From: Hyphomicrobiaceae bacterium
GTDB lineage: Bacteria > Pseudomonadota > Alphaproteobacteria > Rhizobiales > Hyphomicrobiaceae
Assembly: GCA_022844275.1 (NCBI GenBank)
Contig: JALHMB010000004.1
Coordinates: 62,001-126,000 of the forward strand
DNA: 64,000 bases
Direction: 5' to 3'
Made by a program: the position numbers and the translations under genes. Below, in pieces: positions 1-64,000 of this stretch. The stretch's first letter is position 1, and each line of letters opens with the position of its first letter. Below the pieces are notes generated by a model, which saw only the letters and a program-made list of their open reading frames with translations, was not told the DNA's origin and ran no database searches.

Positions 1-78
1 GGGTTTCAGCGTCCAGCGGTAGAGCCGCACCGGCGCCTTCGCGATTTCCTTGGTGGCACGCTCGATCGGGTTCGCCAT
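1..78 (-). CDS. yidD: YidD membrane protein insertion efficiency factor (partial, C-terminus outside window)
   Basis: Only the first 26 codons lie in the window, reading in from position 78. They give MANPIERATKEIAKAPVRL followed by YRWTLKP, which matches the amphipathic start of YidD proteins (the family has a RAPVRLYRxxLSP-type beginning). YidD is a small cytoplasmic protein at the inner face of the membrane that assists YidC-dependent insertion. The start lies 17 bases after the stop of the IscU-like gene on the same strand, so the two are probably co-transcribed. The identification rests on a short stretch and on the usual alphaproteobacterial neighbourhood with folE and hisI. Confidence 0.72.
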   Translation of the reverse strand, partial: MANPIERATKEIAKAPVRLYRWTLKP

Positions 79-95
79 CCTCGTGATGTCATGCA

Positions 96-563
96 TCAAT
101 CGCGCGCCGTGACCGCCTCCCGCTCACCGCGCTTCTCGGCAATCTGATCCAACGCCCGCACCACCGCCTCGAAGGCAAGCAGTGTCGAGGCATGCCGCCC
201 TTTCACTTCACGCACTGGCTCCAGTGCCGCGAGATCGGCCCAGCGTCCATTGGGCGGCGGACCGTTCTCCTTGAGCATCCGACGCATCTCGGCTGCGATC
301 TCGCGCAGCTCTGCTTCGCTCGAACCGACAATGTTCCGCGCCATGATCGCGGCCGAAGCCTGGCCGAGCAGGCAGGCCTTCACGGTCTGGGCGTACTCCT
401 TGACGCGATCGCCGTTCATGGCGAGCTCGACTGCGATCGTCGAGCCGCAGAGCTTCGAATGGGCGGAGGCCGTCGCATCGGGCGCAGCAAGATGGCCGGC
501 CGGCGGGATGCCGGCGGCCAGCTCTATGATGCGATGGCTATAGAGATCGCTCAGCTCTGTCAT
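96..563 (-). CDS. IscU/SufU-like iron-sulfur cluster assembly scaffold protein
   Basis: A 155-residue protein of the NifU-N/IscU fold, the scaffold on which Fe-S clusters are built before transfer to apoproteins. The first two scaffold cysteines are visible in the motifs KLCGST (C39) and KACLLGQAS (C64). At the third position, where IscU and SufU carry cysteine, the sequence reads GRHAST (around residue 123), so histidine probably takes the ligand place, and the usual Asp after the first Cys is Gly. This variant is, to my knowledge, common in alphaproteobacterial members annotated as scaffold proteins. The gene is divergent from folE and followed by yidD. Whether it acts as a real scaffold is an inference from the family. 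Confidence 0.85.
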   Translation of the reverse strand: MTELSDLYSHRIIELAAGIPPAGHLAAPDATASAHSKLCGSTIAVELAMNGDRVKEYAQTVKACLLGQASAAIMARNIVGSSEAELREIAAEMRRMLKENGPPPNGRWADLAALEPVREVKGRHASTLLAFEAVVRALDQIAEKRGEREAVTARD

Positions 564-570
564 AATTTCT

Positions 571-648
571 CTAGTGTCCCGATTCCGAAGTTCGCCTGAC
601 CTCGATGCTGGTGTCCCAAGCGAACTTCGGAATCAAAAGGGACACTAG
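571..648. repeat. Palindrome A, CTAGTGT-bounded
   Basis: Arms at 571-595 and 620-648 are complementary apart from a 4-base insertion in the second arm, and enclose a 24-base spacer. The ends read CTAGTGT and ACACTAG, and the inner arms read GAAGTTCGC and GCGAACTTC. It lies in the divergent region between the IscU-like gene and folE. See palindrome B, which has the same architecture with different arm sequence. Confidence 0.85.
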
Positions 649-661
649 AATCATAGATTTG

Positions 662-737
662 CTAGTGTGATTCAGATCGAGAAATTCGCTTAACACCCGG
701 CCGCGAGATCTGGCGAATTTCTCGATCATCACACTAG
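662..737. repeat. Palindrome B, CTAGTGT-bounded
   Basis: Arms at 662-689 and 713-737 are complementary apart from a 3-base insertion in the first arm, around a 23-base spacer. The ends are again CTAGTGT/ACACTAG and the inner arms GAAATTCGC/GCGAATTTC. It starts 13 bases after palindrome A. The rest of the 564-1025 gap (738-1025) shows no gene and no clear promoter that I can defend. Confidence 0.85.
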
Positions 738-1025
738 CCCTCAGCTCTTAAGGCTGACCAGCCCCGGTAGTTGACCGCCTCGCCAGCCGGCAGATACCTT
801 AATGGACGGCTTGTCGCCCATCTTGCCCCCATGACCCAGGCACCCCACATCGTGCTGGCATGTTCTTGACGGGGCGGGCGTCGACGCGAGGCACCTAGGC
901 ATACTGCCGGATATATCGCGCGGGGAGGGGCTGAATTCAAGCGTGGCGCACGGCAGCCAATCGATACAAGCCCGTCCAAACATGATATGCGCAAGTCCGA
1001 AACGCTCCCCCGGAAGGTCGAACGC

Positions 1026-1673
1026 ATGGAGCCTATGATCAAGAAGAATGGCGCCGCGCGCCTCAAATTGACGGGTGAGGACAGTCCCGCGCGTCCGACC
1101 CGGGCGGAGGCCGAGGAGGCCGTGCGTACGCTGCTTTCCTGGGCCGGCGACGACCCGGACCGGGAGGGCCTGCGCGACACGCCGAAGCGGGTAGCGGCCG
1201 CTTTCGAGGAATATTTCGCCGGCTACGGCGCCGATCCCGTCGAAGCGCTCTCGCGGACGTTCGAGGACGTCGGCGGGTATGACGACATGGTCATGCTGCG
1301 CGACATCCGCGTGCAGAGCCATTGTGAGCACCACATCGCGCCGTTCGTCGGTGTTGCCCATATCGCCTATCTGCCGGGCAGCCGCGTTGTCGGTCTCTCC
1401 AAGCTCGCGCGCGTCGTCGAGATTTTCGCGAGCCGCCTCCAGACGCAGGAGAAGCTGACTGCGGAGATCGCTGGCGCCGTCGAGAAAGTGCTCGCCCCGC
1501 GCGGCGTCGCGATCCTGATCGAAGCCGAGCATACGTGCATGTCCATGCGGGGCGTTCGCCAGCATGGCGTCTCGACTGTTACGACCCGTTTCAGCGGCGT
1601 GTTCGAGACCGATCCCAGCTACCGCGACCGCTTTCTCCAGATGGTCCACGCCGGCCTAAAGCAACGGACTTGA
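1026..1673 (+). CDS. folE: GTP cyclohydrolase I
   Basis: Converts GTP to 7,8-dihydroneopterin triphosphate, the first step of folate (and queuosine precursor) synthesis, in the cytoplasm. The 215-residue product has the zinc site of the family: C100 and H103 in HCEHHIAPF and C171 in [14 protein letters not shown]. The start at 1026 is chosen because GGAAGG sits 8 bases upstream; an in-frame ATG at 987 would add 13 residues but lacks a comparable ribosome site. Length is normal for the family (about 200-225). hisI follows in the same direction, separated by a short inverted repeat that overlaps the folE stop. Confidence 0.95.
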
Positions 1674-1715
1674 AATTCACCTCAACCCAAGGCTGGGCGG
1701 GGAGTGAATTTCAAG
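1669..1715 (+). terminator. Inverted repeat overlapping the folE stop; possible terminator or attenuator
   Basis: Perfect 12-base arms, CTTGAAATTCAC (1669-1680) and GTGAATTTCAAG (1704-1715), enclose a smaller CCCA/TGGG hairpin. The first arm contains the folE TGA. There is no T-run after it, so intrinsic termination is doubtful; the structure may instead stabilise the folE 3' end or modulate hisI expression. Confidence 0.45.
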
Positions 1716-1761
1716 GTTGCCCTTCCAGGGCGGTTTGAACAGCGCCGAATTGGAACGCGCC

Positions 1762-2253
1762 ATGAGCACTGCTGCCGGCACCGCTGCATCCGGGCCTTTC
1801 GCCGAGCGCGGCTCGGCCCATGACATCGAGGAAGGCGCGACCTTCGCCCCGAAATTCGACGACGCCGGCGTTCTCGCGGCGGTCGCGACCGACGCCGACA
1901 CCGGCGACGTGCTGATGTTCGCCTGGATGGATGCCGAAGCCCTCGCCCGCACGATCGAGACCGGTGAGGCCCACTTCTACAGCCGCTCGCGCGGCCGACA
2001 GTGGAAGAAGGGCGAGGAGAGCGGCAACATTCTCGAAGTCGTCGAGATGCGGACGGACTGCGACCAGGATTCCATCTGGCTCAAGGTCCGCGTCGCCGGA
2101 GCGGGCGCTGCCTGCCACACCGGCCGCAAGAGCTGCTTCTATCGCGCCGTGCCGATCGGCCCTGGCAATACAGCCGGTCTCGAGATGCAGTCGGTCGGCG
2201 GGGCGCCACTTTTCGATCCGGCCAAGGTTTACACCGGCAAGCCCCAGCCCTGA
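1762..2253 (+). CDS. hisI: Phosphoribosyl-AMP cyclohydrolase
   Basis: Opens the adenine ring of phosphoribosyl-AMP in histidine biosynthesis. The 163-residue protein is the monofunctional form without the HisE pyrophosphatase domain. Metal-site residues are visible: the acidic cluster DCDQD (D99-D103), with C100, and the cysteines C118 and C125 in ACHTGRKSCFYR, equivalent to the three zinc cysteines of the archaeal enzyme. ATG 1762 is chosen over a TTG at 1717, which lies just beyond the inverted repeat; TGGAA precedes the ATG. The location beside folE, away from other his genes, is typical of Rhizobiales. Confidence 0.95.
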   Translation: MSTAAGTAASGPFAERGSAHDIEEGATFAPKFDDAGVLAAVATDADTGDVLMFAWMDAEALARTIETGEAHFYSRSRGRQWKKGEESGNILEVVEMRTDCDQDSIWLKVRVAGAGAACHTGRKSCFYRAVPIGPGNTAGLEMQSVGGAPLFDPAKVYTGKPQP

Positions 2254-2383
2254 AGCTGCCAGCCCTGATGGTGCAGGCCTTTTCGGGATGCAACAAATGG
2301 CGATGGCTCTCATTCAGCACGACGATTGATTTCGCTGATCGAGACAAGCGATACTTATTGAAACTCCTTGCCAGCAGAGGCTC

Positions 2384-3319
2384 ATGACCAACCGTCCGAC
2401 CAAGCGCCCCACGAATGGCGCGCCGCGCACACGATCGACTGCCAGCCGCCGCGAAGCCGACGCTGATGGCGCGCCGCTTGGGGCGAGCGGCAAAGCGCTG
2501 ATGATCCTCGAACTCGTCTCCGCCGCGCGCGAGCCGCTTTCCATGGCCGAGCTGGTGCGCCTCTCGGGTCTCACGAAGCCGACCGCTCATCGCATCACGG
2601 CCGCGCTTGCCGAGATGGGTCTCATCGAACGCGATCACTGGAAGCGCGGCTACATCGAAGGGCCGCGCCTCATCAAGCTCGCCTTTGACACACTCGCCGC
2701 AGCGGCGCCGCGCGCGCTCCGGCATTCGATCCTGCGCGCGCTGTCGCAGGAAGTTGGTGAGACTTGCAATTTCGGTGTGCTCTCGGGCTCGGAAGTCATC
2801 TATCTCGATCGCGTCGAGGCGAAGTGGCCGCTCGGCCTGCGCTTCGATGCCGGCAGCCGCGTGCCCGCGCACGCTTCCGCCATCGGCAAGCTGCTGCTCG
2901 CCCTGCAGCCTCTCGAGCAGCGCGCGGAGATCATTGCCGCACTGCCGCTCGTCCAGCATACGAACCGCACGATCACCGACGCCGCGCGTTTGAGCCGCGC
3001 GCTCGACAAGATCCGCGAGAGCGGCATCGGCACTGACGAGCAGGAGTACATCGACGGCGTCGTCTGCATTGCCATGCCGGTGCTGACGGAGAGTGGCGAT
3101 CTCGTCGGAGCCATAGCGATCTCGGCGCCGAATGCACGGCTCGGTCTCGATCAGCTCCTGAAGTTTGCGCCGGCACTGCGCGACGCCACGACCCGCATGG
3201 GCGCCACCTTCCGCCTCGATCCCGAGGAGCGGCGCGCGGCAGCGTCAACGCGGTCAGGTGGGCGGCGTGCGGCAGCACCGCGCCGAACTTCGGGTCGCGC
3301 ACAAGCACGAGCGCCTTAG
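2384..3319 (+). CDS. IclR family transcriptional regulator
   Basis: A 311-residue regulator with an N-terminal winged helix-turn-helix (about residues 35-100, including AELVRLSGLTKPTAHRITAA) and the C-terminal IclR effector-binding domain (about 115-290, with VPAHASAIGKLLLA and the glycine-rich segment near DGVVCIAMPVL). The first 35 residues are a basic, low-complexity extension and the last 30 are Arg/Ala rich. AGAGG lies before the ATG. It precedes XdhC, an SLC13 permease and a thiolase on the same strand, and IclR members often control aromatic or organic-acid degradation, so it may regulate that group. The ligand is unknown. Confidence 0.92.
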   Translation: MTNRPTKRPTNGAPRTRSTASRREADADGAPLGASGKALMILELVSAAREPLSMAELVRLSGLTKPTAHRITAALAEMGLIERDHWKRGYIEGPRLIKLAFDTLAAAAPRALRHSILRALSQEVGETCNFGVLSGSEVIYLDRVEAKWPLGLRFDAGSRVPAHASAIGKLLLALQPLEQRAEIIAALPLVQHTNRTITDAARLSRALDKIRESGIGTDEQEYIDGVVCIAMPVLTESGDLVGAIAISAPNARLGLDQLLKFAPALRDATTRMGATFRLDPEERRAAASTRSGGRRAAAPRRTSGRAQARAP

Positions 3320-3326
3320 TTTGTCC

Positions 3327-3439
3327 CTTCTCCCTGTCCTTACGGGGAGAAGGTTAGGATGAGGGGCGGCGCCACACGCCGTCGTTGGAGTTTGCCGCCG
3401 CCCCTCACCCCGACCCTCTCCCCGCGAGCGGGGAGAGGG
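3327..3439. repeat. Composite CTCTCCCC-type palindrome
   Basis: Two hairpins are nested within a longer inverted repeat: CCTTCTCCC/GGGAGAAGG at 3327-3354 and CCCTCTCCCCG/CGGGGAGAGGG at 3414-3439, while GATGAGGGGCGGC near 3358-3370 pairs with GCCGCCCCTCACC near 3398-3411. It fills the space between the IclR gene and the XdhC gene and reaches to within about 10 bases of the XdhC start. It resembles dispersed repeats of Rhizobiales genomes and could also act as a transcript processing or termination site. Confidence 0.75.
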
Positions 3440-3449
3440 AGAAGAGAGG

Positions 3450-4499
3450 ATGACCATGACCGAACTTCAACCGCGCAATACCAATGCCGCAACCATCGAT
3501 GTGCTCGGCGCCGCCCGCGACTGGCTCGCGCGCGACGGCCAGGTCGCGATCGCCACCGTCATCGATACCTGGGGCTCGGCCCCTGTGCCGGTCGGCGGAC
3601 AGATGGCCATCGCCGCTGACGGCAATTTCCAGGGCTCGGTCTCCGGCGGCTGCATCGAAGGTGATGTGATCATCGAAGGCGGCGAAGCCATTGCCGACGG
3701 CAAGCCGCGCACACTCACATTCGGCGTCGCCGACGAGACGGCTTGGCGCGCCGGCCTGCCCTGTGGCGGGCAGGTCCGCGTGCTCGTCGAGCGGCTCGGC
3801 AAGGACAATGGCGGCGACGAGCTTCTCGATCGCGCCATCGCTGCGCGCGACAGCCGGCGTGGCCTCGTCGTCAAGACCAGGCTCGACGATGCTTCGCACA
3901 CGCTCTACGAGCGCGGGGATGCCAACCTGCCGGAAGACATCGCGACCCGCTTCCGCACGGCCAAGAGCCAACTCATCGAGGGGCCTGATGGCGCGGTTTT
4001 CTTGCAGGCACTCGTGCCGCCCGCGCGCATCATCGCCATCGGCGCAACCCATATCGCGCAGGTGCTCGCCCAGATTGCCGCACTCTCCGGCTACGAAATC
4101 ACCGTCATCGACCCGCGCACAGCCTTCGCCGATCCGGCCCGTTTCGGCGCCGCTGATGCCAAGCTCATTGCCGAGTGGCCGCAGGATGTGCTCCCCAAAC
4201 TCGGTCTCGATCCCTACACGGCCGTGCTCACGCTCGCGCACGTCGCGCACATCGACGATGAAGCGCTGAAACTCGCCGTGCGCGCGAACTGCCTTTACGT
4301 TTCGGCGCTCGGCTCCTCGCGCAATCATGCCAAACGCAAGGAGCGCCTTCTCGCGGCCGGCATTACCGAGGAGGAGTTCGCGCGGATCAAGGCACCGATC
4401 GGTCTCGACATCGGCGCGCAGACACCGGCCGAGATCGCCGTCTCGATCATGGCCGAGGTGATCCTCGCCGTGCGCGGCACCAAGAAGGCCAAGGGCTGA
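3450..4499 (+). CDS. XdhC/CoxI family protein
   Basis: A 349-residue protein with both parts of the family: an N-terminal XdhC_CoxI domain (about residues 10-110, motif SVSGGCIEGDV) and a C-terminal Rossmann-like XdhC_C domain (about 190-340, starting near PPARIIAIGATHIAQVLA and including SALGSSRNHAKR and GLDIGAQTPAEIAVSI). XdhC proteins bind molybdenum cofactor and help sulfurate and insert it into xanthine dehydrogenase-type hydroxylases. No molybdenum hydroxylase genes are in this window, so the client is elsewhere. A second in-frame ATG at 3456 could also be the start. An SLC13 permease follows after 78 bases. Confidence 0.92.
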   Translation: MTMTELQPRNTNAATIDVLGAARDWLARDGQVAIATVIDTWGSAPVPVGGQMAIAADGNFQGSVSGGCIEGDVIIEGGEAIADGKPRTLTFGVADETAWRAGLPCGGQVRVLVERLGKDNGGDELLDRAIAARDSRRGLVVKTRLDDASHTLYERGDANLPEDIATRFRTAKSQLIEGPDGAVFLQALVPPARIIAIGATHIAQVLAQIAALSGYEITVIDPRTAFADPARFGAADAKLIAEWPQDVLPKLGLDPYTAVLTLAHVAHIDDEALKLAVRANCLYVSALGSSRNHAKRKERLLAAGITEEEFARIKAPIGLDIGAQTPAEIAVSIMAEVILAVRGTKKAKG

Positions 4500-4577
4500 A
4501 CAAGAAGGCGCAGGACGGGGGATCGCCGTGAAGCAGGGAAGGCTGGCTCGCGCACACGTGTGCGGGCGGGAAGCAGC

Positions 4578-5978
4578 ATGAGCGGCCGCCTGCTGGGCAT
4601 GGACCTCGCGCCGAGGAAGCTCGCGCTCGTCGCGACCTTCGCGCTGATAGCGCTCATCATCGCGTTTTTGCCACCGCCCTCAGCCGCGCCGCACGCTATG
4701 GTCGGCCTCGCCATCGTCGCTTTCACGGTGGGGCTATGGGCGACGGCGGCCGTGCCGGCGCTGCATTCCGGCGTGGCTTTCTTTGCCCTTGCACTCGCGA
4801 CCGGCATCGCGCCGACGATCCCGCTGCTCTCGGGTTTCTGGTCGAATGCGGCCGCCCTCGTCGTCGGCGGGCTCATTATCGGCGCTGCTGCGGAACGTAC
4901 GGGTCTCGGCCGCTATGTCGCGCGGGCGCTCATGAGCGGCGTCGCGACCTACCCGCGGTTCATCGCCGCTATTCTCGTCGGCTCCGGCGTGCTGAGCTTC
5001 ATAGTGCCGACGACCATGGGGCGGCTCGCCATCATGATCCCGATCCTGCTCGCGGCCGCGAAGGAAGCAGGCTATGAGCCGGGCTCGCGCGGCTATATCG
5101 GCACCATCCTGACGGCCGTCGCCGGCAACTACCTCACGAGCTACGCGATACTGCCGTCCAATCTCACCACGATCATCGCCCTTGGAGCCTTCGAGAGTAT
5201 CGGCGGCCCGCCCATTCGTTACGGCACGTATCTGCTGATGTGCTTGCCCGTGCTCGGCATTATCAAGGCCATCATGTTCTGGGCGATGATCTCTTGCCTC
5301 TACGCAGCGCCACCGCCCAAGATGAGCACAGTCGACGAAGGGCCGAATATTCTGAGTCCGGCGGCGCGCCGTCTTTCGATCATCCTGGGCACAACCGTGC
5401 TGCTGTGGATGCTCGATTTCGTCCATCACATAAAGCCCGGCTGGATCGGGCTCGCGGCAGGCCTCGTCTGTCTAATTCCTGGGCTCGGCCTTTCCCGTAT
5501 TGAAGAAGCGGTGGATCTGAACAAGCTCACATCCACCTTCTCGCTTGCCGCCGTCCTGGGCGTTGCCACCGTGCTCACGTATTCAGGAGCGGGGGGCATG
5601 ATCGGAAAGGGTCTGATGCACCTTACGCCAGCATCCGGCGCCACGCCGGCCTATGGCTTCATGTTGATCAGCTTCGCCAGCTCGGCCATTGCCACGTTCG
5701 CGACGGTCGTCGGGTCCGTCGCCATCGTTACGCCCACGCTCGTCAGCTTCGAGGCGGCAACCGGCCTCCCGCAAACGCTCGGCCTCATCGCCGAATTGAC
5801 GGGTCTTCAGGCCGTGTTCTTTCCATTCGAGGCCGTGCCGATCATGGTCGGCCTGATGATGGGAAAGGTCGCCGCGCCTGCGACGCTCAAGGGCATGATC
5901 CCGCTGGCGATCTCGGGTCTCCTCGTTATTGTCCCACTGCAGATCGCATGGCTCAAGATTCTCGGCGTCATGCCATAG
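4578..5978 (+). CDS. SLC13/DASS family anion permease
   Basis: A 466-residue polytopic membrane protein with about a dozen hydrophobic segments and the two-lobed layout of divalent anion:sodium symporters. Typical elements are visible: ATGIAPTIPLLSGFWSNAAA early on, the SFIVPTTMGRLAIMIPI loop resembling the first SNT-type substrate/sodium hairpin, the NYLTSYAILPSNLTTI segment, and the second-half counterpart AIATFATVVGSVAIVTPTLV. Family substrates are sulfate or C4/C6 carboxylates. With a thiolase next and an IclR gene upstream, a carboxylate is the likelier substrate (inference). ATG 4578 is preferred to a GTG at 4560 because CGGGAAG precedes it. Confidence 0.88.
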   Translation: MSGRLLGMDLAPRKLALVATFALIALIIAFLPPPSAAPHAMVGLAIVAFTVGLWATAAVPALHSGVAFFALALATGIAPTIPLLSGFWSNAAALVVGGLIIGAAAERTGLGRYVARALMSGVATYPRFIAAILVGSGVLSFIVPTTMGRLAIMIPILLAAAKEAGYEPGSRGYIGTILTAVAGNYLTSYAILPSNLTTIIALGAFESIGGPPIRYGTYLLMCLPVLGIIKAIMFWAMISCLYAAPPPKMSTVDEGPNILSPAARRLSIILGTTVLLWMLDFVHHIKPGWIGLAAGLVCLIPGLGLSRIEEAVDLNKLTSTFSLAAVLGVATVLTYSGAGGMIGKGLMHLTPASGATPAYGFMLISFASSAIATFATVVGSVAIVTPTLVSFEAATGLPQTLGLIAELTGLQAVFFPFEAVPIMVGLMMGKVAAPATLKGMIPLAISGLLVIVPLQIAWLKILGVMP

Positions 5979-6048
5979 GCCTCGCGCCACCGGCGGCGTC
6001 ATGGCATGTTGGCGCCAACAAACGCACATCCCTGGGAAGGAGACGCAC

Positions 6049-7251
6049 ATGCTCGACGCTTACATCTATGACGGCGCCCGCACGCCTTTCGGCCGCCATG
6101 CCGGCAGCCTTTCCAAGGTCCGCCCGGACGACATGCTGGCGAGCGTCATCAAGGAGGTCGTCGGCCGCTCACCCTTCTCCCCCGAGGTCATCGATGATGT
6201 GAACGTTGGCTGCGCGAGCCAGGCCGGCGAGGACAGCCGTTGCATCGCGCGCCATGCGATACTTCTTGCGGGCCTGCCGATTGAAGTCCCAGGCGCAGTC
6301 TATCAGCGCAACTGCGGCTCTGGTCTTAATGCCATCATCTCCTCGGCGCACGCCATCACCTGTGGGGAAGGCGAGGTGTTCGTTGCTGGTGGCGTCGAGA
6401 GCATGACGCGTGCGCCCTTCGTCGTCGGCAAGAGCGAGCAGGCCTTCGGCAAGGACTTCAAGGTATTCGACAGCGCGATCGGCGCCCGCTTCCCGAATGC
6501 GAAGATCGAGAAGCAGTTCGGCGCCGACACCATGCCCGAAACCGCCGACAACCTTGCCCGCGACTACCAGATCGCCCGCGAGGATTGCGATGCCTATGCG
6601 ATCAAGTCACAGCAGTCCTATGCCAAGGCCAAGGCGGACGGTTTCTTCGCTGGCGAGCTGAGCGCCATCACCATTCCCGGCACGCGCGGCAAGCCCGATG
6701 TCGTCATCGCCGAGGACGAGCATCCGCGTCCCGAGACCACCCTCGATGCCTTGAAGAAACTGCGCCCGCTGTTCGAAGGCGGTGTCACCACGGCCGGCAA
6801 TGCCTCGGGCATCAACGACGGGGCCGTCGCGCTCATCCTCGCGAGCCGCAAGGCCGGTGACAAAGCCGGCGCCAAGCCCATCGCGCGCATCGTCTCGTCG
6901 GGCGTCGCGGGCGTCGCGCCGCGCACCATGGGCTTCGGTCCCGTGCCCGCGGCCAAGAAGGCCCTCGAGCGCGCCGGCCTCACGATCAAGGATGTGGACG
7001 TCATCGAGATCAACGAGGCCTTCGCCGCGCAGGTGCTCGCTTGCCTCAAAGGTCTCGACGTCGACTTCACGGACAGCCGCGTGAACCCGAACGGTGGCGC
7101 CATCGCACTCGGCCATCCGCTTGGCGCATCCGGCGGCCGTATCGCGCTCACGGCCGCGCGCCAGCTTCAGCGCACGGGGGGCAAGTATGCACTCGTCTCC
7201 ATGTGCATCGGCGTCGGCCAGGGCATTGCCATGGTCATCGAGCGGGCTTGA
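6049..7251 (+). CDS. Thiolase (3-oxoadipyl-CoA / acetyl-CoA C-acyltransferase type)
   Basis: A 400-residue degradative thiolase. The acyl-accepting cysteine is in YQRNCGSGLNAI (C about 90). The conserved C-terminal motifs are NEAFAAQ, GGAIALGHPLGASGGR (catalytic His) and the second active cysteine in SMCIGVGQG. It cleaves a 3-oxoacyl-CoA with CoA, releasing acetyl-CoA. The beginning MLDAYIYDGARTPFGRHAG resembles enzymes annotated as 3-oxoadipyl-CoA thiolase, but the exact substrate cannot be fixed. GGGAAGGAG lies 7 bases before the ATG. It is the last gene of the IclR-XdhC-permease run. Confidence 0.9.
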   Translation: MLDAYIYDGARTPFGRHAGSLSKVRPDDMLASVIKEVVGRSPFSPEVIDDVNVGCASQAGEDSRCIARHAILLAGLPIEVPGAVYQRNCGSGLNAIISSAHAITCGEGEVFVAGGVESMTRAPFVVGKSEQAFGKDFKVFDSAIGARFPNAKIEKQFGADTMPETADNLARDYQIAREDCDAYAIKSQQSYAKAKADGFFAGELSAITIPGTRGKPDVVIAEDEHPRPETTLDALKKLRPLFEGGVTTAGNASGINDGAVALILASRKAGDKAGAKPIARIVSSGVAGVAPRTMGFGPVPAAKKALERAGLTIKDVDVIEINEAFAAQVLACLKGLDVDFTDSRVNPNGGAIALGHPLGASGGRIALTAARQLQRTGGKYALVSMCIGVGQGIAMVIERA

Positions 7252-7272
7252 AGTCCTAAAAAGCAGGTGGGT

Positions 7273-7424
7273 CCGGGAGGGTGTCCCTCGTCGCGCCGAA
7301 GGCGCGCCGCAAAAATCCGGGAGCGCGAGGGTCATGCCGAAGGCATGCCAGAGGCATGGCCTTGCTCGCGCCGGAGGCGCGAACAGGGCTGCCGCCCTGT
7401 AACCCGCCCGGGGGACACCCCCGG
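7273..7424. repeat. Mosaic of nested short hairpins upstream of dnaG
   Basis: An outer stem pairs CCGGGAGGGTGTCCCTCG (7273-7290) with CGGGGGACACCCCCGG (7409-7424). Inside are at least four small palindromes: GCGCCGAAGGCGC, CATGCCGAAGGCATG, CGCGCCGGAGGCGCG and CAGGGCTGCCGCCCTG. The 3' end is followed by GCCTTTTTGATTTTT, so it could also terminate transcription from the thiolase gene. It occupies most of the 306-base gap between the thiolase and dnaG. The first 17 bases recur at 37841-37857. Confidence 0.8.
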
Positions 7425-7557
7425 AGCCCCCGCCTTTTTGATTTTTCGGGTTTTGTTGGCCTGTGGAAAACGTGGGCGGCACAAGGTGCCCGCCACCCCT
7501 TGCCGCGGTACTCAAGGCGAATCACCTATGGTCCTCGCGAACCAGCGAACGGACCTC

Positions 7558-9510
7558 ATGCGCTTTCCGCCGCACATTCTGGACGATATCCGGGCCCGGT
7601 TGCCGGTCAGCTCGGTGGTCGGACGGCGCGTCGCCCTCAAGAAGGCAGGGCGCGAGTGGAAGGGGCTGTCGCCTTTCAAGACCGAGCGGACGCCCTCGTT
7701 TACCGTCAACGACCAGAAGGGCTTCTACAAGTGCTTCGCCTCGGGTGAGTACGGCGACATCTTCACGTTCGTGATGAAGACCGAAGGCCTCTCGTTCACC
7801 GAGGCGGTGGAGCGACTGGCCTCGGATGCCGGCGTGATCCTGCCGAAGCCGGAGCCGCTTAGTTCGCGGGCCATCGAAGAGGTGGACACGCGGAAGAGGT
7901 TGATGGCGCTCGTCGAGGCTTCGGCGCGGTTCTTCCAGTCGCAGCTCACCTCCACGCCCGGGCAGGAGGCGCGCCGCTACCTCGAGCGCCGCGGCGTCAC
8001 ACGTGAAACCATCGAGCGCTTCCGCATGGGGTTCGCGCCGGCGGGCCGCGAAGTGCTGAAGGCTCACCTCGCCAAGGAGGGCTTCACCGTCAAGGAGATG
8101 GGCGAAGCGGGCATGGTCATCATGGGTGATGATATCGCCGTTCCCTATGACCGCTTCCGCAATCGCGTGATGTTCCCCATCGAGGATCTGAAGGGCCGCG
8201 TGATCGCCTTCGGTGGGCGCGCACTCGATCCCGATGCCCCCGCGAAATACCTGAACTCGCCGGAGACGCCGCTCTTCCACAAGGGCAATCAGCTCTACAA
8301 CATCCACCGCGCAAGGCCTGTGGCCTTCGATAGTTCGCGGATCGTGGTCGTCGAGGGCTACATGGATGTGGTGGCGCTCGATCAGGCCGGCTTCCAGGCG
8401 GCGGTCGCACCGCTCGGCACCGCGCTCACCGAGGCGCAGGTGCAGCTGCTCTGGCGTGTCGTGCCCGAGCCGACGCTGTGCTTCGACGGGGATGGCGCTG
8501 GCCAGCGTGCGGCTTTCCGGGCTGTCGATACCATCCTGCCGGTGCTGAAGCCGGGCTTCAGCGCGAAATTCGCTTTCCTGACGGATGGACAGGACCCTGA
8601 TGACCTCGTACGCCAGCAGGGCGCGGCAGCCTTCGAGGCGGTGCTGGCGCGCACCGAGGCGCTTTTCGATGTGATGTGGAAGCGGGAGCTCGCGACGCAG
8701 CCGGTCAGCACGCCGGAGCAGCGCGCGGCTTTCGAGCAGAAGATGAAAGCCCTGGTCGGGCGGATCGGCGATGCGAGCGTGCGCGGGCACTATGAGCAGG
8801 AGGTGCGCCAGACGCTCTTCAGCCTCAACCGGGCCGTGATGCGTGAACTCGGGGCGGGCTCGCGGGGTACGGGCGACCGCCGCGTCGCGGGACGCCAGAA
8901 CAATGTTCAGACGGATTGGCGGGTGCGCGAGCGGGCGCGCCTCCAGCAGAAGGGGCGGCCAGTTGCCACAGTTGCAGCCGTCGCGGGTACGGGTCTTGGC
9001 GCACGCCTTGCAGCTATTCCCGCACGCGAGGCTTTGATTCTCAAGGCCCTGGTTAACCACCCTTGGCTCATTGAGGAACACGCCGAGCGGATTGCAGCGC
9101 TGGAGTTCTCGGTTCCGGCCCTGGTGGAGCTAAAAGACGCGGTTTTGGCGGCTTTGGCGGAGGAAATTCCTCTTGACAGCGATAGCCTACACAACCATTT
9201 GTCCGGAACTGGCTTGTCCCACGTCGTTGCCCTCGTCGAGCGTGCGATCACGCATAAAGGCGACAGGTTCGCCGAACCAGAGGCCGACAAGGACGCCGTC
9301 GAAACCGGTTGGTGTCACGCGGTAGCCCTGCATGAGCAAGTGGGGTTGCGGCGGGATTTGGTTGTGGCCGAACAAAGATGGCTTGAAGAGCAGAGCGAGG
9401 ACGCCTTTCAGCGCCTCCTCGAAGTCAAAGCCCGGCAAAACCAGATTGAGGACGGCGAGACGGAAAGGGAAGAGCGCACTTCTTTGCCATCGGGTCGGGT
9501 GCAGCCGTGA
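7558..9510 (+). CDS. dnaG: DNA primase
   Basis: Synthesises RNA primers for replication at the fork. The roughly 650-residue product has the family layout: an N-terminal CHC2-type domain (residues about 20-95), the catalytic core with TOPRIM motif VVVEGYMDVVALDQAG and CFDGDGAGQRAAFRA, and a C-terminal helicase-interacting region. The zinc ribbon is degraded: the usual CPFHxEKTPSF reads SPFKTERTPSF and the second pair CFGCG reads CFASG, leaving one cysteine. I place the start at MRFPPHILDDI (7558), matching family N-termini; an in-frame ATG at 7528 would add 10 residues. rpoD follows, the classic macromolecular-synthesis pairing. Confidence 0.96.
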   Translation: MRFPPHILDDIRARLPVSSVVGRRVALKKAGREWKGLSPFKTERTPSFTVNDQKGFYKCFASGEYGDIFTFVMKTEGLSFTEAVERLASDAGVILPKPEPLSSRAIEEVDTRKRLMALVEASARFFQSQLTSTPGQEARRYLERRGVTRETIERFRMGFAPAGREVLKAHLAKEGFTVKEMGEAGMVIMGDDIAVPYDRFRNRVMFPIEDLKGRVIAFGGRALDPDAPAKYLNSPETPLFHKGNQLYNIHRARPVAFDSSRIVVVEGYMDVVALDQAGFQAAVAPLGTALTEAQVQLLWRVVPEPTLCFDGDGAGQRAAFRAVDTILPVLKPGFSAKFAFLTDGQDPDDLVRQQGAAAFEAVLARTEALFDVMWKRELATQPVSTPEQRAAFEQKMKALVGRIGDASVRGHYEQEVRQTLFSLNRAVMRELGAGSRGTGDRRVAGRQNNVQTDWRVRERARLQQKGRPVATVAAVAGTGLGARLAAIPAREALILKALVNHPWLIEEHAERIAALEFSVPALVELKDAVLAALAEEIPLDSDSLHNHLSGTGLSHVVALVERAITHKGDRFAEPEADKDAVETGWCHAVALHEQVGLRRDLVVAEQRWLEEQSEDAFQRLLEVKARQNQIEDGETEREERTSLPSGRVQP

Positions 9511-9726
9511 GGTACGGGGCGCATATCGTGCCGTCGTCGCGGAGCCAGAAAGTGGCAGACATCGTGCGCGGGGGAACTGCATTGGGCCGCAAAGTCATGC
9601 CGATGCATTTCGTGGTCGTGGGCACCCTTTGCCCGCATCGCGTGGTGCATGGTGCTGCCGCGGTTCACGCTAACACATAGGTCAATTGCCCCAGCAGGCA
9701 ACATTCCATCAAGGTGAGATCACCAA

Positions 9727-11760
<2,034 letters not shown>

Positions 11761-11784
11761 CGGCAGGCAATTGCTGAACAGCTT

Positions 11785-11810
11785 AAAGCCCCGGTACACC
11801 GGGGCTTTTT
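11785..11810 (+). terminator. Intrinsic terminator after rpoD
   Basis: AAAGCCCCGGT and ACCGGGGCTTT form an 11-base stem with a 2-base loop as drawn (a larger loop if the top pairs open), followed by further T residues. It lies directly after the rpoD stop. Confidence 0.92.
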
Positions 11811-11881
11811 GCTTTCTGGGAACAATTTGCGCCGCGGTTCATTTCCCAAGGGAGATACATCCCAAATCGTGGAGAACCATC

Positions 11882-12445
11882 ATGCCAGGAAAACTGGACG
11901 GCAAACGCATTCTCATACTTGCGACGAACGGCTTCGAGCAGTCCGAGCTGGAAGTGCCGCGCGACAAGCTCAAAGAGGCCGGCGCCGCGGTCGATATCGT
12001 CTCGCCGGAGAAGGGCGAGATCAAGGGCTGGGACAAGAAGGATTGGGGCCGCGCCGTGAAGGTCGACAAAGCCCTCGCCGAGGCGAAGGTAGACGACTAC
12101 GACGCGATCGTTCTTCCCGGCGGCCAGATGAATCCCGACACGCTGCGCGCCGAGCCCAAGGCCGTGGAGCTGGTCAAGGATTTCTACAACTCGGGCAAGC
12201 CTGTCGCCGCGATCTGCCACGGGCCTTGGCTTCTGGTCGAGGCCGGCGTCGCAAAGGGCGTGAAGATGACGTCCTACAAGTCGATCAAGACCGATGTGAT
12301 CAACGCGGGCGCTCAGTGGGAGGATGCCGCCGTCGTCACCGACAAAGGTCTCGTCACCTCGCGCAATCCCGGCGATCTCGACGCCTTCTGCGCGAAGGTG
12401 ATCGAGGAGGTGCAGGAAGGCAAGCACAACCGCCGCGCGGCATAA
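11882..12445 (+). CDS. PfpI/DJ-1 family type 1 glutamine amidotransferase-like protein
   Basis: A 187-residue cytoplasmic protein of the DJ-1/PfpI superfamily. The nucleophile cysteine is in the elbow AAICHGPWLLVEAG (C about 118), and the early glutamate in ATNGFEQSEL completes the family site. VLPGGQMNPDTLR is the usual second loop. Family members act as deglycases or proteases/stress proteins; the precise substrate is not readable. It has its own surroundings: the rpoD terminator upstream and a strong hairpin terminator downstream, so it is probably monocistronic. Confidence 0.9.
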   Translation: MPGKLDGKRILILATNGFEQSELEVPRDKLKEAGAAVDIVSPEKGEIKGWDKKDWGRAVKVDKALAEAKVDDYDAIVLPGGQMNPDTLRAEPKAVELVKDFYNSGKPVAAICHGPWLLVEAGVAKGVKMTSYKSIKTDVINAGAQWEDAAVVTDKGLVTSRNPGDLDAFCAKVIEEVQEGKHNRRAA

Positions 12446-12476
12446 TTCCGAAACTGCCACGACAATTGACTCGTTT

Positions 12477-12514
12477 CTGCCCGGGCGCCACAACGGCTCC
12501 CGGGCAGTTTGTAT
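12477..12514 (+). terminator. Intrinsic terminator after the PfpI-family gene
   Basis: CTGCCCGGG (12477-12485) pairs with CCCGGGCAG (12499-12507), followed by TTTGTATTT. Confidence 0.8.
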
Positions 12515-12531
12515 TTCGAACGGATGAACCC

Positions 12532-12915
12532 GTGCGCCTGACAATCGTGGCCGTGCTCGTGTTCCTGGCGTCGTTCATCTCGGGCCCACTGTCGGCACAG
12601 CCGGCGCCGAGCTTCCAAGCGCGTTGCAGCGAACTCAAGGAGAGCATGGCAGCGCTCAAAGGCCAGGAAGAGCGGGAGCTCGTTACGATCGAGGTCGTCG
12701 GGCCGCTGGAGATCGTGCGCGAGCAGAACGGGTTGGCGTTTCTAGGCCTGTGTGGTCCGCCGTATCCGCGTGTGCTCTGTATTACCTATGAGTCCAACGG
12801 CCGGCAGCCTGGCGAGCGCGTGGTTGTGGTCGGGACCATCCAGCCCACGGGCGAGGACTTCATCCAGCTCGATCCTTGCCTTCACTATACGCCGACCCCC
12901 GAGGACAAGGACTGA
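12532..12915 (+). CDS. Small secreted hypothetical protein
   Basis: A 127-residue product from a GTG start. Residues 1-22 are a convincing Sec signal peptide (basic start, hydrophobic core AVLVFLASFISG, then PLSAQPAP). The mature part has four cysteines (RCSEL, GLCGP, VLCIT, DPCLH), which suggests two disulfides in the periplasm, and a beta-rich middle (VTIEVVGPLEIVREQNGLAFL). I do not recognise the family. The GTG choice rests on the signal peptide, since upstream codons run through the PfpI terminator. The two-TM protein gene follows 39 bases downstream and may be co-transcribed. Confidence 0.7.
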   Translation: MRLTIVAVLVFLASFISGPLSAQPAPSFQARCSELKESMAALKGQEERELVTIEVVGPLEIVREQNGLAFLGLCGPPYPRVLCITYESNGRQPGERVVVVGTIQPTGEDFIQLDPCLHYTPTPEDKD

Positions 12916-12954
12916 ACTGGCGCTAAACTGAACTGGCGCTAAGCGGAGAGGTCC

Positions 12955-13356
12955 ATGGTCGACGACTACGAGTATCTCGGTGAGCCGTTGGCTACGAGGA
13001 CCCGCTTCTTCCGTCGCCTCGGTGCGAACGTCCTGCTGGCGCTTGCCCTCATCGGGGCCTCACTTTTTGTGGGCATGGCCGGCTATCACTGGCTCGGCGG
13101 TCTCGGCTGGATCGATGCCTTCCTCAACGCCTCGATGATCCTTTCCGGCATGGGGCCGGTCGATACGCTTGAGAACGATGCAGCTAAGATTTTCGCCGGC
13201 CTCTATGCCATCTTTTCGGGCCTGGTCATCGTGGCGACCACGGCTCTCATCCTCACGCCGCCCCTGCACCGTCTGCTGCATCGGCTCCATGTCAAGGACG
13301 AGCAGGATCCCGAGGATGATGACGACGAACCGCCGGCGTCGGGTGCGCACCGGTAG
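12955..13356 (+). CDS. Small two-TM protein with pore-loop-like segment
   Basis: 133 residues: a charged N-terminus, a first membrane helix (about 24-46, VLLALALIGASLFVGMAGY), a re-entrant-looking segment GWIDAFLNASMILSGMGPVD (about 52-71), a second helix (about 84-105, LYAIFSGLVIVATTALILTP), and an acidic tail (EQDPEDDDDE). This M1-loop-M2 layout is that of a single-subunit potassium-channel pore, but the selectivity filter TVGYG is replaced by LSGMGP. Homologues with this arrangement exist widely in proteobacteria as uncharacterised proteins, as far as I recall. GGAGAGG lies before the ATG. Confidence 0.8.
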   Translation: MVDDYEYLGEPLATRTRFFRRLGANVLLALALIGASLFVGMAGYHWLGGLGWIDAFLNASMILSGMGPVDTLENDAAKIFAGLYAIFSGLVIVATTALILTPPLHRLLHRLHVKDEQDPEDDDDEPPASGAHR

Positions 13357-13412
13357 CGCCATGTCGCTCCCGCGGTTAGGTTGACCCGGGATCACCTCGC
13401 GAGGAAATGCTC

Positions 13413-13706
13413 ATGTCATTTTGGAAGAAGCTCTTCGGCGGCGGTAGCAGCGGGGCCAGCGGCGAAGCAGGAGGCGCGCCCGCGCGTTCGGCCGAGCACA
13501 AGGGCTACACCATCGAGGCACGGCCCTATCAGGAAGGCGGCCAGTACCAGGTTGCCGGCTCGATCAGCAAGCAGGTGGGCGAGAGCCGGAAGGAGCACCG
13601 ATTCATCCGCGCCGACCGCTTTCCCTCACAGGATGAGGCCGCCGACTTCGCGCTGATGAAGGCCCGCCAGATCATCGACCAGCAGGGTGATCGCATCTTC
13701 GATTGA
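13413..13706 (+). CDS. HlyU family protein
   Basis: A 97-residue protein, MSFWKKLFGGG at the N-terminus followed by a Gly/Ala linker and the HlyU core (HKGYTIEARPYQEGGQYQV, then RFIRADRFPSQDEAADFAL and a C-terminal helix). HlyU of Vibrio is an ArsR-like activator, but this Pfam HlyU family is a different small alpha/beta protein found in many alphaproteobacteria without a proven role; the common annotation as transcriptional regulator is therefore weak. The ATG at 13413 has GAGG 8 bases upstream; the ATG two codons earlier is too close to it. Confidence 0.82.
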   Translation: MSFWKKLFGGGSSGASGEAGGAPARSAEHKGYTIEARPYQEGGQYQVAGSISKQVGESRKEHRFIRADRFPSQDEAADFALMKARQIIDQQGDRIFD

Positions 13707-13739
13707 CGGGCCAATCATCGCCGCCCAAAGTGCGCGGAC

Positions 13740-14144
13740 ATGCGGAACAACAACATCCTCGTGCGGTTGCTCGTCGCGATTTCTTTGGCGGTTACCATCA
13801 TTGCGCCAGCACCTGTAAACCCGCGTGCTCAGGCCGGGCACGACCATGCACTTGCCGAGCACGATGCAGACCACGCAATGCACGCTGACCAGGCGGCATC
13901 GGTGGCTGATGAGAACTCCGGCGTGCAGAGCGGAAGCTCTCGCTCCGACGGAAGCGCAGCTCCTTGCACGGCCAATTGCTGTGCCGCTGGTATGAGCTGC
14001 TGCGCGGCGTTGATCGCGCTCCCGCTCGATGTCCGATTGACCTATGAGAGCGTCCGTCTGCATAGGGCGTTGAGCGAGGCACTCGCCGGCATCGAGCCCG
14101 CAGTCCCGCTGAGGCCGCCGCGATTTTGCCCGGCGGTCGGCTGA
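13740..14144 (+). CDS. Secreted His/Cys-rich hypothetical protein
   Basis: 134 residues with an N-terminal signal peptide (about 1-32, LLVAISLAVTIIAPAPVNPRAQA). The mature part begins with a histidine-rich stretch (GHDHALAEHDADHAMHAD), then a Ser/Gly linker and a compact cysteine cluster CTANCCAAGMSCC (five Cys in 13 residues), followed by a short hydrophobic and a basic segment. The composition suggests periplasmic binding of a soft metal such as copper. The next gene is a DUF305 protein, a family often found in copper-resistance loci, which supports this. No family is recognised. Confidence 0.72.
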   Translation: MRNNNILVRLLVAISLAVTIIAPAPVNPRAQAGHDHALAEHDADHAMHADQAASVADENSGVQSGSSRSDGSAAPCTANCCAAGMSCCAALIALPLDVRLTYESVRLHRALSEALAGIEPAVPLRPPRFCPAVG

Positions 14145-14245
14145 AATCAATCAACTGAACAACGCCCTCACGCGCCCTGTCACCGGCTGAGCCGTTGCCG
14201 ACAGCGTCGGGACGCACGTTGACCATTCTCATTCAGGAGAGACCA

Positions 14246-14626
14246 ATGAAGTACTCAACCGCACTCGCCGGGCTCCTACTTTTGGGCGCCACAGCCACTG
14301 TCCTGGCCCAGCACAGTGGGCATGGTGGCGGGCACCACGGCCACGGTCACGGTTCCAGTACCACGGAAGAAACGCCCGCGACGAAGGCCTATCGCGCGGC
14401 GAACGACAAGATGCACGCCAACATGAACCTGGATTACTCGGGTGACGCCGATGTCGATTTCCTGCGCGGAATGATCCCGCATCATCAGGGAGCGATCGAC
14501 ATGGCAAAGGTCGCGCTCCAGCACGGTAAGGATGCGCGCGTGCGCAAGCTCGCCGAGGAGGTCATCCGCGCTCAGGAGCAGGAAATCGCCGACATGCGTA
14601 AATGGCTCGAGGAAATGGGCAAGTAG
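14246..14626 (+). CDS. DUF305 domain protein (probable periplasmic metal-associated)
   Basis: 126 residues: signal peptide (1-22, ending VLAQ), a histidine-rich linker [14 protein letters not shown], and one DUF305 domain with the signature [20 protein letters not shown] (about 72-91) and the second helix pair ending [13 protein letters not shown]305 proteins are ferritin-like four-helix bundles, often with His/Met-rich ends and located in copper or silver resistance clusters. GGAGAGACC lies before the ATG. A strong hairpin follows, shared with the convergent TerC gene. Confidence 0.88.
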
Positions 14627-14671
14627 CACGATCCGAGGCACTCGGGGCTATAGTGACCCCACAGAAAAGCA

Positions 14672-14698
14672 ACGGGGCCAGCATGAAGCTGGCCCCGT
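14672..14698. terminator. Bidirectional terminator between DUF305 and TerC genes
   Basis: ACGGGGCCAGC (14672-14682) and GCTGGCCCCGT (14688-14698) form a perfect 11-base stem with a 5-base loop. On the minus strand it is followed by TGCTTTTCTGT, so it best fits termination of the TerC transcript, and it also ends the plus-strand unit. Confidence 0.85.
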
Positions 14699-14721
14699 AT
14701 CCTTTGCAGAAATCAGGTCGT

Positions 14722-15420
14722 CTAAGTGCCGTTCATCAAGGTCTTTAGTGTCGTGATCATGCCCTGTTTGCAGATCTCGGGAGAGACATATAGGCAGGCG
14801 ACGTCGTGGATGCCGGTCCATGACATCTGGGCCGCGACGTAGACGATGATGGCGAGGCCGACCCAGCTGATCCATGGGTAGGTCGCGAGCAGCTTGGCGA
14901 TGTAGTTGGCGGCGACTGCCATCAGCACGATTGCGATCGCGAGGCCGATGATGAGGATGACAGTGTTGCCCTTGGCGGCGCCGGCGACGGCCAGCACGTT
15001 ATCGAGGGACATCGACACGTCGGCGATGGTGATCTGGATGACCGCGCCCCAGAACGTCATCTCTTTGATCTTGGTGCCATCTCCCTTGGGGTCTTCGACG
15101 GCAGCCGCGCCGAGCGAATGCGGCTCCGGCTCATGACCGCTGCGCAGCTCCTTGTACATGTTCCAGCATACATAGAAGAGCAGCAGGCCGCCGAAGAGCA
15201 TGATGCCCTTGATGGCCAGAAGCTGCATCGTGATGCCGGCGAACAGGATGCGCAGGATTACCGCCGCGGCGATGCCCCAGAAGATGACCTTGCCGCGGAT
15301 GATGGGACTGACGCGGGATGCTGCGAGGCCGACGACGACGGCGTTATCGCCGGCCAGAACGACGTCGATCATGATGATCTGAGCGAGCGGCCAAAGGTGT
15401 GGCGCCAACGATTCCCACAT
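14722..15420 (-). CDS. TerC family integral membrane protein
   Basis: A 232-residue polytopic protein of the TerC/Alx family with about seven membrane helices. Two internal-repeat motifs carry the membrane aspartates thought to bind metal: IMIDVVLAGDNAVVVGLAA (residues 16-35) and SMSLDNVLAVAGAAKGN (about 138-154). Family members export manganese or calcium or protect against tellurite and metal stress. GGAAGG lies 9 bases before the ATG. The long GC-rich leader upstream (15421 onward) could be regulatory, since TerC genes are often under a manganese riboswitch, but I could not confirm that motif. Confidence 0.92.
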   Translation of the reverse strand: MWESLAPHLWPLAQIIMIDVVLAGDNAVVVGLAASRVSPIIRGKVIFWGIAAAVILRILFAGITMQLLAIKGIMLFGGLLLFYVCWNMYKELRSGHEPEPHSLGAAAVEDPKGDGTKIKEMTFWGAVIQITIADVSMSLDNVLAVAGAAKGNTVILIIGLAIAIVLMAVAANYIAKLLATYPWISWVGLAIIVYVAAQMSWTGIHDVACLYVSPEICKQGMITTLKTLMNGT

Positions 15421-15740
15421 GTCGCGATGAATCCTTCCCTATGCGGCCTCAAAGGCCGTTTCGCCCTTGGCTGTCGCGGGCGTGCTACATTCCTCGCCTC
15501 AGGCGAAATTGGCGACGCGCCAGGCGGCGCTGCCATGCTACCCCTGTCCGTGCCGCCACGTAGGCCGGCCAAACAGTGTATTCCCCCGTGAAGAGCAGGC
15601 AGAAGTCTCTGCTCTGCCTAGCACATCCGCGGCGCCCCCATGCGGGCAGCGGCACTATCGTGTGAACGCGCTAGAATTGCAACACAATGTCGTGATGCTA
15701 CCGCCGCCTTTCAATGGCCCGGCATGGAGTTCGTGACATC
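15421..15740. other. 320-base gap between divergent terC-like gene and yjbQ-like gene
   Basis: On the minus strand the first 150 bases upstream of the TerC start fold readily: CGGCCTTTGAGGCCG near the start codon, CGCCC/GGGCG just above it, and CGCCTGAGGCG further up. This looks like a structured leader. No coding region was recognised. On the plus side nothing definite precedes the YjbQ gene except GGAG 11 bases before its ATG. Confidence 0.4.
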
Positions 15741-16163
15741 ATGTCTCAGACCACGTTCGTGTGCTCGACGCACGGTCCCGGGCTCTACGAGATCACCGAC
15801 AGGATTGAGGCCTTTGTATCCGCGAGCGGGGCCAATGTCGGCCTGCTCACGGTATTCATTCGGCACACGTCTTGCTCGCTGCTCATCCAGGAGAATGCCG
15901 ACCCAGACGTGCGCCGCGACCTCGATGCCTTTTTCCGCCGCCTCGTGCCCCCGGCCGATGACCCGGCGATGCGCTGGATCGTTCACACCACCGAGGGACC
16001 GGATGACATGCCGGCACACATCAAGGCGGCGCTGACCCAGACCTCGCTCGGCATTCCTGTCGCCCGCGGCCGTATGGTGCTCGGCACATGGCAGGGCATC
16101 TTCTTGTTCGAGCATCGCGAGCGCCCCCACAGGCGCGAGATCGTGCTGCATCTGAGCACCTAG
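15741..16163 (+). CDS. YjbQ family (UPF0047) protein, secondary thiamine-phosphate synthase type
   Basis: A 140-residue single-domain protein with the family motifs IRHTSCSLLIQENADPDVRRD (split here as IRHTSCSLLIQENAD and PDVRRD, about residues 40-60), HTTEGPDDMPAHIKAAL (about 88-104) and the terminal GTWQGIFLFEHR. Members form small barrels and complement thiamine-phosphate synthase in E. coli with low activity, hence the common annotation; the physiological role is unclear. It is monocistronic, with an AT-richer 120-base gap before the glycosyltransferase gene. Confidence 0.88.
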   Translation: MSQTTFVCSTHGPGLYEITDRIEAFVSASGANVGLLTVFIRHTSCSLLIQENADPDVRRDLDAFFRRLVPPADDPAMRWIVHTTEGPDDMPAHIKAALTQTSLGIPVARGRMVLGTWQGIFLFEHRERPHRREIVLHLST

Positions 16164-16284
16164 CCGTGATTTGAGGTATGTGCGGAGGTACCCGAGATAC
16201 CATATCTCGTTGATATCATTGCGGTCCGAGGGTACTCACTTAAGAATTCGATGATGCTGATGGGGTCTGGGGATCTTTCGGCCT

Positions 16285-17928
16285 ATGAATTTTCAGGATC
16301 AGTGGCTCCCCATCGGGGCCTTCGGGGGAGTCTGTGTGGCCGGGCTGATCGGAGCCTTCATCGGTCTCGGTGTCAGCAGCTTCTGGTACGACGAACTCTA
16401 CACGGCCTGGGTCATCGGAACGGACAGCAGCCTCGCTGACGTCGCCCGCCGCGCTACGACCGACGTTCATCCACCGCTCTACTACTTCTCGATTTTTGGT
16501 TTCTCGAAGATCGCGGGAACGTCGGACGAGGCCATGCGCCTCTTCAGTACCATCTGGGCGACGGCCGCGATCGTGCTTTTCATTGCCGCGACGGGAAGGG
16601 CCTTCAGCCTTCCGGCGCGCCTCTTCGGCGCGGCCTTGGCAATGGTCTCGAATTTCTGGTTCTACCAGGCTCAGAACGCTCGCTTCTATTCACTGGGGTT
16701 CTTTATCGCCACCGCCATTCTGGCGATCAGCATCGTGCTTTTGAAACCGCGCGATCTGCAGGAGCAGCAGGCGAAGTGGCGCATCGCGCTCCTGTTCGGC
16801 CTCATGCTGTTCGCGTCCTTCATGCATTTCTATTTGATGTACCTCAGCCTCGCCGTGCTGATCGTCATCGCGCTTCTCGAGCCGCGTCTGCGCGTCGTGA
16901 TGGGCGTGTTCGCGCTGACGCTGATCACGCTCGTCTTCCTGTATCTGAAGATTGTCATCGGGACGTACGCACAGTTCCGCATCGAGCATAGCTGGATGGG
17001 GAGCGGCTACAGTTGGTATCTGTATCAGCTCAATGCAGCCCGCCAGTTGATGGTCAACAAGTGGACCTTGCTGGCGCTCGCGATATGCGCTGGAGCCTGG
17101 TTGCTGGGGCTGGTCCTGCGCCGTGGTGCGCCGCGGCCTGAGCAGGCGCCGACGGCGTCCAGCACCTTGGTTGCGCTCGGCCCCTTGCAGCTGCGGATCG
17201 ATCCGGTTGCCGCCCTGGTGTTCGCCGTGCCCTTGATCATATTGGCGGGCGGCATCGTCAGCTCGATCCTCATCTCGCCGAACTTTCAGGACCGTAATTT
17301 TCTGGTCTGCGCCCCTTTCCTCTGGGGAGCCTTTGCCAAGCTTTATGACGCTGGCGTCGGCGCTCTGCAGCCGCGGCCGCGCCTGCTGGCCAACTCGGCA
17401 CTCGCGCTCGCCGTCCTTGCCGCTTCGCCGATCATTCTCGGGCGCACATTGCCGCGCAATACGGCGGTGCGTGAGGCGGCGCACAGGATCCTGGATTTCA
17501 AGAGCTGCAAAGGCCAGATCGTGCCCGTCGTGGATGGCACGTCGACGAAATGGACCAAGCCCGGCTACCTGGAGACCATCACGCCAGCGGTGTTCGGGCG
17601 TTATCTCGACGGCTTCGCCGTGCCGACTCACCTCTACCGGACGTATCTGGCGGAGCATCGTTTGCCAGCCGACCTTCGAGCGGAGATCCAGCGGCGCGTT
17701 GATGGGCAGGGTTGCCCGGTGCTGCTTTGGTACGGGCACAGGGGGCCGGCATCGAACATTCCGATCGCGACCAGCGAATTGCTCGCGGCCGTCGATCGCC
17801 GGCAAGCGGCGCCTGCCGTGCGTTCGGAGTTCTTCAGCGCGTACAACTATGGCCTCGACCGATCCCGATCCGAGTTCGGGATCTTCATCCTCTATCTGGA
17901 CAGGGGTGCAAAGCCTGCCGGCGGCTGA
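16285..17928 (+). CDS. GT-C fold membrane glycosyltransferase (family 39-like)
   Basis: 547 residues with about ten membrane helices and a C-terminal soluble domain of about 150 residues. The first external loop carries SSFWYDELYTAWV (D and E at about residues 36-37), the acidic pair that GT-C enzymes use for metal and polyprenyl-phosphate sugar binding. DVHPPLYYFSIFGFSK and YQAQNARFYSLGFF are further family signatures. Such enzymes transfer a sugar from a polyprenyl phosphate donor to protein or lipid on the outer face of the membrane. The acceptor is unknown and no other glycan genes adjoin it. Confidence 0.82.
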   Translation: MNFQDQWLPIGAFGGVCVAGLIGAFIGLGVSSFWYDELYTAWVIGTDSSLADVARRATTDVHPPLYYFSIFGFSKIAGTSDEAMRLFSTIWATAAIVLFIAATGRAFSLPARLFGAALAMVSNFWFYQAQNARFYSLGFFIATAILAISIVLLKPRDLQEQQAKWRIALLFGLMLFASFMHFYLMYLSLAVLIVIALLEPRLRVVMGVFALTLITLVFLYLKIVIGTYAQFRIEHSWMGSGYSWYLYQLNAARQLMVNKWTLLALAICAGAWLLGLVLRRGAPRPEQAPTASSTLVALGPLQLRIDPVAALVFAVPLIILAGGIVSSILISPNFQDRNFLVCAPFLWGAFAKLYDAGVGALQPRPRLLANSALALAVLAASPIILGRTLPRNTAVREAAHRILDFKSCKGQIVPVVDGTSTKWTKPGYLETITPAVFGRYLDGFAVPTHLYRTYLAEHRLPADLRAEIQRRVDGQGCPVLLWYGHRGPASNIPIATSELLAAVDRRQAAPAVRSEFFSAYNYGLDRSRSEFGIFILYLDRGAKPAGG

Positions 17929-18011
17929 GGTAGGCTGGACGAGATGCCTGTCGGGTGCGATAAGCCGTTCCGACACGTCCGGCGCGCCAACGCCGGCGCA
18001 TGAGGTGGAAG

Positions 18012-18410
18012 ATGGGCATTTTCAGCGAGATCTTCAGCTGGTGGGGCGGCAATACTTGGTCCAACCGCATCTATACGGCGCTGCGCGGCCGTCACGTCGG
18101 TACGGATGACGAGGGCAATCGCTATTACATCCAGACGAAGGGTGTCGGCCCGCTTGGCGTGCCGCGCCGCTGGGTGATCTACAAGGATGGCGCGGAGGCC
18201 TCGAAGGTACCCCCCGAGTGGCACGGCTGGCTCCATTTTACTGTCGATACACTGCCGACGGACGAGAGGTATACCCCGCGTCCCTGGCAGAAGCCGCATC
18301 AGGAGAACCTGACCGGGACGCCGGGCGCTCACCGGCCATCGGGCTCCATTCTCGCCTCGGGAACGCGGCCACGGGCGACGGGCGACTACAAGCCCTGGCG
18401 TCCACAGTAG
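18012..18410 (+). CDS. NADH:ubiquinone oxidoreductase accessory subunit, NDUFA12 family
   Basis: 132 residues with the whole B17.2/NDUFA12 signature: WWGGNTWSNRIYTALRGRHVG near the start (in two parts, WWGGNTWSNR and IYTALRGRHVG), DEGNRYYIQ, RRWVIYKDGAEASKVPPEW and PTDERYTPRPWQKPHQENLTGT. It is an accessory subunit of complex I found in mitochondria and alphaproteobacteria and normally encoded away from the nuo operon, as here. GAGGTGGAAG directly precedes the ATG at 18012; an ATG four codons earlier is less likely. It is followed by a DUF2155 gene, a conserved pairing in this class. Confidence 0.94.
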   Translation: MGIFSEIFSWWGGNTWSNRIYTALRGRHVGTDDEGNRYYIQTKGVGPLGVPRRWVIYKDGAEASKVPPEWHGWLHFTVDTLPTDERYTPRPWQKPHQENLTGTPGAHRPSGSILASGTRPRATGDYKPWRPQ

Positions 18411-18512
18411 GTCCGCCGGACGGGGTCAGCTTGCCACGGCGCGGCCCATTTTGGATGGTTGCGTGTTAAGTCACTTCGGGTGCCGCCCGGAAAGGGACTG
18501 AACAGAGACTCG

Positions 18513-19028
18513 ATGCCACGTTCGACGCGATACGGATCAGCAGCTTGGCGGGGCGCCGGCGTGGCGCTCGCGGCAGTGGTCGGCGTAATCCTGTCCGCCA
18601 CCGGCGCCGCAGCACAACGCATCGAGAACCAGACGGCGGTATTTGCCGCCCTCGACAAGGTGACGGCGCGTATCAGCCCTCTCAATGCCGCGCTCAATAG
18701 CACCGAGACGTTTGGTGCGCTCAAAGTGACCGCGCGGTCCTGCTATTCGCGCGCGCCGACTGAAGCACCGAAGACCTCGGCTTTCGTCGAGATCGACGAG
18801 GTCATGCTCGATGGCTCTACGCGGCGTATTTTCTCCGGCTGGATGTTCGCCGAGAGCCCGGGGCTCAACGCCGTCGAACACCCGGTGTTCGATCTCTGGT
18901 TGACGGAGTGTGCCAATCCCTCACGGACGGCTGCCGCGCCGCGCGGCGGCGCGCCGGCGGCTACTGGAGCAGGGCAAGCACCCCAGGGCGCCGCCGAGGA
19001 GCCCTATCGCCGCCGCGTGAGGCGCTGA
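18513..19028 (+). CDS. DUF2155 domain periplasmic protein
   Basis: 171 residues. Residues 1-33 are a signal peptide (basic start, core VALAAVVGVILSA, end AAAQ). The mature domain has the DUF2155 features ALDKVTARISPL, a cysteine in ARSCYSRAP and the motif FSGWMFAESPGLNAVEHPVFDLW (given in part), with a second cysteine in LTECAN. The last 40 residues are Ala/Pro/Arg rich. The family is alphaproteobacterial and uncharacterised, usually next to NDUFA12 as here. The gene ends 6 bases before the convergent multifunctional beta-oxidation gene. Confidence 0.88.
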   Translation: MPRSTRYGSAAWRGAGVALAAVVGVILSATGAAAQRIENQTAVFAALDKVTARISPLNAALNSTETFGALKVTARSCYSRAPTEAPKTSAFVEIDEVMLDGSTRRIFSGWMFAESPGLNAVEHPVFDLWLTECANPSRTAAAPRGGAPAATGAGQAPQGAAEEPYRRRVRR

Positions 19029-19034
19029 GGCTCC

Positions 19035-21152
19035 TTACCCCCAGAACGCCTTCGACTTGATCTCGCTGAGCTTGCCGCCGCGTTCGGCTGTCTCGCGCAG
19101 CAGCGCCGACGGTTTCCAGTGGCGACCGTACTGTTGATGCCAAGCCGCGATCTGATTGTAGATCTCGCGCGTGCCGACCGTGTCGCCCCAGAACATCAGG
19201 CCGCCGCGCCAGCGCGGGAAGCCGAAGCCGTGCAGCCACATCACGTCGAGGTCGCTCGCGCGGATGGCCTTGCCTTCCTCGAGGATCTTGCAGAACTCGT
19301 TGATGGAGCTGAACAGCAGGCGATGCAGGATCTCCTGATCGGAGAAGTTCCTCGCCTTGTTGCCGAGCTTCTCGGCTTCCTCCTGGATGATCTCCTTGAC
19401 GATAGCTGAAGGGCGCGGCGTGCGGTCGCCCGGCTCGTAGTCGTACCAGCCGGCTGACGTCTTGAGGCCCTTGCGGCCCATCTCGACGAGCCGGTCGGGA
19501 ATGGTGAGCATGCGATAGTTGGGATCGGCGGCCTTGCGGCGCTTGCGCGTATCGTAGCTGATGTCGAGGCCCGACATGTCCGCGACGGCAAAGGGCCCGA
19601 CGGGATAACCGAAGTCGACCATGACCTTGTCGACCTGCTCTGGGAGTGCGCCCTCCTCGATCATGAGGTTTTGCTCGAGCGAGAAAGGAATGCGGCTGCG
19701 GTTGGCGGCGAAGCCATCGCAGTTGCCGGCATAGCCGCTGATCTTGCCGATGTCGCGCCCGAGCTTCATGGCGGCAGCAAGCGTTGTCGGCGCAGTCTTC
19801 GTCGCGTTCACCACCTCGAAGAGCTTCATGACGTTGGCGGGCACGAAGTAATGCGTGCCGGCGACCATCTCGGGGCGCTTCGTGACGGCCGCGATCTGAT
19901 CAATGTCGAGGGCGGACGTGTTCGTGAAGAGCAGCGCCTCGGGCTTCATGACCTCGTCGAGCTTCTGGAAGACCTCCTTCTTCACCGGCATCTGCTCGAA
20001 GACGGCTTCGATGACGGCATCGCTGTCGCCGATCTCCTCGTAGGTCTCGACAGGCGTGATGAGCGCGAGTCGCTTGTCCATCTCCTCCTGCGAGAGGCTG
20101 CCACGTTTGACGCTCACCGCGTAGTTGTCGCTGATGCGCTTCATGCCGCGCTCCAGCACCTCTTTCGAAGCGTCCAGCAACTTCACGGGAATGCCGGCAT
20201 CGGCAAAGCTCATGGAGATGCCGCCGCCCATAGTGCCGGCGCCGACCACGGCCATGGTCCTGATCTCGGGAAGCTTGAGGTCCTTCGGCAAGCCTGGAAT
20301 GCGGTTTATCTCGCGCTCGGCGAAGAAGGCATAGCGCAGGGCCTTGGCTTCGTCCGAGCTGACAAGCTCCAGGAAGAGGCGGCGCTCTTCCGCAACGCCA
20401 TCCACGAAGGGCAGCATAGTCGCGGCTTCGACGGCGGCGATGCAGTGGTAAGGCGCGCGCTGGCCACGCGCCTTGCGCGCGATCGACTTCCGCATGGCGT
20501 CGAACATGCCGGGATCGGTCTTGGCCTCGGCAATCTTGTCCGTGCGGGCACTCACGCGGGGCAGCGGCCGGGCGTCGGCAATGCGCTGGGCATAAGCGAT
20601 CGCTGCGCCGCGCAGGTCCTTGCCGTCCACGAGGTCGTCGATGATGCCCAGGTCCTTGGCTTCGGGCGCGGGCACGTGACGGCCCGTGACGATCATGTCG
20701 AGGGCGGCTTTCGGACCAATGAGGCGCGGCAGACGTTGCGTGCCACCACCGCCAGGGATGATGCCGATAAGCACTTCGGGCAAACCGACCTTCGCTTCGG
20801 GAACGGCAATGCGATAGTGACAGCTGAGCGCGTGTTCGAGCCCGCCGCCGAGCGCGAACCCATGAATGGCGGCGACGACGGGTTTGCTCACCTCGTCGAG
20901 CAGCTCGTAGCTGCGCCGCTTCGGCGGCGGGCGCGCCGCGTCGAAGCCGCGGATATCGGCGCCGGCAATGAAGCTGCGACCGGCACCGATCATCACGAAG
21001 GCCTTTACGTTCGGGTCGGCATCACCCTTCTCCAGCGCCGCGACAATGCCATCAGTCACGCCGGGACCGAGGGCGTTGACCGGCGGATTGTCGATGGTGA
21101 TGACGCCGATGCCGTTCTGGACTTCGTAGCGGACGACGGGCTTGTCGTTCAT
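19035..21152 (-). CDS. Enoyl-CoA hydratase / 3-hydroxyacyl-CoA dehydrogenase fusion (FadB/FadJ-like)
   Basis: A 705-residue multifunctional beta-oxidation enzyme. The N-terminal crotonase domain (residues about 5-190) shows the oxyanion-hole segments AGADIRGF and HGFALGGGLEHAL, and the catalytic glutamate region GLPEVLIGIIPGGGG. The middle NAD-binding domain (about 295-475) has VVGAGTMGGGIS and a dehydrogenase site near VAGTHYFVPANVMKLFEVV. The C-terminal helical domains end in GFGFPRWRGGLMFW. In the HAD site the usual HFF(S/N)P reads HYFVP. It hydrates enoyl-CoA and oxidises the 3-hydroxyacyl-CoA. It is the last gene of the minus-strand operon with two acyl-CoA dehydrogenases; AGGAG precedes the ATG. 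Confidence 0.94.
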   Translation of the reverse strand: MNDKPVVRYEVQNGIGVITIDNPPVNALGPGVTDGIVAALEKGDADPNVKAFVMIGAGRSFIAGADIRGFDAARPPPKRRSYELLDEVSKPVVAAIHGFALGGGLEHALSCHYRIAVPEAKVGLPEVLIGIIPGGGGTQRLPRLIGPKAALDMIVTGRHVPAPEAKDLGIIDDLVDGKDLRGAAIAYAQRIADARPLPRVSARTDKIAEAKTDPGMFDAMRKSIARKARGQRAPYHCIAAVEAATMLPFVDGVAEERRLFLELVSSDEAKALRYAFFAEREINRIPGLPKDLKLPEIRTMAVVGAGTMGGGISMSFADAGIPVKLLDASKEVLERGMKRISDNYAVSVKRGSLSQEEMDKRLALITPVETYEEIGDSDAVIEAVFEQMPVKKEVFQKLDEVMKPEALLFTNTSALDIDQIAAVTKRPEMVAGTHYFVPANVMKLFEVVNATKTAPTTLAAAMKLGRDIGKISGYAGNCDGFAANRSRIPFSLEQNLMIEEGALPEQVDKVMVDFGYPVGPFAVADMSGLDISYDTRKRRKAADPNYRMLTIPDRLVEMGRKGLKTSAGWYDYEPGDRTPRPSAIVKEIIQEEAEKLGNKARNFSDQEILHRLLFSSINEFCKILEEGKAIRASDLDVMWLHGFGFPRWRGGLMFWGDTVGTREIYNQIAAWHQQYGRHWKPSALLRETAERGGKLSEIKSKAFWG

Positions 21153-21181
21153 GGCGCGTACTCCTGTCTCTTCTTCTTGTT

Positions 21182-22312
21182 TCAGACGACTTCGGCGGCG
21201 AGCTGTTTCAGGTACCACTCGCCATCGCCGAGCAGCGTCTCGCAGAGCACGAGGCGCTTGTAGTAGTGGCCGACGATCAGCTCGTCGGTCATGCCCATGC
21301 CGCCGTGAAGCTGGATGGCCTGTCCGCCGACGAAGCGCGCGCACTGCGCAGTCTTGATCTTCGCCTTCCACACGGCCTGGCGCGCCTGCGGATCGTCATC
21401 GTCGAGCGCTTGCAGCGCGGCGTGGACGAGCGCGCGCGCTTCCTCGGTCGTGACACTCATGTCGACGAGACGGTGCTGCAGCACCTGGAATTGCGAGAGG
21501 AGCTGGCCAAACTGCTTGCGCGTCTTGAGGTAGTCGACGGTGATCTGCGTCACGGCCGCCATGGCGCCGACGGCTTCGGCACACACGGCAATGGCGCCGC
21601 GATCGAGGATCGTACTGATCGTGCGCAAAAGGTCGGCGTCGCCGTTCCCGAGCTTCGCGCTCGCGGGCACGCGTACGCCGGCGAGCGTAACGGCGGCACC
21701 GCGGCGGCCGTCGAGCGCCGGTGCCGCGGAGAGCTTGATGCCAGCGCTCGTGCGTGGCACGAGGAAGAGCGCGACCGGTCCCGTCTCGGAGCCGAGGCGG
21801 GCGCTGACGACGAGCGCGTCGACGGCATGGGCAGCGATCGTGTGGGCTTTGCTGCCGTCGATCACGTAGCCATCGCCATCGCGCCGCGCGACGGTGCGCA
21901 CGTAGTCGCGCGCATAGCCGCTGTCGGGTTCGTAGTGGCAGAAAGCGAGCGTGAGCTTTCCTTCGGCGATGTCGCCGAGCAGTATCTGCTGATCTGGCGT
22001 GCCAGCCTTCTCGATGGCGGAGGCGCCGAGCACGATCGTGCCGAGCAGGGGCTCCAGCAGCAGAAAGCGTCCCGCGCCCGCCATGACAATGCCCAGCTCG
22101 GTGGCGCCGCCGCCGGCTCCACCCGCGCTTTCGGGCAACGCCACGCCGAGCCAGCCCATCTCAGCGTAGGTCGCCCAGTCGGCTCGGCCGAAGCCATCAC
22201 CATCCTCGGCGCGCGCGAGCTTCTTGAAGTGCTCGAAGGTGTATTTGTCAGCGAGCAGGTCGCGGAGGCTGTCGTTCAGGAGCTGGCGCTCCTCGCTGGA
22301 AAATGCCGGCAT
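21182..22312 (-). CDS. Acyl-CoA dehydrogenase, small-subunit (PimD-like)
   Basis: 376 residues with the acyl-CoA dehydrogenase fold: helical N-terminus, beta middle domain (about 120-225) and helical C-terminus with KTRKQFGQLLSQFQVLQHRL and the late motif GGQAIQLHGGMGMTDEL, ending around GHYYKRLVLCETLLGD. It lacks the IYEGT-type catalytic glutamate. Length and gene order fit the small subunit of a two-gene dehydrogenase of the pimeloyl-CoA dehydrogenase type. The next gene upstream, 11 bases away, encodes a larger homologue. It would introduce the 2,3 double bond in an acyl-CoA using FAD. Confidence 0.88.
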   Translation of the reverse strand: MPAFSSEERQLLNDSLRDLLADKYTFEHFKKLARAEDGDGFGRADWATYAEMGWLGVALPESAGGAGGGATELGIVMAGAGRFLLLEPLLGTIVLGASAIEKAGTPDQQILLGDIAEGKLTLAFCHYEPDSGYARDYVRTVARRDGDGYVIDGSKAHTIAAHAVDALVVSARLGSETGPVALFLVPRTSAGIKLSAAPALDGRRGAAVTLAGVRVPASAKLGNGDADLLRTISTILDRGAIAVCAEAVGAMAAVTQITVDYLKTRKQFGQLLSQFQVLQHRLVDMSVTTEEARALVHAALQALDDDDPQARQAVWKAKIKTAQCARFVGGQAIQLHGGMGMTDELIVGHYYKRLVLCETLLGDGEWYLKQLAAEVV

Positions 22313-22323
22313 GGGATTGAACC

Positions 22324-23535
22324 TCAGAGACCGAGAGCGCCTTTGGCTATGATGTTCTTCTGCACCTCGCTCGATCCGCCATAGATCGTCGCCGCGCGGC
22401 GGTAGAGGTGCTCGTAGACGAGCCCGGTCGTATCGGCGGGGCCGATCAGCTCACCGTTCCAGCCGCCATGCAGCGCCTCCGTCTGGTAGACTTGGCCGTA
22501 GCGGCCGAGGACCTCCATGTTCGATTGATGGATGGCCTGCTGAAGCTCGGTACCACGCAGCTTCAGAGCTGCCGCGCCCATCAGTGTCGGTGCGCCGCCT
22601 TCTTCCGCCGTCGCCGCTAGCTGGTCCGCCATCAGCGCCTTGACCGTCGCGAGTCCGACCTCATGCTCGGCAACCTTGCGTCGCCAGAGCGGATCATCGG
22701 CGAGTGGCTTGCCACCCTCGCGCGTCTCGGCAAGCAATCGGCGAAGCGCGTCGAGCGCGTGCTCCAGACGCGAGATCTCGACATTGCCAACGCGCTCGTT
22801 GGCGAGCAGGAACTTGGCGTACGTCCAGCCCTTGCCTTCCTGGCCGATCAGGTTCTCGACGGGCACGCGCACGTCGTCGAAGAAGACCTCATTGAGGTGA
22901 TGGCTCATGGTGATCGCGATGATCGGACGCACGGTGATGCCGGGCGTCTTCATGTCGATCAGAACGAAGGAAATGCCCTCCTGCTTCTTGCCACCGTCAT
23001 CCGTGCGCACGAGACAGAACATCCAGTCCGCCCAGTGCGCGAGCGAGGTCCAGATCTTCTGGCCATTGACGACGTAGTGGCCGCCGTCACGAACAGCTTT
23101 GGTCTTGAGTGCTGCAAGGTCCGAGCCGGCGCCGGGTTCGGAGTATCCCTGGCACCACCACGTGTCGTTCTTGATGACCCCGGGGAGGTACGTACGCTTC
23201 TGCTCTTCCGTCCCGAACGTGTAGATCACCGGCCCCGCCATGTTCACGCCGAAGGGGACGACGGCCGGTGCGCCGGCGCGACCGAGTTCTTCGTTGAACG
23301 CGAGAGTCTGCGCCGGACTCCAGCCGAGCCCGCCATGCTCCTTGGGCCACTTGCCGGTGATCCAGCCCTTGGTGCCGAGGCGCTTCAGCCAGGCATCGTA
23401 CTCGTGCCGTTCGAGATGCTGGCCAAGGGCCTGCTTGCGTCGCACCTCGGGCGGCAGCTCGCGCTCGCAGAAGTCGCGCACCTCGGCACGGAAGGCGTCG
23501 AGCGACGTGTCGCGTTCGACGGACCTGATGAACAT
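22324..23535 (-). CDS. Acyl-CoA dehydrogenase, large-subunit (PimC-like)
   Basis: A 403-residue acyl-CoA dehydrogenase with N-terminal helices (REVRDFCEREL-like start, KWPKEHGGLGWSPAQTLAFN), the FAD/substrate-binding middle domain (WWCQGYSEPGAGSDLAALKT, then KIWTSLAHWADWMFCLVRT) and the C-terminal motif TIYGGSSEVQKNIIAKGAL. The catalytic base position of the MCAD group (IYEGT) is Gly here. Together with the smaller paralogue downstream it resembles the PimC/PimD pair that acts on dicarboxylic acyl-CoAs. The operon reads SDR, this gene, small dehydrogenase, FadB-like enzyme. Confidence 0.92.
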   Translation of the reverse strand: MFIRSVERDTSLDAFRAEVRDFCERELPPEVRRKQALGQHLERHEYDAWLKRLGTKGWITGKWPKEHGGLGWSPAQTLAFNEELGRAGAPAVVPFGVNMAGPVIYTFGTEEQKRTYLPGVIKNDTWWCQGYSEPGAGSDLAALKTKAVRDGGHYVVNGQKIWTSLAHWADWMFCLVRTDDGGKKQEGISFVLIDMKTPGITVRPIIAITMSHHLNEVFFDDVRVPVENLIGQEGKGWTYAKFLLANERVGNVEISRLEHALDALRRLLAETREGGKPLADDPLWRRKVAEHEVGLATVKALMADQLAATAEEGGAPTLMGAAALKLRGTELQQAIHQSNMEVLGRYGQVYQTEALHGGWNGELIGPADTTGLVYEHLYRRAATIYGGSSEVQKNIIAKGALGL

Positions 23536-23612
23536 GGGCGCGCTCCCTCGACCGTTTCCTATTGATTGGGAGCGACCGTAGAAAGGAGCGCCCCCATTGG
23601 CAATGGCAACGC

Positions 23613-24413
23613 TCAGTTCGCGGTCATGCCGCCGTCGATCACGAGTTCGCTGCCGGTGACCCAGGCAGCTTCATCCGACGCGAGATAGAGGCAGCCGGCG
23701 GCGATGTCGGCCGGCGTGCCGAAGCGGCCGAGCGGCGTTGCAGCGAGACGGTTCTCGGCCACTTCCGGGTTGGAGTGGCCCGGCTGGGTCATGGGCGTAT
23801 CGACGAAGCCCGGATGGATCGAGTTCACCCGGATCTTGTCGGTCGCATACTGGATGGCGGCGGCCTTCGAGAAGATGCGCACGGCACCCTTCGACGCGTG
23901 ATAGGCGCCATTGGAATGCGAGCCGACGATGCCGCAGATCGACGAGATGTTGATGATCGAGCCGCCGCCCGCGCGCTGCATGGCCGGGATCACGGCCTTG
24001 ACGCCGAGGAACGTGCCGGTCGCGTTGATCTCCATGACCTTGTTCCAGACCTCGAGCGTCTGCTCGCCGATGCGCCCGCCGGCCGTCAGCGTCGTCTGAA
24101 GGTTGAGCTTGGGATCGCGCCCGGAGATGCCAGCTATATTGCAGAGGATGTCGACGCGGCCGTAGCGCTTCTCGGCCTCGGCGACGACCTCAGCCCAGCG
24201 GGCCTCGCTCGACACATCCTGCTCGGCAAAAGAGGCCGTCCCGCCCTTGGCCGTGATCTCTTCCGCGACGCTGCGGCCGAGGGCGGCATTGGCATCCGTC
24301 AGCAGGACTTTCGCGCCATGCAGCGCGAACATGCGCGCCGTCTCCGCGCCGATGCCCGATGCGCCGCCTGTTACGATTGCGACCTTGCCGGCAAGCCTTG
24401 GTCCCGGTTGCAT
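23613..24413 (-). CDS. SDR family oxidoreductase
   Basis: 266 residues of the classical short-chain dehydrogenase type: NAD(P)-binding TGGASGIGAETA (about 15-26), NIAGISG, the catalytic serine in IINISSICGIVGS, the YHASKGAV Tyr/Lys motif and a C-terminal VTGSELVIDGGMTAN. DxN at LLTDANAA after beta-2 favours NAD. It probably oxidises a hydroxyl intermediate in the acyl-CoA pathway. GGAGGAG lies 7 bases before the ATG. It is the first gene of the four-gene minus-strand catabolic unit, 152 bases from the ketoacyl synthase stop upstream. Confidence 0.9.
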   Translation of the reverse strand: MQPGPRLAGKVAIVTGGASGIGAETARMFALHGAKVLLTDANAALGRSVAEEITAKGGTASFAEQDVSSEARWAEVVAEAEKRYGRVDILCNIAGISGRDPKLNLQTTLTAGGRIGEQTLEVWNKVMEINATGTFLGVKAVIPAMQRAGGGSIINISSICGIVGSHSNGAYHASKGAVRIFSKAAAIQYATDKIRVNSIHPGFVDTPMTQPGHSNPEVAENRLAATPLGRFGTPADIAAGCLYLASDEAAWVTGSELVIDGGMTAN

Positions 24414-24565
24414 TGGATGTCTCCTCCTGTCCTTCGTGTCCTTTGGCGTGCAGGGTGGCCGCAATCAGCGCACACGTCCATAGCCACAAATGCAAGACGG
24501 GCCGCCCTGAAGGCAGCCCGTCCCGTCGCTTCGTGTCAGGTGGAGAGTGAGGTAATGCCGAGAAC

Positions 24566-25801
24566 TCAGGCCGGCGGCTTGCCGAAGACGAGCACAGCGT
24601 TAAGGCCGCCGAAGGCAAAGGAGTTCGACATGACGTTTTCGACCTTCGCCGCGCGCCCGACATTCGGGATGTAATCGAGGTCGCACTTCGGATCGGGATC
24701 GTCGAGGCCGATGGTCGGCGGCAGCCAGCCGTCCTGAAGGGCCTTGATAGATGCGATGGCTTCGACCGCACCGCCCGCGCCGAGCAGATGGCCGGTCATG
24801 GATTTGGTCGAGGAGATCGGCAGCTTATAGGCGTGCTCGCCGAAGACCATCTTGATCGCGTTGCTCTCATTGACGTCGTTGAGCGTCGTGGCCGTGCCGT
24901 GAGCATTGAGGTAGCCGATGTCCTCGGGCTTGAGACCCGCATCTGCCAGCGCCATTTCCATGGCGCTCTTGGGGCCGTCGACGTCGGGGTTGACCATGTC
25001 CTTGCTGTCCGAGGACATGCCGATCCCTTTCAGCTCGGCGAGGATTGTCGCGCCGCGCGCCTGGGCGTGCTCAAGGCTCTCCAGCACGAGTGCGCCCGCG
25101 CCTTCGCCGAGTACGGTGCCGTTGCGCTTCTTGGAGAAGGGGAAACAGCCCTCCGGCGACAGCACGCGCATCGCCTGCCATGTGCGCATCGAGCCAAAGG
25201 TGATCACGGCCTCGGAGGCGCCGGTAACGGCGACGTCGACGAGGCCATGGCGGATGTAGTCGGCGCCGATGGCAATGGCGTGCGTGGCCGTGGAGCAGGC
25301 CGAGCAAGTGGCGAATGTCGGACCCTTGATGCCCAATTCGATGCCGACATGCGCTGAAGCCGACGAGCCGATGATGCGAAGCAGCGTCAGCGGGTTGGTC
25401 GCCTTCTTACCTTTGACGAAGAGATCGTGGTACGCGGTCTCGATGGTGTTGAAGCCGCCAGCACCGGAACCGAAGATGCACGCAGCGCGATATGGGTCCG
25501 CAAGCGGGTTCTGCAGTCCCGACTGCTTCCACGCTTCCTCGGCTGAGCGGCCGGCGAACCAGGAATAGCGGTCTCCGTATTGGACCTTCTTGCTCGACAC
25601 GTGCTTGGCCGGATCGAAGCCTTTGATCTCAGCCGCAATGTGGATGTACAGGTCCTGGAGTTCGAAACTCTCGATCGGGCCGACGCCGCAGCGGCCCTCG
25701 CGCATGGACGACCACATTTCGCGAACGTCGAGACCGATCGGCGTAACGGCGCCAACGCCAGTTACGACGACGCGGCGACGGTCGCCCTTAGACTGTGTCA
25801 T
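24566..25801 (-). CDS. Beta-ketoacyl-ACP synthase, FabF/NodE-like
   Basis: A 411-residue condensing enzyme of the KAS I/II type. The thioester cysteine is in TCSACSTATHAIAIGADYI (C about 170), and the two catalytic histidines are in LNAHGTATTLNDVNE and KSMTGHLLGAGGAVEA. FPFSKKRNGTVLGEGAGALV and SNSFAFGGLNAVLVF are family motifs. It extends an acyl chain by decarboxylative condensation with malonyl-ACP. The gene for its likely partner carrier protein lies just upstream, so this is a dedicated ACP-KAS pair, as in NodF-NodE systems, not the housekeeping fabF. ATG 25801 is chosen over a GTG three codons earlier. Confidence 0.92.
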   Translation of the reverse strand: MTQSKGDRRRVVVTGVGAVTPIGLDVREMWSSMREGRCGVGPIESFELQDLYIHIAAEIKGFDPAKHVSSKKVQYGDRYSWFAGRSAEEAWKQSGLQNPLADPYRAACIFGSGAGGFNTIETAYHDLFVKGKKATNPLTLLRIIGSSASAHVGIELGIKGPTFATCSACSTATHAIAIGADYIRHGLVDVAVTGASEAVITFGSMRTWQAMRVLSPEGCFPFSKKRNGTVLGEGAGALVLESLEHAQARGATILAELKGIGMSSDSKDMVNPDVDGPKSAMEMALADAGLKPEDIGYLNAHGTATTLNDVNESNAIKMVFGEHAYKLPISSTKSMTGHLLGAGGAVEAIASIKALQDGWLPPTIGLDDPDPKCDLDYIPNVGRAAKVENVMSNSFAFGGLNAVLVFGKPPA

Positions 25802-25868
25802 GGGACGCACTTCTTTCTTACGGCGACCGGCACTATTCCGGCGCGCACAGGGATCGTAGTCGCTGGGG

Positions 25869-26135
25869 TTACGCCTTGGCCGGCGCGCCCGAACCCTCCA
25901 GCAGAGCCTTCACGCGATCCACGACAGAGCCGACGGTCTTGAAGTCTTCAACTTCCTCGTTGGCGTTGTACGGGATCTGAATGCCAAAAGAATCCTCGAT
26001 GTCAAAAACGATCATTGCAAGATCGAGTGACTCGATCTTCAGATCAGTCAGCGCAGTCGAGAGCCCGATGTCGTCGCGTGGCTCCTTCATGTGCTTCTTG
26101 AGGATATCGATGATCTTGGTGGCAACGTCGTCCAT
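25869..26135 (-). CDS. Acyl carrier protein
   Basis: An 88-residue acidic acyl carrier protein. The phosphopantetheine-attachment serine is in DLKIESLDLAMIVFDIED (S about 36, where the common motif is DSLD). The helix following, SFGIQIPYNANEE, is typical of the family; the C-terminus ends in Gly/Ala/Pro/Lys. It is not the housekeeping AcpP type (which has GADSLD) nor AcpXL, which suggests a specialised carrier serving the adjacent ketoacyl synthase 67 bases downstream. The purine-rich GGGAGAGAT precedes the ATG. The intended acyl product is unknown. Confidence 0.93.
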   Translation of the reverse strand: MDDVATKIIDILKKHMKEPRDDIGLSTALTDLKIESLDLAMIVFDIEDSFGIQIPYNANEEVEDFKTVGSVVDRVKALLEGSGAPAKA

Positions 26136-26529
26136 ATCTCTCTCCCACCCCCAAGTACTCTGCGGGTACAGGTGCTGATGTGCTGGTTTTAGCTAAGGCA
26201 AAGCCCGCCTGACCGCAAGTTGGGCCTCACATAACCGTTAACACTATTCAAGTCCATACGGGTCACGGACAGTTGTCCCAAGATGGAGGCTGTCCACCAG
26301 CCGGTCAGTTCCCCGCACGCGTGTGCACTACAACCATCAAGGCTGGCGCTCCGAGACAAAAGTGTTCAAAGTCGTTTACCGTGACTGATGAGGCGACTCG
26401 CGGCCGGGGCCGACGAGACGGACCAACAGTCCGACGGCGTAACCGCTTGCCGCTGCCGCATGTCGTGGCGCCAAGTGTCGCCCCAGCCTACCGTCCTAAA
26501 TGGACGTGATTCAGGGAGGCAACAAGACC
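26136..26529. other. 394-base divergent intergenic region between ACP and acyl-CoA ligase genes
   Basis: No coding region is supported. The part nearest the ACP gene (26180-26270) is AT-richer and should hold its promoter. The part before the ligase gene has the strong ribosome site GGGAGGC about 9 bases from the ATG at 26530. I found no clear operator palindrome. Confidence 0.4.
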
Positions 26530-28269
26530 ATGTCTGCAGGTACGACAGCGACGGCGGCGGGCACGGCGTCGACACACCTGAGCTATCCCTGGCTTGCGCA
26601 CTACCCCAAAGGTGTGAACTGGCACCAGCAGATCGCTCCGGCGCCGCTCCATCAGTTCCTGGAGCGGGCTGCCGAGCGGTATCCATCGCGTATTTGCACG
26701 AACTTCCTGGGTCGGACAATAACCTACGGCGAGATGTCGCGCCTCGTGGATCGGGCCGCTGCCGGGCTCGCCGCGATCGGAGTTACCAAGGGGACGAAAG
26801 TCGGCCTGTTCCTGCCGAACTCGCCGACATTCATCGTCTACTACTACGCGACGCTCAAGGCCGGCGGGACCGTCGTCAACTTCAACCCCCTTTATACGGT
26901 CGAGGAACTGACCTTCCAGGTGAAGGACAGCGAGACCGATCTCATGGTGACGCTCGACCTCAAGGTGCTCTTCGACAAGGTCGAGAAGCTGATGGCGGCA
27001 GGCACGCTCAAGCGCGCTCTCGTCGCGCCTTTCCCGGCCCTGCTGCCAACGGCGAAATCGATCCTCTTCCGCCTCTTCAAGGGCAAGGAGCTGGCGGACG
27101 CGCGCCGCTCGCAGGTGGCGGCCTCGGTCATATCGGAGGAAAGCGTCCTGGCCAATGACGGACGTTTCCAGGCGCCGGCCATCTCGCCGACCTCTGACAT
27201 CGCCGTGCTTCAGTACACGGGCGGCACTACGGGCACCCCCAAGGGGGCCATGCTCACGCACGCGGCCGTCTACACGAACGTGATACAGACGGCCGCCTGG
27301 GCGCCCGAGCTAGGGGAGGGGTCGGAGCGCGTACTCGGTGTGCTGCCGTTCTTCCACGTGTTCGCCATGACGGTCGTCATGAACTTTGCGATCGCCAAGG
27401 CGGCTGAGATCGTCATGTTGCCGCGCTTCGTGCTCGACGATGTCATGAAGCTCATCGACAAGGCCAAGCCGACCGTCATGCCCGGTGTGCCGACGATGTT
27501 CAACGCGATCATGAACCATCCGAAGCTCAAGAGCTTCGATCTCTCGTCGCTGAAGTTCTGCCTCTCGGGTGGTGCGGCGCTGCCCCTCGAGATCAAGCAG
27601 CGCTTCGAGCAGCTCACGGGTTGCAGCCTCGTCGAAGGCTACGGTCTGAGTGAAACCTCGCCCGTGGTGACCGCGAACCCGCTCAGCGGGCCCGTCAAGG
27701 AAGGCTCGATCGGCCAGCCCATTCCGCAGACGATCGTCTCGCTGCGTGCTCTGGATGACCCGACCAAGGAAGTGCCGCTCGGCGAGAAGGGCGAGATCTG
27801 CGTGAAGGGTCCGCAGGTCATGAAGGGCTACTGGAAGAGGCCGCGGGAGACGGAGGAGCAGTTCGTCGGCGACTATCTCAGGACCGGCGATGTCGCGATC
27901 ATGGATGAGGAAGGGTTCTTCTTCATCGTCGACCGCATCAAGGATCTCATCATCTGCTCGGGCTACAACGTCTATCCGCGCCGCATCGAGGAAGCCCTCT
28001 ACGAGCATTCGGCCGTTCAGGAAGTCACGGTCATCGGCATACCTGACGAGTATCGCGGCGAGGCACCCAAGGCTTTCGTCAAGCTCAAGGATGGTGCAAC
28101 CACGACGACGGCGGATCTCATGAAGCACCTCGAGCCCAAGCTCTCGCGTATCGAGCTTCCGACTGAGATCGAGATCCGCGATGCCCTGCCGAAGACGATG
28201 ATCGGCAAACTCTCGAAGAAGGAGTTGAAGGCTGAGGAAGCGGCGAAACGTGAAGCCGCCAAGACGTGA
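26530..28269 (+). CDS. Acyl-CoA ligase (long-chain/dicarboxylate type, FadD/PimA-like)
   Basis: A 579-residue AMP-forming ligase that activates a carboxylic acid to its CoA thioester. Signatures visible: the P-loop-like YTGGTTGTPKGAMLTH (about 238-253), VEGYGLSETSPVV (about 365), YLRTGDVAIMDEEGFFFIVDR (given as RTGDVAIMDEEGF, about 460) and the C-terminal lysine region PKTMIGKLSKKEL. The size and the beginning WLAHYPKGVNWH resemble fatty-acid and pimeloyl-CoA ligases. The start is fixed by GGGAGGC upstream. It faces away from the ACP gene and lies in the same neighbourhood as the dehydrogenase pair and the thiolase. Confidence 0.93.
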   Translation: MSAGTTATAAGTASTHLSYPWLAHYPKGVNWHQQIAPAPLHQFLERAAERYPSRICTNFLGRTITYGEMSRLVDRAAAGLAAIGVTKGTKVGLFLPNSPTFIVYYYATLKAGGTVVNFNPLYTVEELTFQVKDSETDLMVTLDLKVLFDKVEKLMAAGTLKRALVAPFPALLPTAKSILFRLFKGKELADARRSQVAASVISEESVLANDGRFQAPAISPTSDIAVLQYTGGTTGTPKGAMLTHAAVYTNVIQTAAWAPELGEGSERVLGVLPFFHVFAMTVVMNFAIAKAAEIVMLPRFVLDDVMKLIDKAKPTVMPGVPTMFNAIMNHPKLKSFDLSSLKFCLSGGAALPLEIKQRFEQLTGCSLVEGYGLSETSPVVTANPLSGPVKEGSIGQPIPQTIVSLRALDDPTKEVPLGEKGEICVKGPQVMKGYWKRPRETEEQFVGDYLRTGDVAIMDEEGFFFIVDRIKDLIICSGYNVYPRRIEEALYEHSAVQEVTVIGIPDEYRGEAPKAFVKLKDGATTTTADLMKHLEPKLSRIELPTEIEIRDALPKTMIGKLSKKELKAEEAAKREAAKT

Positions 28270-28322
28270 AGCGCCGCAGACTCTTGTGGCCGGTACGCGC
28301 CTTCGCTTAAGTTAACCAAACG

Positions 28323-28985
28323 ATGTCGATCGGGAAGAGCGGATTGATGCGGGCTTTGAGCATTTGGTCGCTGCCAGTAGCTGGGGCGGCGGCACTTGCT
28401 GTCTTGGGTTTGGCTGTCTTGATTTTGAATGCGGGGCCGGCCGAGGCGCGTACCTTGTGCGTCGGCAAGGAGTCGATCCTGCTCCGCACGGGGCCCTCGT
28501 GGCGCGACAATCCCGTCGGAAGCCTGCCGGCCGGTGCGTGCGGATTACAGGTGATCGGCCAATGCATGTACGGCTGGTGCCATGTGGCGCTGGGCGCGCG
28601 CAAGGGGTGGGTCGATGCCAAGCAGGTGATCGTTCACGAGGGGGACACGACCGCAGCTCCGACAGCCCCGGCACCCAGGCGTGCCGAGCCGCCGCCACCA
28701 CCGCCGCGTCGGGCTGAGCCTGCGCCGCCGCCACGGCCCGCGCCGCCCGCCACCACCGGTGCCGCTGCCAATCGCGAGAGCCATTGCGTGATGGGCGTGC
28801 GGCCGGGCGACACGCTGCGCATCCGGTCCGGTCCTAGCGCGGAGCATCGGGAAGTGGGCGGGATTCCGCCAGATGCCTGCGGCGTGGTCGTCGGCGCGCC
28901 CTGCGCGGGAGCCTGGTGCCCGGTCATGTATCGTGGCATTCGCGGCTGGTCCAACGCCAGCTACCTGCGACCGCCGTGGATGTGA
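28323..28985 (+). CDS. Secreted protein with two SH3-like domains
   Basis: 220 residues: a hydrophobic signal or anchor segment (about 18-40), a first bacterial SH3 domain (about 44-105, LLRTGPSWRDNPVGSLPAG and ARKGWVDAKQV), a linker of about 45 residues rich in proline, and a second SH3 domain (about 152-218, LRIRSGPSAEHREVGG and GIRGWSNASYLRP). Each domain carries cysteines at matching places (GACGLQVIGQC and DACGVVVGAPC), implying periplasmic disulfides. Such domains usually bind peptidoglycan or regulate enzymes in the envelope. It has no obvious link to its acyl-CoA neighbours. Confidence 0.82.
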   Translation: MSIGKSGLMRALSIWSLPVAGAAALAVLGLAVLILNAGPAEARTLCVGKESILLRTGPSWRDNPVGSLPAGACGLQVIGQCMYGWCHVALGARKGWVDAKQVIVHEGDTTAAPTAPAPRRAEPPPPPPRRAEPAPPPRPAPPATTGAAANRESHCVMGVRPGDTLRIRSGPSAEHREVGGIPPDACGVVVGAPCAGAWCPVMYRGIRGWSNASYLRPPWM

Positions 28986-29048
28986 TGAGAGCTGCGCGGA
29001 TGCTGCTGACTCAGCTCTGCAATGGCAGCGCGGCTGCCCCTCCCGCCA

Positions 29049-29081
29049 TTGATCCACCAAGTAACACCTGTATATTCAGGT
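29049..29081 (+). promoter_or_regulatory. Possible promoter with overlapping operator for the thiolase gene
   Basis: TTGATC (29049-29054), a 16-base spacer and TATATT (29071-29076) make a plausible sigma-70 promoter about 35 bases before the thiolase ATG. ACCTG and CAGGT (29066-29070, 29077-29081) flank the -10 box as a short palindrome, where a repressor could bind. Confidence 0.35.
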
Positions 29082-29114
29082 AATCACCCTCACTTCACCT
29101 GCAAGGAGGCCGAA

Positions 29115-30311
29115 ATGGCCAATCCAACATCCGATCCCGTCGTCATCGTCGCGGGCGCACGCACGCCCATGGGCAGCTTTCAGGGCAGCTTGCAGGCCAT
29201 GACGGCGCCGGAGCTCGGTGCGGTCGCGATCAAGTCGGCGCTCGGCCGCACGGGCGTCGCCGCCGAGGAAGTCGCCGAAGTGCTCATGGGCTGCGTGCTG
29301 CCCGCCGGCCAGGGCCAGGCACCGGCACGCCAGGCCGCGCGCTATGGCGGCCTTCCCGACAGCGTGCCGTGCACGACCGTCAACAAGATGTGCGGCTCGG
29401 GCATGAAGACGGTGATGATGGCCTACGAGGCGCTGCACGTGCGCCCCAAGGACGTGATCATTGCCGGTGGCCTCGAGAGCATGACCAACACGCCTTACAT
29501 CCTGCCGAAAATGCGCTCGGGCGCACGCCTCGGCCACACGCAGGCCTACGACCACATGTTCATCGATGGCCTCGAGGATGCCTATGACAAGGGCCGCCTC
29601 ATGGGCACCTACGCCGAGGATACGGCACAGCACTACCAGTTCACGCGCGAGCAGCAGGATGCGTTCGCGGTTGAAAGCCTGCGCCGCGCCAAAGCCGCCA
29701 ACGAGAATGGCTCCTTCGCCAATGAGATGGCCGCCGTCGTGGTGAAGTCGCGCAAGGGCACGACCGAGGTCACGCGCGACGAGCAGCCCTTCACGGCCGA
29801 TCCGGCCAAGATCCCGAGCCTCAAGCCCGCCTTCCGCGATGGCGGCACGGTGACGCCGGCCAACTCGAGCTCGATCTCGGATGGTGCCGCGGCCCTCGTG
29901 CTCATGCGCGAGAGCGAGGCCAGGCGCCGCAAGCTGCAGCCGCTCGCGCGCATCGTCGCGCAGGCGAGCCATGCCCAGGCGCCGGCGTGGTTCACCACGG
30001 CTCCGATCGGCGCCATGAAGAAGGTGCTGGAGGCGGCGGGCTGGAAAGCCGGGGATGTCGGCCTCTACGAAATCAACGAGGCCTTCGCTGTCGTCGCCAT
30101 GGCGGCCATGCGCGATCTCGACCTGCCGCACGACAAGGTCAACGTCCACGGCGGCGCCTGTGCGCTCGGCCATCCAGTCGGTGCATCCGGTGCGCGTATT
30201 ATCGTGACGCTCATCAATGCCATGGCGAAGCGCGGCGAGACCAAGGGCGTTGCCTCGCTCTGCATCGGCGGCGGCGAAGCGACGGCCGTCGCGATCGAGC
30301 GGATGAATTGA
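29115..30311 (+). CDS. Acetyl-CoA C-acyltransferase (thiolase, PimB/FadA-like)
   Basis: A 398-residue thiolase with the acyl-enzyme cysteine in NKMCGSGMKTVMMAYEAL (C about 92) and the C-terminal catalytic residues in NEAFAVVAM, GGACALGHPVGASGAR and SLCIGGGEATAVAIE. It performs the last thiolytic step of beta-oxidation, or the reverse condensation. Strong GGAGG precedes the ATG by 8 bases. With the ligase upstream and the dehydrogenase/FadB-like genes on the other strand it completes a beta-oxidation set. It is the second thiolase of the window and differs from the one at 6049 in its ends. Confidence 0.93.
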   Translation: MANPTSDPVVIVAGARTPMGSFQGSLQAMTAPELGAVAIKSALGRTGVAAEEVAEVLMGCVLPAGQGQAPARQAARYGGLPDSVPCTTVNKMCGSGMKTVMMAYEALHVRPKDVIIAGGLESMTNTPYILPKMRSGARLGHTQAYDHMFIDGLEDAYDKGRLMGTYAEDTAQHYQFTREQQDAFAVESLRRAKAANENGSFANEMAAVVVKSRKGTTEVTRDEQPFTADPAKIPSLKPAFRDGGTVTPANSSSISDGAAALVLMRESEARRRKLQPLARIVAQASHAQAPAWFTTAPIGAMKKVLEAAGWKAGDVGLYEINEAFAVVAMAAMRDLDLPHDKVNVHGGACALGHPVGASGARIIVTLINAMAKRGETKGVASLCIGGGEATAVAIERMN

Positions 30312-30337
30312 GCATTGACGCTCACGGAAGTGCGCCA

Positions 30338-31126
30338 GTGACGCGGCCCATGGTCGTGATCACCGGCGCCTCCGAGGGCATCGGCCGCGCGTTCGCGCAA
30401 CTCTATGCCGCGCGCGGCCGGGATCTCCTGCTGATTGCGCGCCGGCCCGAACCGCTGGCGCGGCTCTCCGATGAACTGATGACTGCGCATGCCGTCCGCG
30501 TCGAGACGCTGGCCCAGGACGTGACGGCGCCCGATGCACCAGCCGCCATGGATGCTGCGCTCGCCGCCGCGGGGGCCTACTGCGATCTCCTCGTCAACAA
30601 TGCCGGCATCGGCCTCTCCGGCGCCTTCCACGATCTCCCCATGAGCGAAATCGAGCGACTGCTCGCGATCAACACCGCGGCGCCGAGCCGTCTCATGCAT
30701 CACGTGCTGCCGGGGATGCGGGCGCGCGGACGCGGCGGCATCATCAATCTCGCCTCGCTCGGTGGATTTGCGCCGGGGCCCTACCAGGCTGCCTACTACG
30801 CGAGCCGCGCCTACGTGCTCTCGCTCTCGGAGGCTGTGGCAGCGGAGGTGGCAAGCGACGGCGTGCGCATCACCGCCGTCGCTCCCGGCCCTGTGCGCAC
30901 GCGCTTCCATGACAAGATGGATGCCGATCGCGATTTCTACCGCTGGCTCATCCCATCGCTCGCACCCGAGACGGTCGCTAGATGGGCAATCACGGCCCAT
31001 AATTTCGGCGTACGCGTCGTCGTGCCCGGTTTGCTGAACAACATTCTCGCACTATGTTTACGACTCATGCCGCACAGAATATCTGTGCTGATCCAGGGTT
31101 TCCTCTTCTACCCCCGCAATCGATGA
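30338..31126 (+). CDS. SDR family protein with Arg in place of the catalytic Lys
   Basis: About 262 residues. A short-chain dehydrogenase fold with TGASEGIGRAFAQLYAARG (dinucleotide binding), NNAGIGLSG, and the catalytic serine in INLASLGGFAPG. The Tyr-x-x-x-Lys motif reads YYASRAYVLS, so the lysine is arginine. The C-terminus has an extra hydrophobic stretch (VPGLLNNILALCLRLMP...LIQGFLF) suggesting membrane association. It resembles the DltE/YqjQ-like group of unknown substrate. A GTG at 30338 after CGGAAG is used as start; an ATG at 30350 is the alternative. It begins 26 bases after the thiolase stop. Confidence 0.83.
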   Translation: MTRPMVVITGASEGIGRAFAQLYAARGRDLLLIARRPEPLARLSDELMTAHAVRVETLAQDVTAPDAPAAMDAALAAAGAYCDLLVNNAGIGLSGAFHDLPMSEIERLLAINTAAPSRLMHHVLPGMRARGRGGIINLASLGGFAPGPYQAAYYASRAYVLSLSEAVAAEVASDGVRITAVAPGPVRTRFHDKMDADRDFYRWLIPSLAPETVARWAITAHNFGVRVVVPGLLNNILALCLRLMPHRISVLIQGFLFYPRNR

Positions 31127-31130
31127 CGCG

Positions 31131-31910
31131 ATGATGCTCGACGCCGAACCAACACGCGAAGCCCCCATCGATGGCCGGGGTCTGGACCTTTCTCTCGCCG
31201 CTCCTCTTGCGAAGAAGCCGGTGTTGATCGTCCTGCATATGGAGGGCGCCAAGTCCGGCCACGTTGGTCGCTGGTTCATCGAGAACGGCTATCCACTCGA
31301 CATCCGCCGTCCCTTTCTCGGCGATCCGCTGCCCGAGACACTCGCCCATCATACCGGCGCCGTGATTTTCGGCGGCTCGCAGAGCGCCAATGACAATGTC
31401 GATTACGTCAAGCGCGAGGTCGATTGGGTTGGCGTCGCGCTCAAGGAGCATAAGCCTTATCTCGGCATCTGCCTCGGCGCGCAGATGCTGGCTCGCCATC
31501 TCGGTTCGCGTGTCGAGATGTGCGGGCACGGCCGTGTCGAGATCGGTTATCACTCCGTGCAGCAGATTGATCAGGGTCGGGTGCTCGGCACACTCCCCGA
31601 GCGTGTCTATCAGTGGCATCGCGAGGGTTTCGAGATTCCGCGCGGCGCCGATCTGCTGGCAACAAGTGACGGTGCGTTCGAGAACCAAGCCTTCATCTAT
31701 GGCCCTGCGGCACTCGGCGTGCAGTTCCACCCTGAGATCATGCACACGCAGATAAATTGCTGGTCGGGCTCGAACCCCGTGCGCCTGCTCATGCGCGGTG
31801 CGCACGCGCGTCACGAGCAGCTCGCCGCGCATCTCGTGCACGCGCCGCGCGTACACACATGGCTCGATCAAATGCTGCGCCGTTGGGTCGAGGGCCGTCT
31901 CGCGACCTGA
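31131..31910 (+). CDS. Class I glutamine amidotransferase-like protein
   Basis: 259 residues with a GATase1 domain resembling the amidotransferase part of GMP synthase. The nucleophile cysteine is in LGICLGAQMLARHLG (C about 114) and the His/Glu pair is in GVQFHPEIM (about 203-207). VIFGGSQSANDN is the usual glycine-rich loop. Standalone members hydrolyse glutamine or gamma-glutamyl compounds; the acceptor is unknown. The first 30 residues are a poorly conserved extension. It starts 4 bases after the SDR stop, so the two are probably co-transcribed. A bidirectional terminator follows. Confidence 0.87.
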   Translation: MMLDAEPTREAPIDGRGLDLSLAAPLAKKPVLIVLHMEGAKSGHVGRWFIENGYPLDIRRPFLGDPLPETLAHHTGAVIFGGSQSANDNVDYVKREVDWVGVALKEHKPYLGICLGAQMLARHLGSRVEMCGHGRVEIGYHSVQQIDQGRVLGTLPERVYQWHREGFEIPRGADLLATSDGAFENQAFIYGPAALGVQFHPEIMHTQINCWSGSNPVRLLMRGAHARHEQLAAHLVHAPRVHTWLDQMLRRWVEGRLAT

Positions 31911-32020
31911 GCGCTGCAGCGGCATTTACCAAGATCGGCTTCTTCGCACATTCGTAACATCTGGCGTGGCAATATGCCTTCAGCGCCGGCTTTAGTGTTG
32001 CGTACTGGCGCCAATATTTC

Positions 32021-32051
32021 AGCGGAGCATCGCCTGGAGCGATGCTCCGCT
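32021..32051. terminator. Terminator between convergent amidotransferase and exosortase operon
   Basis: AGCGGAGCATCGC (32021-32033) and GCGATGCTCCGCT (32039-32051) form a perfect 13-base stem with a 5-base loop, followed on the plus strand by TTACTTTTG. Confidence 0.85.
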
Positions 32052-32067
32052 TTACTTTTGGCGGGCC

Positions 32068-32571
32068 TCAGCTCTTGGCGGGAGTATGGTGCCAGAAGGG
32101 CGCCCAGTCGAAATCCCGGGCGATCTCGCAGCCCTTGGGCGCGGCGATCATGAGCGCCGTCGTACTGGTCGTGAAGGATCCAAGCCCCACGGCCGAAAGC
32201 GCCTTCTGCTTCAGCCACTCGACGCGCAGATCAAGCCGGCTCGGCTCGCGCCACGTGCGCCCGAGGTAGGCGACGTGCCGCTCGCGCTCCATGCCGATAG
32301 CGGCATCGAAGAGCGGCGCTTCCTGAAGATTGAGACGCACTGGAAAGACATCGACGCGGCCACCGCATTGAGGAGCGTCGAATGCGACGGCCTTCAGGAG
32401 CGCGTGATCTTTAGCGGGCGTGATCCGTGCCGCGATCCCGCGCGAGGCGAGCAGCTCGACAACGGCAGGGCGGACGTCATATTCCAGCTGCCCGTGCGAG
32501 GCCTGGATCCTGACGGCCAGCGTGCCGAGCAGCAGTGCGGCGAAAGCAGCGCGAACGAGCCAGCTCTTCAT
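32068..32571 (-). CDS. Exosortase-linked membrane-anchored protein (EpsI-like position)
   Basis: 167 residues with an N-terminal hydrophobic anchor or signal (about 5-22, LVRAAFAALLLGTLAVRI) and a soluble extracytoplasmic part containing two cysteines (PQCGGRV and PKGCEIA). The ATG overlaps the exosortase TGA as ATGA, so translation is coupled. Exosortases are commonly followed by or fused to EpsI-type proteins of similar size and topology, and by position this would be the partner here, but I see no firm EpsI signature motif. The name is therefore by context. The end of the operon is the bidirectional hairpin at 32021-32051. Confidence 0.75.
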   Translation of the reverse strand: MKSWLVRAAFAALLLGTLAVRIQASHGQLEYDVRPAVVELLASRGIAARITPAKDHALLKAVAFDAPQCGGRVDVFPVRLNLQEAPLFDAAIGMERERHVAYLGRTWREPSRLDLRVEWLKQKALSAVGLGSFTTSTTALMIAAPKGCEIARDFDWAPFWHHTPAKS

Positions 32572-33458
32572 GGCGTGCGCCCCACGCGCAGCGCTCCGAA
32601 GAGGCTGATCGCAAGTACACTCAAGGTCGTTGCCCAGGCGAAAATCTGCGCGCCAGTGCTCTCGTGCCAGTACACGAAGCCATCGACGCTCAAGGACATG
32701 AGGTAGAGGCGGCTCGCGTTGAGCGCGATGACGACCGCGACGATGGCAAGACCGACCCAGATGTCCCGCGCGACCCAGCGAGGACGGGCGAGCTTTGTCA
32801 GCGTCACCCAGCAGAGCAGGCCGAGCGAGATGTTGTGGAAGGAGGAGCAGGGTCCGTAGACGATGATGGCGTGATCGGCTGTCGCGCCGACGACGGTCTC
32901 AGACCAGAGGATGCCCGTTTTGGTCGCGCTCAGCGCGGCGCCGACCAGCGCGGCATCGGCCTGAAGCAGGTAGTAGGCAAAGAACTCGAAGAGCCGCGGT
33001 CCCCAGAAGCCATTGAAGGCCAGTGCCAGCATCACGGCGCCGGCTGCCCTGAGAGCGATGTCATCGCGATCGCGCGCCATGAAGTAGAGTGCGCCGGCGG
33101 TCAAGGCAAGCCAATGCGCCGATCGGGCCGTCAGGACGCCAGACGCAATCACCGCGATTGCGAGGACGATGTCGCTCGAGCGGGCCGGCGACGTCCGCGT
33201 GCTGTCGGCAATCAGGCTGAAGATCGCGTACCAGGCCACATAGGCGAACACGCTCTTCGACGCGAGCTGGCTCTGCACCGCGCCGATGTAGGCGTCGAAC
33301 GAGCTGGCCGGCACCGCGAACAGCTGCTGGCACAACAGGGTGAAGGCCAGCCACAGGAAGACTTCGCGGCGGCCAAGCGTAGCCGCGCCGCGTGAACTAC
33401 CGACTACGTTGTCAACCGGGTGTGCGGATGCCACCGCCGTATGCGACTGGATCGCCAA
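32568..33458 (-). CDS. Exosortase/archaeosortase family transpeptidase
   Basis: A 296-residue protein with about eight membrane helices. The family triad is visible in the right order: Cys204 in YGPCSSFHNISLG, Arg250 in ALNASRLYLMSL and His265 in VYWHESTGA. Exosortases are unrelated to but analogous to sortase: they cut a C-terminal PEP-CTERM-like signal and pass the protein to an envelope acceptor. The start is a TTG at 33458 after GTGAGGA; a downstream GTG is possible. The upstream gene, 30 bases away, encodes a tiny protein with a sorting-signal C-terminus, and the downstream gene overlaps by 4 bases. Confidence 0.9.
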   Translation of the reverse strand: MAIQSHTAVASAHPVDNVVGSSRGAATLGRREVFLWLAFTLLCQQLFAVPASSFDAYIGAVQSQLASKSVFAYVAWYAIFSLIADSTRTSPARSSDIVLAIAVIASGVLTARSAHWLALTAGALYFMARDRDDIALRAAGAVMLALAFNGFWGPRLFEFFAYYLLQADAALVGAALSATKTGILWSETVVGATADHAIIVYGPCSSFHNISLGLLCWVTLTKLARPRWVARDIWVGLAIVAVVIALNASRLYLMSLSVDGFVYWHESTGAQIFAWATTLSVLAISLFGALRVGRTP

Positions 33459-33488
33459 TCCTCACACTCCGGGGTAGCGGTTGCGCGC

Positions 33489-33719
33489 TCAGCCTTTCCG
33501 AGACCGGCGCACGATAAGCAGCGCGCCAAGAGTGACGGCGGCTAAAGGCAGGCCGAATCCGATCAGCGGGCCGGGGGCGGGCACGGGGGTTGGCGCCGGC
33601 GCAGCGGGCGCGCAGGCGCTAGCCGGGAAGCAGAAGGCCGTAGCCGGATCGGCGAATGCCAGGAATGCTATCGCTGCCGCTCCTGCCGCTATGAGCAGGC
33701 CGCTCATTACAGTACGCAT
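33489..33719 (-). CDS. Small sorting-signal protein, probable exosortase substrate
   Basis: 76 residues. Residues 1-28 are a Sec signal peptide ending DPATA. Residues 29-48 are a short Cys/Pro/Ala stretch with C30 and C36. Residues 46-76 are a PEP-CTERM-like tripartite signal: the motif VPAPGPLIGFGLP, a hydrophobic helix LAAVTLGALLIV, and the basic tail RRSRKG. Proteins with a GxGLP motif before the helix are a known alphaproteobacterial variant. After both cleavages only about 20 residues would remain. GAGGGCG precedes the ATG. It is the first gene of the exosortase operon. Confidence 0.85.
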   Translation of the reverse strand: MRTVMSGLLIAAGAAAIAFLAFADPATAFCFPASACAPAAPAPTPVPAPGPLIGFGLPLAAVTLGALLIVRRSRKG

Positions 33720-33946
33720 CTACGAACGCCCTCATATACTAGACAACGCTACTATCCCCGATGCAGTTTTCTTGCCAGTCCGCAACGAGGTCAAATTGGC
33801 CAATGGTGGTATTTGCGGCAAAGTAAACCAATCGTTCTGGGAAACTGCGTCTTTTTGGAGCATGTGTTGCCCGAATGCCCGCGCAGGTGCGGACGAGCGT
33901 GTTATATTCCAAACTGATTTGCGGGGTATGCTGAGGGCTGTTCAGA

Positions 33947-34753
33947 ATGCTGTTGAAAGAGCTGACGTTTCAGCCGCTGCGGCAGCTTGCTGCGAGTGTG
34001 CTGGCGGTCGTCGCTATGGCAGGAGCGGCGCAAGCGCAGGATCCACGCGCGTGGACCGGCTTCTACGTCGGCGTTCACGGCGGATATCATTGGGGTGGCG
34101 GCGATTCGTCTCTGTCGCTTTTGCCCGATGCTGCGGCTTGGGCCAATCCTGGCTACCTGCCGTTCCAGCGAAGCTACGACAGTTCGCCTGATGGCGCCCT
34201 CGGTGGTGCCCAGCTCGGGTACAACTGGAGGTCGGGCGGCTTTGTCATCGGACTTGAGGCGGATCTCACTTATCTCAATGCGGATGGTCAGGCTTCGTAC
34301 ACCGCTTTTGTTTCCGATGGCGGTTCATCAGCGACGTATCGGGGGCAAAGCCGGCAAGAGATCGACTGGCTTGGGACACTGCGCGCTCGCGTCGGTATGA
34401 CACCCTTTGCGGACCCGCACTTCCTCATCTACTTCACCGGCGGTCTGGCCTACGGGCGGGTCGAGACGAGCCATTCGTTGGAGGCGATTGTCCCCACCGG
34501 CGCCAACTTCGGAGCCTCGGACACCAGTTGGGAAGTCGGCGGAACGGTTGGTGGCGGCCTTGAATGGATTTTCGGTGGTGGCTGGTCGCTGAAGGCGGAA
34601 TACCTCTACTACGACCTTGGTGATCGCGACGATCGCGGTCGAGCTATTAATATGTCCCCCACGCCACCGGCAGAGTTCGGCACTAGGATGAGCTACGAAC
34701 TCAATGGCCACATCGCGCGCGTGGGTATCAACTATCAACTGGGCGCCTACTAA
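33947..34753 (+). CDS. Outer membrane beta-barrel protein (Omp25/31-like)
   Basis: 268 residues. A signal peptide spans about 1-31 (AASVLAVVAMAGAAQAQ). The mature part is an eight-stranded type barrel with alternating strands typical of Rhizobiales surface porins: WTGFYVGVHGGYHWGG, LGGAQLGYNWRSGGFVIGLE, GTLRARVGM, FTGGLAYGRVE, GGTVGGGLEWIFGGGWSLKA and the final RVGINYQLGAY. No OmpA peptidoglycan domain is present. The role is likely structural in the outer membrane. The 227-base upstream region is AT-rich and contains TATATT at 33903-33908 as a possible -10 box. Confidence 0.9.
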   Translation: MLLKELTFQPLRQLAASVLAVVAMAGAAQAQDPRAWTGFYVGVHGGYHWGGGDSSLSLLPDAAAWANPGYLPFQRSYDSSPDGALGGAQLGYNWRSGGFVIGLEADLTYLNADGQASYTAFVSDGGSSATYRGQSRQEIDWLGTLRARVGMTPFADPHFLIYFTGGLAYGRVETSHSLEAIVPTGANFGASDTSWEVGGTVGGGLEWIFGGGWSLKAEYLYYDLGDRDDRGRAINMSPTPPAEFGTRMSYELNGHIARVGINYQLGAY

Positions 34754-34830
34754 GCGCCTCTGAAATTTGACGCCCCCGCCGCACCGACCTATGAACCCGC
34801 AGGGTGCGTGCAGCGCAGCGAGGCGGGGTC

Positions 34831-36276
34831 ATGCTGCTTTCGGAACTCGTGCCGGACGAAGTGCTGCTGCCGGCGGCTCCTCCAGCCATCGACATTCGGG
34901 GTCTGACCGCTGACAGCCGGGCGGTGCAGCCCGGCTTCCTGTTCGCTGCACTCGCCGGCAGCCGCACGGATGGCGCGCGCTTTGTTGCCGACGCGCTGGC
35001 CAAGGGCGCGGCCGCGATCCTCGCCGCGGAAGCCGTCACAATCGACGCACCGGTGCATGTCCCGGTCCTGCGCGCCCGCGAGCCGCGCCGCGCGCTCGCG
35101 CTCATGGCGGCGCGTTTTCATGCTCGGCAGCCCGCACACATGCTGGCAGTTACCGGAACGAGCGGAAAAACCTCCGTCGCCGATTTCACGCGCCAGATAC
35201 TGACGCTGCTCGGTCAGCAGGCGGCCTCGGTCGGCACGATCGGTCTCGTGCGCCCGGACGGTGCGGTCTATGGTTCACTGACGACGCCCGATCCCATTTC
35301 GCTTCATGCGACCCTCGACGAACTCGCCGGCGACGGCATCACGCACGTCGCCTTCGAGGCTTCATCGCACGGCCTCGACCAGCATCGCCTGGATGGCGTG
35401 CGCATCACGGCCGCGGCCTACACGAACCTCGGGCGCGATCATCTCGACTATCATTCGACGCTCGATGCCTACCTGAAAGCCAAGCTGCGCCTCTTCACGG
35501 AGCTACTGCCACGGGAAGGTACGGCGGTCGTGAACGCGGGTGGTGCCGAGGCCGTACGCGTCATCGACGCAGTCCGTCGGCGCAGCATTAACCTCATCAC
35601 CACGGGCTTCGGGGGCGAGACGCTGCAACTTGCAGAGATCACGCGCGACGGCTTCGCGCAGCGCGTCGTGGTCCACGCCGAGGGCCGCGACTTCGCCCTG
35701 CGCTTTCCGCTTCTCGGCACCTATCAGGTCGAGAATGCGCTTCTCGCCGCGGGCCTCGCCATGGCGAGTGGCGAGCCGACCGAAGCGGTGCTCGGGACAC
35801 TTGAGAAGCTTACGGGTGTCGCGGGCCGCCTCGAGATCGTCGCCGAGCACAAGAGCGGCCTTGCCGTCGTCGACTATGCCCATAAACCCGAGGCACTCGC
35901 TGCGGCGCTCGATGCGCTGCGACCGTTTGCGACGGGCAAGCTCGTCTGCATTGTCGGCTGCGGTGGTGATCGCGATCGCGGCAAGCGGCCGATCATGGGT
36001 CGTATCGCCGTCGATCGCGCCGACGTCGTGATCATCACCGACGACAATCCGAGAAGCGAGGACCCGGCCACCATTCGCGGCGAGATGCTACGCGGAGCAA
36101 TCGGTGCGCGCGAGATCGGCGATCGGGCTGAGGCCATTGCCGCCGGCATGGACCTGCTCGGCGAGGGCGATGTGCTCCTGGTCGCCGGCAAAGGTCACGA
36201 GAACGGCCAGATCGTCGGGAATGTCACGCTGCCCTTCAGTGATCATGACGAGATCAGGAAGCACCTCGATGGCTGA
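34831..36276 (+). CDS. murE: UDP-N-acetylmuramoyl-L-alanyl-D-glutamate--2,6-diaminopimelate ligase
   Basis: A 481-residue Mur ligase adding the third residue of the peptidoglycan stem peptide. ATP-binding loop VTGTSGKTSVADFTRQ (about residue 108), LGRDHLDYHSTLDAYLKAK with the carbamylated-lysine region, VDYAHKPEALAAAL, and DDNPRSEDP. The DNPR motif is diagnostic for meso-diaminopimelate rather than lysine. The start at 34831 has GAGGCGGGG upstream; a GTG at 34804 is an alternative. murF overlaps its last 8 bases. Only these two genes of the division and cell wall cluster are here; the next genes expected (mraY, murD) do not follow. Confidence 0.96.
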   Translation: MLLSELVPDEVLLPAAPPAIDIRGLTADSRAVQPGFLFAALAGSRTDGARFVADALAKGAAAILAAEAVTIDAPVHVPVLRAREPRRALALMAARFHARQPAHMLAVTGTSGKTSVADFTRQILTLLGQQAASVGTIGLVRPDGAVYGSLTTPDPISLHATLDELAGDGITHVAFEASSHGLDQHRLDGVRITAAAYTNLGRDHLDYHSTLDAYLKAKLRLFTELLPREGTAVVNAGGAEAVRVIDAVRRRSINLITTGFGGETLQLAEITRDGFAQRVVVHAEGRDFALRFPLLGTYQVENALLAAGLAMASGEPTEAVLGTLEKLTGVAGRLEIVAEHKSGLAVVDYAHKPEALAAALDALRPFATGKLVCIVGCGGDRDRGKRPIMGRIAVDRADVVIITDDNPRSEDPATIRGEMLRGAIGAREIGDRAEAIAAGMDLLGEGDVLLVAGKGHENGQIVGNVTLPFSDHDEIRKHLDG

Positions 36277-37687
36277 CGGCACGCCGCTTTGGACCTGGGA
36301 TGCGCTCGTCGCGGCGGCAGAGGGTGTGGCCGAAGGTACTCCGGCCGGCCCCATCACGGGCTTCTCGATCGACACGCGCTCGCTGGCGCCCGGCGAGGTC
36401 TTCGTCGCGCTGACTGATCAGCGCGATGGGCACGACTTTGTCGATGCCGCGTTCAAAGCCGGTGCTGCGGCGGCGCTCGTGCGGCGTGATTTCGTTGCAC
36501 CGGAAGGCGCCGGACCGCTCATCCGCGTCGATGATCCGCTTTCTGCGCTGGGCCGCATCGCAATAGCCGCGCGCGCCCGGCTAAGGCCTGAGGCACGCGT
36601 CGTTGCCGTGACCGGCAGTGCCGGCAAGACCGGCACGAAGGAAATGCTGCGCGCTTGTCTCGCGACGGCCGGCAAAGTCCATGCGCCGGAGAAGTCGTTC
36701 AACAATCACTGGGGTGTGCCGCTGACGCTCGCGCGGATGCCCGCGGATGTCGATTTCGCTGTGATCGAGATCGGTATGAACCACGCCGGCGAGATCAGCC
36801 CGCTCACCCGCATGGCGGGCCCGCACATCGCCGTCGTCACGAACGTGCTGCCCGTTCATGTCGGCAACTTTCCTGACGGCGAGCAAGGTGTCGCGAAGGC
36901 CAAAGCCGAGATCTTCGAGGGCTTGAAGCCGGGCGGCCTCGCCGTGCTGCCGCGGGACAGCCGGCACTATAGCTTGCTTGATCGCGCCGTGGCAGCGCGG
37001 GGCGCGCGCATTGTGACCTTCGGCACGACGACGGATGCCTACGTCGGCGCGCGCGAGATCAAGCTCGACGATACCGGCAGCGATATCGTTGCCGAGATCG
37101 CGGGGCAGGCTCTGAGCTATCGTCTGGGAACGGTGGGCGTGCACATCGCGGTCAACTCGCTGGCCGTGATCGCGACGCTCAATGCACTGCATCTTCCGTT
37201 GAAGGCGGCGACGGTGCCGCTCGCGGGCATCACGCCGCCCGTCGGTCGTGGCGCGCGCACGCTGCTCAAAGCGGCTGAAGGCGCGATCCTGCTGATCGAC
37301 GAGAGCTACAACGCCAATCCCGCCTCCATGCGCGCTGCCATCTCCGTCCTTGGTGCCGTCGCGCGCGCGAATTATCCGCGCCGCGTCGCAGTGCTCGGTG
37401 ACATGCTCGAACTCGGCGAGGGGTCGGAGGGCTACCACCTCGGGCTTGCGGAGCCGCTGTCGTTGGCCGAGGCCGATGTGGTCTTTGCGTGTGGTCCGCA
37501 CATGCAAAAGCTTTTCGAGACGCTGCCCCTCGGATGCCGCGGTGCCTGGGCACCGGATTCTACGGCTCTTATTCCGCACGTCGTCGACGCACTGCGGGCC
37601 GGCGATGCGGTGATGGTGAAGGGTTCGCTCGGCAGCCGCATGGCGCCTATTGTCGCCGCGATCAAGGCGAAGTTTGCTGCTGGATAG
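36269..37687 (+). CDS. murF: UDP-N-acetylmuramoyl-tripeptide--D-alanyl-D-alanine ligase
   Basis: A 472-residue Mur ligase that adds D-Ala-D-Ala to the stem peptide. The ATP loop is VTGSAGKTGTKEMLRA (about residue 113); EKSFNNHWGVPLTL and VIEIGMNHAGEI are typical MurF motifs, followed by IDESYNANPASMRAAI and GDMLELG. It starts within murE (8-base overlap), so the pair is translationally coupled. A palindromic block, not mraY, follows directly after its stop, which suggests that the wall cluster has been split at this point in this genome. Confidence 0.96.
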   Translation: MADGTPLWTWDALVAAAEGVAEGTPAGPITGFSIDTRSLAPGEVFVALTDQRDGHDFVDAAFKAGAAAALVRRDFVAPEGAGPLIRVDDPLSALGRIAIAARARLRPEARVVAVTGSAGKTGTKEMLRACLATAGKVHAPEKSFNNHWGVPLTLARMPADVDFAVIEIGMNHAGEISPLTRMAGPHIAVVTNVLPVHVGNFPDGEQGVAKAKAEIFEGLKPGGLAVLPRDSRHYSLLDRAVAARGARIVTFGTTTDAYVGAREIKLDDTGSDIVAEIAGQALSYRLGTVGVHIAVNSLAVIATLNALHLPLKAATVPLAGITPPVGRGARTLLKAAEGAILLIDESYNANPASMRAAISVLGAVARANYPRRVAVLGDMLELGEGSEGYHLGLAEPLSLAEADVVFACGPHMQKLFETLPLGCRGAWAPDSTALIPHVVDALRAGDAVMVKGSLGSRMAPIVAAIKAKFAAG

Positions 37688-37699
37688 CTCGCCTCTCTC

Positions 37700-37795
37700 C
37701 CCCTCGTCCCACATGGCGTGCCGTCCAAACCGAAGGTTTGCGCCTTCGGCGAGCGCGCATTCGCGCGCCGACCGCACGCCATGTGGGACGAGGGG
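37700..37795. repeat. Perfect 22-base inverted repeat with nested hairpins after murF
   Basis: Arms at 37700-37721 and 37774-37795 are perfectly complementary over 22 bases (core CGTCCCACATGGCGTGC and its complement). The 52-base interior contains three further small palindromes: AAACCGAAGGTTT, CGCCTTCGGCG and GCGCGCATTCGCGCGC. It starts 13 bases after the murF stop. Confidence 0.9.
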
Positions 37796-37840
37796 ATGGG
37801 GAGCTCGCGGTAGAGGACGGTTCATAGAGAAGGGTGAGTT

Positions 37841-37940
37841 CGGGAGGGTGTCCCTCGCGAAAGGAGGCAGGGGCGAAAGCCTCGTCGCGCTGGAGGCGCG
37901 GCCACGTAACTGCCCTTGATGCGAGGGCACACTCGTGGTG
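37841..37940. repeat. Second mosaic hairpin element, related to the one upstream of dnaG
   Basis: Begins with CGGGAGGGTGTCCCTCG (37841-37857), identical to 7274-7290, and ends with GCGAGGGCACACTCG (around 37920-37935) that pairs imperfectly with it. Inside is CGCGCTGGAGGCGCG; just outside is GGCCGAAGGCC. Together with the 22-base repeat this fills the 395-base gap between murF and the small basic protein gene; no gene is seen there. Confidence 0.65.
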
Positions 37941-38029
37941 GCCGAAGGCCGCAAGGTGGAAGTGCCAACGGCGATATGGCAGCCGCGGCGCCAGTAGCCG
38001 GAGGCGTTGGCGTCCGCGGAAAGAAAGAA

Positions 38030-38052
38030 GCCGCGGACATAGAGCCCGCGGC
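38030..38052 (-). terminator. Probable intrinsic terminator of the rpsO-pnp unit
   Basis: Read on the minus strand, GCCGCGG and CCGCGGC form a 7-base stem with a 9-base loop followed by TTCTTTCTTT. It lies about 30 bases after the stop of the small basic protein gene. Confidence 0.65.
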
Positions 38053-38082
38053 CTCATGGTACTCAGCTAGACGCGACGAGGC

Positions 38083-38268
38083 TTACGCCTGAGCCGCCTC
38101 AGCCTTGGCCTTCGCGACGCGACGCTGGCCTGCAAGCTTCTTCGCCTTGGTGCGGGCGCCGATGGTGTTGCCGGTGATGCCGCTCGCCTTCTTGCGCGGG
38201 ATGGCGTGGCCGGCCTTCTTGCGACGCTTCTCGGCGTTGCGCGGCGAACGTGCTGCACGGTTCGACAT
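38083..38268 (-). CDS. Small highly basic protein downstream of pnp
   Basis: 61 residues, about one third Lys or Arg, with only a few acidic residues (sequence pieces NAEKRRKKAGHAIPRKKA and GARTKAKKLAGQRR). It has a good ribosome site (GAGGAG 8 bases before the ATG) and lies 49 bases after the pnp stop on the same strand, before the terminator. The composition fits an RNA- or DNA-binding protein, perhaps ribosome associated. It is not ribosomal protein S20 or any other ribosomal protein that I recognise. Function unknown. Confidence 0.75.
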   Translation of the reverse strand: MSNRAARSPRNAEKRRKKAGHAIPRKKASGITGNTIGARTKAKKLAGQRRVAKAKAEAAQA

Positions 38269-38317
38269 GATGCTATCTCCTCAATTCAGCGCGCATGGGC
38301 GCGGCTCTGTCCCTGGA

Positions 38318-40570
38318 TCAATCGAATTCGCGAGGTGGGCGACGCTCGCGGCCGCCACCACCACCGCGACCACCACGGTCTCCGCGATCACGACGCTCGC
38401 CGCCGCGATCGCGACGCTCGCCACCGTCGCCTTCGCCACCTTCACCACCCTCGCGCGGCGGCTCAGGCGGCAGCTCCTGGCCGGTCTCCTGATCGACGAT
38501 GCGCATGGAGAGGCGTACCTTGCCGCGATCGTCGAAGCCGAGGAGCTTCACATAGACTTCCTGGCCTTCCTTCACGACCTCGCCGACGGTCTGCGGACGC
38601 CCGCGCGTGAGCTGCGAGATGTGCACCAGACCGTCTTTGGGTCCGAAGAAGTTCACAAAGGCGCCGAACTCCATGATCTTCACGATCTTGCCCTTGTAGA
38701 TCTTGCCGACCTCGGGCTCCGACGTGATGCCGCGGATGCGGTTCAGCGCCTTCTCGATCGACTCGCGGTTGGCGGAGGCGATCTGGATGGTGCCGTCGTC
38801 CTCGACGTTGATCTTGGCACCGCTCTCCGCGACGATGTCGCGGATCACCGAGCCGCCGGAGCCGATCACGTCGCGGATCTTGTCGACGGGGATCTTGATC
38901 GTCTCGATGCGCGGGGCGTGCTCGCCGAGTTCGGTGCGGGCGCCGGTCAGCGCCTTCGACATCTCGCCGAGAATGTGGATACGGCCGGCATGAGCCTGCT
39001 CGAGAGCAATGCGCATGATCTCTTCGGTGATGCCGGTGATCTTGATGTCCATCTGGAGAGACGTGACACCGACTTCCGTACCCGCGACCTTGAAGTCCAT
39101 GTCGCCGAGATGATCCTCGTCGCCGAGGATGTCGGAGAGCACGGCGAAGTCATTGGCTTCCTTGATGAGGCCCATGGCGATGCCGGCCACGGGACGCTTC
39201 AGCGGGACGCCCGCGTCCATCAGTGCCAGCGAGGTGCCGCAGACCGTCGCCATCGAGGACGAGCCGTTCGACTCGGTGATCTCCGAGACGACGCGCATCG
39301 TGTAGGGGAATTCCTCGGGCGTCGGCAGGAGCGGATGCACGGCGCGCCACGCGAGCTTGCCGTGGCCGATCTCGCGACGGCCGGGCGAACCCATGCGGCC
39401 CGTCTCACCAACCGAGAAGGGCGGGAAGTTATAGTGGAGCATGAAGCGCTCTTTGCGCGTGCCCTCGAGCGCATCGATCATCTGCTCGTCGTCACCCGTT
39501 CCGAGCGTCGCAATGACGACGGCCTGGGTTTCGCCGCGCGTGAAGAGCGCCGAGCCGTGCGTACGCGCCAGCACGTGCACTTCGGACTGGATCGGGCGCA
39601 CGGTCTTGAGATCGCGGCCGTCGATGCGCTTGCCGGTGCGGATGATGTCACCGCGCACGACATCGGCCTCGAGCGCCTTGAACACGCCGCCGAGCTTTGT
39701 CTTCAGCGCGGCGTCGGCATCGGCCGGCACCATCGCCGCCATGGCCTTTTCCTTAGCCGCGTCGATGAGCGCGTAGCGCTTCTGTTTCTCGGGCGTCGCG
39801 AAGGCCGCGCGAAGATCTTCCTCGATGAGCCCCTTCATCTGCGCCTTCTCGGCGCTCGTGTCGGTCGGCTGGAAGTCCCACGGCTCCTTGGCGGCCTTCT
39901 CGGCGAGCTTGATGATCGCGTTGATCACCGGCTGGAAGCCCTTCTGGCCGAAGACGACCGCATCGAGCATCTGCTTTTCCGAGAGCTCCTTCGCCTCGGA
40001 CTCGACCATCATCACGGCGTCGGTGGTGCCGGCGATGACGAGATCGAGCGCGCTCTCGGCCATCTCGTCGATCATCGGGTTGAGCACGAACTCACCGTTG
40101 ATGAGGCCGACGCGCGAGGCGCCGATCGGGCCGAGGAAGGGCAGCCCCGAGAGCGTCAGTGCCGCGGAGGCCGCGACCATCCCGAGAATGTCGGGGTCGT
40201 TCTCGAGGTCATGACTCAGAGTTGTGACGACGATCTGCGTCTCGTGCTTGAAGCCCTCGACAAAGAGGGGGCGGATCGGGCGGTCGATGAGGCGCGAAGT
40301 CAGCGTCTCCTTCTCGGTCGGGCGCCCTTCGCGCTTGAAAAAGCCGCCGGGAATCTTGCCGGCGGCGTAGAACTTCTCCTGGTAATTCACGGTCAGCGGG
40401 AAGAAATCGATGCCGGGCTTCACGCTCTTTGCGGCAACGACCGTCGCGAGCACGCTCGTCTCGCCATACTGTGCATAGACGGCGGCGTCTGCCTGGCGCG
40501 CCATGCGGCCGGTCTCGAGCGTCAGCTTGCGCCCGCCCCAGTCAATCTCGACCTTGTGGGTGTTGAACAT
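38318..40570 (-). CDS. pnp: Polyribonucleotide nucleotidyltransferase
   Basis: A 750-residue phosphorolytic 3'-5' exoribonuclease, core of RNA degradation. Two RNase PH domains (first about 10-145 beginning [16 protein letters not shown], second about 315-545 with [20 protein letters not shown]), a KH domain (about 555-615, [18 protein letters not shown]) and an S1 domain (about 620-695, [20 protein letters not shown]). The last 45 residues are Arg/Gly/Asp rich (repeats of RRDRGG and RGGRGGGGG), an RGG-like tail that could bind RNA or partner proteins. rpsO lies upstream, the conserved order, with a GC hairpin between them. Confidence 0.97.
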
Positions 40571-40602
40571 TTCCGTACGTATCCTTCATCATCAACAGCT
40601 CG

Positions 40603-40632
40603 GGCGCCGCAGCCCCCCATGGGCGCGGCGCC
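40603..40632 (-). promoter_or_regulatory. Hairpin between rpsO and pnp
   Basis: GGCGCCGC and GCGGCGCC arms (40603-40610, 40625-40632) enclose a 14-base loop in the 126-base rpsO-pnp spacer. There is no T-run. In E. coli a hairpin at this place is an RNase III site through which PNPase controls its own message; the same role is an inference here. Confidence 0.5.
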
Positions 40633-40696
40633 TATTCGCATCATTCGGAAAGCGGGTTCGAGCTCATATCCCGCCTCGCCTTGTTTGGAGCTTCGA

Positions 40697-40966
40697 TCAG
40701 CGACGCAGCTCGAGCCGCTCGATGATCTTCTGGTAGCGGGCTTCGTCCTTGGACCGCACATAGTCGAGCAGACGGCGCCGCTGGCTCACCATCTTGAGCA
40801 GCCCGCGGCGCGAGTGGTTGTCCTTCTTGTGCGTCTTGAAATGATCAGCCAGACCGTTGATGCGCTCGGTCAGGATGGCAATCTGGACCTCCGGCGAGCC
40901 GGTGTCCTTGTCCTTGGTCGCAAAACTCTTGATCACTTCTTGCTTACGCTCGGTCGTCAGCGACAT
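40697..40966 (-). CDS. rpsO: 30S ribosomal protein S15
   Basis: An 89-residue primary 16S rRNA-binding protein of the small subunit platform. The family sequence is complete: [22 protein letters not shown], then [20 protein letters not shown] and [20 protein letters not shown] (given in pieces). Length is exactly typical. truB and rbfA, which often precede rpsO, are not present upstream; a thermonuclease gene lies there instead. The 280 bases between (40967-41246) contain GC-rich short palindromes that may form the S15 autoregulatory leader, but no gene. Confidence 0.97.
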
Positions 40967-41246
40967 CGAGTTGTCCTTTGCTCTGGCGTCCGGCTTGGCC
41001 GGAGCGCGCTCGGTTTTTCGGATGATGGCAGGCAGGGCATCTGGGTCAGATGTCGCGCCGCATCTGCGGCCACAGCCGGGATGTCGTCCAGCCGGGTCGC
41101 GTCAGGGGCTGCGCCCCCTCGAGAGGGGTTCGCAAGACCGCAGCCTTATACACGAAAGTACTTGCGAGGCGAGGGGAAATCTGCCGGCGCACGCTCGAAT
41201 CCTCCGGCTGCGGAGGTCGCAGCGGCGCCGGCACGATATCGGCCGT

Positions 41247-42017
41247 TCAATTGATGTTGGCGGGGCGCCAACCGGCGGCCAGAGCCTCGCGCTCCGTACA
41301 GAACCAGCGCTCGCCCTTGCCCTCGTCGATGCGCACCTTCTCGTACCAGGGGCTCCAGGGCATGTGGTAGATGCGGCCATTGGACGTGATGTTGCCCTTG
41401 ATCGGGCAGTCGCCGGGGATGGCATTGTCGGCCGTCGACCAGCGGCCGGCGCGGTAGTCCCAGGCCGTCGTCGTGGGGGCCTGCCAGATACCGATGCCGC
41501 GCTTGCGCGCGTCCGCCTCCTCGGTCACGTAGGTCCGCGAGTACTTCACAAAAGCCCAGGCAAATCCGCGCCTTATCATCTCGGCATTGATGTCGGTCGC
41601 GCCGACGAAGCAGATGCCGAGCGTGCGGCCATAGGTGTCGGTGCCCCGGCTCTCGCAGCGGACCGACGCCCGCCCGATGAGCTTCTGCAACTCCGCGGCG
41701 GCTTCCTGCCCGCAGCGCCAGATGCCACCGCCGGCGCGCGGGCACGTCTGGCCGCCTTCGGGGGCGTCGATGCCCTCGAGGCGGATGCGCGTGCCTGCGA
41801 TCTCGATGGTATCGCCGTCGAGCACGCGGGCCCGGCCCTCGATGGCAGCGGCGCCCGGCAGCATGGCGCCATGGCGGAGAGGGGCCTGATCGGGTGTGCG
41901 GGCAAGAGTGCCGTTCCGCATTGCCAACGGCACAGCCAGGACGAGTGCAGCCATCACAACGACGACCCAGGGCGTCGCATGGAAGCGTCGGCTCAAACGG
42001 AATGTCAGACCACGCAT
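41247..42017 (-). CDS. Thermonuclease (SNase) family protein
   Basis: 256 residues with an N-terminal membrane anchor or signal (about 16-33, PWVVVVMAALVLAVPLAM). The SNase-like domain spans about 58-180: VLDGDTIEIAG (calcium aspartates), RIRLEGIDAPEGGQTC (catalytic Arg and Glu) and RGTDTYGRTLGICF (second Arg region), then MIRRGFAWAF. A C-terminal extension of about 75 residues carries two cysteines (PGDCPIKGN and RWFCTE), in which GDCPIKGN resembles the excalibur-like calcium motifs found in such nucleases. Expected to be a periplasmic calcium-dependent nuclease. GAAAGGAG precedes the ATG. Confidence 0.9.
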   Translation of the reverse strand: MRGLTFRLSRRFHATPWVVVVMAALVLAVPLAMRNGTLARTPDQAPLRHGAMLPGAAAIEGRARVLDGDTIEIAGTRIRLEGIDAPEGGQTCPRAGGGIWRCGQEAAAELQKLIGRASVRCESRGTDTYGRTLGICFVGATDINAEMIRRGFAWAFVKYSRTYVTEEADARKRGIGIWQAPTTTAWDYRAGRWSTADNAIPGDCPIKGNITSNGRIYHMPWSPWYEKVRIDEGKGERWFCTEREALAAGWRPANIN

Positions 42018-42112
42018 TGGCTTTCTCCTTTCGGGGGAAAGCTCGATGATTCGCGTGGTGACGTAGAGACTTAATCGTGGCGGCTCGCCACTGTTCGGTC
42101 AAAATGTGGTTG

Positions 42113-42155
42113 AGAAAAAATTGAGGCGCCGTAATGCGATCACGTTGGCGCCTCA
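42113..42155 (-). terminator. Intrinsic terminator of the MFS gene
   Basis: Read on the minus strand, TGAGGCGCC and GGCGCCTCA (42147-42155, 42122-42130) form a 9-base stem followed by ATTTTTTCTC. It lies about 105 bases beyond the MFS stop. Confidence 0.85.
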
Positions 42156-42259
42156 TTCTGAGTTCGGGTCTGGACCACACGTGCAGCGGACACAAGTGGA
42201 CGACCAATGAAATGCGTCGATTCCGGCCGTTACGCAACCTTAGATTGCAATAACCCCAT

Positions 42260-43450
42260 CTACTCAATCTTCCGCTGTGTCCAGCCGGCCACGGCACCCA
42301 TAAGTAGAATGCCGGCGGACACGCCGAGGCCCGTTGCCAGACTGCCGGTAAGATCGGCAAGGAGGCCGGTCGCCGCCGGACCGAAGCACTGAAGGATCGA
42401 GAACATGAGGGTGAAGGAAGCAAAGACCTCGCCCCAAAGAACAGGCGGCAACGAGGACTTGATGAAAGCCGTGATAGCTGCCGGCACCATGTAGAAGCAG
42501 CCGAACAGGAGGGCTGAGGCGATCATGATCGGGAGCCCACCGTCGACGAGTGGCAGGGCGGCGCCTATGCCGATGGTCCCCATGACCGCCGCGAATGGCC
42601 TCCCCGCCGGCCATGTCGCGAACGGCCGTGCCCAGATCCGCTGGCTCAGGATCGTCGAGAGCCCGAGCATGGCCCAGACGATCGCGATGTCGGTGCCGCT
42701 CATGCCGCGCTCGCGCATCCATGCGACGATGAAGGTCATGTAGGCGAAATAGCCGAGCGCAAAGCAACTGTAGCCGATGAACAGTGGGGCCATCGCTCTC
42801 TTCGACCAGGGCGTCGGCTGACGCAATGATGGTGCCACAGGCACAGGACGCGCGGCAAAGGTGGCAAGAACGCTCATGACGATCGATGTCGCGCCGAGCA
42901 ACACCCAGGCTTGCGGCCAGGCCACATCGCCGCGCACTTCGAGCAGCCAGGGAATGGTGAGCGCGGTCAGCAGGAGGCCGGTGCCGCCGCCGGCGAAGTA
43001 GATTGCAATAGCTGACGCAGCCCGCCGTGCATCATGAGGAAAAATGCTCGCTGCCAGCACGCCGCCCGTCACGAATACATACGCAGCGGCAATGCCCGTG
43101 AGCGTGCGAACCGCGGCGATCGCCGCGAAATCGCGCACAAAGGCCGTGGCCAGCACCGTGATCGCGGTGGCCCAGAGCCCGACAATGAACGGCAGTTTGG
43201 ATCCGAGGCGTCGGATGCTGGCAACGGCGACGAAAGCGCCAATGAGATAACCGACGGCATTGATCGTATTGAGCGCGCCGGCCTCGGTGTAGCTCCAGCC
43301 GAGATCGTTGCGCATGGCCGGCAGGACGAGGGCGTAGGAAAAACGTGCGAGGCTGTTGCCGACCGCCATGGCGAGCGATAGCCCGAATGCGGCGAGATAG
43401 CCAACGGCGGGGCTCGGCGGCCAGCTGGGTTCCGATCGGCCGCGCTCCAT
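42260..43450 (-). CDS. MFS transporter, YbfB/YjiJ-like
   Basis: A 396-residue carrier with twelve hydrophobic segments. SLAMAVGNSLARFSYALVLPAMRNDLG (in part) at the start and NAVGYLIGAFVAV are characteristic of the YbfB/YjiJ group, followed by the symmetric second half (FIGYSCFALGYFAYMTFIVAW). Substrates in this group are not established; cyanate/nitrite-like or drug efflux annotations are guesses. The start at 43450 has GGTGGAT upstream; longer versions from earlier codons are possible. It is divergent from the dehydratase gene and has its own terminator. Confidence 0.87.
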   Translation of the reverse strand: MERGRSEPSWPPSPAVGYLAAFGLSLAMAVGNSLARFSYALVLPAMRNDLGWSYTEAGALNTINAVGYLIGAFVAVASIRRLGSKLPFIVGLWATAITVLATAFVRDFAAIAAVRTLTGIAAAYVFVTGGVLAASIFPHDARRAASAIAIYFAGGGTGLLLTALTIPWLLEVRGDVAWPQAWVLLGATSIVMSVLATFAARPVPVAPSLRQPTPWSKRAMAPLFIGYSCFALGYFAYMTFIVAWMRERGMSGTDIAIVWAMLGLSTILSQRIWARPFATWPAGRPFAAVMGTIGIGAALPLVDGGLPIMIASALLFGCFYMVPAAITAFIKSSLPPVLWGEVFASFTLMFSILQCFGPAATGLLADLTGSLATGLGVSAGILLMGAVAGWTQRKIE

Positions 43451-43650
43451 ATCCACCAGCGTGCCTCTTGATATCCGGCGCCGAGGCGCTTCCGTAACCG
43501 CCGCGCTGCCACAGACGTCTTCCGCAAAGACCAGACCCCATGCACGCGCACAAGCGCGAATACCGCGCACAAGAGCTGCACATCCTTGGAGCTACATAAG
43601 CTTTCGCTCATGCGCGCGCGCTGCTAAATCCCAATGTCAGGAGATGCTCC

Positions 43651-44619
43651 ATGTTCAGTCTTTCCGAGCTCGAGGCCGCCGCTGAAGTGGTCGCCCGCCA
43701 TATGCCGCCGACGCCGCAGCATCACTGGCCGCTGCTGTCGCGCCGCACAGGATGCGAGGTGTTCGTAAAGCACGAGAACCATTCACCGATTGGCGCCTTC
43801 AAAGTGCGTGGCGGCATCGTGTACATGGATGCGCTCAGCCGCTCCGGCGCGAAGATCGACGGCGTCATCACGGCGACCCGCGGCAATCACGGCCAGTCCG
43901 TTGCGCGCGCGGCGACGGCCGTCGGCCTCAAAAGCGTGATCCTCGTTCCACACGGCAATTCGCGCGAGAAGAATGCAGCCATGCGCGCCTTTGGCGCCGA
44001 GCTGATCGAGCATGGCGTTGATTTCGACGAAGCCAAGGACGAGGCTTTCCGGCTCGCCGCCGAGCGCAACCTGCACATTGTACCGCCCTTCGATGCAGAG
44101 CTCGTGAAGGGTGTGGCGACGGCGGGTCGCGAGATGCTCACGGCGCTCGCTGATCTCGATGCCGTCTATGTCCCGATCGGCATGGGCTCGGGCGCGTGCG
44201 GCATGATCATGGCGCGCGACCTGCTCGGATCGAAGACCGAGGTCGTCGGCGTCGTCGCGTCCAATGCGCCGGCCGTTGCGCTCTCCATTGCCGCGGGCAA
44301 GGCGATCTCGACAAACTCGGCGGCGACTTTTGCCGACGGCATGGCTTGCCGCGTACCCGACCCGATGGCGCTCGACATTATGGCACGCGGCGCCGCACGC
44401 ATCGTCACGGTCAGCGAGGATGAGATCGCGGACGCCATGCGTGCCTACTACGAGGATACGCACAACCTCGCCGAGGGTGCTGGCGCGGCCGCTCTTGCCG
44501 CCCTCATGCAAGAGCGTCAGAAGATGGCTGGCAAGCGGGTCGGCGTGGTCCTTTCGGGCAGCAATGTCGACCGCGAGGTCTTCGCGACAGTGCTAGCCGG
44601 CGAGACGCCGAAGGTCTGA
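43651..44619 (+). CDS. PLP-dependent threonine/serine dehydratase family protein
   Basis: 322 residues of the fold-type II PLP enzymes. The Schiff-base lysine is in HSPIGAFKVRGG (K about 52), the substrate-loop motif is TATRGNHGQSVARAA (about 74-88), and the phosphate-binding glycine loop is PIGMGSGACGMI (about 174-185). SGSNVDRE near the end is also typical. It lacks the ACT regulatory domain of biosynthetic IlvA, so it is of the catabolic or 3-hydroxyaspartate/serine dehydratase class. AGGAG lies 7 bases before the ATG. Substrate not determinable. Confidence 0.9.
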   Translation: MFSLSELEAAAEVVARHMPPTPQHHWPLLSRRTGCEVFVKHENHSPIGAFKVRGGIVYMDALSRSGAKIDGVITATRGNHGQSVARAATAVGLKSVILVPHGNSREKNAAMRAFGAELIEHGVDFDEAKDEAFRLAAERNLHIVPPFDAELVKGVATAGREMLTALADLDAVYVPIGMGSGACGMIMARDLLGSKTEVVGVVASNAPAVALSIAAGKAISTNSAATFADGMACRVPDPMALDIMARGAARIVTVSEDEIADAMRAYYEDTHNLAEGAGAAALAALMQERQKMAGKRVGVVLSGSNVDREVFATVLAGETPKV

Positions 44620-44756
44620 GCGGCACAAGCTACAAGCAAAATTGAGCCGATATCATCGACTTGAAGCCGTGATATGGCCTTCCTGCCGGATGACGGCTAT
44701 GCCATCGTCCGGAAATCAGAAAACCGCTTCGGCGGCCTCCTGCAAGTGGACCTTTC

Positions 44757-46160
44757 GTGAAGTACATCAGCACACGCGGCGCCGCGCCGGCGCTCGGTTT
44801 CGAGGACGTTCTGCTGACCGGGCTCGCCCGCGACGGCGGTCTCTATCTGCCCGAGCAGTGGCCGCAGCTCACGCGCGACGAGATCGCGGCGTTTGCGGGT
44901 CAGCCCTACGAGGATGTCGCCGTCCGCATCATGAAGCCGTACGTCGGCGGCGAGATTCCGGATGCCGATCTAGCGACCATCGTTGCCGATGCCTATGCCA
45001 CCTTCAACCATCGGCTCGTGACGCCGCTCGTTCAGGTCGGGCCTTCGGACTGGATACTGGAGCTCTTTCACGGCCCGACGCTCGCCTTCAAGGATGTCGC
45101 CATGCAGGTGCTCTCGCGCCTCATGGACCGCGCGCTCGCCAGCAGGAAGCGTACCGCGACCATCGTCGGCGCGACGTCGGGCGATACGGGTGGCGCCGCT
45201 ATCGAGGCCTTCCGCGGGCGCGAGGCCATCGACATCTTCATGCTGTTTCCCGAGGGCCGCGTCAGCGATGTCCAACGTCGCCAGATGACGACGCCGAGCG
45301 AAGCGAACGTCCACGCCATCGCGGTGCAAGGCACGTTCGACGATTGCCAGAACATCGTGAAGGCACTCTTCAACGATCTCCCATTCCGCGACCGTCTCGG
45401 TCTCGCCGGGGTGAATTCGATCAACTGGGCGCGTCTCATGGCCCAGATCGTCTACTACTTCACATCCGCGGTCGCGCTAGGTGCGCCCAGCCGCACGGTG
45501 AGCTTTGCCGTGCCCACGGGAAACTTCGGTGATGTGCTTGCGGGCTATGCGGCAAAGCGCATGGGATTGCCGATCGATCGGCTCGTCATCGCCACCAACG
45601 TCAATGACATCCTCACGCGAATGCTGGAGACCGGCCGCTACGAGAGCCGCGAGGTTGCGGCGACCTTCAGCCCGAGCATGGACATCCAGATCTCGTCGAA
45701 CTTCGAACGGCTTCTGTTCGAACTCACCGGACGCAATGCCGAGCGCATCAACGGCCTCATGCGTGATCTTGCTGAGCGCGGCAGCTTTGCGCTGACACAG
45801 GGCGAGCATGGCCAGCTCAAGGAAGGCTTCGATGCTGAGCGCACGGACGAGGCGGCGACGCTCGCCACGATTCGCACACTCGAGGTCGCGACTGGTTATC
45901 TCGCCGATCCACATACCGCTGTGGCGGTCTCGGCGTCGGGGCGTGTGCCACGCCGGCTCGATGTGCCGATGATCACGCTTTCGACGGCGCACCCGGCGAA
46001 GTTCCCCGATGCCATCCGTCGCGCGGTCGGCCGCGCGCCCGCCGAGCCCGCATCCGTCGCGCGGCAGCGCACGCTTCCCGAACGCGTAACCGTGCTGCCC
46101 GGCGATGCCGCGGCCGTGGCGCGGTACGTGAGCACGAACGCACGTGCAGGACGCGTCTGA
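44757..46160 (+). CDS. thrC: Threonine synthase
   Basis: A 467-residue PLP enzyme that converts O-phosphohomoserine to threonine. The beginning KYISTRGAAPALGFEDVLL is the family start, PLP lysine is in HGPTLAFKDVAMQVLSR (K about 111), and ATSGDTGGAAIEAF and SINWARLMAQIVYYF follow. It starts with GTG at 44757; no better ATG fits the conserved N-terminus. It is followed after one base by an M16 peptidase, then an acetyltransferase, a gene order conserved in Hyphomicrobiales. Confidence 0.95.
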   Translation: MKYISTRGAAPALGFEDVLLTGLARDGGLYLPEQWPQLTRDEIAAFAGQPYEDVAVRIMKPYVGGEIPDADLATIVADAYATFNHRLVTPLVQVGPSDWILELFHGPTLAFKDVAMQVLSRLMDRALASRKRTATIVGATSGDTGGAAIEAFRGREAIDIFMLFPEGRVSDVQRRQMTTPSEANVHAIAVQGTFDDCQNIVKALFNDLPFRDRLGLAGVNSINWARLMAQIVYYFTSAVALGAPSRTVSFAVPTGNFGDVLAGYAAKRMGLPIDRLVIATNVNDILTRMLETGRYESREVAATFSPSMDIQISSNFERLLFELTGRNAERINGLMRDLAERGSFALTQGEHGQLKEGFDAERTDEAATLATIRTLEVATGYLADPHTAVAVSASGRVPRRLDVPMITLSTAHPAKFPDAIRRAVGRAPAEPASVARQRTLPERVTVLPGDAAAVARYVSTNARAGRV

Positions 46161-46161
46161 C

Positions 46162-47433
46162 ATGCATTTCAACGAAACGCGCCTCCCGAACGGCCTGACG
46201 ATCATCTCCGACCACATGCCTCACGTGGAGACTGTCGCCCTCGGCGTGTGGGTCGCGACCGGCGCCCGCCATGAAGCCGCACGCGAGCACGGCATCTGCC
46301 ACTTCATCGAGCACATGGCCTTCAAAGGCACGGCGCGGCGCACCGCCCGCGAGATCGCCGAAGGCATCGAGGAGGTCGGCGGCGAGCTGAATGCCGCGAC
46401 GAGCCTCGACTCGACCGCCTTCTATGCACGCCTGCTCAAGGACGACCTCGCCGTCGGCCTCGAGGTCCTCGCCGACATCATGCTCAACCCGACCTATCCG
46501 GGCGAGGAGCTGGAACGGGAACGGAACGTGATCCTCCAGGAGATCGCGGCGACCCGCGATAGCCCCGAGGAGATCGTGATGGATCTCATCCAGGATGCGG
46601 CCTTCCCGCGTCAGCCCCTCGGCCGTCCGATCCTCGGCACGACCAGGACTGTCGGACGCTTCAGCGCAATCGACATGCACGCCTTTCGGCAGGCCCGCTA
46701 TCATGCGGGAAGCATGGTGCTTTCCGCCGCAGGGAACGTCGATCACGCGGCCCTGGTGCGCCACGCTGAAGCCCTATTCGGAGCGCTTCCTGGAGGCAAG
46801 CGAGTCGTCCCCAAGCCGGCGAAATACGCGGGCGGGGTACGTCTTTCGTCGCGCCGCTTCGAGCAGGCGCATGTCGTCTTGGGATATCAGAGCCCCTCCT
46901 ACCGGGAGCCGGATTTTTACGCCGCGCAGGTGTTCTCGGGGCTTTTCGGCGGCGGGATGTCGTCCCGGCTCTTCCAGGAGGTGCGGGAGAAACGGGGCCT
47001 TTGCTACGCGATCTATTCGAGCGCCTGGGGGCTAGGCGATACCGGAATGTTCAATGTCCATGCCGCGACCGGGCCAGAAACGATGGGCGCGTTGATCGAC
47101 GTCGTTTCGGCCGAGTTCGACAAGGCGGCGGCTTCGCGCCCGGAGGATGGTGAAGTGCGCCGCGCCAAGGCACAGCTCAAGGCCGGCCTCCTGATGAGCC
47201 TCGAAAGCCCGATCGCGCGCGCCGAGCAGATGGCGCGCCAGATGCTCGCCCTCGGCCGCCTTGTGCCAATGGCCGAGCTTATCGACAAGGTCGATGCGGT
47301 GGACGCCGAGCAGATACGCGCTCTGGCTGAGCGGCTGGTGGCCCGCTCCAAGCTCTCGTTTGCACTGGCGGGTGCAGGCAAGGCGGGACGGGGTATCGTG
47401 GACAACGTCGAGCAGCGGGCGGTGCGCCATTGA
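46162..47433 (+). CDS. M16 family zinc metallopeptidase (mitochondrial processing peptidase-like)
   Basis: A 423-residue M16B peptidase. The inverted zinc motif HFIEH is at residues 47-51 (HGICHFIEHMAFKGT) and the downstream glutamate ligand is in NVILQEIAATRD. The C-terminal half has the structural signature RGLCYAIYSS. It is similar to the alphaproteobacterial ancestor of mitochondrial processing peptidase beta. GCAGGA precedes the ATG, which lies one base after the thrC stop, so the two are co-transcribed. A partner M16 subunit without the zinc site is not seen in the window. Confidence 0.94.
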   Translation: MHFNETRLPNGLTIISDHMPHVETVALGVWVATGARHEAAREHGICHFIEHMAFKGTARRTAREIAEGIEEVGGELNAATSLDSTAFYARLLKDDLAVGLEVLADIMLNPTYPGEELERERNVILQEIAATRDSPEEIVMDLIQDAAFPRQPLGRPILGTTRTVGRFSAIDMHAFRQARYHAGSMVLSAAGNVDHAALVRHAEALFGALPGGKRVVPKPAKYAGGVRLSSRRFEQAHVVLGYQSPSYREPDFYAAQVFSGLFGGGMSSRLFQEVREKRGLCYAIYSSAWGLGDTGMFNVHAATGPETMGALIDVVSAEFDKAAASRPEDGEVRRAKAQLKAGLLMSLESPIARAEQMARQMLALGRLVPMAELIDKVDAVDAEQIRALAERLVARSKLSFALAGAGKAGRGIVDNVEQRAVRH

Positions 47434-47527
47434 TCGGGTTCATGGGACTGGGGCACCATCGGACGTCACGGCGCTGCAAGAGCGCGCCGATATGGGTTGT
47501 CGTCTCTGAAACCGGGAGAGGACGGAC

Positions 47528-48115
47528 ATGGCGTTCCTGAGGCCGTCCTTCGTCGAGGAGGCAAGCGCATTCATTCGCGGCGACGGCATGTCGCTGCGAC
47601 CGCCAGCGATGTCGGACTACGATCAGTGGGCCTATGTCCGCCGCGTCAGTCGCGATCATCTCGTGCCCTTCGAGCCGCAATGGGCGACCGACGAGCTGAG
47701 CCGCGCTGCCTTTCGCGAGCGCGTGCGGCTCTACCAGCGCAATCGCCGCGATGGTCTCGGCTATGCGTTCTTCATATTCCGCGACAGTGATCGCCACCTG
47801 ATCGGCGCCATCACGTTCTCGAATGTCCGACGCGGCATCACGCAGGCGGCATCTCTCGGCTACTGGATCGGCGAGCCCTACGTGCGCCAGGGCAATATGC
47901 AGCGCGCACTCGCCGCCGTGCTGCCCTTTGCCTTCGAGGATCTGCGTCTTCATCGCCTCGAGGCCGCGTGCCTTCCGCACAATGTGGCCTCGCAGCGTGT
48001 GCTCGAGGCGAATGGCTTTGTGCGCGAAGGCTTGGCGCGGCGCTATCTACGCATCAACGGCCAGTGGCAGGATCATGTTCTCTTCGGGTTGATCGAGGAG
48101 GACTGGCACGCATGA
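47528..48115 (+). CDS. GNAT acetyltransferase, RimJ/RimL type
   Basis: 195 residues with one GNAT domain: SLRPPAMSDYDQWAYVR near the start, LIGAITFSNVRRGITQAASLGYWIG in the middle (in part), the acetyl-CoA loop VRQGNMQRALAAVLPFAFE and the terminal NVASQRVLEANGFVREGLARR. It resembles RimJ, which acetylates the N-terminus of ribosomal protein S5. It is the third gene of the thrC-M16-GNAT set and its last codons overlap the start of the next gene (ATGA). Confidence 0.92.
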   Translation: MAFLRPSFVEEASAFIRGDGMSLRPPAMSDYDQWAYVRRVSRDHLVPFEPQWATDELSRAAFRERVRLYQRNRRDGLGYAFFIFRDSDRHLIGAITFSNVRRGITQAASLGYWIGEPYVRQGNMQRALAAVLPFAFEDLRLHRLEAACLPHNVASQRVLEANGFVREGLARRYLRINGQWQDHVLFGLIEEDWHA

Positions 48116-51100
48116 TAATGGGGGGCGTGCGCATCGGGGGCGACGCTGCTGGGCCAAGGCCTGGCGCGTATGCTGTCATGCGTCGCGCACTCGCGCTGCT
48201 GGCGCTCCTTCTTGTTGCGATCTTCGGTCTCGCAGCAGGCACGTCCGGAGCACGCGCGCTCGAAGCGATCGAAGTCTCCGAGGATGCCGACCGCATCGAC
48301 GTCACGAGCCACGGCGAGCTCTACGAGGGCCGCGGCGACAGCATCCAGGCGGAGACGGCGCCGGACGCCACCGGCGGCACGTTCCGCATGAACGTGCGCG
48401 CGGCGACGCCTGGCACGAATCCGAGCTGGCTTGTCTTCTCACTGCGCAATCCCACGAACAAGACGATCGAGCGCTGGCTGACCGCCAACCGCTACTCGAC
48501 GACGCGCTCTGGCGTGATCTGGCCCGATCTCGACGCGCGCCGCATCGAGGCCATCACGCAGTCGGAAGGCTTCGTCCCAGAGCGCATCAGGAACGACAGC
48601 GCCGACGTCTTCCGCATCAGCATCGAGCCCGGCCGCACGGTCACGTTCGTCGTCGAGCTCGCCTCCGAGCGCATCGCGCCTATCCAATTGTGGAAGCCGC
48701 TCGCCTACGAGCAGCGGCATCGCGATCGCCAGCTCTTCAACGGCATCCTGCTCGGTTTCACCGGTTTGCTCGCGATCTTCCTGACGGCTGTCTTCGCCGC
48801 CAACCACAAGATGATCTTTCCGAGCGCCGCGCTCGTCGCGTGGTGCGTGCTGGCGTTGCTCTGCGTCGATTTCGGATTCTGGCCGCGGCTCTTTCCCATG
48901 CGGCCCGAGGACAATGCCCAATACCGCGCGGTGGCGGAGGCCGCCGTCGCCGCAAGCCTTGTCATCTTCCTCTTCACGTTCCTGCGCGGGAATCTGTGGA
49001 ACAGCTTCCTCAGGATGCTCTTCCTGATCTGGATTGCCGGTCAGCTCGTGATCGTCGCGACGGCCGTCCTCGATCCGCGTCTTGCAGCGACGGTCGCGCG
49101 GCTCTCGCTCGGCGCCATCGGCCTGTTCGGCGGTCTCGTGATCCTCTACTTCAGTCTGCGCGGGCTCGATCGCGCGCTCGCGGTGGCGCCAACGTGGATA
49201 CTGCTGCTCGTGTGGCTCTTCGGTGGCGCCGCGACGCTGACCGGGCGTCTTTCCGGTGAAATCGCCATCTCGGGCCTGCTCGCCGGGCTCGTGCTGATCA
49301 CGCTGCTGATCGGCTTCACCGTGACACAGTTCGCCTTCCGCGTAACCGAGCCGGCCTTCGCGAATAGTCCATCCGATCGCCAGCTCCGCGCCACGGCCAT
49401 CGAGATGGCGAGCGTCGGCGTGTGGGAATGGAATGCGCGCCGCGACGAGATGAAGATGGATCCGCTCATCGAGGCGACGCTAGGGCTCAGGCCCGGTGAT
49501 CTCTCGGGCAAGGTCGACGATCTGCTGGCTTATTTGCATCAGGCCGATCGCGAGCGTCTGCTGCTGCTCTTCCAGGGCGTCAAGGACAAGTCCGGCGGCG
49601 CTGTCAGCCTCGACTTCCGCATCCGCCATGCCGATAGCACGTACCGGTGGTTCGAGCTCGAGGGTGCCGCGGTGCCGACTGCCGACCGCCGCTCGCTGCG
49701 CTGCGTCGGTCTCATTCGTGATGTCACGGATTCGCGGCGCGCCCGCGAGCGCCTCATGCATGACGCCGTCCACGACAGCCTCACCGGTCAGCCGAACCGC
49801 GAGCTGTTTCTCGACCGCCTCACCATGGCTATCACGCGCGGGCGTGACGATCCTATGCAGAGGCCCACGGTCCTCCTGCTCGATCTCGACAAGTTCAAGA
49901 GCGTCAACAGTGCCTTTGGCCTCGTCGTCGGCGACAGCCTGCTGCTCACGGTCGCCCGCCGGCTGCAGCGCACGCTCAATACGAGCGACACGCTTGCCCG
50001 TATCGGCGGCGACCAGTTTGCGATCCTCATTCCCTCGCAGCACGACCCGCGTGAGCTGGCCATGCTCGCCGAGCGCCTGCGCCGCTCACTGCGCTCACCG
50101 ATCAAGATCGCCAATCAGGAGATCATCCTCACTGGCTCGATCGGCATCGCCACCGCCGACGAGAACCAGGCGGACGCCCGCGAGCTTCTGCGCGAAGCCG
50201 AGACGGCCATGTACCGCGCCAAGCGCGCCGGCACGGATCGTATCGAGATCTTCACGCCGCAGATGCGCGGCGAGAAGGACGAGCGCATTGCCATCGAGAG
50301 CGATCTGCGTCGGGCCATCGAGCAGGGCCGCCTGACGGTGCTCTACCAGCCGATTGTCGCGCTTTCCAACGAGAGCCTCGTCGGCTTCGAGGCACTCGTG
50401 CGCTGGGAGCATCCGCGCTACGGGCAGTTGAGCCCTGCGGAGTTCATTCCGATCGCCGAGGAAACCGATCTCGTCGTCAAGCTCGGCTCCTACGTTCTCT
50501 CTCGCGCCATCGCTGAGGTCGCGAAATGGCAAGGCGCATTGCCGCGCGCCGAGCAGCCGCTATTCGTCAGCGTCAACGTCTCGAGCCGCCAGCTTCTCAA
50601 GGCCGACATCGTGCCGGAGATCCGCCACCTGCTGGGACGCAATGTCGTACCACGCGGGTCGCTGCGCCTTGAGGTCACAGAATCTCTCGTGATGGAGAAC
50701 CCCGAGCGCGCGACGCACGTGCTCGAGCTCCTCAAGGGCGCCGGCGCCGATCTTGCGATCGACGATTTCGGCACGGGCTACTCCTCGCTCGCCTATCTGC
50801 AGCGCTTTCCCTTCGACACGCTCAAGATCGACAAGGCGCTCGTACAGTCGGGAACCGAGAGCGAGGCTGGCGGCGCGATCGTCCGCGCCATCCTGCTGCT
50901 CGCTCATGAGCTCGGCCACAAGGTCGTTGCCGAAGGGGTCGAGGCGCCCGAGGATGCCGCGTTCCTGCGTGCGCTCGGTTGCGAGTACGCCCAGGGCTTC
51001 TACTACGGGCAGCCCATGTCGGAGCGCGATGCACTCCAGCTCATCAAGCTCGTCGCGAAGTCCGAAAAGAAGATGGGCCGCCGCGCGATGAAGATGAGCA

Positions 51101-52014
51101 CGCCGCGCCAGACAGCCAATGGCGCAGCCAACGGCAAGGACAAGGAGCCACCGGCGCCGGTGACCCAGCCCGCAGCGGCGCGCTCCAACGGCTCAGCCCC
51201 TCTCCCGGAGCCTGTCCGGCCGCCGCCACGTACCGGCACACCGGCCTTTGCCGGAAACGGTGCCGCGCCGCCGTCGAAGCCGCCTATGCCCGCCATGCCA
51301 TCGGGGCCGCGCGCTTCCCCGCCACCGGGGGCGCCGCCGCCGGGACACGCCGCGGCAGCAGGTCCGAGGCCTGGACCGCCACCTCCAGTTCCCGGTCCCG
51401 GATACGCGGCAGGCCCTGTCCGGACGGCTCCGCCGCCGCCACCGCCTCAGGCAGCACCGCCGCCCCCCATGGCCGCTTCGCTTAGGGGAGCGGATGGCCC
51501 GCCGCAGGGCCGGCCTCTGCCGAACGGTGCCGTGCCGCCGCCGCCCATTGATACTGCCCCGCCGAAGGGCGGTCCCACGCTTCCAGGTGTGCCCGCGGCC
51601 GCGCAGACGCCGCTGACGAACGGCCCTGGCCCGATGCCCGGCACACCGCCGGGACCGCCGCCGCCAGTGCCAACGTTGACGCCGCCGGGGCCACCGCCGA
51701 GCCGCCCGTCCATGCCGCCGCCGATTGCAGCGAACGGTGGACCGCGCGAGCCGGCGCCGCCTCTGCCGCATCAGCGTCCTACAGGCCCGCCGCCGCTCGA
51801 CGGGCAGCGCATGCCGCAGCCTCCGCCTGTTCCCGGTAATGTGCCGCCGCATACGCAAGGCAACCGTCCGCTACCGCACGCGGTCCGCGAGACGACGCTG
51901 CCGGCCTCGCTCACGGCGAGCCTCGCGCGGCTTGCCGGGCGTGAGCCGCCACGGTCGCCGGAGCCGCCGCGTGATGCCGTGCCGCCGCCGGAGCGCTCGC
52001 GCTCCGGTACCTGA
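48112..52014 (+). CDS. Membrane GGDEF/EAL protein with proline-rich C-terminal tail
   Basis: About 1300 residues. In order: signal peptide (about 22-48), a periplasmic domain of the 7TM sensor-associated type (50-200), seven hydrophobic segments (about 215-410), a PAS domain (about 430-560), a GGDEF domain (about 560-725) whose active site reads RIGGDQFAIL instead of GGDEF, an EAL domain (about 735-985) with intact FEALVRWEHPRYG, DDFGTGYSSLAYL and ALGCEYAQGFYYG, and a tail of about 300 residues rich in proline (blocks such as PPPPPPQAAPPPP). It likely degrades cyclic-di-GMP, with the degenerate GGDEF as a GTP sensor (inference). GAGGAGG precedes the ATG; a start at 48178 is also possible. Confidence 0.88.
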   Translation: MIMGGVRIGGDAAGPRPGAYAVMRRALALLALLLVAIFGLAAGTSGARALEAIEVSEDADRIDVTSHGELYEGRGDSIQAETAPDATGGTFRMNVRAATPGTNPSWLVFSLRNPTNKTIERWLTANRYSTTRSGVIWPDLDARRIEAITQSEGFVPERIRNDSADVFRISIEPGRTVTFVVELASERIAPIQLWKPLAYEQRHRDRQLFNGILLGFTGLLAIFLTAVFAANHKMIFPSAALVAWCVLALLCVDFGFWPRLFPMRPEDNAQYRAVAEAAVAASLVIFLFTFLRGNLWNSFLRMLFLIWIAGQLVIVATAVLDPRLAATVARLSLGAIGLFGGLVILYFSLRGLDRALAVAPTWILLLVWLFGGAATLTGRLSGEIAISGLLAGLVLITLLIGFTVTQFAFRVTEPAFANSPSDRQLRATAIEMASVGVWEWNARRDEMKMDPLIEATLGLRPGDLSGKVDDLLAYLHQADRERLLLLFQGVKDKSGGAVSLDFRIRHADSTYRWFELEGAAVPTADRRSLRCVGLIRDVTDSRRARERLMHDAVHDSLTGQPNRELFLDRLTMAITRGRDDPMQRPTVLLLDLDKFKSVNSAFGLVVGDSLLLTVARRLQRTLNTSDTLARIGGDQFAILIPSQHDPRELAMLAERLRRSLRSPIKIANQEIILTGSIGIATADENQADARELLREAETAMYRAKRAGTDRIEIFTPQMRGEKDERIAIESDLRRAIEQGRLTVLYQPIVALSNESLVGFEALVRWEHPRYGQLSPAEFIPIAEETDLVVKLGSYVLSRAIAEVAKWQGALPRAEQPLFVSVNVSSRQLLKADIVPEIRHLLGRNVVPRGSLRLEVTESLVMENPERATHVLELLKGAGADLAIDDFGTGYSSLAYLQRFPFDTLKIDKALVQSGTESEAGGAIVRAILLLAHELGHKVVAEGVEAPEDAAFLRALGCEYAQGFYYGQPMSERDALQLIKLVAKSEKKMGRRAMKMSTPRQTANGAANGKDKEPPAPVTQPAAARSNGSAPLPEPVRPPPRTGTPAFAGNGAAPPSKPPMPAMPSGPRASPPPGAPPPGHAAAAGPRPGPPPPVPGPGYAAGPVRTAPPPPPPQAAPPPPMAASLRGADGPPQGRPLPNGAVPPPPIDTAPPKGGPTLPGVPAAAQTPLTNGPGPMPGTPPGPPPPVPTLTPPGPPPSRPSMPPPIAANGGPREPAPPLPHQRPTGPPPLDGQRMPQPPPVPGNVPPHTQGNRPLPHAVRETTLPASLTASLARLAGREPPRSPEPPRDAVPPPERSRSGT

Positions 52015-52140
52015 AGGACGGGCTCCCGAGGGGGCCGGCCGGTATCGATCTGTGGTCGCCCGTTGCCGGGCCGCCATGGCGCGGGCCCGATGATTTGGCT
52101 AAGTTGGTCTCCTGCGTTGCCAAGTCGTGTCAGGATTGCC

Positions 52141-53574
52141 ATGCAAGGATTTGAGGGTGCCCGCCGAATTCGATCTCGGGAGCGGCATCGCACGAGCCTC
52201 CGCCAGCGTTGGCGGCGTGGGGCAGTGGCCGGCAGTCGTGGTGCGTGGCTGGGCGCGTGGTTGATGATCGCCACAGCCTTGGCGCCGGACCATGCCGGTG
52301 CCCAGACCCAGGCGACGCCGCCTTCCGAAAGCCGGCCCGCAGTCAGCAAGAGTTTGATCGAGAAGATCGCTGAGTGGCTGCACGAGGCAAATCGCGCGCA
52401 CCAGGATCTGCTTGCGCGCCTGAGCCGGCCGGTACAACAGGCCCCGCCGTCATCGGATGTTGCGGCCCCGGCAGCGCCCCCTGCAGCCCCAATGCCCGCA
52501 CCGCCGGCCCAGATCGCGCGGCAGCCCGACGAGGCGAGCCGCGCGGAAGCCCTCAAGAAGGCCGAGGAGAAGCTCGCCTCAGAGGAAGCGCGCCGCCTCG
52601 CAGCCGAGCAGCAAGCCGAGGCGACGCGCCGTCAGGAGGAAGCAGCCCGCAAGCCCGAAGCTGAGGCGGCCGCCGAACGCGAGCGGTCCGAGGCCACGCG
52701 CCGCGCCATTGTCGCCGAGCGGGAGGCTTCCGAGAAAAAGCGGCAAGAAGAAGAGGCGCGCCTTCTCGATCAGACGCGACGCGAACGCGAGGCGCGCGAT
52801 GCGGAAGCTGCCCGCGTCAAGCTCGAGGCCGAGCAGAAGGAGCGCGACGCAGAAGTGCGCCGGCAGGCGGAGGCACTCGCCAAGGACATGGCCGAACGCG
52901 CGACGTCCGAAGCCGAGACGCGCGCGGCCGAGGAGCGGACACGCGCGGCGGAACAGGCGGCGCGTACGGCCGCTGCTGAGCGTCGCGAGCGCGAGGAAGC
53001 GCAAAAGCTTGCCGAAGCCGCGGATCGTGCCGCCGAGGCTCGACTTGCCGAGGAGCAGCGGGTGCGTGACGCCGCCCGAGCAGCCGAGGAACGCAAGCGC
53101 GCCGAGGAGCAGCGTGCTCGCGAAGCCGAGGCCAGGCGGCTTGCCGAGGCTGCCGGCCGCGCCGCAGAGGAGCGTCGCCGCGCCGAGGAGCAGCAGGCGC
53201 GGGAAGCAGAAGAGAAGAAGCTCGCGGAAGCGCGCGCCGAGGCCGAGCGCTTGAGGAGGGCCGCCGTGCAGGCGCCGGCAGAGGGCAGTGGTGTTCGTAC
53301 TGCGGCTGTTGCCTCGCCCTCACCGTCCGCTGTGACGCCGACGCGCGTAGCGCCTTCCCGCAAAACCGCCCAGCGGGCGGCCTCACTCCGCAAGCGCGTG
53401 CGCGTACGCGCGGCAGCAACTCAGTGCCGTCCATGTCCGCCGCAGCGCCACACGCGCAAGACGGCACGTCCGGCCGTTGCCAGCCATAGACACAAGACCC
53501 ACCACACGAGCCGCGCTCACCGCGATCTGTTCTTCTGTCCACCCCCGAGCCACGACCGCATGTCGCGGCGATGA
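52141..53574 (+). CDS. Secreted coiled-coil protein with Cys/His-rich basic tail
   Basis: 477 residues. After an Arg-rich start comes a hydrophobic segment (about 38-55, GAWLGAWLMIATALAP) that may be a signal or anchor. Then a Pro/Ala linker and a coiled coil of about 270 residues (about 135-400) made of Ala/Glu/Arg heptads such as AEEQRVRDAARAAEERKRAE. The last 70 residues switch to Lys/Arg/His with CRPCPP and FFCPP cysteines. It resembles TolA-like repeat proteins by composition only. I recognise no family. Codon bias along the repeats agrees with coding use. It lies 127 bases after the GGDEF/EAL gene. Confidence 0.75.
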   Translation: MQGFEGARRIRSRERHRTSLRQRWRRGAVAGSRGAWLGAWLMIATALAPDHAGAQTQATPPSESRPAVSKSLIEKIAEWLHEANRAHQDLLARLSRPVQQAPPSSDVAAPAAPPAAPMPAPPAQIARQPDEASRAEALKKAEEKLASEEARRLAAEQQAEATRRQEEAARKPEAEAAAERERSEATRRAIVAEREASEKKRQEEEARLLDQTRREREARDAEAARVKLEAEQKERDAEVRRQAEALAKDMAERATSEAETRAAEERTRAAEQAARTAAAERREREEAQKLAEAADRAAEARLAEEQRVRDAARAAEERKRAEEQRAREAEARRLAEAAGRAAEERRRAEEQQAREAEEKKLAEARAEAERLRRAAVQAPAEGSGVRTAAVASPSPSAVTPTRVAPSRKTAQRAASLRKRVRVRAAATQCRPCPPQRHTRKTARPAVASHRHKTHHTSRAHRDLFFCPPPSHDRMSRR

Positions 53575-53705
53575 CTGGCCTCGATCTGCGGCGTGCATAG
53601 CTCGGCCGCAGGAGCGCAATTCCCCGCACAAGATGCTATGAGCTGGCCAGCCACCCACCCAGCAGAGTGCGCTCTGCAAGGCCGGCAGCGGTTGAGGAGC
53701 AGTTC

Positions 53706-55679
53706 ATGCAGCGCGAAGCGAGCGGGAAATCTGCGCAGCAGGCGCATCGAGGCGCGCGTGCGCAGCCGGCGCAGCGCAGCTCTCTGAGGGCGCTCCGCGG
53801 CATTTTTCCTTATGTCTGGCCGAGCGACCGCCCGGATCTCAAGCGCACCGTCTTCGTCTCGCTCGTCCTCATGCTGTTCGCGAAGCTGGTGACGGTGGCC
53901 ATGCCGTTCACCTACAAGTGGGCGACCGACGCGCTCGTCGCAGCGACCGGCGCTCCACAATCGGGTGGTGCTGCCTGGAACTGGCTCGTCGGCGCGCCGA
54001 TCGCGGCCACGCTGCTCTATGGCGCCGCACGGATCGCGATCGTCATCTTCTCGCAGACTCGCGAAGGGCTCTTTGCCAAAGTGGCCATGAATGCCGTGCG
54101 CCGTCTCGCGCTAACGACTTTCGAGCACATGCACGCGCTCTCGCTGCGCTTTCATCTGGAGCGCAAGACCGGCGGCCTCACACGCGTGCTCGAGCGCGGC
54201 CGCGCCGGCATCGAGAATATCTCACGCATGACGCTGATGACGTTCATCCCGACGATCGTCGAGTTCGCGCTTGTGCTCGGTGTGCTCGCCTTCGAATTCG
54301 ACTGGCGCTACGTGCTCGTCGTCGCCGGCATGATCGCTCTCTATCTCTGGTTCACGATCTTTGCGACCGAGTGGCGTATTCGCATTCGCCGCACGATGAA
54401 TGAGAGCGACAGCGACGCCAATACCAAGGCCATCGATAGCCTGCTCAACTACGAGACGGTCAAGTATTTCGGCGCCGAGGCCCGCGAGGCCGCGCGCTAC
54501 GATGCGTCTCTAGCGACCTACGAGCGCGCGAGCGTGCGCACGTATACCTCGCTCGCGTGGCTCAATACCGGTCAGGCCGTGATCTTCACGCTGACGCTCA
54601 CATTTTGCATGGTGATGTCGGCGCGCGATGTGATCGCCGGCACGAACACCCTCGGCCAGTTCATCATGGTCAATGCGCTCATGCTTCAGCTGTTCATCCC
54701 GCTGAACTTCATGGGCATGGTTTATCGCGAGATCAAGCAGGGCATTACCGACATCGAGATCATGATGGACGTGCTCGAGCAGCCGCCGGAGGTCGCCGAC
54801 CGGCCCGGCGCGCGCGATCTCGTCGTCGGCGGTGGCGCGGTGCGATTCGAGAACGTGCGTTTCCACTACGAGGCCGCGCGCCCGATCCTCGAGGGCCTCT
54901 CTTTCGAGGTGCCGGCGGGCAAGATGGTCGCGATCGTCGGGCCATCCGGTGCGGGAAAGTCGACCATCAGCCGCATTCTGCTACGCTTCTACGATGTCTC
55001 CGGCGGGCGCGTGACGATCGACGACCAGGATATTCGGGATGTGACGCAGGCGAGCGTACGCGCCGCGATCGGCGTCGTGCCGCAGGACACTGTGCTGTTC
55101 AACGACACCATCCGCTACAACCTTCAGTACGGACGCCCCGATGCTACGGAGGCCGAGATCGAGGCGGCGGCGCGTCTCGCTCAGATCGATGCCTTCATCA
55201 AGACGCTGCCGGAGGGCTATGACACCATGGTCGGCGAGCGCGGGCTGAAGCTCTCCGGCGGCGAGAAGCAGCGCGTGGCCATCGCACGCACGATCCTCAA
55301 GTCGCCGCCCATTCTCATGCTCGACGAAGCGACGAGCGCCCTCGACAGCCACACCGAGAAGGAAATCCAGGACGCGCTCGACAAGGTGGTCAAGGACCGC
55401 ACGACTCTCGTCATCGCGCACCGCCTCTCGACGATCGTGCACGCCGACAACATCATCGTGCTCGACAAGGGCCGGCTGGTCGAGCAAGGCACGCACGGCG
55501 AGCTGATGTCGCGAGACGGGCTTTATGCTTCGCTCTGGAACCGTCAGCGGCAGGCCGAGAAGGCGCGCGAAGAACTGGCCGCCGCCCTCGCGCAGGAGGG
55601 CGAGCGCATTGCGGATGGGCGTCTGAAGCTCGAAGACGTCGAGCCGGCGGAGAAGACGCGCGATGAAGCGGGCGCCTGA
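53706..55679 (+). CDS. ABC exporter of the ATM1/HMT1 type (half transporter)
   Basis: A 657-residue fused membrane-ATPase half transporter. Six membrane helices lie in about 35-340, with family-typical RFHLERKTGGLTRVLERG and LLNYETVKYFGAEAREAARY (each given in part). The ATPase has Walker A GPSGAGKST (about 422), signature LSGGEKQRVAIARTIL (about 525), Walker B ILMLDEATSALD and switch His in IAHRLSTI. These match ATM1-type exporters of glutathione persulfide species or metal-glutathione conjugates, used for cytosolic Fe-S assembly or heavy-metal tolerance. GAGGAG lies 5 bases before the ATG. It ends 6 bases before the convergent SDR gene. Confidence 0.93.
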   Translation: MQREASGKSAQQAHRGARAQPAQRSSLRALRGIFPYVWPSDRPDLKRTVFVSLVLMLFAKLVTVAMPFTYKWATDALVAATGAPQSGGAAWNWLVGAPIAATLLYGAARIAIVIFSQTREGLFAKVAMNAVRRLALTTFEHMHALSLRFHLERKTGGLTRVLERGRAGIENISRMTLMTFIPTIVEFALVLGVLAFEFDWRYVLVVAGMIALYLWFTIFATEWRIRIRRTMNESDSDANTKAIDSLLNYETVKYFGAEAREAARYDASLATYERASVRTYTSLAWLNTGQAVIFTLTLTFCMVMSARDVIAGTNTLGQFIMVNALMLQLFIPLNFMGMVYREIKQGITDIEIMMDVLEQPPEVADRPGARDLVVGGGAVRFENVRFHYEAARPILEGLSFEVPAGKMVAIVGPSGAGKSTISRILLRFYDVSGGRVTIDDQDIRDVTQASVRAAIGVVPQDTVLFNDTIRYNLQYGRPDATEAEIEAAARLAQIDAFIKTLPEGYDTMVGERGLKLSGGEKQRVAIARTILKSPPILMLDEATSALDSHTEKEIQDALDKVVKDRTTLVIAHRLSTIVHADNIIVLDKGRLVEQGTHGELMSRDGLYASLWNRQRQAEKAREELAAALAQEGERIADGRLKLEDVEPAEKTRDEAGA

Positions 55680-55685
55680 GGCGAC

Positions 55686-56471
55686 TTACCGTGGCGCGAG
55701 GCGGATGGCGCCGTCGAGGCGGATGCATTCGCCGTTGAGCATGACGTTCTCGCAGATGTGCGTGGCGAGCGCCGCGTACTCCGTTGCGCTGCCGAGGCGC
55801 GAGGGGAAAGGCACCGAGGCGGCCAGCGCCTTGCGTGCATCCTCCGGAAGGCCATCGAACATGGGCGTGTGGAAGAGACCCGGCAGGATCGCACAGACTC
55901 GGATGCCGCTCTGCGCGAGATCGCGCGCGACGGGCAGAACCATGGACTTCACGCCGCCCTTGGATGCGGCATAGGCCACCTGACCGATCTGGCCGTCCTC
56001 GGCGGCGACCGAGGATGTGTTGATCATGACGCCGCGCTCGCCGTCGGGTCCGATGGGATCGAGCGTCAGCATTCCTGCCGAGCTACGCGACATCAGGAGG
56101 AACGAGCCGATCAGGTTGATCGAGATCACGCGCGCGAAGCTCGCGAGGTCGTGCGGTACGGGCGGCGCGCCCTCCTTGCCCTTGCGGGCTGTGCGCTGGC
56201 CGATGGCGATACCGGCGCAGTTGACGAGAATGCGCTCCTGGCCGTGTGCCTTGCGGACGGCAGCAAGTGCTGCGTCGACATCCGCTTCGCTGGTCACGTC
56301 GCACTTTGCGAACGTGCCGCCGAGTTCCTTGGCGAGCGAGGTGCCGGCCGTCTCGTTCACATCGAGGATGCCGACCTTGACGCCCTTGCCCGCGAGCGCG
56401 CGCGCGGTTGCCGCGCCGAGACCCGAAGCGCCGCCCGTGATGACGGCGGCAATGTCTTTTCCAAGCTGCAT
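55686..56471 (-). CDS. SDR family oxidoreductase (3-hydroxyacyl-CoA dehydrogenase type 2-like)
   Basis: 261 residues of the SDR class, similar to HSD17B10/type II 3-hydroxyacyl-CoA dehydrogenase. TGGASGLGAATARAL binds the cofactor, DVNE after beta-2 indicates NAD, VNCAGIAIGQRTARKGK carries the insertion typical of this subgroup, and the catalytic residues are in INTSSVAAEDGQIGQ and AYAASKGGVKSM. The C-terminus ends in GECIRLDGAIRLAPR. It precedes nothing on its strand but follows the acyl-CoA synthetase gene by 91 bases, so both may act on fatty acyl-CoA and share a transcript. Confidence 0.92.
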   Translation of the reverse strand: MQLGKDIAAVITGGASGLGAATARALAGKGVKVGILDVNETAGTSLAKELGGTFAKCDVTSEADVDAALAAVRKAHGQERILVNCAGIAIGQRTARKGKEGAPPVPHDLASFARVISINLIGSFLLMSRSSAGMLTLDPIGPDGERGVMINTSSVAAEDGQIGQVAYAASKGGVKSMVLPVARDLAQSGIRVCAILPGLFHTPMFDGLPEDARKALAASVPFPSRLGSATEYAALATHICENVMLNGECIRLDGAIRLAPR

Positions 56472-56562
56472 GACGGGATGCTCCTTCCAGATGCGAAGAT
56501 GTGGGCCTTCATCGGGACCGCGGTGTCAGAGTCAGTTCATAGGCCTTAGCTCGGGCGCGGGC

Positions 56563-58191
56563 TCATATTTCCTTGGCGCGCTCGCGTAGCACGAACTTCT
56601 GGATCTTGCCCGTGGACGTCTTCGGCACCTCGGCAAAGACGATATGGCGCGGGCATTTGTAGTGCGCGAGGTGATCGCGGCACCAGGCAATCACGTCGGA
56701 CGCGAGCAGCTGCGTGCCCGGCTTCAGCTCGATGAAGGCGCACGGTGTCTCACCCCACCTCTCATCGGGCTTGGCGACGACGGCACAGGCGGCGATCGAG
56801 GGGTGCTTGTAGAGCACGTCCTCGACCTCGATCGAGGAAATGTTCTCGCCTCCCGAGATGATGATGTCCTTGGAGCGGTCCTTGAGCTGGATATAGCCGT
56901 CGGCATGAAGCACGCCGAGATCACCCGAGTGGAACCAGCCGCCGGCAAAGGCTTCGTCCGTCGCCTGCGGGTTCTTGAGGTAACCCTTCATGACGATATT
57001 GCCGCGGAACATGACCTCGCCGAGCGTCTGTCCGTCGGAAGGCACGACCTCCATGGTCTCGGGCTTCATCACGGTGAGGCCTTCGAGCGCGGCATAGCGC
57101 ACGCCCTGGCGCGCCTTGCGCTGTGCGCGAGCGGACGAATCGAGCACGTCCCATTCGCTCTTCCACTCGTTCACCGATGCCGGGCCGTAGGTCTCGGTTA
57201 GGCCATAGACGTGAGTGACGTCGAAGCCGGCTTGCTCCATGCGCGAGAGTACGGCCTCGGGCGGCGGCGCTGCAGCCGTGATGAACTGCACGCGATGCGG
57301 CAGTGGGCGGAGCTCGTTCGGCGTTGCGTTGAGCATCGCCGACATGACGATTGGCGCGCCGCAGAGGTGCGTGACCTTGTGCTCGGCAATGGCCTCGTAG
57401 ATGGCGCCGGCCCTGACCCAGCGGAGGCAGACGTGCGTTCCCGCTGCGGCCGTGACGGTCCAGGGGAAGCACCAGCCATTGCAATGGAACATCGGCAGCG
57501 TCCAGAGATAGACGGAATGCCGGCTCATCTGTGCCGAGACGATATTGGCGTAGCACATGAGGTGCGCGCCGCGGTGGTGGTAGACCACGCCCTTGGGATT
57601 GCCGGTCGTGCCGGACGTGTAGTTCAGCGAGACGGCGTCCCATTCGTCCGCCGGCACCCGCCACTTGTAGCCGGCGAAGCCGCGCTTGATGAAATCCTCG
57701 TACTCGACGGGGCTCAGCCGCTCGCCGACCTGCGGGAACTCAGGGTCATCGTACTCGACGAGCCGCGGCTTCACGCGGCACTTCTCGACGGCCTCCTTCA
57801 CCGTCGCCGAGAATTCGCGGTCGTAGATCAAGACCTTGGACTCGGCGTGGTCGAGCTGGAAGGCGACGATCGCGGCATCGAGCCGGGTGTTGATCGAATG
57901 TAGAACGGCCCGCGTCATAGGCACGCCGAAATGGGCTTCGAGCATCGGCGGCGTATTCGACAGCATGACCGACACGGTGTCGCCAGCGCCGATCCCGAGC
58001 CAGGCGAGCGCGGAGGCGAGACGTCGGGCGCGCTCGTAGAGCTGAGCGTAGGTGAAGCGCTGGCGGCCATGGATAACGGCGATATGCTCGGGATGAACGG
58101 CGGCCGAGCGCTCGAGGAAAGTCAGCGGCGTGAGCGGCTGATAATTGGCCGACGTCTTGCCGAGATGCCTGTCGAAGGGGTTCTGGGACAT
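56563..58191 (-). CDS. Acyl-CoA synthetase (AMP-forming, medium-chain type)
   Basis: A 542-residue AMP-binding enzyme. ATP loop YTSGTTGNPKGVVYHHRG (about 190-207), HVYGLTETYGP (about 318), FHSGDLGVLHADGYIQLKDR (about 425-444) and the C-terminal lysine in VPKTSTGKIQKFVLRE are all present. The linker ISGGENISSIEVE is typical. The group includes medium-chain and 3-methylmercaptopropionyl-CoA ligases; the substrate cannot be read. The ATG at 58191 is preferred to a TTG three codons earlier. It is the upstream gene of the two-gene minus-strand unit with the SDR. Confidence 0.93.
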   Translation of the reverse strand: MSQNPFDRHLGKTSANYQPLTPLTFLERSAAVHPEHIAVIHGRQRFTYAQLYERARRLASALAWLGIGAGDTVSVMLSNTPPMLEAHFGVPMTRAVLHSINTRLDAAIVAFQLDHAESKVLIYDREFSATVKEAVEKCRVKPRLVEYDDPEFPQVGERLSPVEYEDFIKRGFAGYKWRVPADEWDAVSLNYTSGTTGNPKGVVYHHRGAHLMCYANIVSAQMSRHSVYLWTLPMFHCNGWCFPWTVTAAAGTHVCLRWVRAGAIYEAIAEHKVTHLCGAPIVMSAMLNATPNELRPLPHRVQFITAAAPPPEAVLSRMEQAGFDVTHVYGLTETYGPASVNEWKSEWDVLDSSARAQRKARQGVRYAALEGLTVMKPETMEVVPSDGQTLGEVMFRGNIVMKGYLKNPQATDEAFAGGWFHSGDLGVLHADGYIQLKDRSKDIIISGGENISSIEVEDVLYKHPSIAACAVVAKPDERWGETPCAFIELKPGTQLLASDVIAWCRDHLAHYKCPRHIVFAEVPKTSTGKIQKFVLRERAKEI

Positions 58192-58587
58192 GAGGGCCAA
58201 TCGTGCTCAGGGACGAGGCCGCGAGGGGCCTCGGGCGGAAGCTATCCGAGCCTCAGGATCGGAGCAACGGCCCGCGATTGCCAAGCAACGTCCGTTCATA
58301 TGCAACGGTAGGATTGTGCAAAGCGTTGCAGAGTGAAGGCCCAGTCGTTCCGGGACGAGGACCGGATCGCGACGGCGTCACTTCTGAGTGATCTGTGGAA
58401 AAAACGAATCACCCGAGCGCGGCAAATCTGCCAAAGATATGGCGCAATCGATTGGAATGAATGGGTTTCGCTTGCGATGCCGTGCCGAAGCAGTCATGCT
58501 GATAAAGCATTATGGTGTGGACTGATGGGCGTTGATCCGTCGACCGTGCCGGCCGGAACCCCCGAACCTCTTGAGAGGCCTTCTGCC
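58192..58587. other. 396-base divergent region between acyl-CoA synthetase and L,D-transpeptidase genes
   Basis: The segment 58375-58520 is clearly AT-richer than the surroundings and contains GTGGAAAAAACGAATCAC, including a GANTC (CcrM-type) site at about 58405. It probably holds the transpeptidase promoter. No conserved gene or clear palindrome was found; the reading frame continues upstream of 58588 but those codons do not look like a signal peptide. Confidence 0.4.
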
Positions 58588-60828
58588 ATGCGGCGCGCCG
58601 CCCTATGCCTGCTCTCCACCATCGCGCTTGCCGCCGCGTCGCCGGCATTTGCCCAGGATACGCCCCGAGCAGGGGAGAGCGCGGCCGAGCAGCCGGCGGA
58701 GCGGACTCCCCCGGTGATCGATCCCGCAGCCTTGTCTTCCAAGGCGCGCACAGAAGGTGATGCGAACGTTGCGCCGCCCGCGCCGCCTGCTGCTACGGCC
58801 AGCACGCCCGTAATCGTGCCACCGGCACCTCCGAGCAACCCGATCGCGACTTCGTCGATCCCGGGCTCGAAGCCGTCGAGCGAGACGCCGGCCGCGAGCG
58901 AAGCGCCTGCTGCGCCCGCCTCCCAAGAGACAACGACCTCAACACCGGCTGCACCTGCACCTCAGGCGCCCGCAACTGCAACGCCGGCGCCTCAGGCTCC
59001 GCCGGCTGTTGCGGCACCGGCCGAGCCGCCGCCCCCGCCACTCAATGCCGCGCTGATCGCCGCCATCGAGAGCAGTCAACCGAATACGCGACAGGCTCAG
59101 GAGCGCGAGTGGCATGATGCGATCCGCGCCTTCTATGTTGCCCGCAAGGGCCAGCCCATGTGGACCACGCCGAGTGGCCTCAGCACGAACGCCGAGGCGC
59201 TTGTCGCCGAGATGGGCCGTGCCGATGAGTGGGGCCTCGATCCCCGGGCCTTCGACATCAGGGGCCTGCCGACGGGCAGTGCCACACCCGAAGTGCTCGC
59301 CGCGGCCGAGCTCAAGCTTACCAATGCCCTCGTCACGTACGCGTGGCACGCGCGCGGTGGACGCGTCGATCCGGTGCAGCTCAGCAAGTGGCTCGACCAG
59401 TCGCCGCGGCCTCTCGATGTGAAGGCGCTCCTCGAGAAATTCGCGACTGCAAGCGATCCGTCAATTGCCCTTCAGAAGCTCCATCCGCAGCACCGCCAGT
59501 TCGAGCTGCTCAGGCAGGCTTACCTCAAGGCTCGCGGGGATAAGCCGGCGACGCAGCAGGTCCAGGAGGATCCGCGCGAGGTGACCATCCCCAACGGGCC
59601 GGTGATCCGGGTGGGCGATCGCCACGAGCATGTCGAACTCGTGCGTCGCCGTATCGATCTGCCGGCGCGCGTTGCGGATGACGCCGATCTCTATGACGAG
59701 GAAGTCGCTGCCGCCGTGCGCGAGTTCATCGGTCCGACCTATCGCGACCGCCAGTCCGGCCGCATGGTGCAGCGTCCCTCGCATCCCGCGCTCACCAATG
59801 CCGTTCGCGCGAGCCTCCGCCCCAAGGCGGCGCCGCAGGAGCAGGCGCAGGGACGACAGCCCTCACTCAAGCAGTATCTCGTCAATCTCGAGCGCTGGCG
59901 CTGGATGCCGGAGCAGCTCGGCAGCACTCACGTCTGGAACAATCTTCCAGAGTATACGACGCGGGTGCTACGCAACGGCACGGTCGTCCACCAGGAGCGT
60001 ATCATTATCGGCAAGCCGACGAACCAGACGCCGGTCTTCTCCGACGAAATGCAGTTCGTCGTGTTCCATCCGGATTGGGGAGTGCCGGGCACGATCAAAG
60101 TGCAGGATCTGCTGCCGTCGCTGCAGACGGGAGACGATTCGATCCTCGATCGCCGGAACATGCGTATTGTCAACGGCAACCGCACCGTGCGCGCCTACGA
60201 GATCGACTGGGAGCGGACCGATATCCGCAAGTTGTCGATCGTCCAGGATCCTGGCCCGAGCAATCCGCTCGGACAGCTCAAGTTCATGTTCCCGAACAAG
60301 CATGACGTTTACATGCACGATACGCCGACGAAGCACCTCTTCGAGACGCCCGTGCGTGCCTACAGCTTCGGCTGCATCCGCGTGCGCAACCCGATGCGCC
60401 TTGCCGAGCTCGTCTTCGGCCAGGACCGCAACTGGAGCATGACCGACATCTCGGAGCTGCTGAAGCCGCGCGCCGCTCAGAACAATCGCGTCGATCTCAA
60501 CCGGCGCATTCCCGTGCACAACACCTACTTCACGCTTCTCGCGGACGAGCATGGGAAGGTGACGAGCTTCGCCGACGTCTATGGTCATGACCGGCGCATT
60601 CAGGCTGTGCTTCTCGACGGCCAGAGCGTCGCTGCCGTGGCGCGTACCGATCCGGCTGCCGAGCTCGATCGCAAGGTGAGAGAGCTTGCCAACGCCCCGC
60701 GCCCACGCCGCGAAGAGTACAGCGGTGGCTGGGGTGGTGGTGGCTGGGGCTGGGGCCCGCCGCCTAAGGGCCGCCGCGGTGGCGGTGGTGGCGGCGGGGA
60801 CTTCTTCTCGGGTCTCTTCGGTAACTGA
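58588..60828 (+). CDS. Large L,D-transpeptidase (YcbB-like)
   Basis: 746 residues. Signal peptide 1-22 (LLSTIALAAASPAFAQ), a Pro/Ala/Thr-rich linker of about 130 residues, the YcbB-type scaffold domain (about 150-300, AFYVARKGQPMWTTPSGL), a peptidoglycan-binding domain (about 335-410), and the YkuD catalytic domain (about 430-640). Active residues are His in VYMHDTPTKHLFE and Cys in AYSFGCIRVRNPMRL (C about 595). The last 45 residues are Gly/Trp-rich (GGWGGGGWGWGPPP). It makes 3-3 crosslinks in peptidoglycan or links proteins to it. GAGAGG precedes the ATG; longer starts are possible. Confidence 0.93.
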   Translation: MRRAALCLLSTIALAAASPAFAQDTPRAGESAAEQPAERTPPVIDPAALSSKARTEGDANVAPPAPPAATASTPVIVPPAPPSNPIATSSIPGSKPSSETPAASEAPAAPASQETTTSTPAAPAPQAPATATPAPQAPPAVAAPAEPPPPPLNAALIAAIESSQPNTRQAQEREWHDAIRAFYVARKGQPMWTTPSGLSTNAEALVAEMGRADEWGLDPRAFDIRGLPTGSATPEVLAAAELKLTNALVTYAWHARGGRVDPVQLSKWLDQSPRPLDVKALLEKFATASDPSIALQKLHPQHRQFELLRQAYLKARGDKPATQQVQEDPREVTIPNGPVIRVGDRHEHVELVRRRIDLPARVADDADLYDEEVAAAVREFIGPTYRDRQSGRMVQRPSHPALTNAVRASLRPKAAPQEQAQGRQPSLKQYLVNLERWRWMPEQLGSTHVWNNLPEYTTRVLRNGTVVHQERIIIGKPTNQTPVFSDEMQFVVFHPDWGVPGTIKVQDLLPSLQTGDDSILDRRNMRIVNGNRTVRAYEIDWERTDIRKLSIVQDPGPSNPLGQLKFMFPNKHDVYMHDTPTKHLFETPVRAYSFGCIRVRNPMRLAELVFGQDRNWSMTDISELLKPRAAQNNRVDLNRRIPVHNTYFTLLADEHGKVTSFADVYGHDRRIQAVLLDGQSVAAVARTDPAAELDRKVRELANAPRPRREEYSGGWGGGGWGWGPPPKGRRGGGGGGGDFFSGLFGN

Positions 60829-60842
60829 GTTGAGCCGTGGCG

Positions 60843-63035
60843 TCAGGCAGCAGCCTGACGCCGAGTGCGCTTGAGCCGGCGCGCGGCTCCCTGGCGCTGC
60901 GCGAGATCCACCTGCACGATGTAGATCTCGGTCACCTCGTAGCCGAGGAACACGCCCGGGCCGGCGTTGATGGTCGAGCCATGGCTGCGACGGTCCGACA
61001 TCACGATGCCGGCGTCGAAACGTCCTTCGATGGTCTCGAACAGGCTTCGCGCCTCATCGATCTGCGCGACGACGACAATATGGTCGTAGGCTTCGTCCAG
61101 CGCATCGAGCACGAGGTTGATCCAGCCGGCGTCGAGCGATCGCAAGGGATCGGCCGATGCGCTGCCCGCCGCGATGAAGTGCACGTCGCTCTCGGGCAGT
61201 CGTACGATCACGTCGTCGAAGCTCGCTCGGCCATCCAGCAGGTCGTTCATGCCGGGTCGCGTTTGTAACCCGAGGCTCGCAGCGAGACCCTTGCCGTCGC
61301 GTGACCAGTCGACGAGTACGCAGCGCCGGCCCGCAGTGGCGAGCGAGGTGATCATGTCGCGCGCTTCGCTCGCGCCGTCGATGCCGTCGGCGACGAGGAG
61401 CGTGCGGTGGCCTTTCCGCCCCATGGCCCTGCCCGCCAGATGGCGAGCGGTGTCGGTCGTAGTTGAAAGTATGACGAACTGCCCCGGCTCGCTGCTCTGA
61501 ACATGCGGCGCCACCGCGGCCTGCACGTCCTCGGTCGGGCGCTTGTCGGTCACCGGGGCATCAATCGGCCGAGCCTCGAATGCGGCGGTGTCGAGCCGCA
61601 CGTCCGCGCGATCGCGTGCCGTTGCAGCGAGATCCGCAAAGCCCGTCTCAGCGACCGACCGCCGATTACCAAAGAGCAAGGCGCGAACGATCACCGCCAC
61701 GAACCCGATCATCAGGATCGAAACGGCAGCGAGCAGAGCGAACTGACCTTTGCGAGGGAAGGCCGGGATGGCGATAGCCTGCGCGGGCGACACGCGCTCG
61801 GCGAAGGCAGCATGCACCGGCGCTCGCGGCACACCTGGCTCCTGATCGCTAAGGTTCTCCAGCGCGCGCCGCTTGGCGGCAGCATCCTGCTCGAGCGCGG
61901 CAAGGCGGGCCGTGTCGGAAGCGGCGCCACTGGTGCCAGCGCTGGCATCGGCGCGGGCGAGCCGCGCGCGCGCCTCGGTCTCGCGCGCCGTGGCCGACTT
62001 GACCTCCGCGTCGAGCGCTTCGGCGATGGCGGTCGCCTCGCGGAACATTTGCCAGCGCAGCTCGCTCAGCCGGGCCTTGAGATCGCGGATGCGCGGATGG
62101 TCGGATGCCAGTGAGCGCTCGGCGGCGGTCTTCTGCACCTCGAGGCGGACGCGCTCGCCAATGAGCTGATGAAGGCTCGGCGAAGTCTGCAGCTCGGCAA
62201 TAGCCTCGACCTTGCCTTTGTCGAGAAGCGCGCGAACGGCCTCGGCGCGTGCGGCAGCATCGCTGCGCTCGCGCTCCGACTGCGCCAGTGCTTCCGCGAG
62301 ATCATTGCGTCGCTGATCATCGACCGCTTCATCCGACAGGCGCTTGATGCGCGCGATCTCAGCCTCGATCCTGGCCAGTTCGTCGGTAAGCAGATGCTTT
62401 TCATGCCCGGACGCCACCGTGCCGGTGGGCTCCGCCGATGCCAATTGGAGATGGACGAGATGATCGGCGATCCGCGCAGCAAGATCGGGCGTGCGTGCCG
62501 TCGCGCTGACGATGATGCTGCCCTCCTCCTGGCCTGGCTTAACGTCGAGATTCTGCGCGAGGGCGGCAAGCGCCTGCTCGTTGCGGGCACTTTCGGGGCG
62601 CCGCGCATGGCGGCCCGACAGGCGATCTAGCGAGCCAATGGCATCTTGTATCGCGTTCGCGCCGCCGAATGGGAGATTTTCGAGATCCAAATCCGCCACG
62701 ACCTTGCGCGCCAAATCACGCGACTTGAGCGAGGCAATGATGGTAGCCGCAGCCGCATCAGGCGCCGTGAGGCGAATTTCGGTCGTGGCGACGTAGCGGG
62801 CAGGGACCAACGCCAGCGCGGTGAACACCGCAGCACCCGTAAAGCCAGCGACGACCAGCACGCGCAGCCAGGAGCGCATCAGCACCGACCACTGAGACAT
62901 GACGGCAATATCTTCGGACGCCAATCGAGCGGAGTTACGCATGAGCTTGATACCGGTGTGCTGATCCGCGATGTCGAACTCGACAGGCGGTGTACAATTG
63001 TCCCGGATTAGAACGCTCGGCCCTTGCGATTTCAT
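60843..63035 (-). CDS. Wzz/GumC-like polysaccharide co-polymerase with degenerate BY-kinase domain
   Basis: 730 residues. A cytoplasmic N-terminus, first membrane helix (about 58-77, VLVVAGFTGAAVFTALALVP), a periplasmic Wzz domain with long coiled coils (about 80-420, ending in PxxP-like VSPAQAIAIPAFPRKGQ), a second helix (about 432-452, LLAAVSILMIGFVAVIVRAL) and a C-terminal domain (about 520-710) with the BY-kinase fold outline (LLVADGIDG, CVLVDWSRDGKGLAASLGL, MNDLLDG). The Walker A loop is missing: the place reads ILSTTTDTARHLAG. It therefore probably controls chain length or export without kinase activity. No other polysaccharide genes adjoin it. Confidence 0.86.
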   Translation of the reverse strand: MKSQGPSVLIRDNCTPPVEFDIADQHTGIKLMRNSARLASEDIAVMSQWSVLMRSWLRVLVVAGFTGAAVFTALALVPARYVATTEIRLTAPDAAAATIIASLKSRDLARKVVADLDLENLPFGGANAIQDAIGSLDRLSGRHARRPESARNEQALAALAQNLDVKPGQEEGSIIVSATARTPDLAARIADHLVHLQLASAEPTGTVASGHEKHLLTDELARIEAEIARIKRLSDEAVDDQRRNDLAEALAQSERERSDAAARAEAVRALLDKGKVEAIAELQTSPSLHQLIGERVRLEVQKTAAERSLASDHPRIRDLKARLSELRWQMFREATAIAEALDAEVKSATARETEARARLARADASAGTSGAASDTARLAALEQDAAAKRRALENLSDQEPGVPRAPVHAAFAERVSPAQAIAIPAFPRKGQFALLAAVSILMIGFVAVIVRALLFGNRRSVAETGFADLAATARDRADVRLDTAAFEARPIDAPVTDKRPTEDVQAAVAPHVQSSEPGQFVILSTTTDTARHLAGRAMGRKGHRTLLVADGIDGASEARDMITSLATAGRRCVLVDWSRDGKGLAASLGLQTRPGMNDLLDGRASFDDVIVRLPESDVHFIAAGSASADPLRSLDAGWINLVLDALDEAYDHIVVVAQIDEARSLFETIEGRFDAGIVMSDRRSHGSTINAGPGVFLGYEVTEIYIVQVDLAQRQGAARRLKRTRRQAAA

Positions 63036-63123
63036 TAAGCGCGGAAAGACTTTCTCGCGGTCAGTTCTTGTTAACTCGCACTAACGATAAGTTGCTACGC
63101 ACGGCGGCGCCTGCGTCGCGGGA

Positions 63124-63798
63124 TCAGCGCGCGGCGGCCGCCGCCGAGCGGATCGCCGCGATGTTCTTCGCGTAAGCGTCCTTACTGCCGCCCTTGAACA
63201 CGGCCGATCCGGCGACCAGCACATTGGCGCCGGCCGCGACGACGAGCGGCGCCGTCTCCGGCGTGACACCGCCGTCGATCTCGATATCGATCGGGCGATT
63301 GCCGATGAGCGCCTTCACGCGCCTTACCTTCTCTATGACCGACGGAATGAAAGCTTGGCCCCCGAAGCCGGGATTGACGGTCATCAGCAGAATGAGATCG
63401 AGGCGGTCGAGCACGTATTCGATGACGTTCTCGGGCGTCGAAGGATTGAGAGAGGCGCCCGCCTTCTTACCGAGTGCGCGGATGGCCTGGAGCGAGCGGT
63501 CGAGATGCGGCCCGGCCTCGGCGTGGACCGTGATGATGTCGGCGCCGGCCTCTGCAAACGCGGCGAGATAGGGATCTGCCGGCGTGATCATGAGGTGGCA
63601 GTCGAAGACCTTCTTCGAGGCACTCCGGATGGCTTTGATGACTGGCGGCCCATACGAGATGTTCGGGACGAAATGGCCGTCCATGACATCGAGGTGGATC
63701 CAGTCGGCGCCGGCCGCATCGACATCGGCCACTTCCTGACCGAGCCGGGCGAAGTCGGCCGAGAGGATCGACGGCGCGATGATGAGATCCCGAGACAT
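63124..63798 (-). CDS. rpe: Ribulose-phosphate 3-epimerase
   Basis: A 224-residue TIM-barrel enzyme interconverting ribulose 5-phosphate and xylulose 5-phosphate in the pentose phosphate and Calvin pathways. Family motifs: [13 protein letters not shown] (start), [14 protein letters not shown] (metal His/Asp), [14 protein letters not shown] and [14 protein letters not shown] with the second metal Asp. GGAGGACC lies 5 bases before the ATG. The Wzz-like gene lies 88 bases downstream on the same strand. Confidence 0.96.
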
Positions 63799-63947
63799 CG
63801 AGGTCCTCCGTTCGCGCGGCATTCAGGAAAATCAGGCCGCATATCCAGGCGATAGCACGACACGGGGCTCATGCAACAGGGCGCCCGGCATGGCTTCTGA
63901 GCCTATCCCCGACAGCATCTGAACGACGGCCAATGCTGGGCGTATGG

Positions 63948-63978
63948 CCCCAGACTGAGGATAAAGACCAGTCTGGGG
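63948..63978. repeat. Short inverted repeat near the window end
   Basis: CCCCAGACT and AGTCTGGGG (63948-63956, 63970-63978) with a 13-base spacer, in the noncoding stretch 63799-64000 upstream of rpe. It could be a terminator of a gene beyond the window or an operator. No gene is visible in this stretch. Confidence 0.55.
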
Positions 63979-64000
63979 ATCAAATTCCTGTTTAATCCAT

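Follow-up and report, generated by a model that had tools for sequence, protein, structure and literature searches.

To our knowledge a product or acceptor has been established for few exosortases, in part because each usually serves many targets. The VPEID-CTERM/XrtE system (TIGR04162) of the Alphaproteobacteria, reportedly described by Haft in 2012, is said to be a dedicated single-target exosortase. XrtE carries a fused CAAX protease, and archaeosortase A is homologous with the exosortases, all belonging to one superfamily. EpsH of the PEP-CTERM system is an enzyme with multiple transmembrane segments and conserved Cys, Arg and His residues that goes with a tripartite C-terminal signal, and in Methylobacillus the gene directly downstream of that for EpsH encodes EpsI, of unknown function (PMC1569441). 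Work on archaeosortase A describes an active-site Cys, a proposed lipid acceptor and lipid-synthesis genes in synteny with the Methanosarcina artA gene (PMC7157517), and rhombosortase/GlyGly-CTERM systems pair one enzyme with one target, often encoded side by side, and have been named 'dedicated' (PMC3237569).

Here we describe an exosortase locus within a 64,000-nucleotide stretch of DNA from a Hyphomicrobiaceae bacterium (the whole of which we call the window), where three minus-strand genes (ORF coordinates) encode a 76-residue substrate precursor (33489-33719), a 296-residue exosortase (32568-33458) and a 167-residue partner that we call P3 (32068-32571). The initial annotation had proposed a tight three-gene unit lacking adjoining polysaccharide genes, and both points were borne out: a gap of 30 bases (33459-33488) separates the substrate and exosortase genes, the exosortase and P3 genes overlap by the 4 bases ATGA (32568-32571), with start codons ATG, TTG and ATG for substrate, exosortase and P3 respectively, and neither ORFs nor domain matches revealed a polysaccharide gene beside the unit. 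The same substrate-exosortase-P3 order is found in three relatives (L016, L017 and L018) whose exosortases share 40-45% identity with that of the window, which argues that the arrangement is not due to chance.

As read here, the unit resembles XrtE/VPEID-CTERM in being a dedicated single-target exosortase of the Alphaproteobacteria; however, it has neither a TIGR04162 match nor a fused CAAX protease, its signal is of the P-x-P and not the VPEID kind, and P3 is encoded by a separate gene. In fact TIGR04162 gave no match in the window's own genome at E<=0.001, did not appear among the matches of the window protein at E<=10, and exceeded its cut-off in 2 of 150 order genomes. For EpsH-EpsI (XrtA), the likeness extends to a multi-TM enzyme, the Cys/Arg/His set, a tripartite signal and a downstream gene, but PEP-CTERM genomes have many targets and place the enzyme in EPS loci, whereas here we observe one small target, and P3 is unrelated to EpsI by profile comparison (E 0.57). 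For archaeosortase A, the association of artA with lipid-synthesis genes recalls the fatty-acid hydroxylase gene found with the L019/L062/L072 clade of our set, although the substrate described there is the large S-layer glycoprotein, which becomes lipid anchored, and for the window system such attachment is hypothetical. The rhombosortases share the one enzyme/one target pairing but are rhomboid proteases and not exosortases. Dedicated sorting is therefore an already named concept.

Because curated models barely see the window proteins, superfamily membership rests on relatives. The window exosortase reached no curated cut-off, scoring 9.1 bits against TIGR04178 (cut-off 23) and giving no match to PF09721, but two relatives do exceed them, L016 with PF09721 (27.8 vs 25.7 bits) and L014 with TIGR04178 (23.6 vs 23 bits). 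The family HMMs consequently leave 32568-33458 itself below their cut-offs while supporting these two relatives. The residues C204, R250 and H265 that the initial annotation had singled out, together with N247, are invariant in all 15 aligned sequences, the window's included (C204 codon at 32847-32849). Additional support comes from a 15-row exosortase profile, which aligned with 8 EpsH sequences in hhalign (E 4.8e-9, probability 96.9); a narrow 4-row profile did so weakly (E 0.013). The structure model of the exosortase is mostly helical (pLDDT 82.2), and Foldseek returned no match to solved structures at E<=0.001.

P3 has no match in Pfam or NCBIfam, and these collections gave nothing useful for substrate and P3 alike. 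Its structure model shows an N-terminal helix followed by a confident alpha/beta domain (pLDDT 83.0), with no Foldseek match among solved structures at E<=0.001, and the predicted helix 3-25 is taken as a membrane anchor. In 30 of 37 loci compared the exosortase stop codon and the start of the following frame, which encodes 153-203 aa, have exactly 4 bases in common. When these 30 overlapping partners were aligned, only two columns were identical in all of them (30/30), namely C69 and C148 of P3. We suggest that these cysteines probably form a disulfide and that P3 probably assists in binding of substrate or acceptor. The proposal that the third protein stands in the place of EpsI (PF11984) found no support, as P3 is not detectably EpsI by family match or when 13 P3 and 8 EpsI sequences were compared by hhalign.

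The substrate precursor comprises a signal peptide, a Pro-rich stub, the motif P-x-P-L-I-G-F-G-L-P, a helix and a basic tail, with relatives in L016-L018. Its C-terminal sorting signal covers residues 47-76 (33492-33581, minus strand), and the predicted mature stub would span residues 29-51 (33567-33635, minus strand) if the signal peptide is cut after ATA, placed by eye with the -3/-1 rule. In a signal-model run over the 37 loci the window substrate scored E 2e-14, its own sequence being in the training set. We considered GLP as the conserved signal core and rejected it, since across 14 aligned substrates the invariant features are the start Met, P-x-P and two glycines; the initial reading of a sorting-signal protein stands, but its GxGLP core gives way to P-x-P. 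By eye with the -3/-1 rule, the stretch between the signal-peptide cut and the last residue of P-x-P has about 23 (after ATA) or 28 (after AFA) residues in the window, 11-12 in L016-L018 and 7-12 in L019, L062 and L072, and these short segments are largely proline-rich. Processed substrates of the window clade and of the L019/L062/L072 clade would accordingly be predicted to have about 7-28 residues, too short for folded surface proteins. In clade B, described below, most substrates carry a Gly-rich part that runs to a few tens of residues, with that of L021 having about 10.

The 37 loci comprise that of the window (L028), L014-L027, L051-L068, L072 and L153-L155, with three genomes contributing two loci each. 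The window exosortase has a patchy distribution, being matched at E<=0.01 in 13 of 103 family genomes, its own included, and absent at that threshold from the remaining four of its genus. A 15-row profile recovered 20 of 397 order genomes (E<=1e-4) and a nearest-group profile 5 of 398 phylum genomes (E<=1e-10), both counts including the window's own genome; the named relatives are MAGs labelled as uncultured Rhizobiales, Proteobacteria bacterium, Hyphomicrobium and uncultured Salinisphaerales. We scanned 10,662 stop-to-stop frames from the 37 loci with three signal-type models and found a same-strand signal near the exosortase in 23 of 37, the window's included; that of L061 was missed by the models and added by eye. 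Signals were found in L051, L067, L154 and L155 even though these were outside training, and as L067 and the trained L068 are congeners they amount to three independent untrained loci, the signal of L155 being weak (E 0.005 over 37 loci). No adjacent signal was recognised in 13 of 37 loci (14/37 by models alone), among them L153, whose exosortase nevertheless scores E 7.7e-48 against the near-group profile A7, and both loci on Rhizobium plasmids. In the annotated locus of this pair (L014, Rhizobium sp. WL3) the exosortase and P3-position genes lie among glycosyltransferases in a polysaccharide cluster. On both plasmids (L014:7857-9222 and L015:7746-9132) the exosortase and P3-position genes are 'hypothetical' or unannotated. 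At L154:5189-5593 (G738) a second signal, of the VPGPLEGVGLP type, lies near the exosortase on the other strand and suggests two targets there. L064-L066 represent a deep exosortase branch adjoining a 602-aa gene and an opposite-strand protein of 215-236 aa that carries IPGPVPG close to the C-terminus.

A maximum-likelihood tree of 34 exosortases (L153-L155 left out; some rows long) had 12 of 31 inner branches well supported. The window groups with L016, L017 and L018 (support 98/95), all of them in the substrate-exosortase-P3 order, and a second clade unites L019, L062 and L072 (99/98), which have very short substrates and, in 3/3 cases, a PF04116 fatty-acid hydroxylase gene downstream of the unit; these two clades are joined weakly (84/67). 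Clade B contains ten loci (100/100) in the order exosortase-P3-substrate. Outside the named clades the substrate comes first in L053, L061, L068, L154 and L155 and last in L060; it is last in clade B and L062 as well. The neighbourhood comparison in this way upholds a pattern of one exosortase with an adjacent substrate in both type-A and type-B units, but gene order is kept within clades only. Tandem substrates occur in L062 (four) and L026 (two). In L062:9213-10128 (G356) the four precursors come after a single exosortase-P3 pair and before the fatty-acid hydroxylase gene, and measure 54-62 residues provided that the first uses a later start codon.

We found that the sequences flanking the locus (29102-32069 and 34766-36999, with limits that vary by genome) can be aligned in three congeners (G025, G026 and G027), where no more than 100, 42 and 35 bases, respectively, separate them, so that about 2.7 kb present here are absent there; in G024 each flank matches a separate contig. 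This cassette (32060-34765) contains the trio and a divergent plus-strand OMP_b-brl gene (33947-34753, 268 aa) with a PF13505 score of 58.8 bits (cut-off 28.7). The trio proposed as self-contained in 1.65 kb is real, but that extent is too small because the cassette includes the beta-barrel gene as well. The substrate and OMP genes, which diverge, are separated by 227 bases (33720-33946), presumed to be the promoter region for both, in which no sigma-70-like site was found. A 13-pair terminator-like hairpin (32021-32051) sits at the cassette edge, and G026, which lacks the cassette, has a similar inverted repeat at the corresponding position. OMP homologues are divergent at the equivalent place in L016 and L018, and the one adjoining the unit ranks first among 4 homologues in G007 and is the sole homologue in G082. 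In L017 (G052), also of the window clade, the unit lacks the OMP (0 of 6 genome homologues adjoin it), and in L023 an OMP of the same Pfam family lies 24 bases upstream of the exosortase on the same strand. Downstream of the OMP-less unit of L017 there is a YadA-head/anchor adhesin-like gene (L017:6180-7475). Judging from linkage, the divergent beta-barrel is likely the outer-membrane partner of the product in the window clade. Separately, at L118:459-1307 (G032) an OMP_b-brl gene adjoins an exosortase E (TIGR04162) gene, and barrels may therefore accompany other dedicated exosortases.

How many targets the enzyme serves bears directly on whether this is an ordinary multi-target exosortase, with other substrates carrying diverged signals and its neighbour merely the most recognisable, a reading that we regard as unlikely. 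In its own genome (6.08 Mb; matches listed at E<=10) signal model A5 gave 4 matches, the adjacent substrate at E 1.4e-13 and then 1.22, 3.57 and 4.53, and model A8 gave none at E<=0.1; whole-genome scans were made with these two models, the third, model T, being applied to the 37 loci. No second exosortase was found in this genome by protein query (E<=1) or the 15-row profile, and a PF09721 search also came back empty, which excludes little since the same model misses the window exosortase. TIGR02595 (PEP-CTERM) gave three weak matches at E<=5, the best at E 0.117 and 16.8 bits being formally above the 16-bit cut-off but with a stop inside, and 11 of 14 control genomes match too, 2 of them over the cut-off. 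In G007, G052, G082, G227 and G446 the adjacent signal, part of the training set by construction, is likewise the only strong A5 match (next best E 0.0205, in G052), and the congeners G025 and G026, which lack the exosortase, show no strong A5 signal (best E 0.037 and 0.353; G024 and G027 lay outside the scan). With A8, every one of the 11 strong matches (E<=2.2e-12) that the 10 genomes of clade B yielded lies next to the exosortase, including one in G126, which was held out of training; the next-best match was 9.5e-4 in G140. For the multi-target reading speaks G324, which has two exosortases and six A5 matches at E<=8.2e-4, five of them beyond the adjacent one and outside the training set, and this also means that the model can see unlinked signals. 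Moreover, the model spans 31 positions and was trained on adjacent substrates, so that diverged targets like those of L155, with its weak untrained match, or L061, which the models missed, could escape genome scans; in G091 A5 misses the genome's own substrate, which is of another type, and the genomes compared include incomplete drafts (G087 78%, G030 85%). Within the sensitivity of the models there is one convincing target in the window's own genome, encoded first in the operon as the initial annotation had noted, and combined with the adjacent pattern seen across genera this supports its suggestion of a dedicated, single-target system.

Two further readings concern what the small protein does. 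It might be a linker or cap joined to an exopolysaccharide acceptor, in line with L014 lying among glycosyltransferase genes and with the tie between EpsH-type exosortases and EPS made in PMC1569441, but the window unit has no adjoining polysaccharide gene, L014 has no recognised adjacent small substrate, and in the neighbouring clade it is a fatty-acid hydroxylase gene that accompanies the unit; we think such a polysaccharide-linked peptide improbable. Alternatively the protein could remain uncut as a two-helix membrane subunit or regulator of an exosortase-P3 complex. Its predicted tiny external stub (roughly 7-28 residues, judged by eye, for the window clade and that of L019/L062/L072), unconserved in sequence beyond its prolines, and the 1:1 gene pairing fit this, although the motif-helix-basic tail plan of sorting signals is kept, most clade-B substrates have longer Gly-rich bodies, and tandem copies occur in L062 and L026, and we give the subunit reading little credence.

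We favor the view that the unit is a dedicated exosortase module of an unnamed subfamily with one small peptide target, which on balance we consider likely. Under this reading the 76-aa precursor would be exported and its signal peptide removed, while the helix and basic tail would hold it in the inner membrane. The exosortase, through C204, R250 and H265, would then cut at P-x-P-L-I-G, presumably after P-x-P, on the periplasmic side and transfer the short Pro-rich peptide, which in this case would have about 23-28 residues, from a C204 thioester to an acceptor in the envelope, a chemistry argued by analogy with archaeosortase A, with P3 probably acting as a membrane-anchored periplasmic protein that assists substrate or acceptor binding. 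In the L019/L062/L072 clade the linkage to a fatty-acid hydroxylase leans towards a lipid acceptor, by the same kind of analogy. More broadly, we can only speculate that an entire unnamed exosortase branch with its two-cysteine partner makes small envelope-bound peptides and does not anchor proteins, a Pro- or Gly-rich peptide being joined to lipid or another acceptor, with clade-specific partners (barrel, hydroxylase); this remains a tentative idea that we would not bet on.

With related cassettes present in other bacteria, this looks like a real, undescribed route to small envelope peptides. The enzyme, its apparent sole target and the partner are together encoded in less than 2 kb, which means that three genes could suffice to reconstitute the reaction in a laboratory strain, and the conserved two-cysteine partner offers a way into the role of the gene that follows exosortases. 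With substrates this small, one may ask if the job of some exosortases is to produce peptides instead of anchoring proteins, and if this is true, their products would form a new class of peptide conjugates of ribosomal origin.
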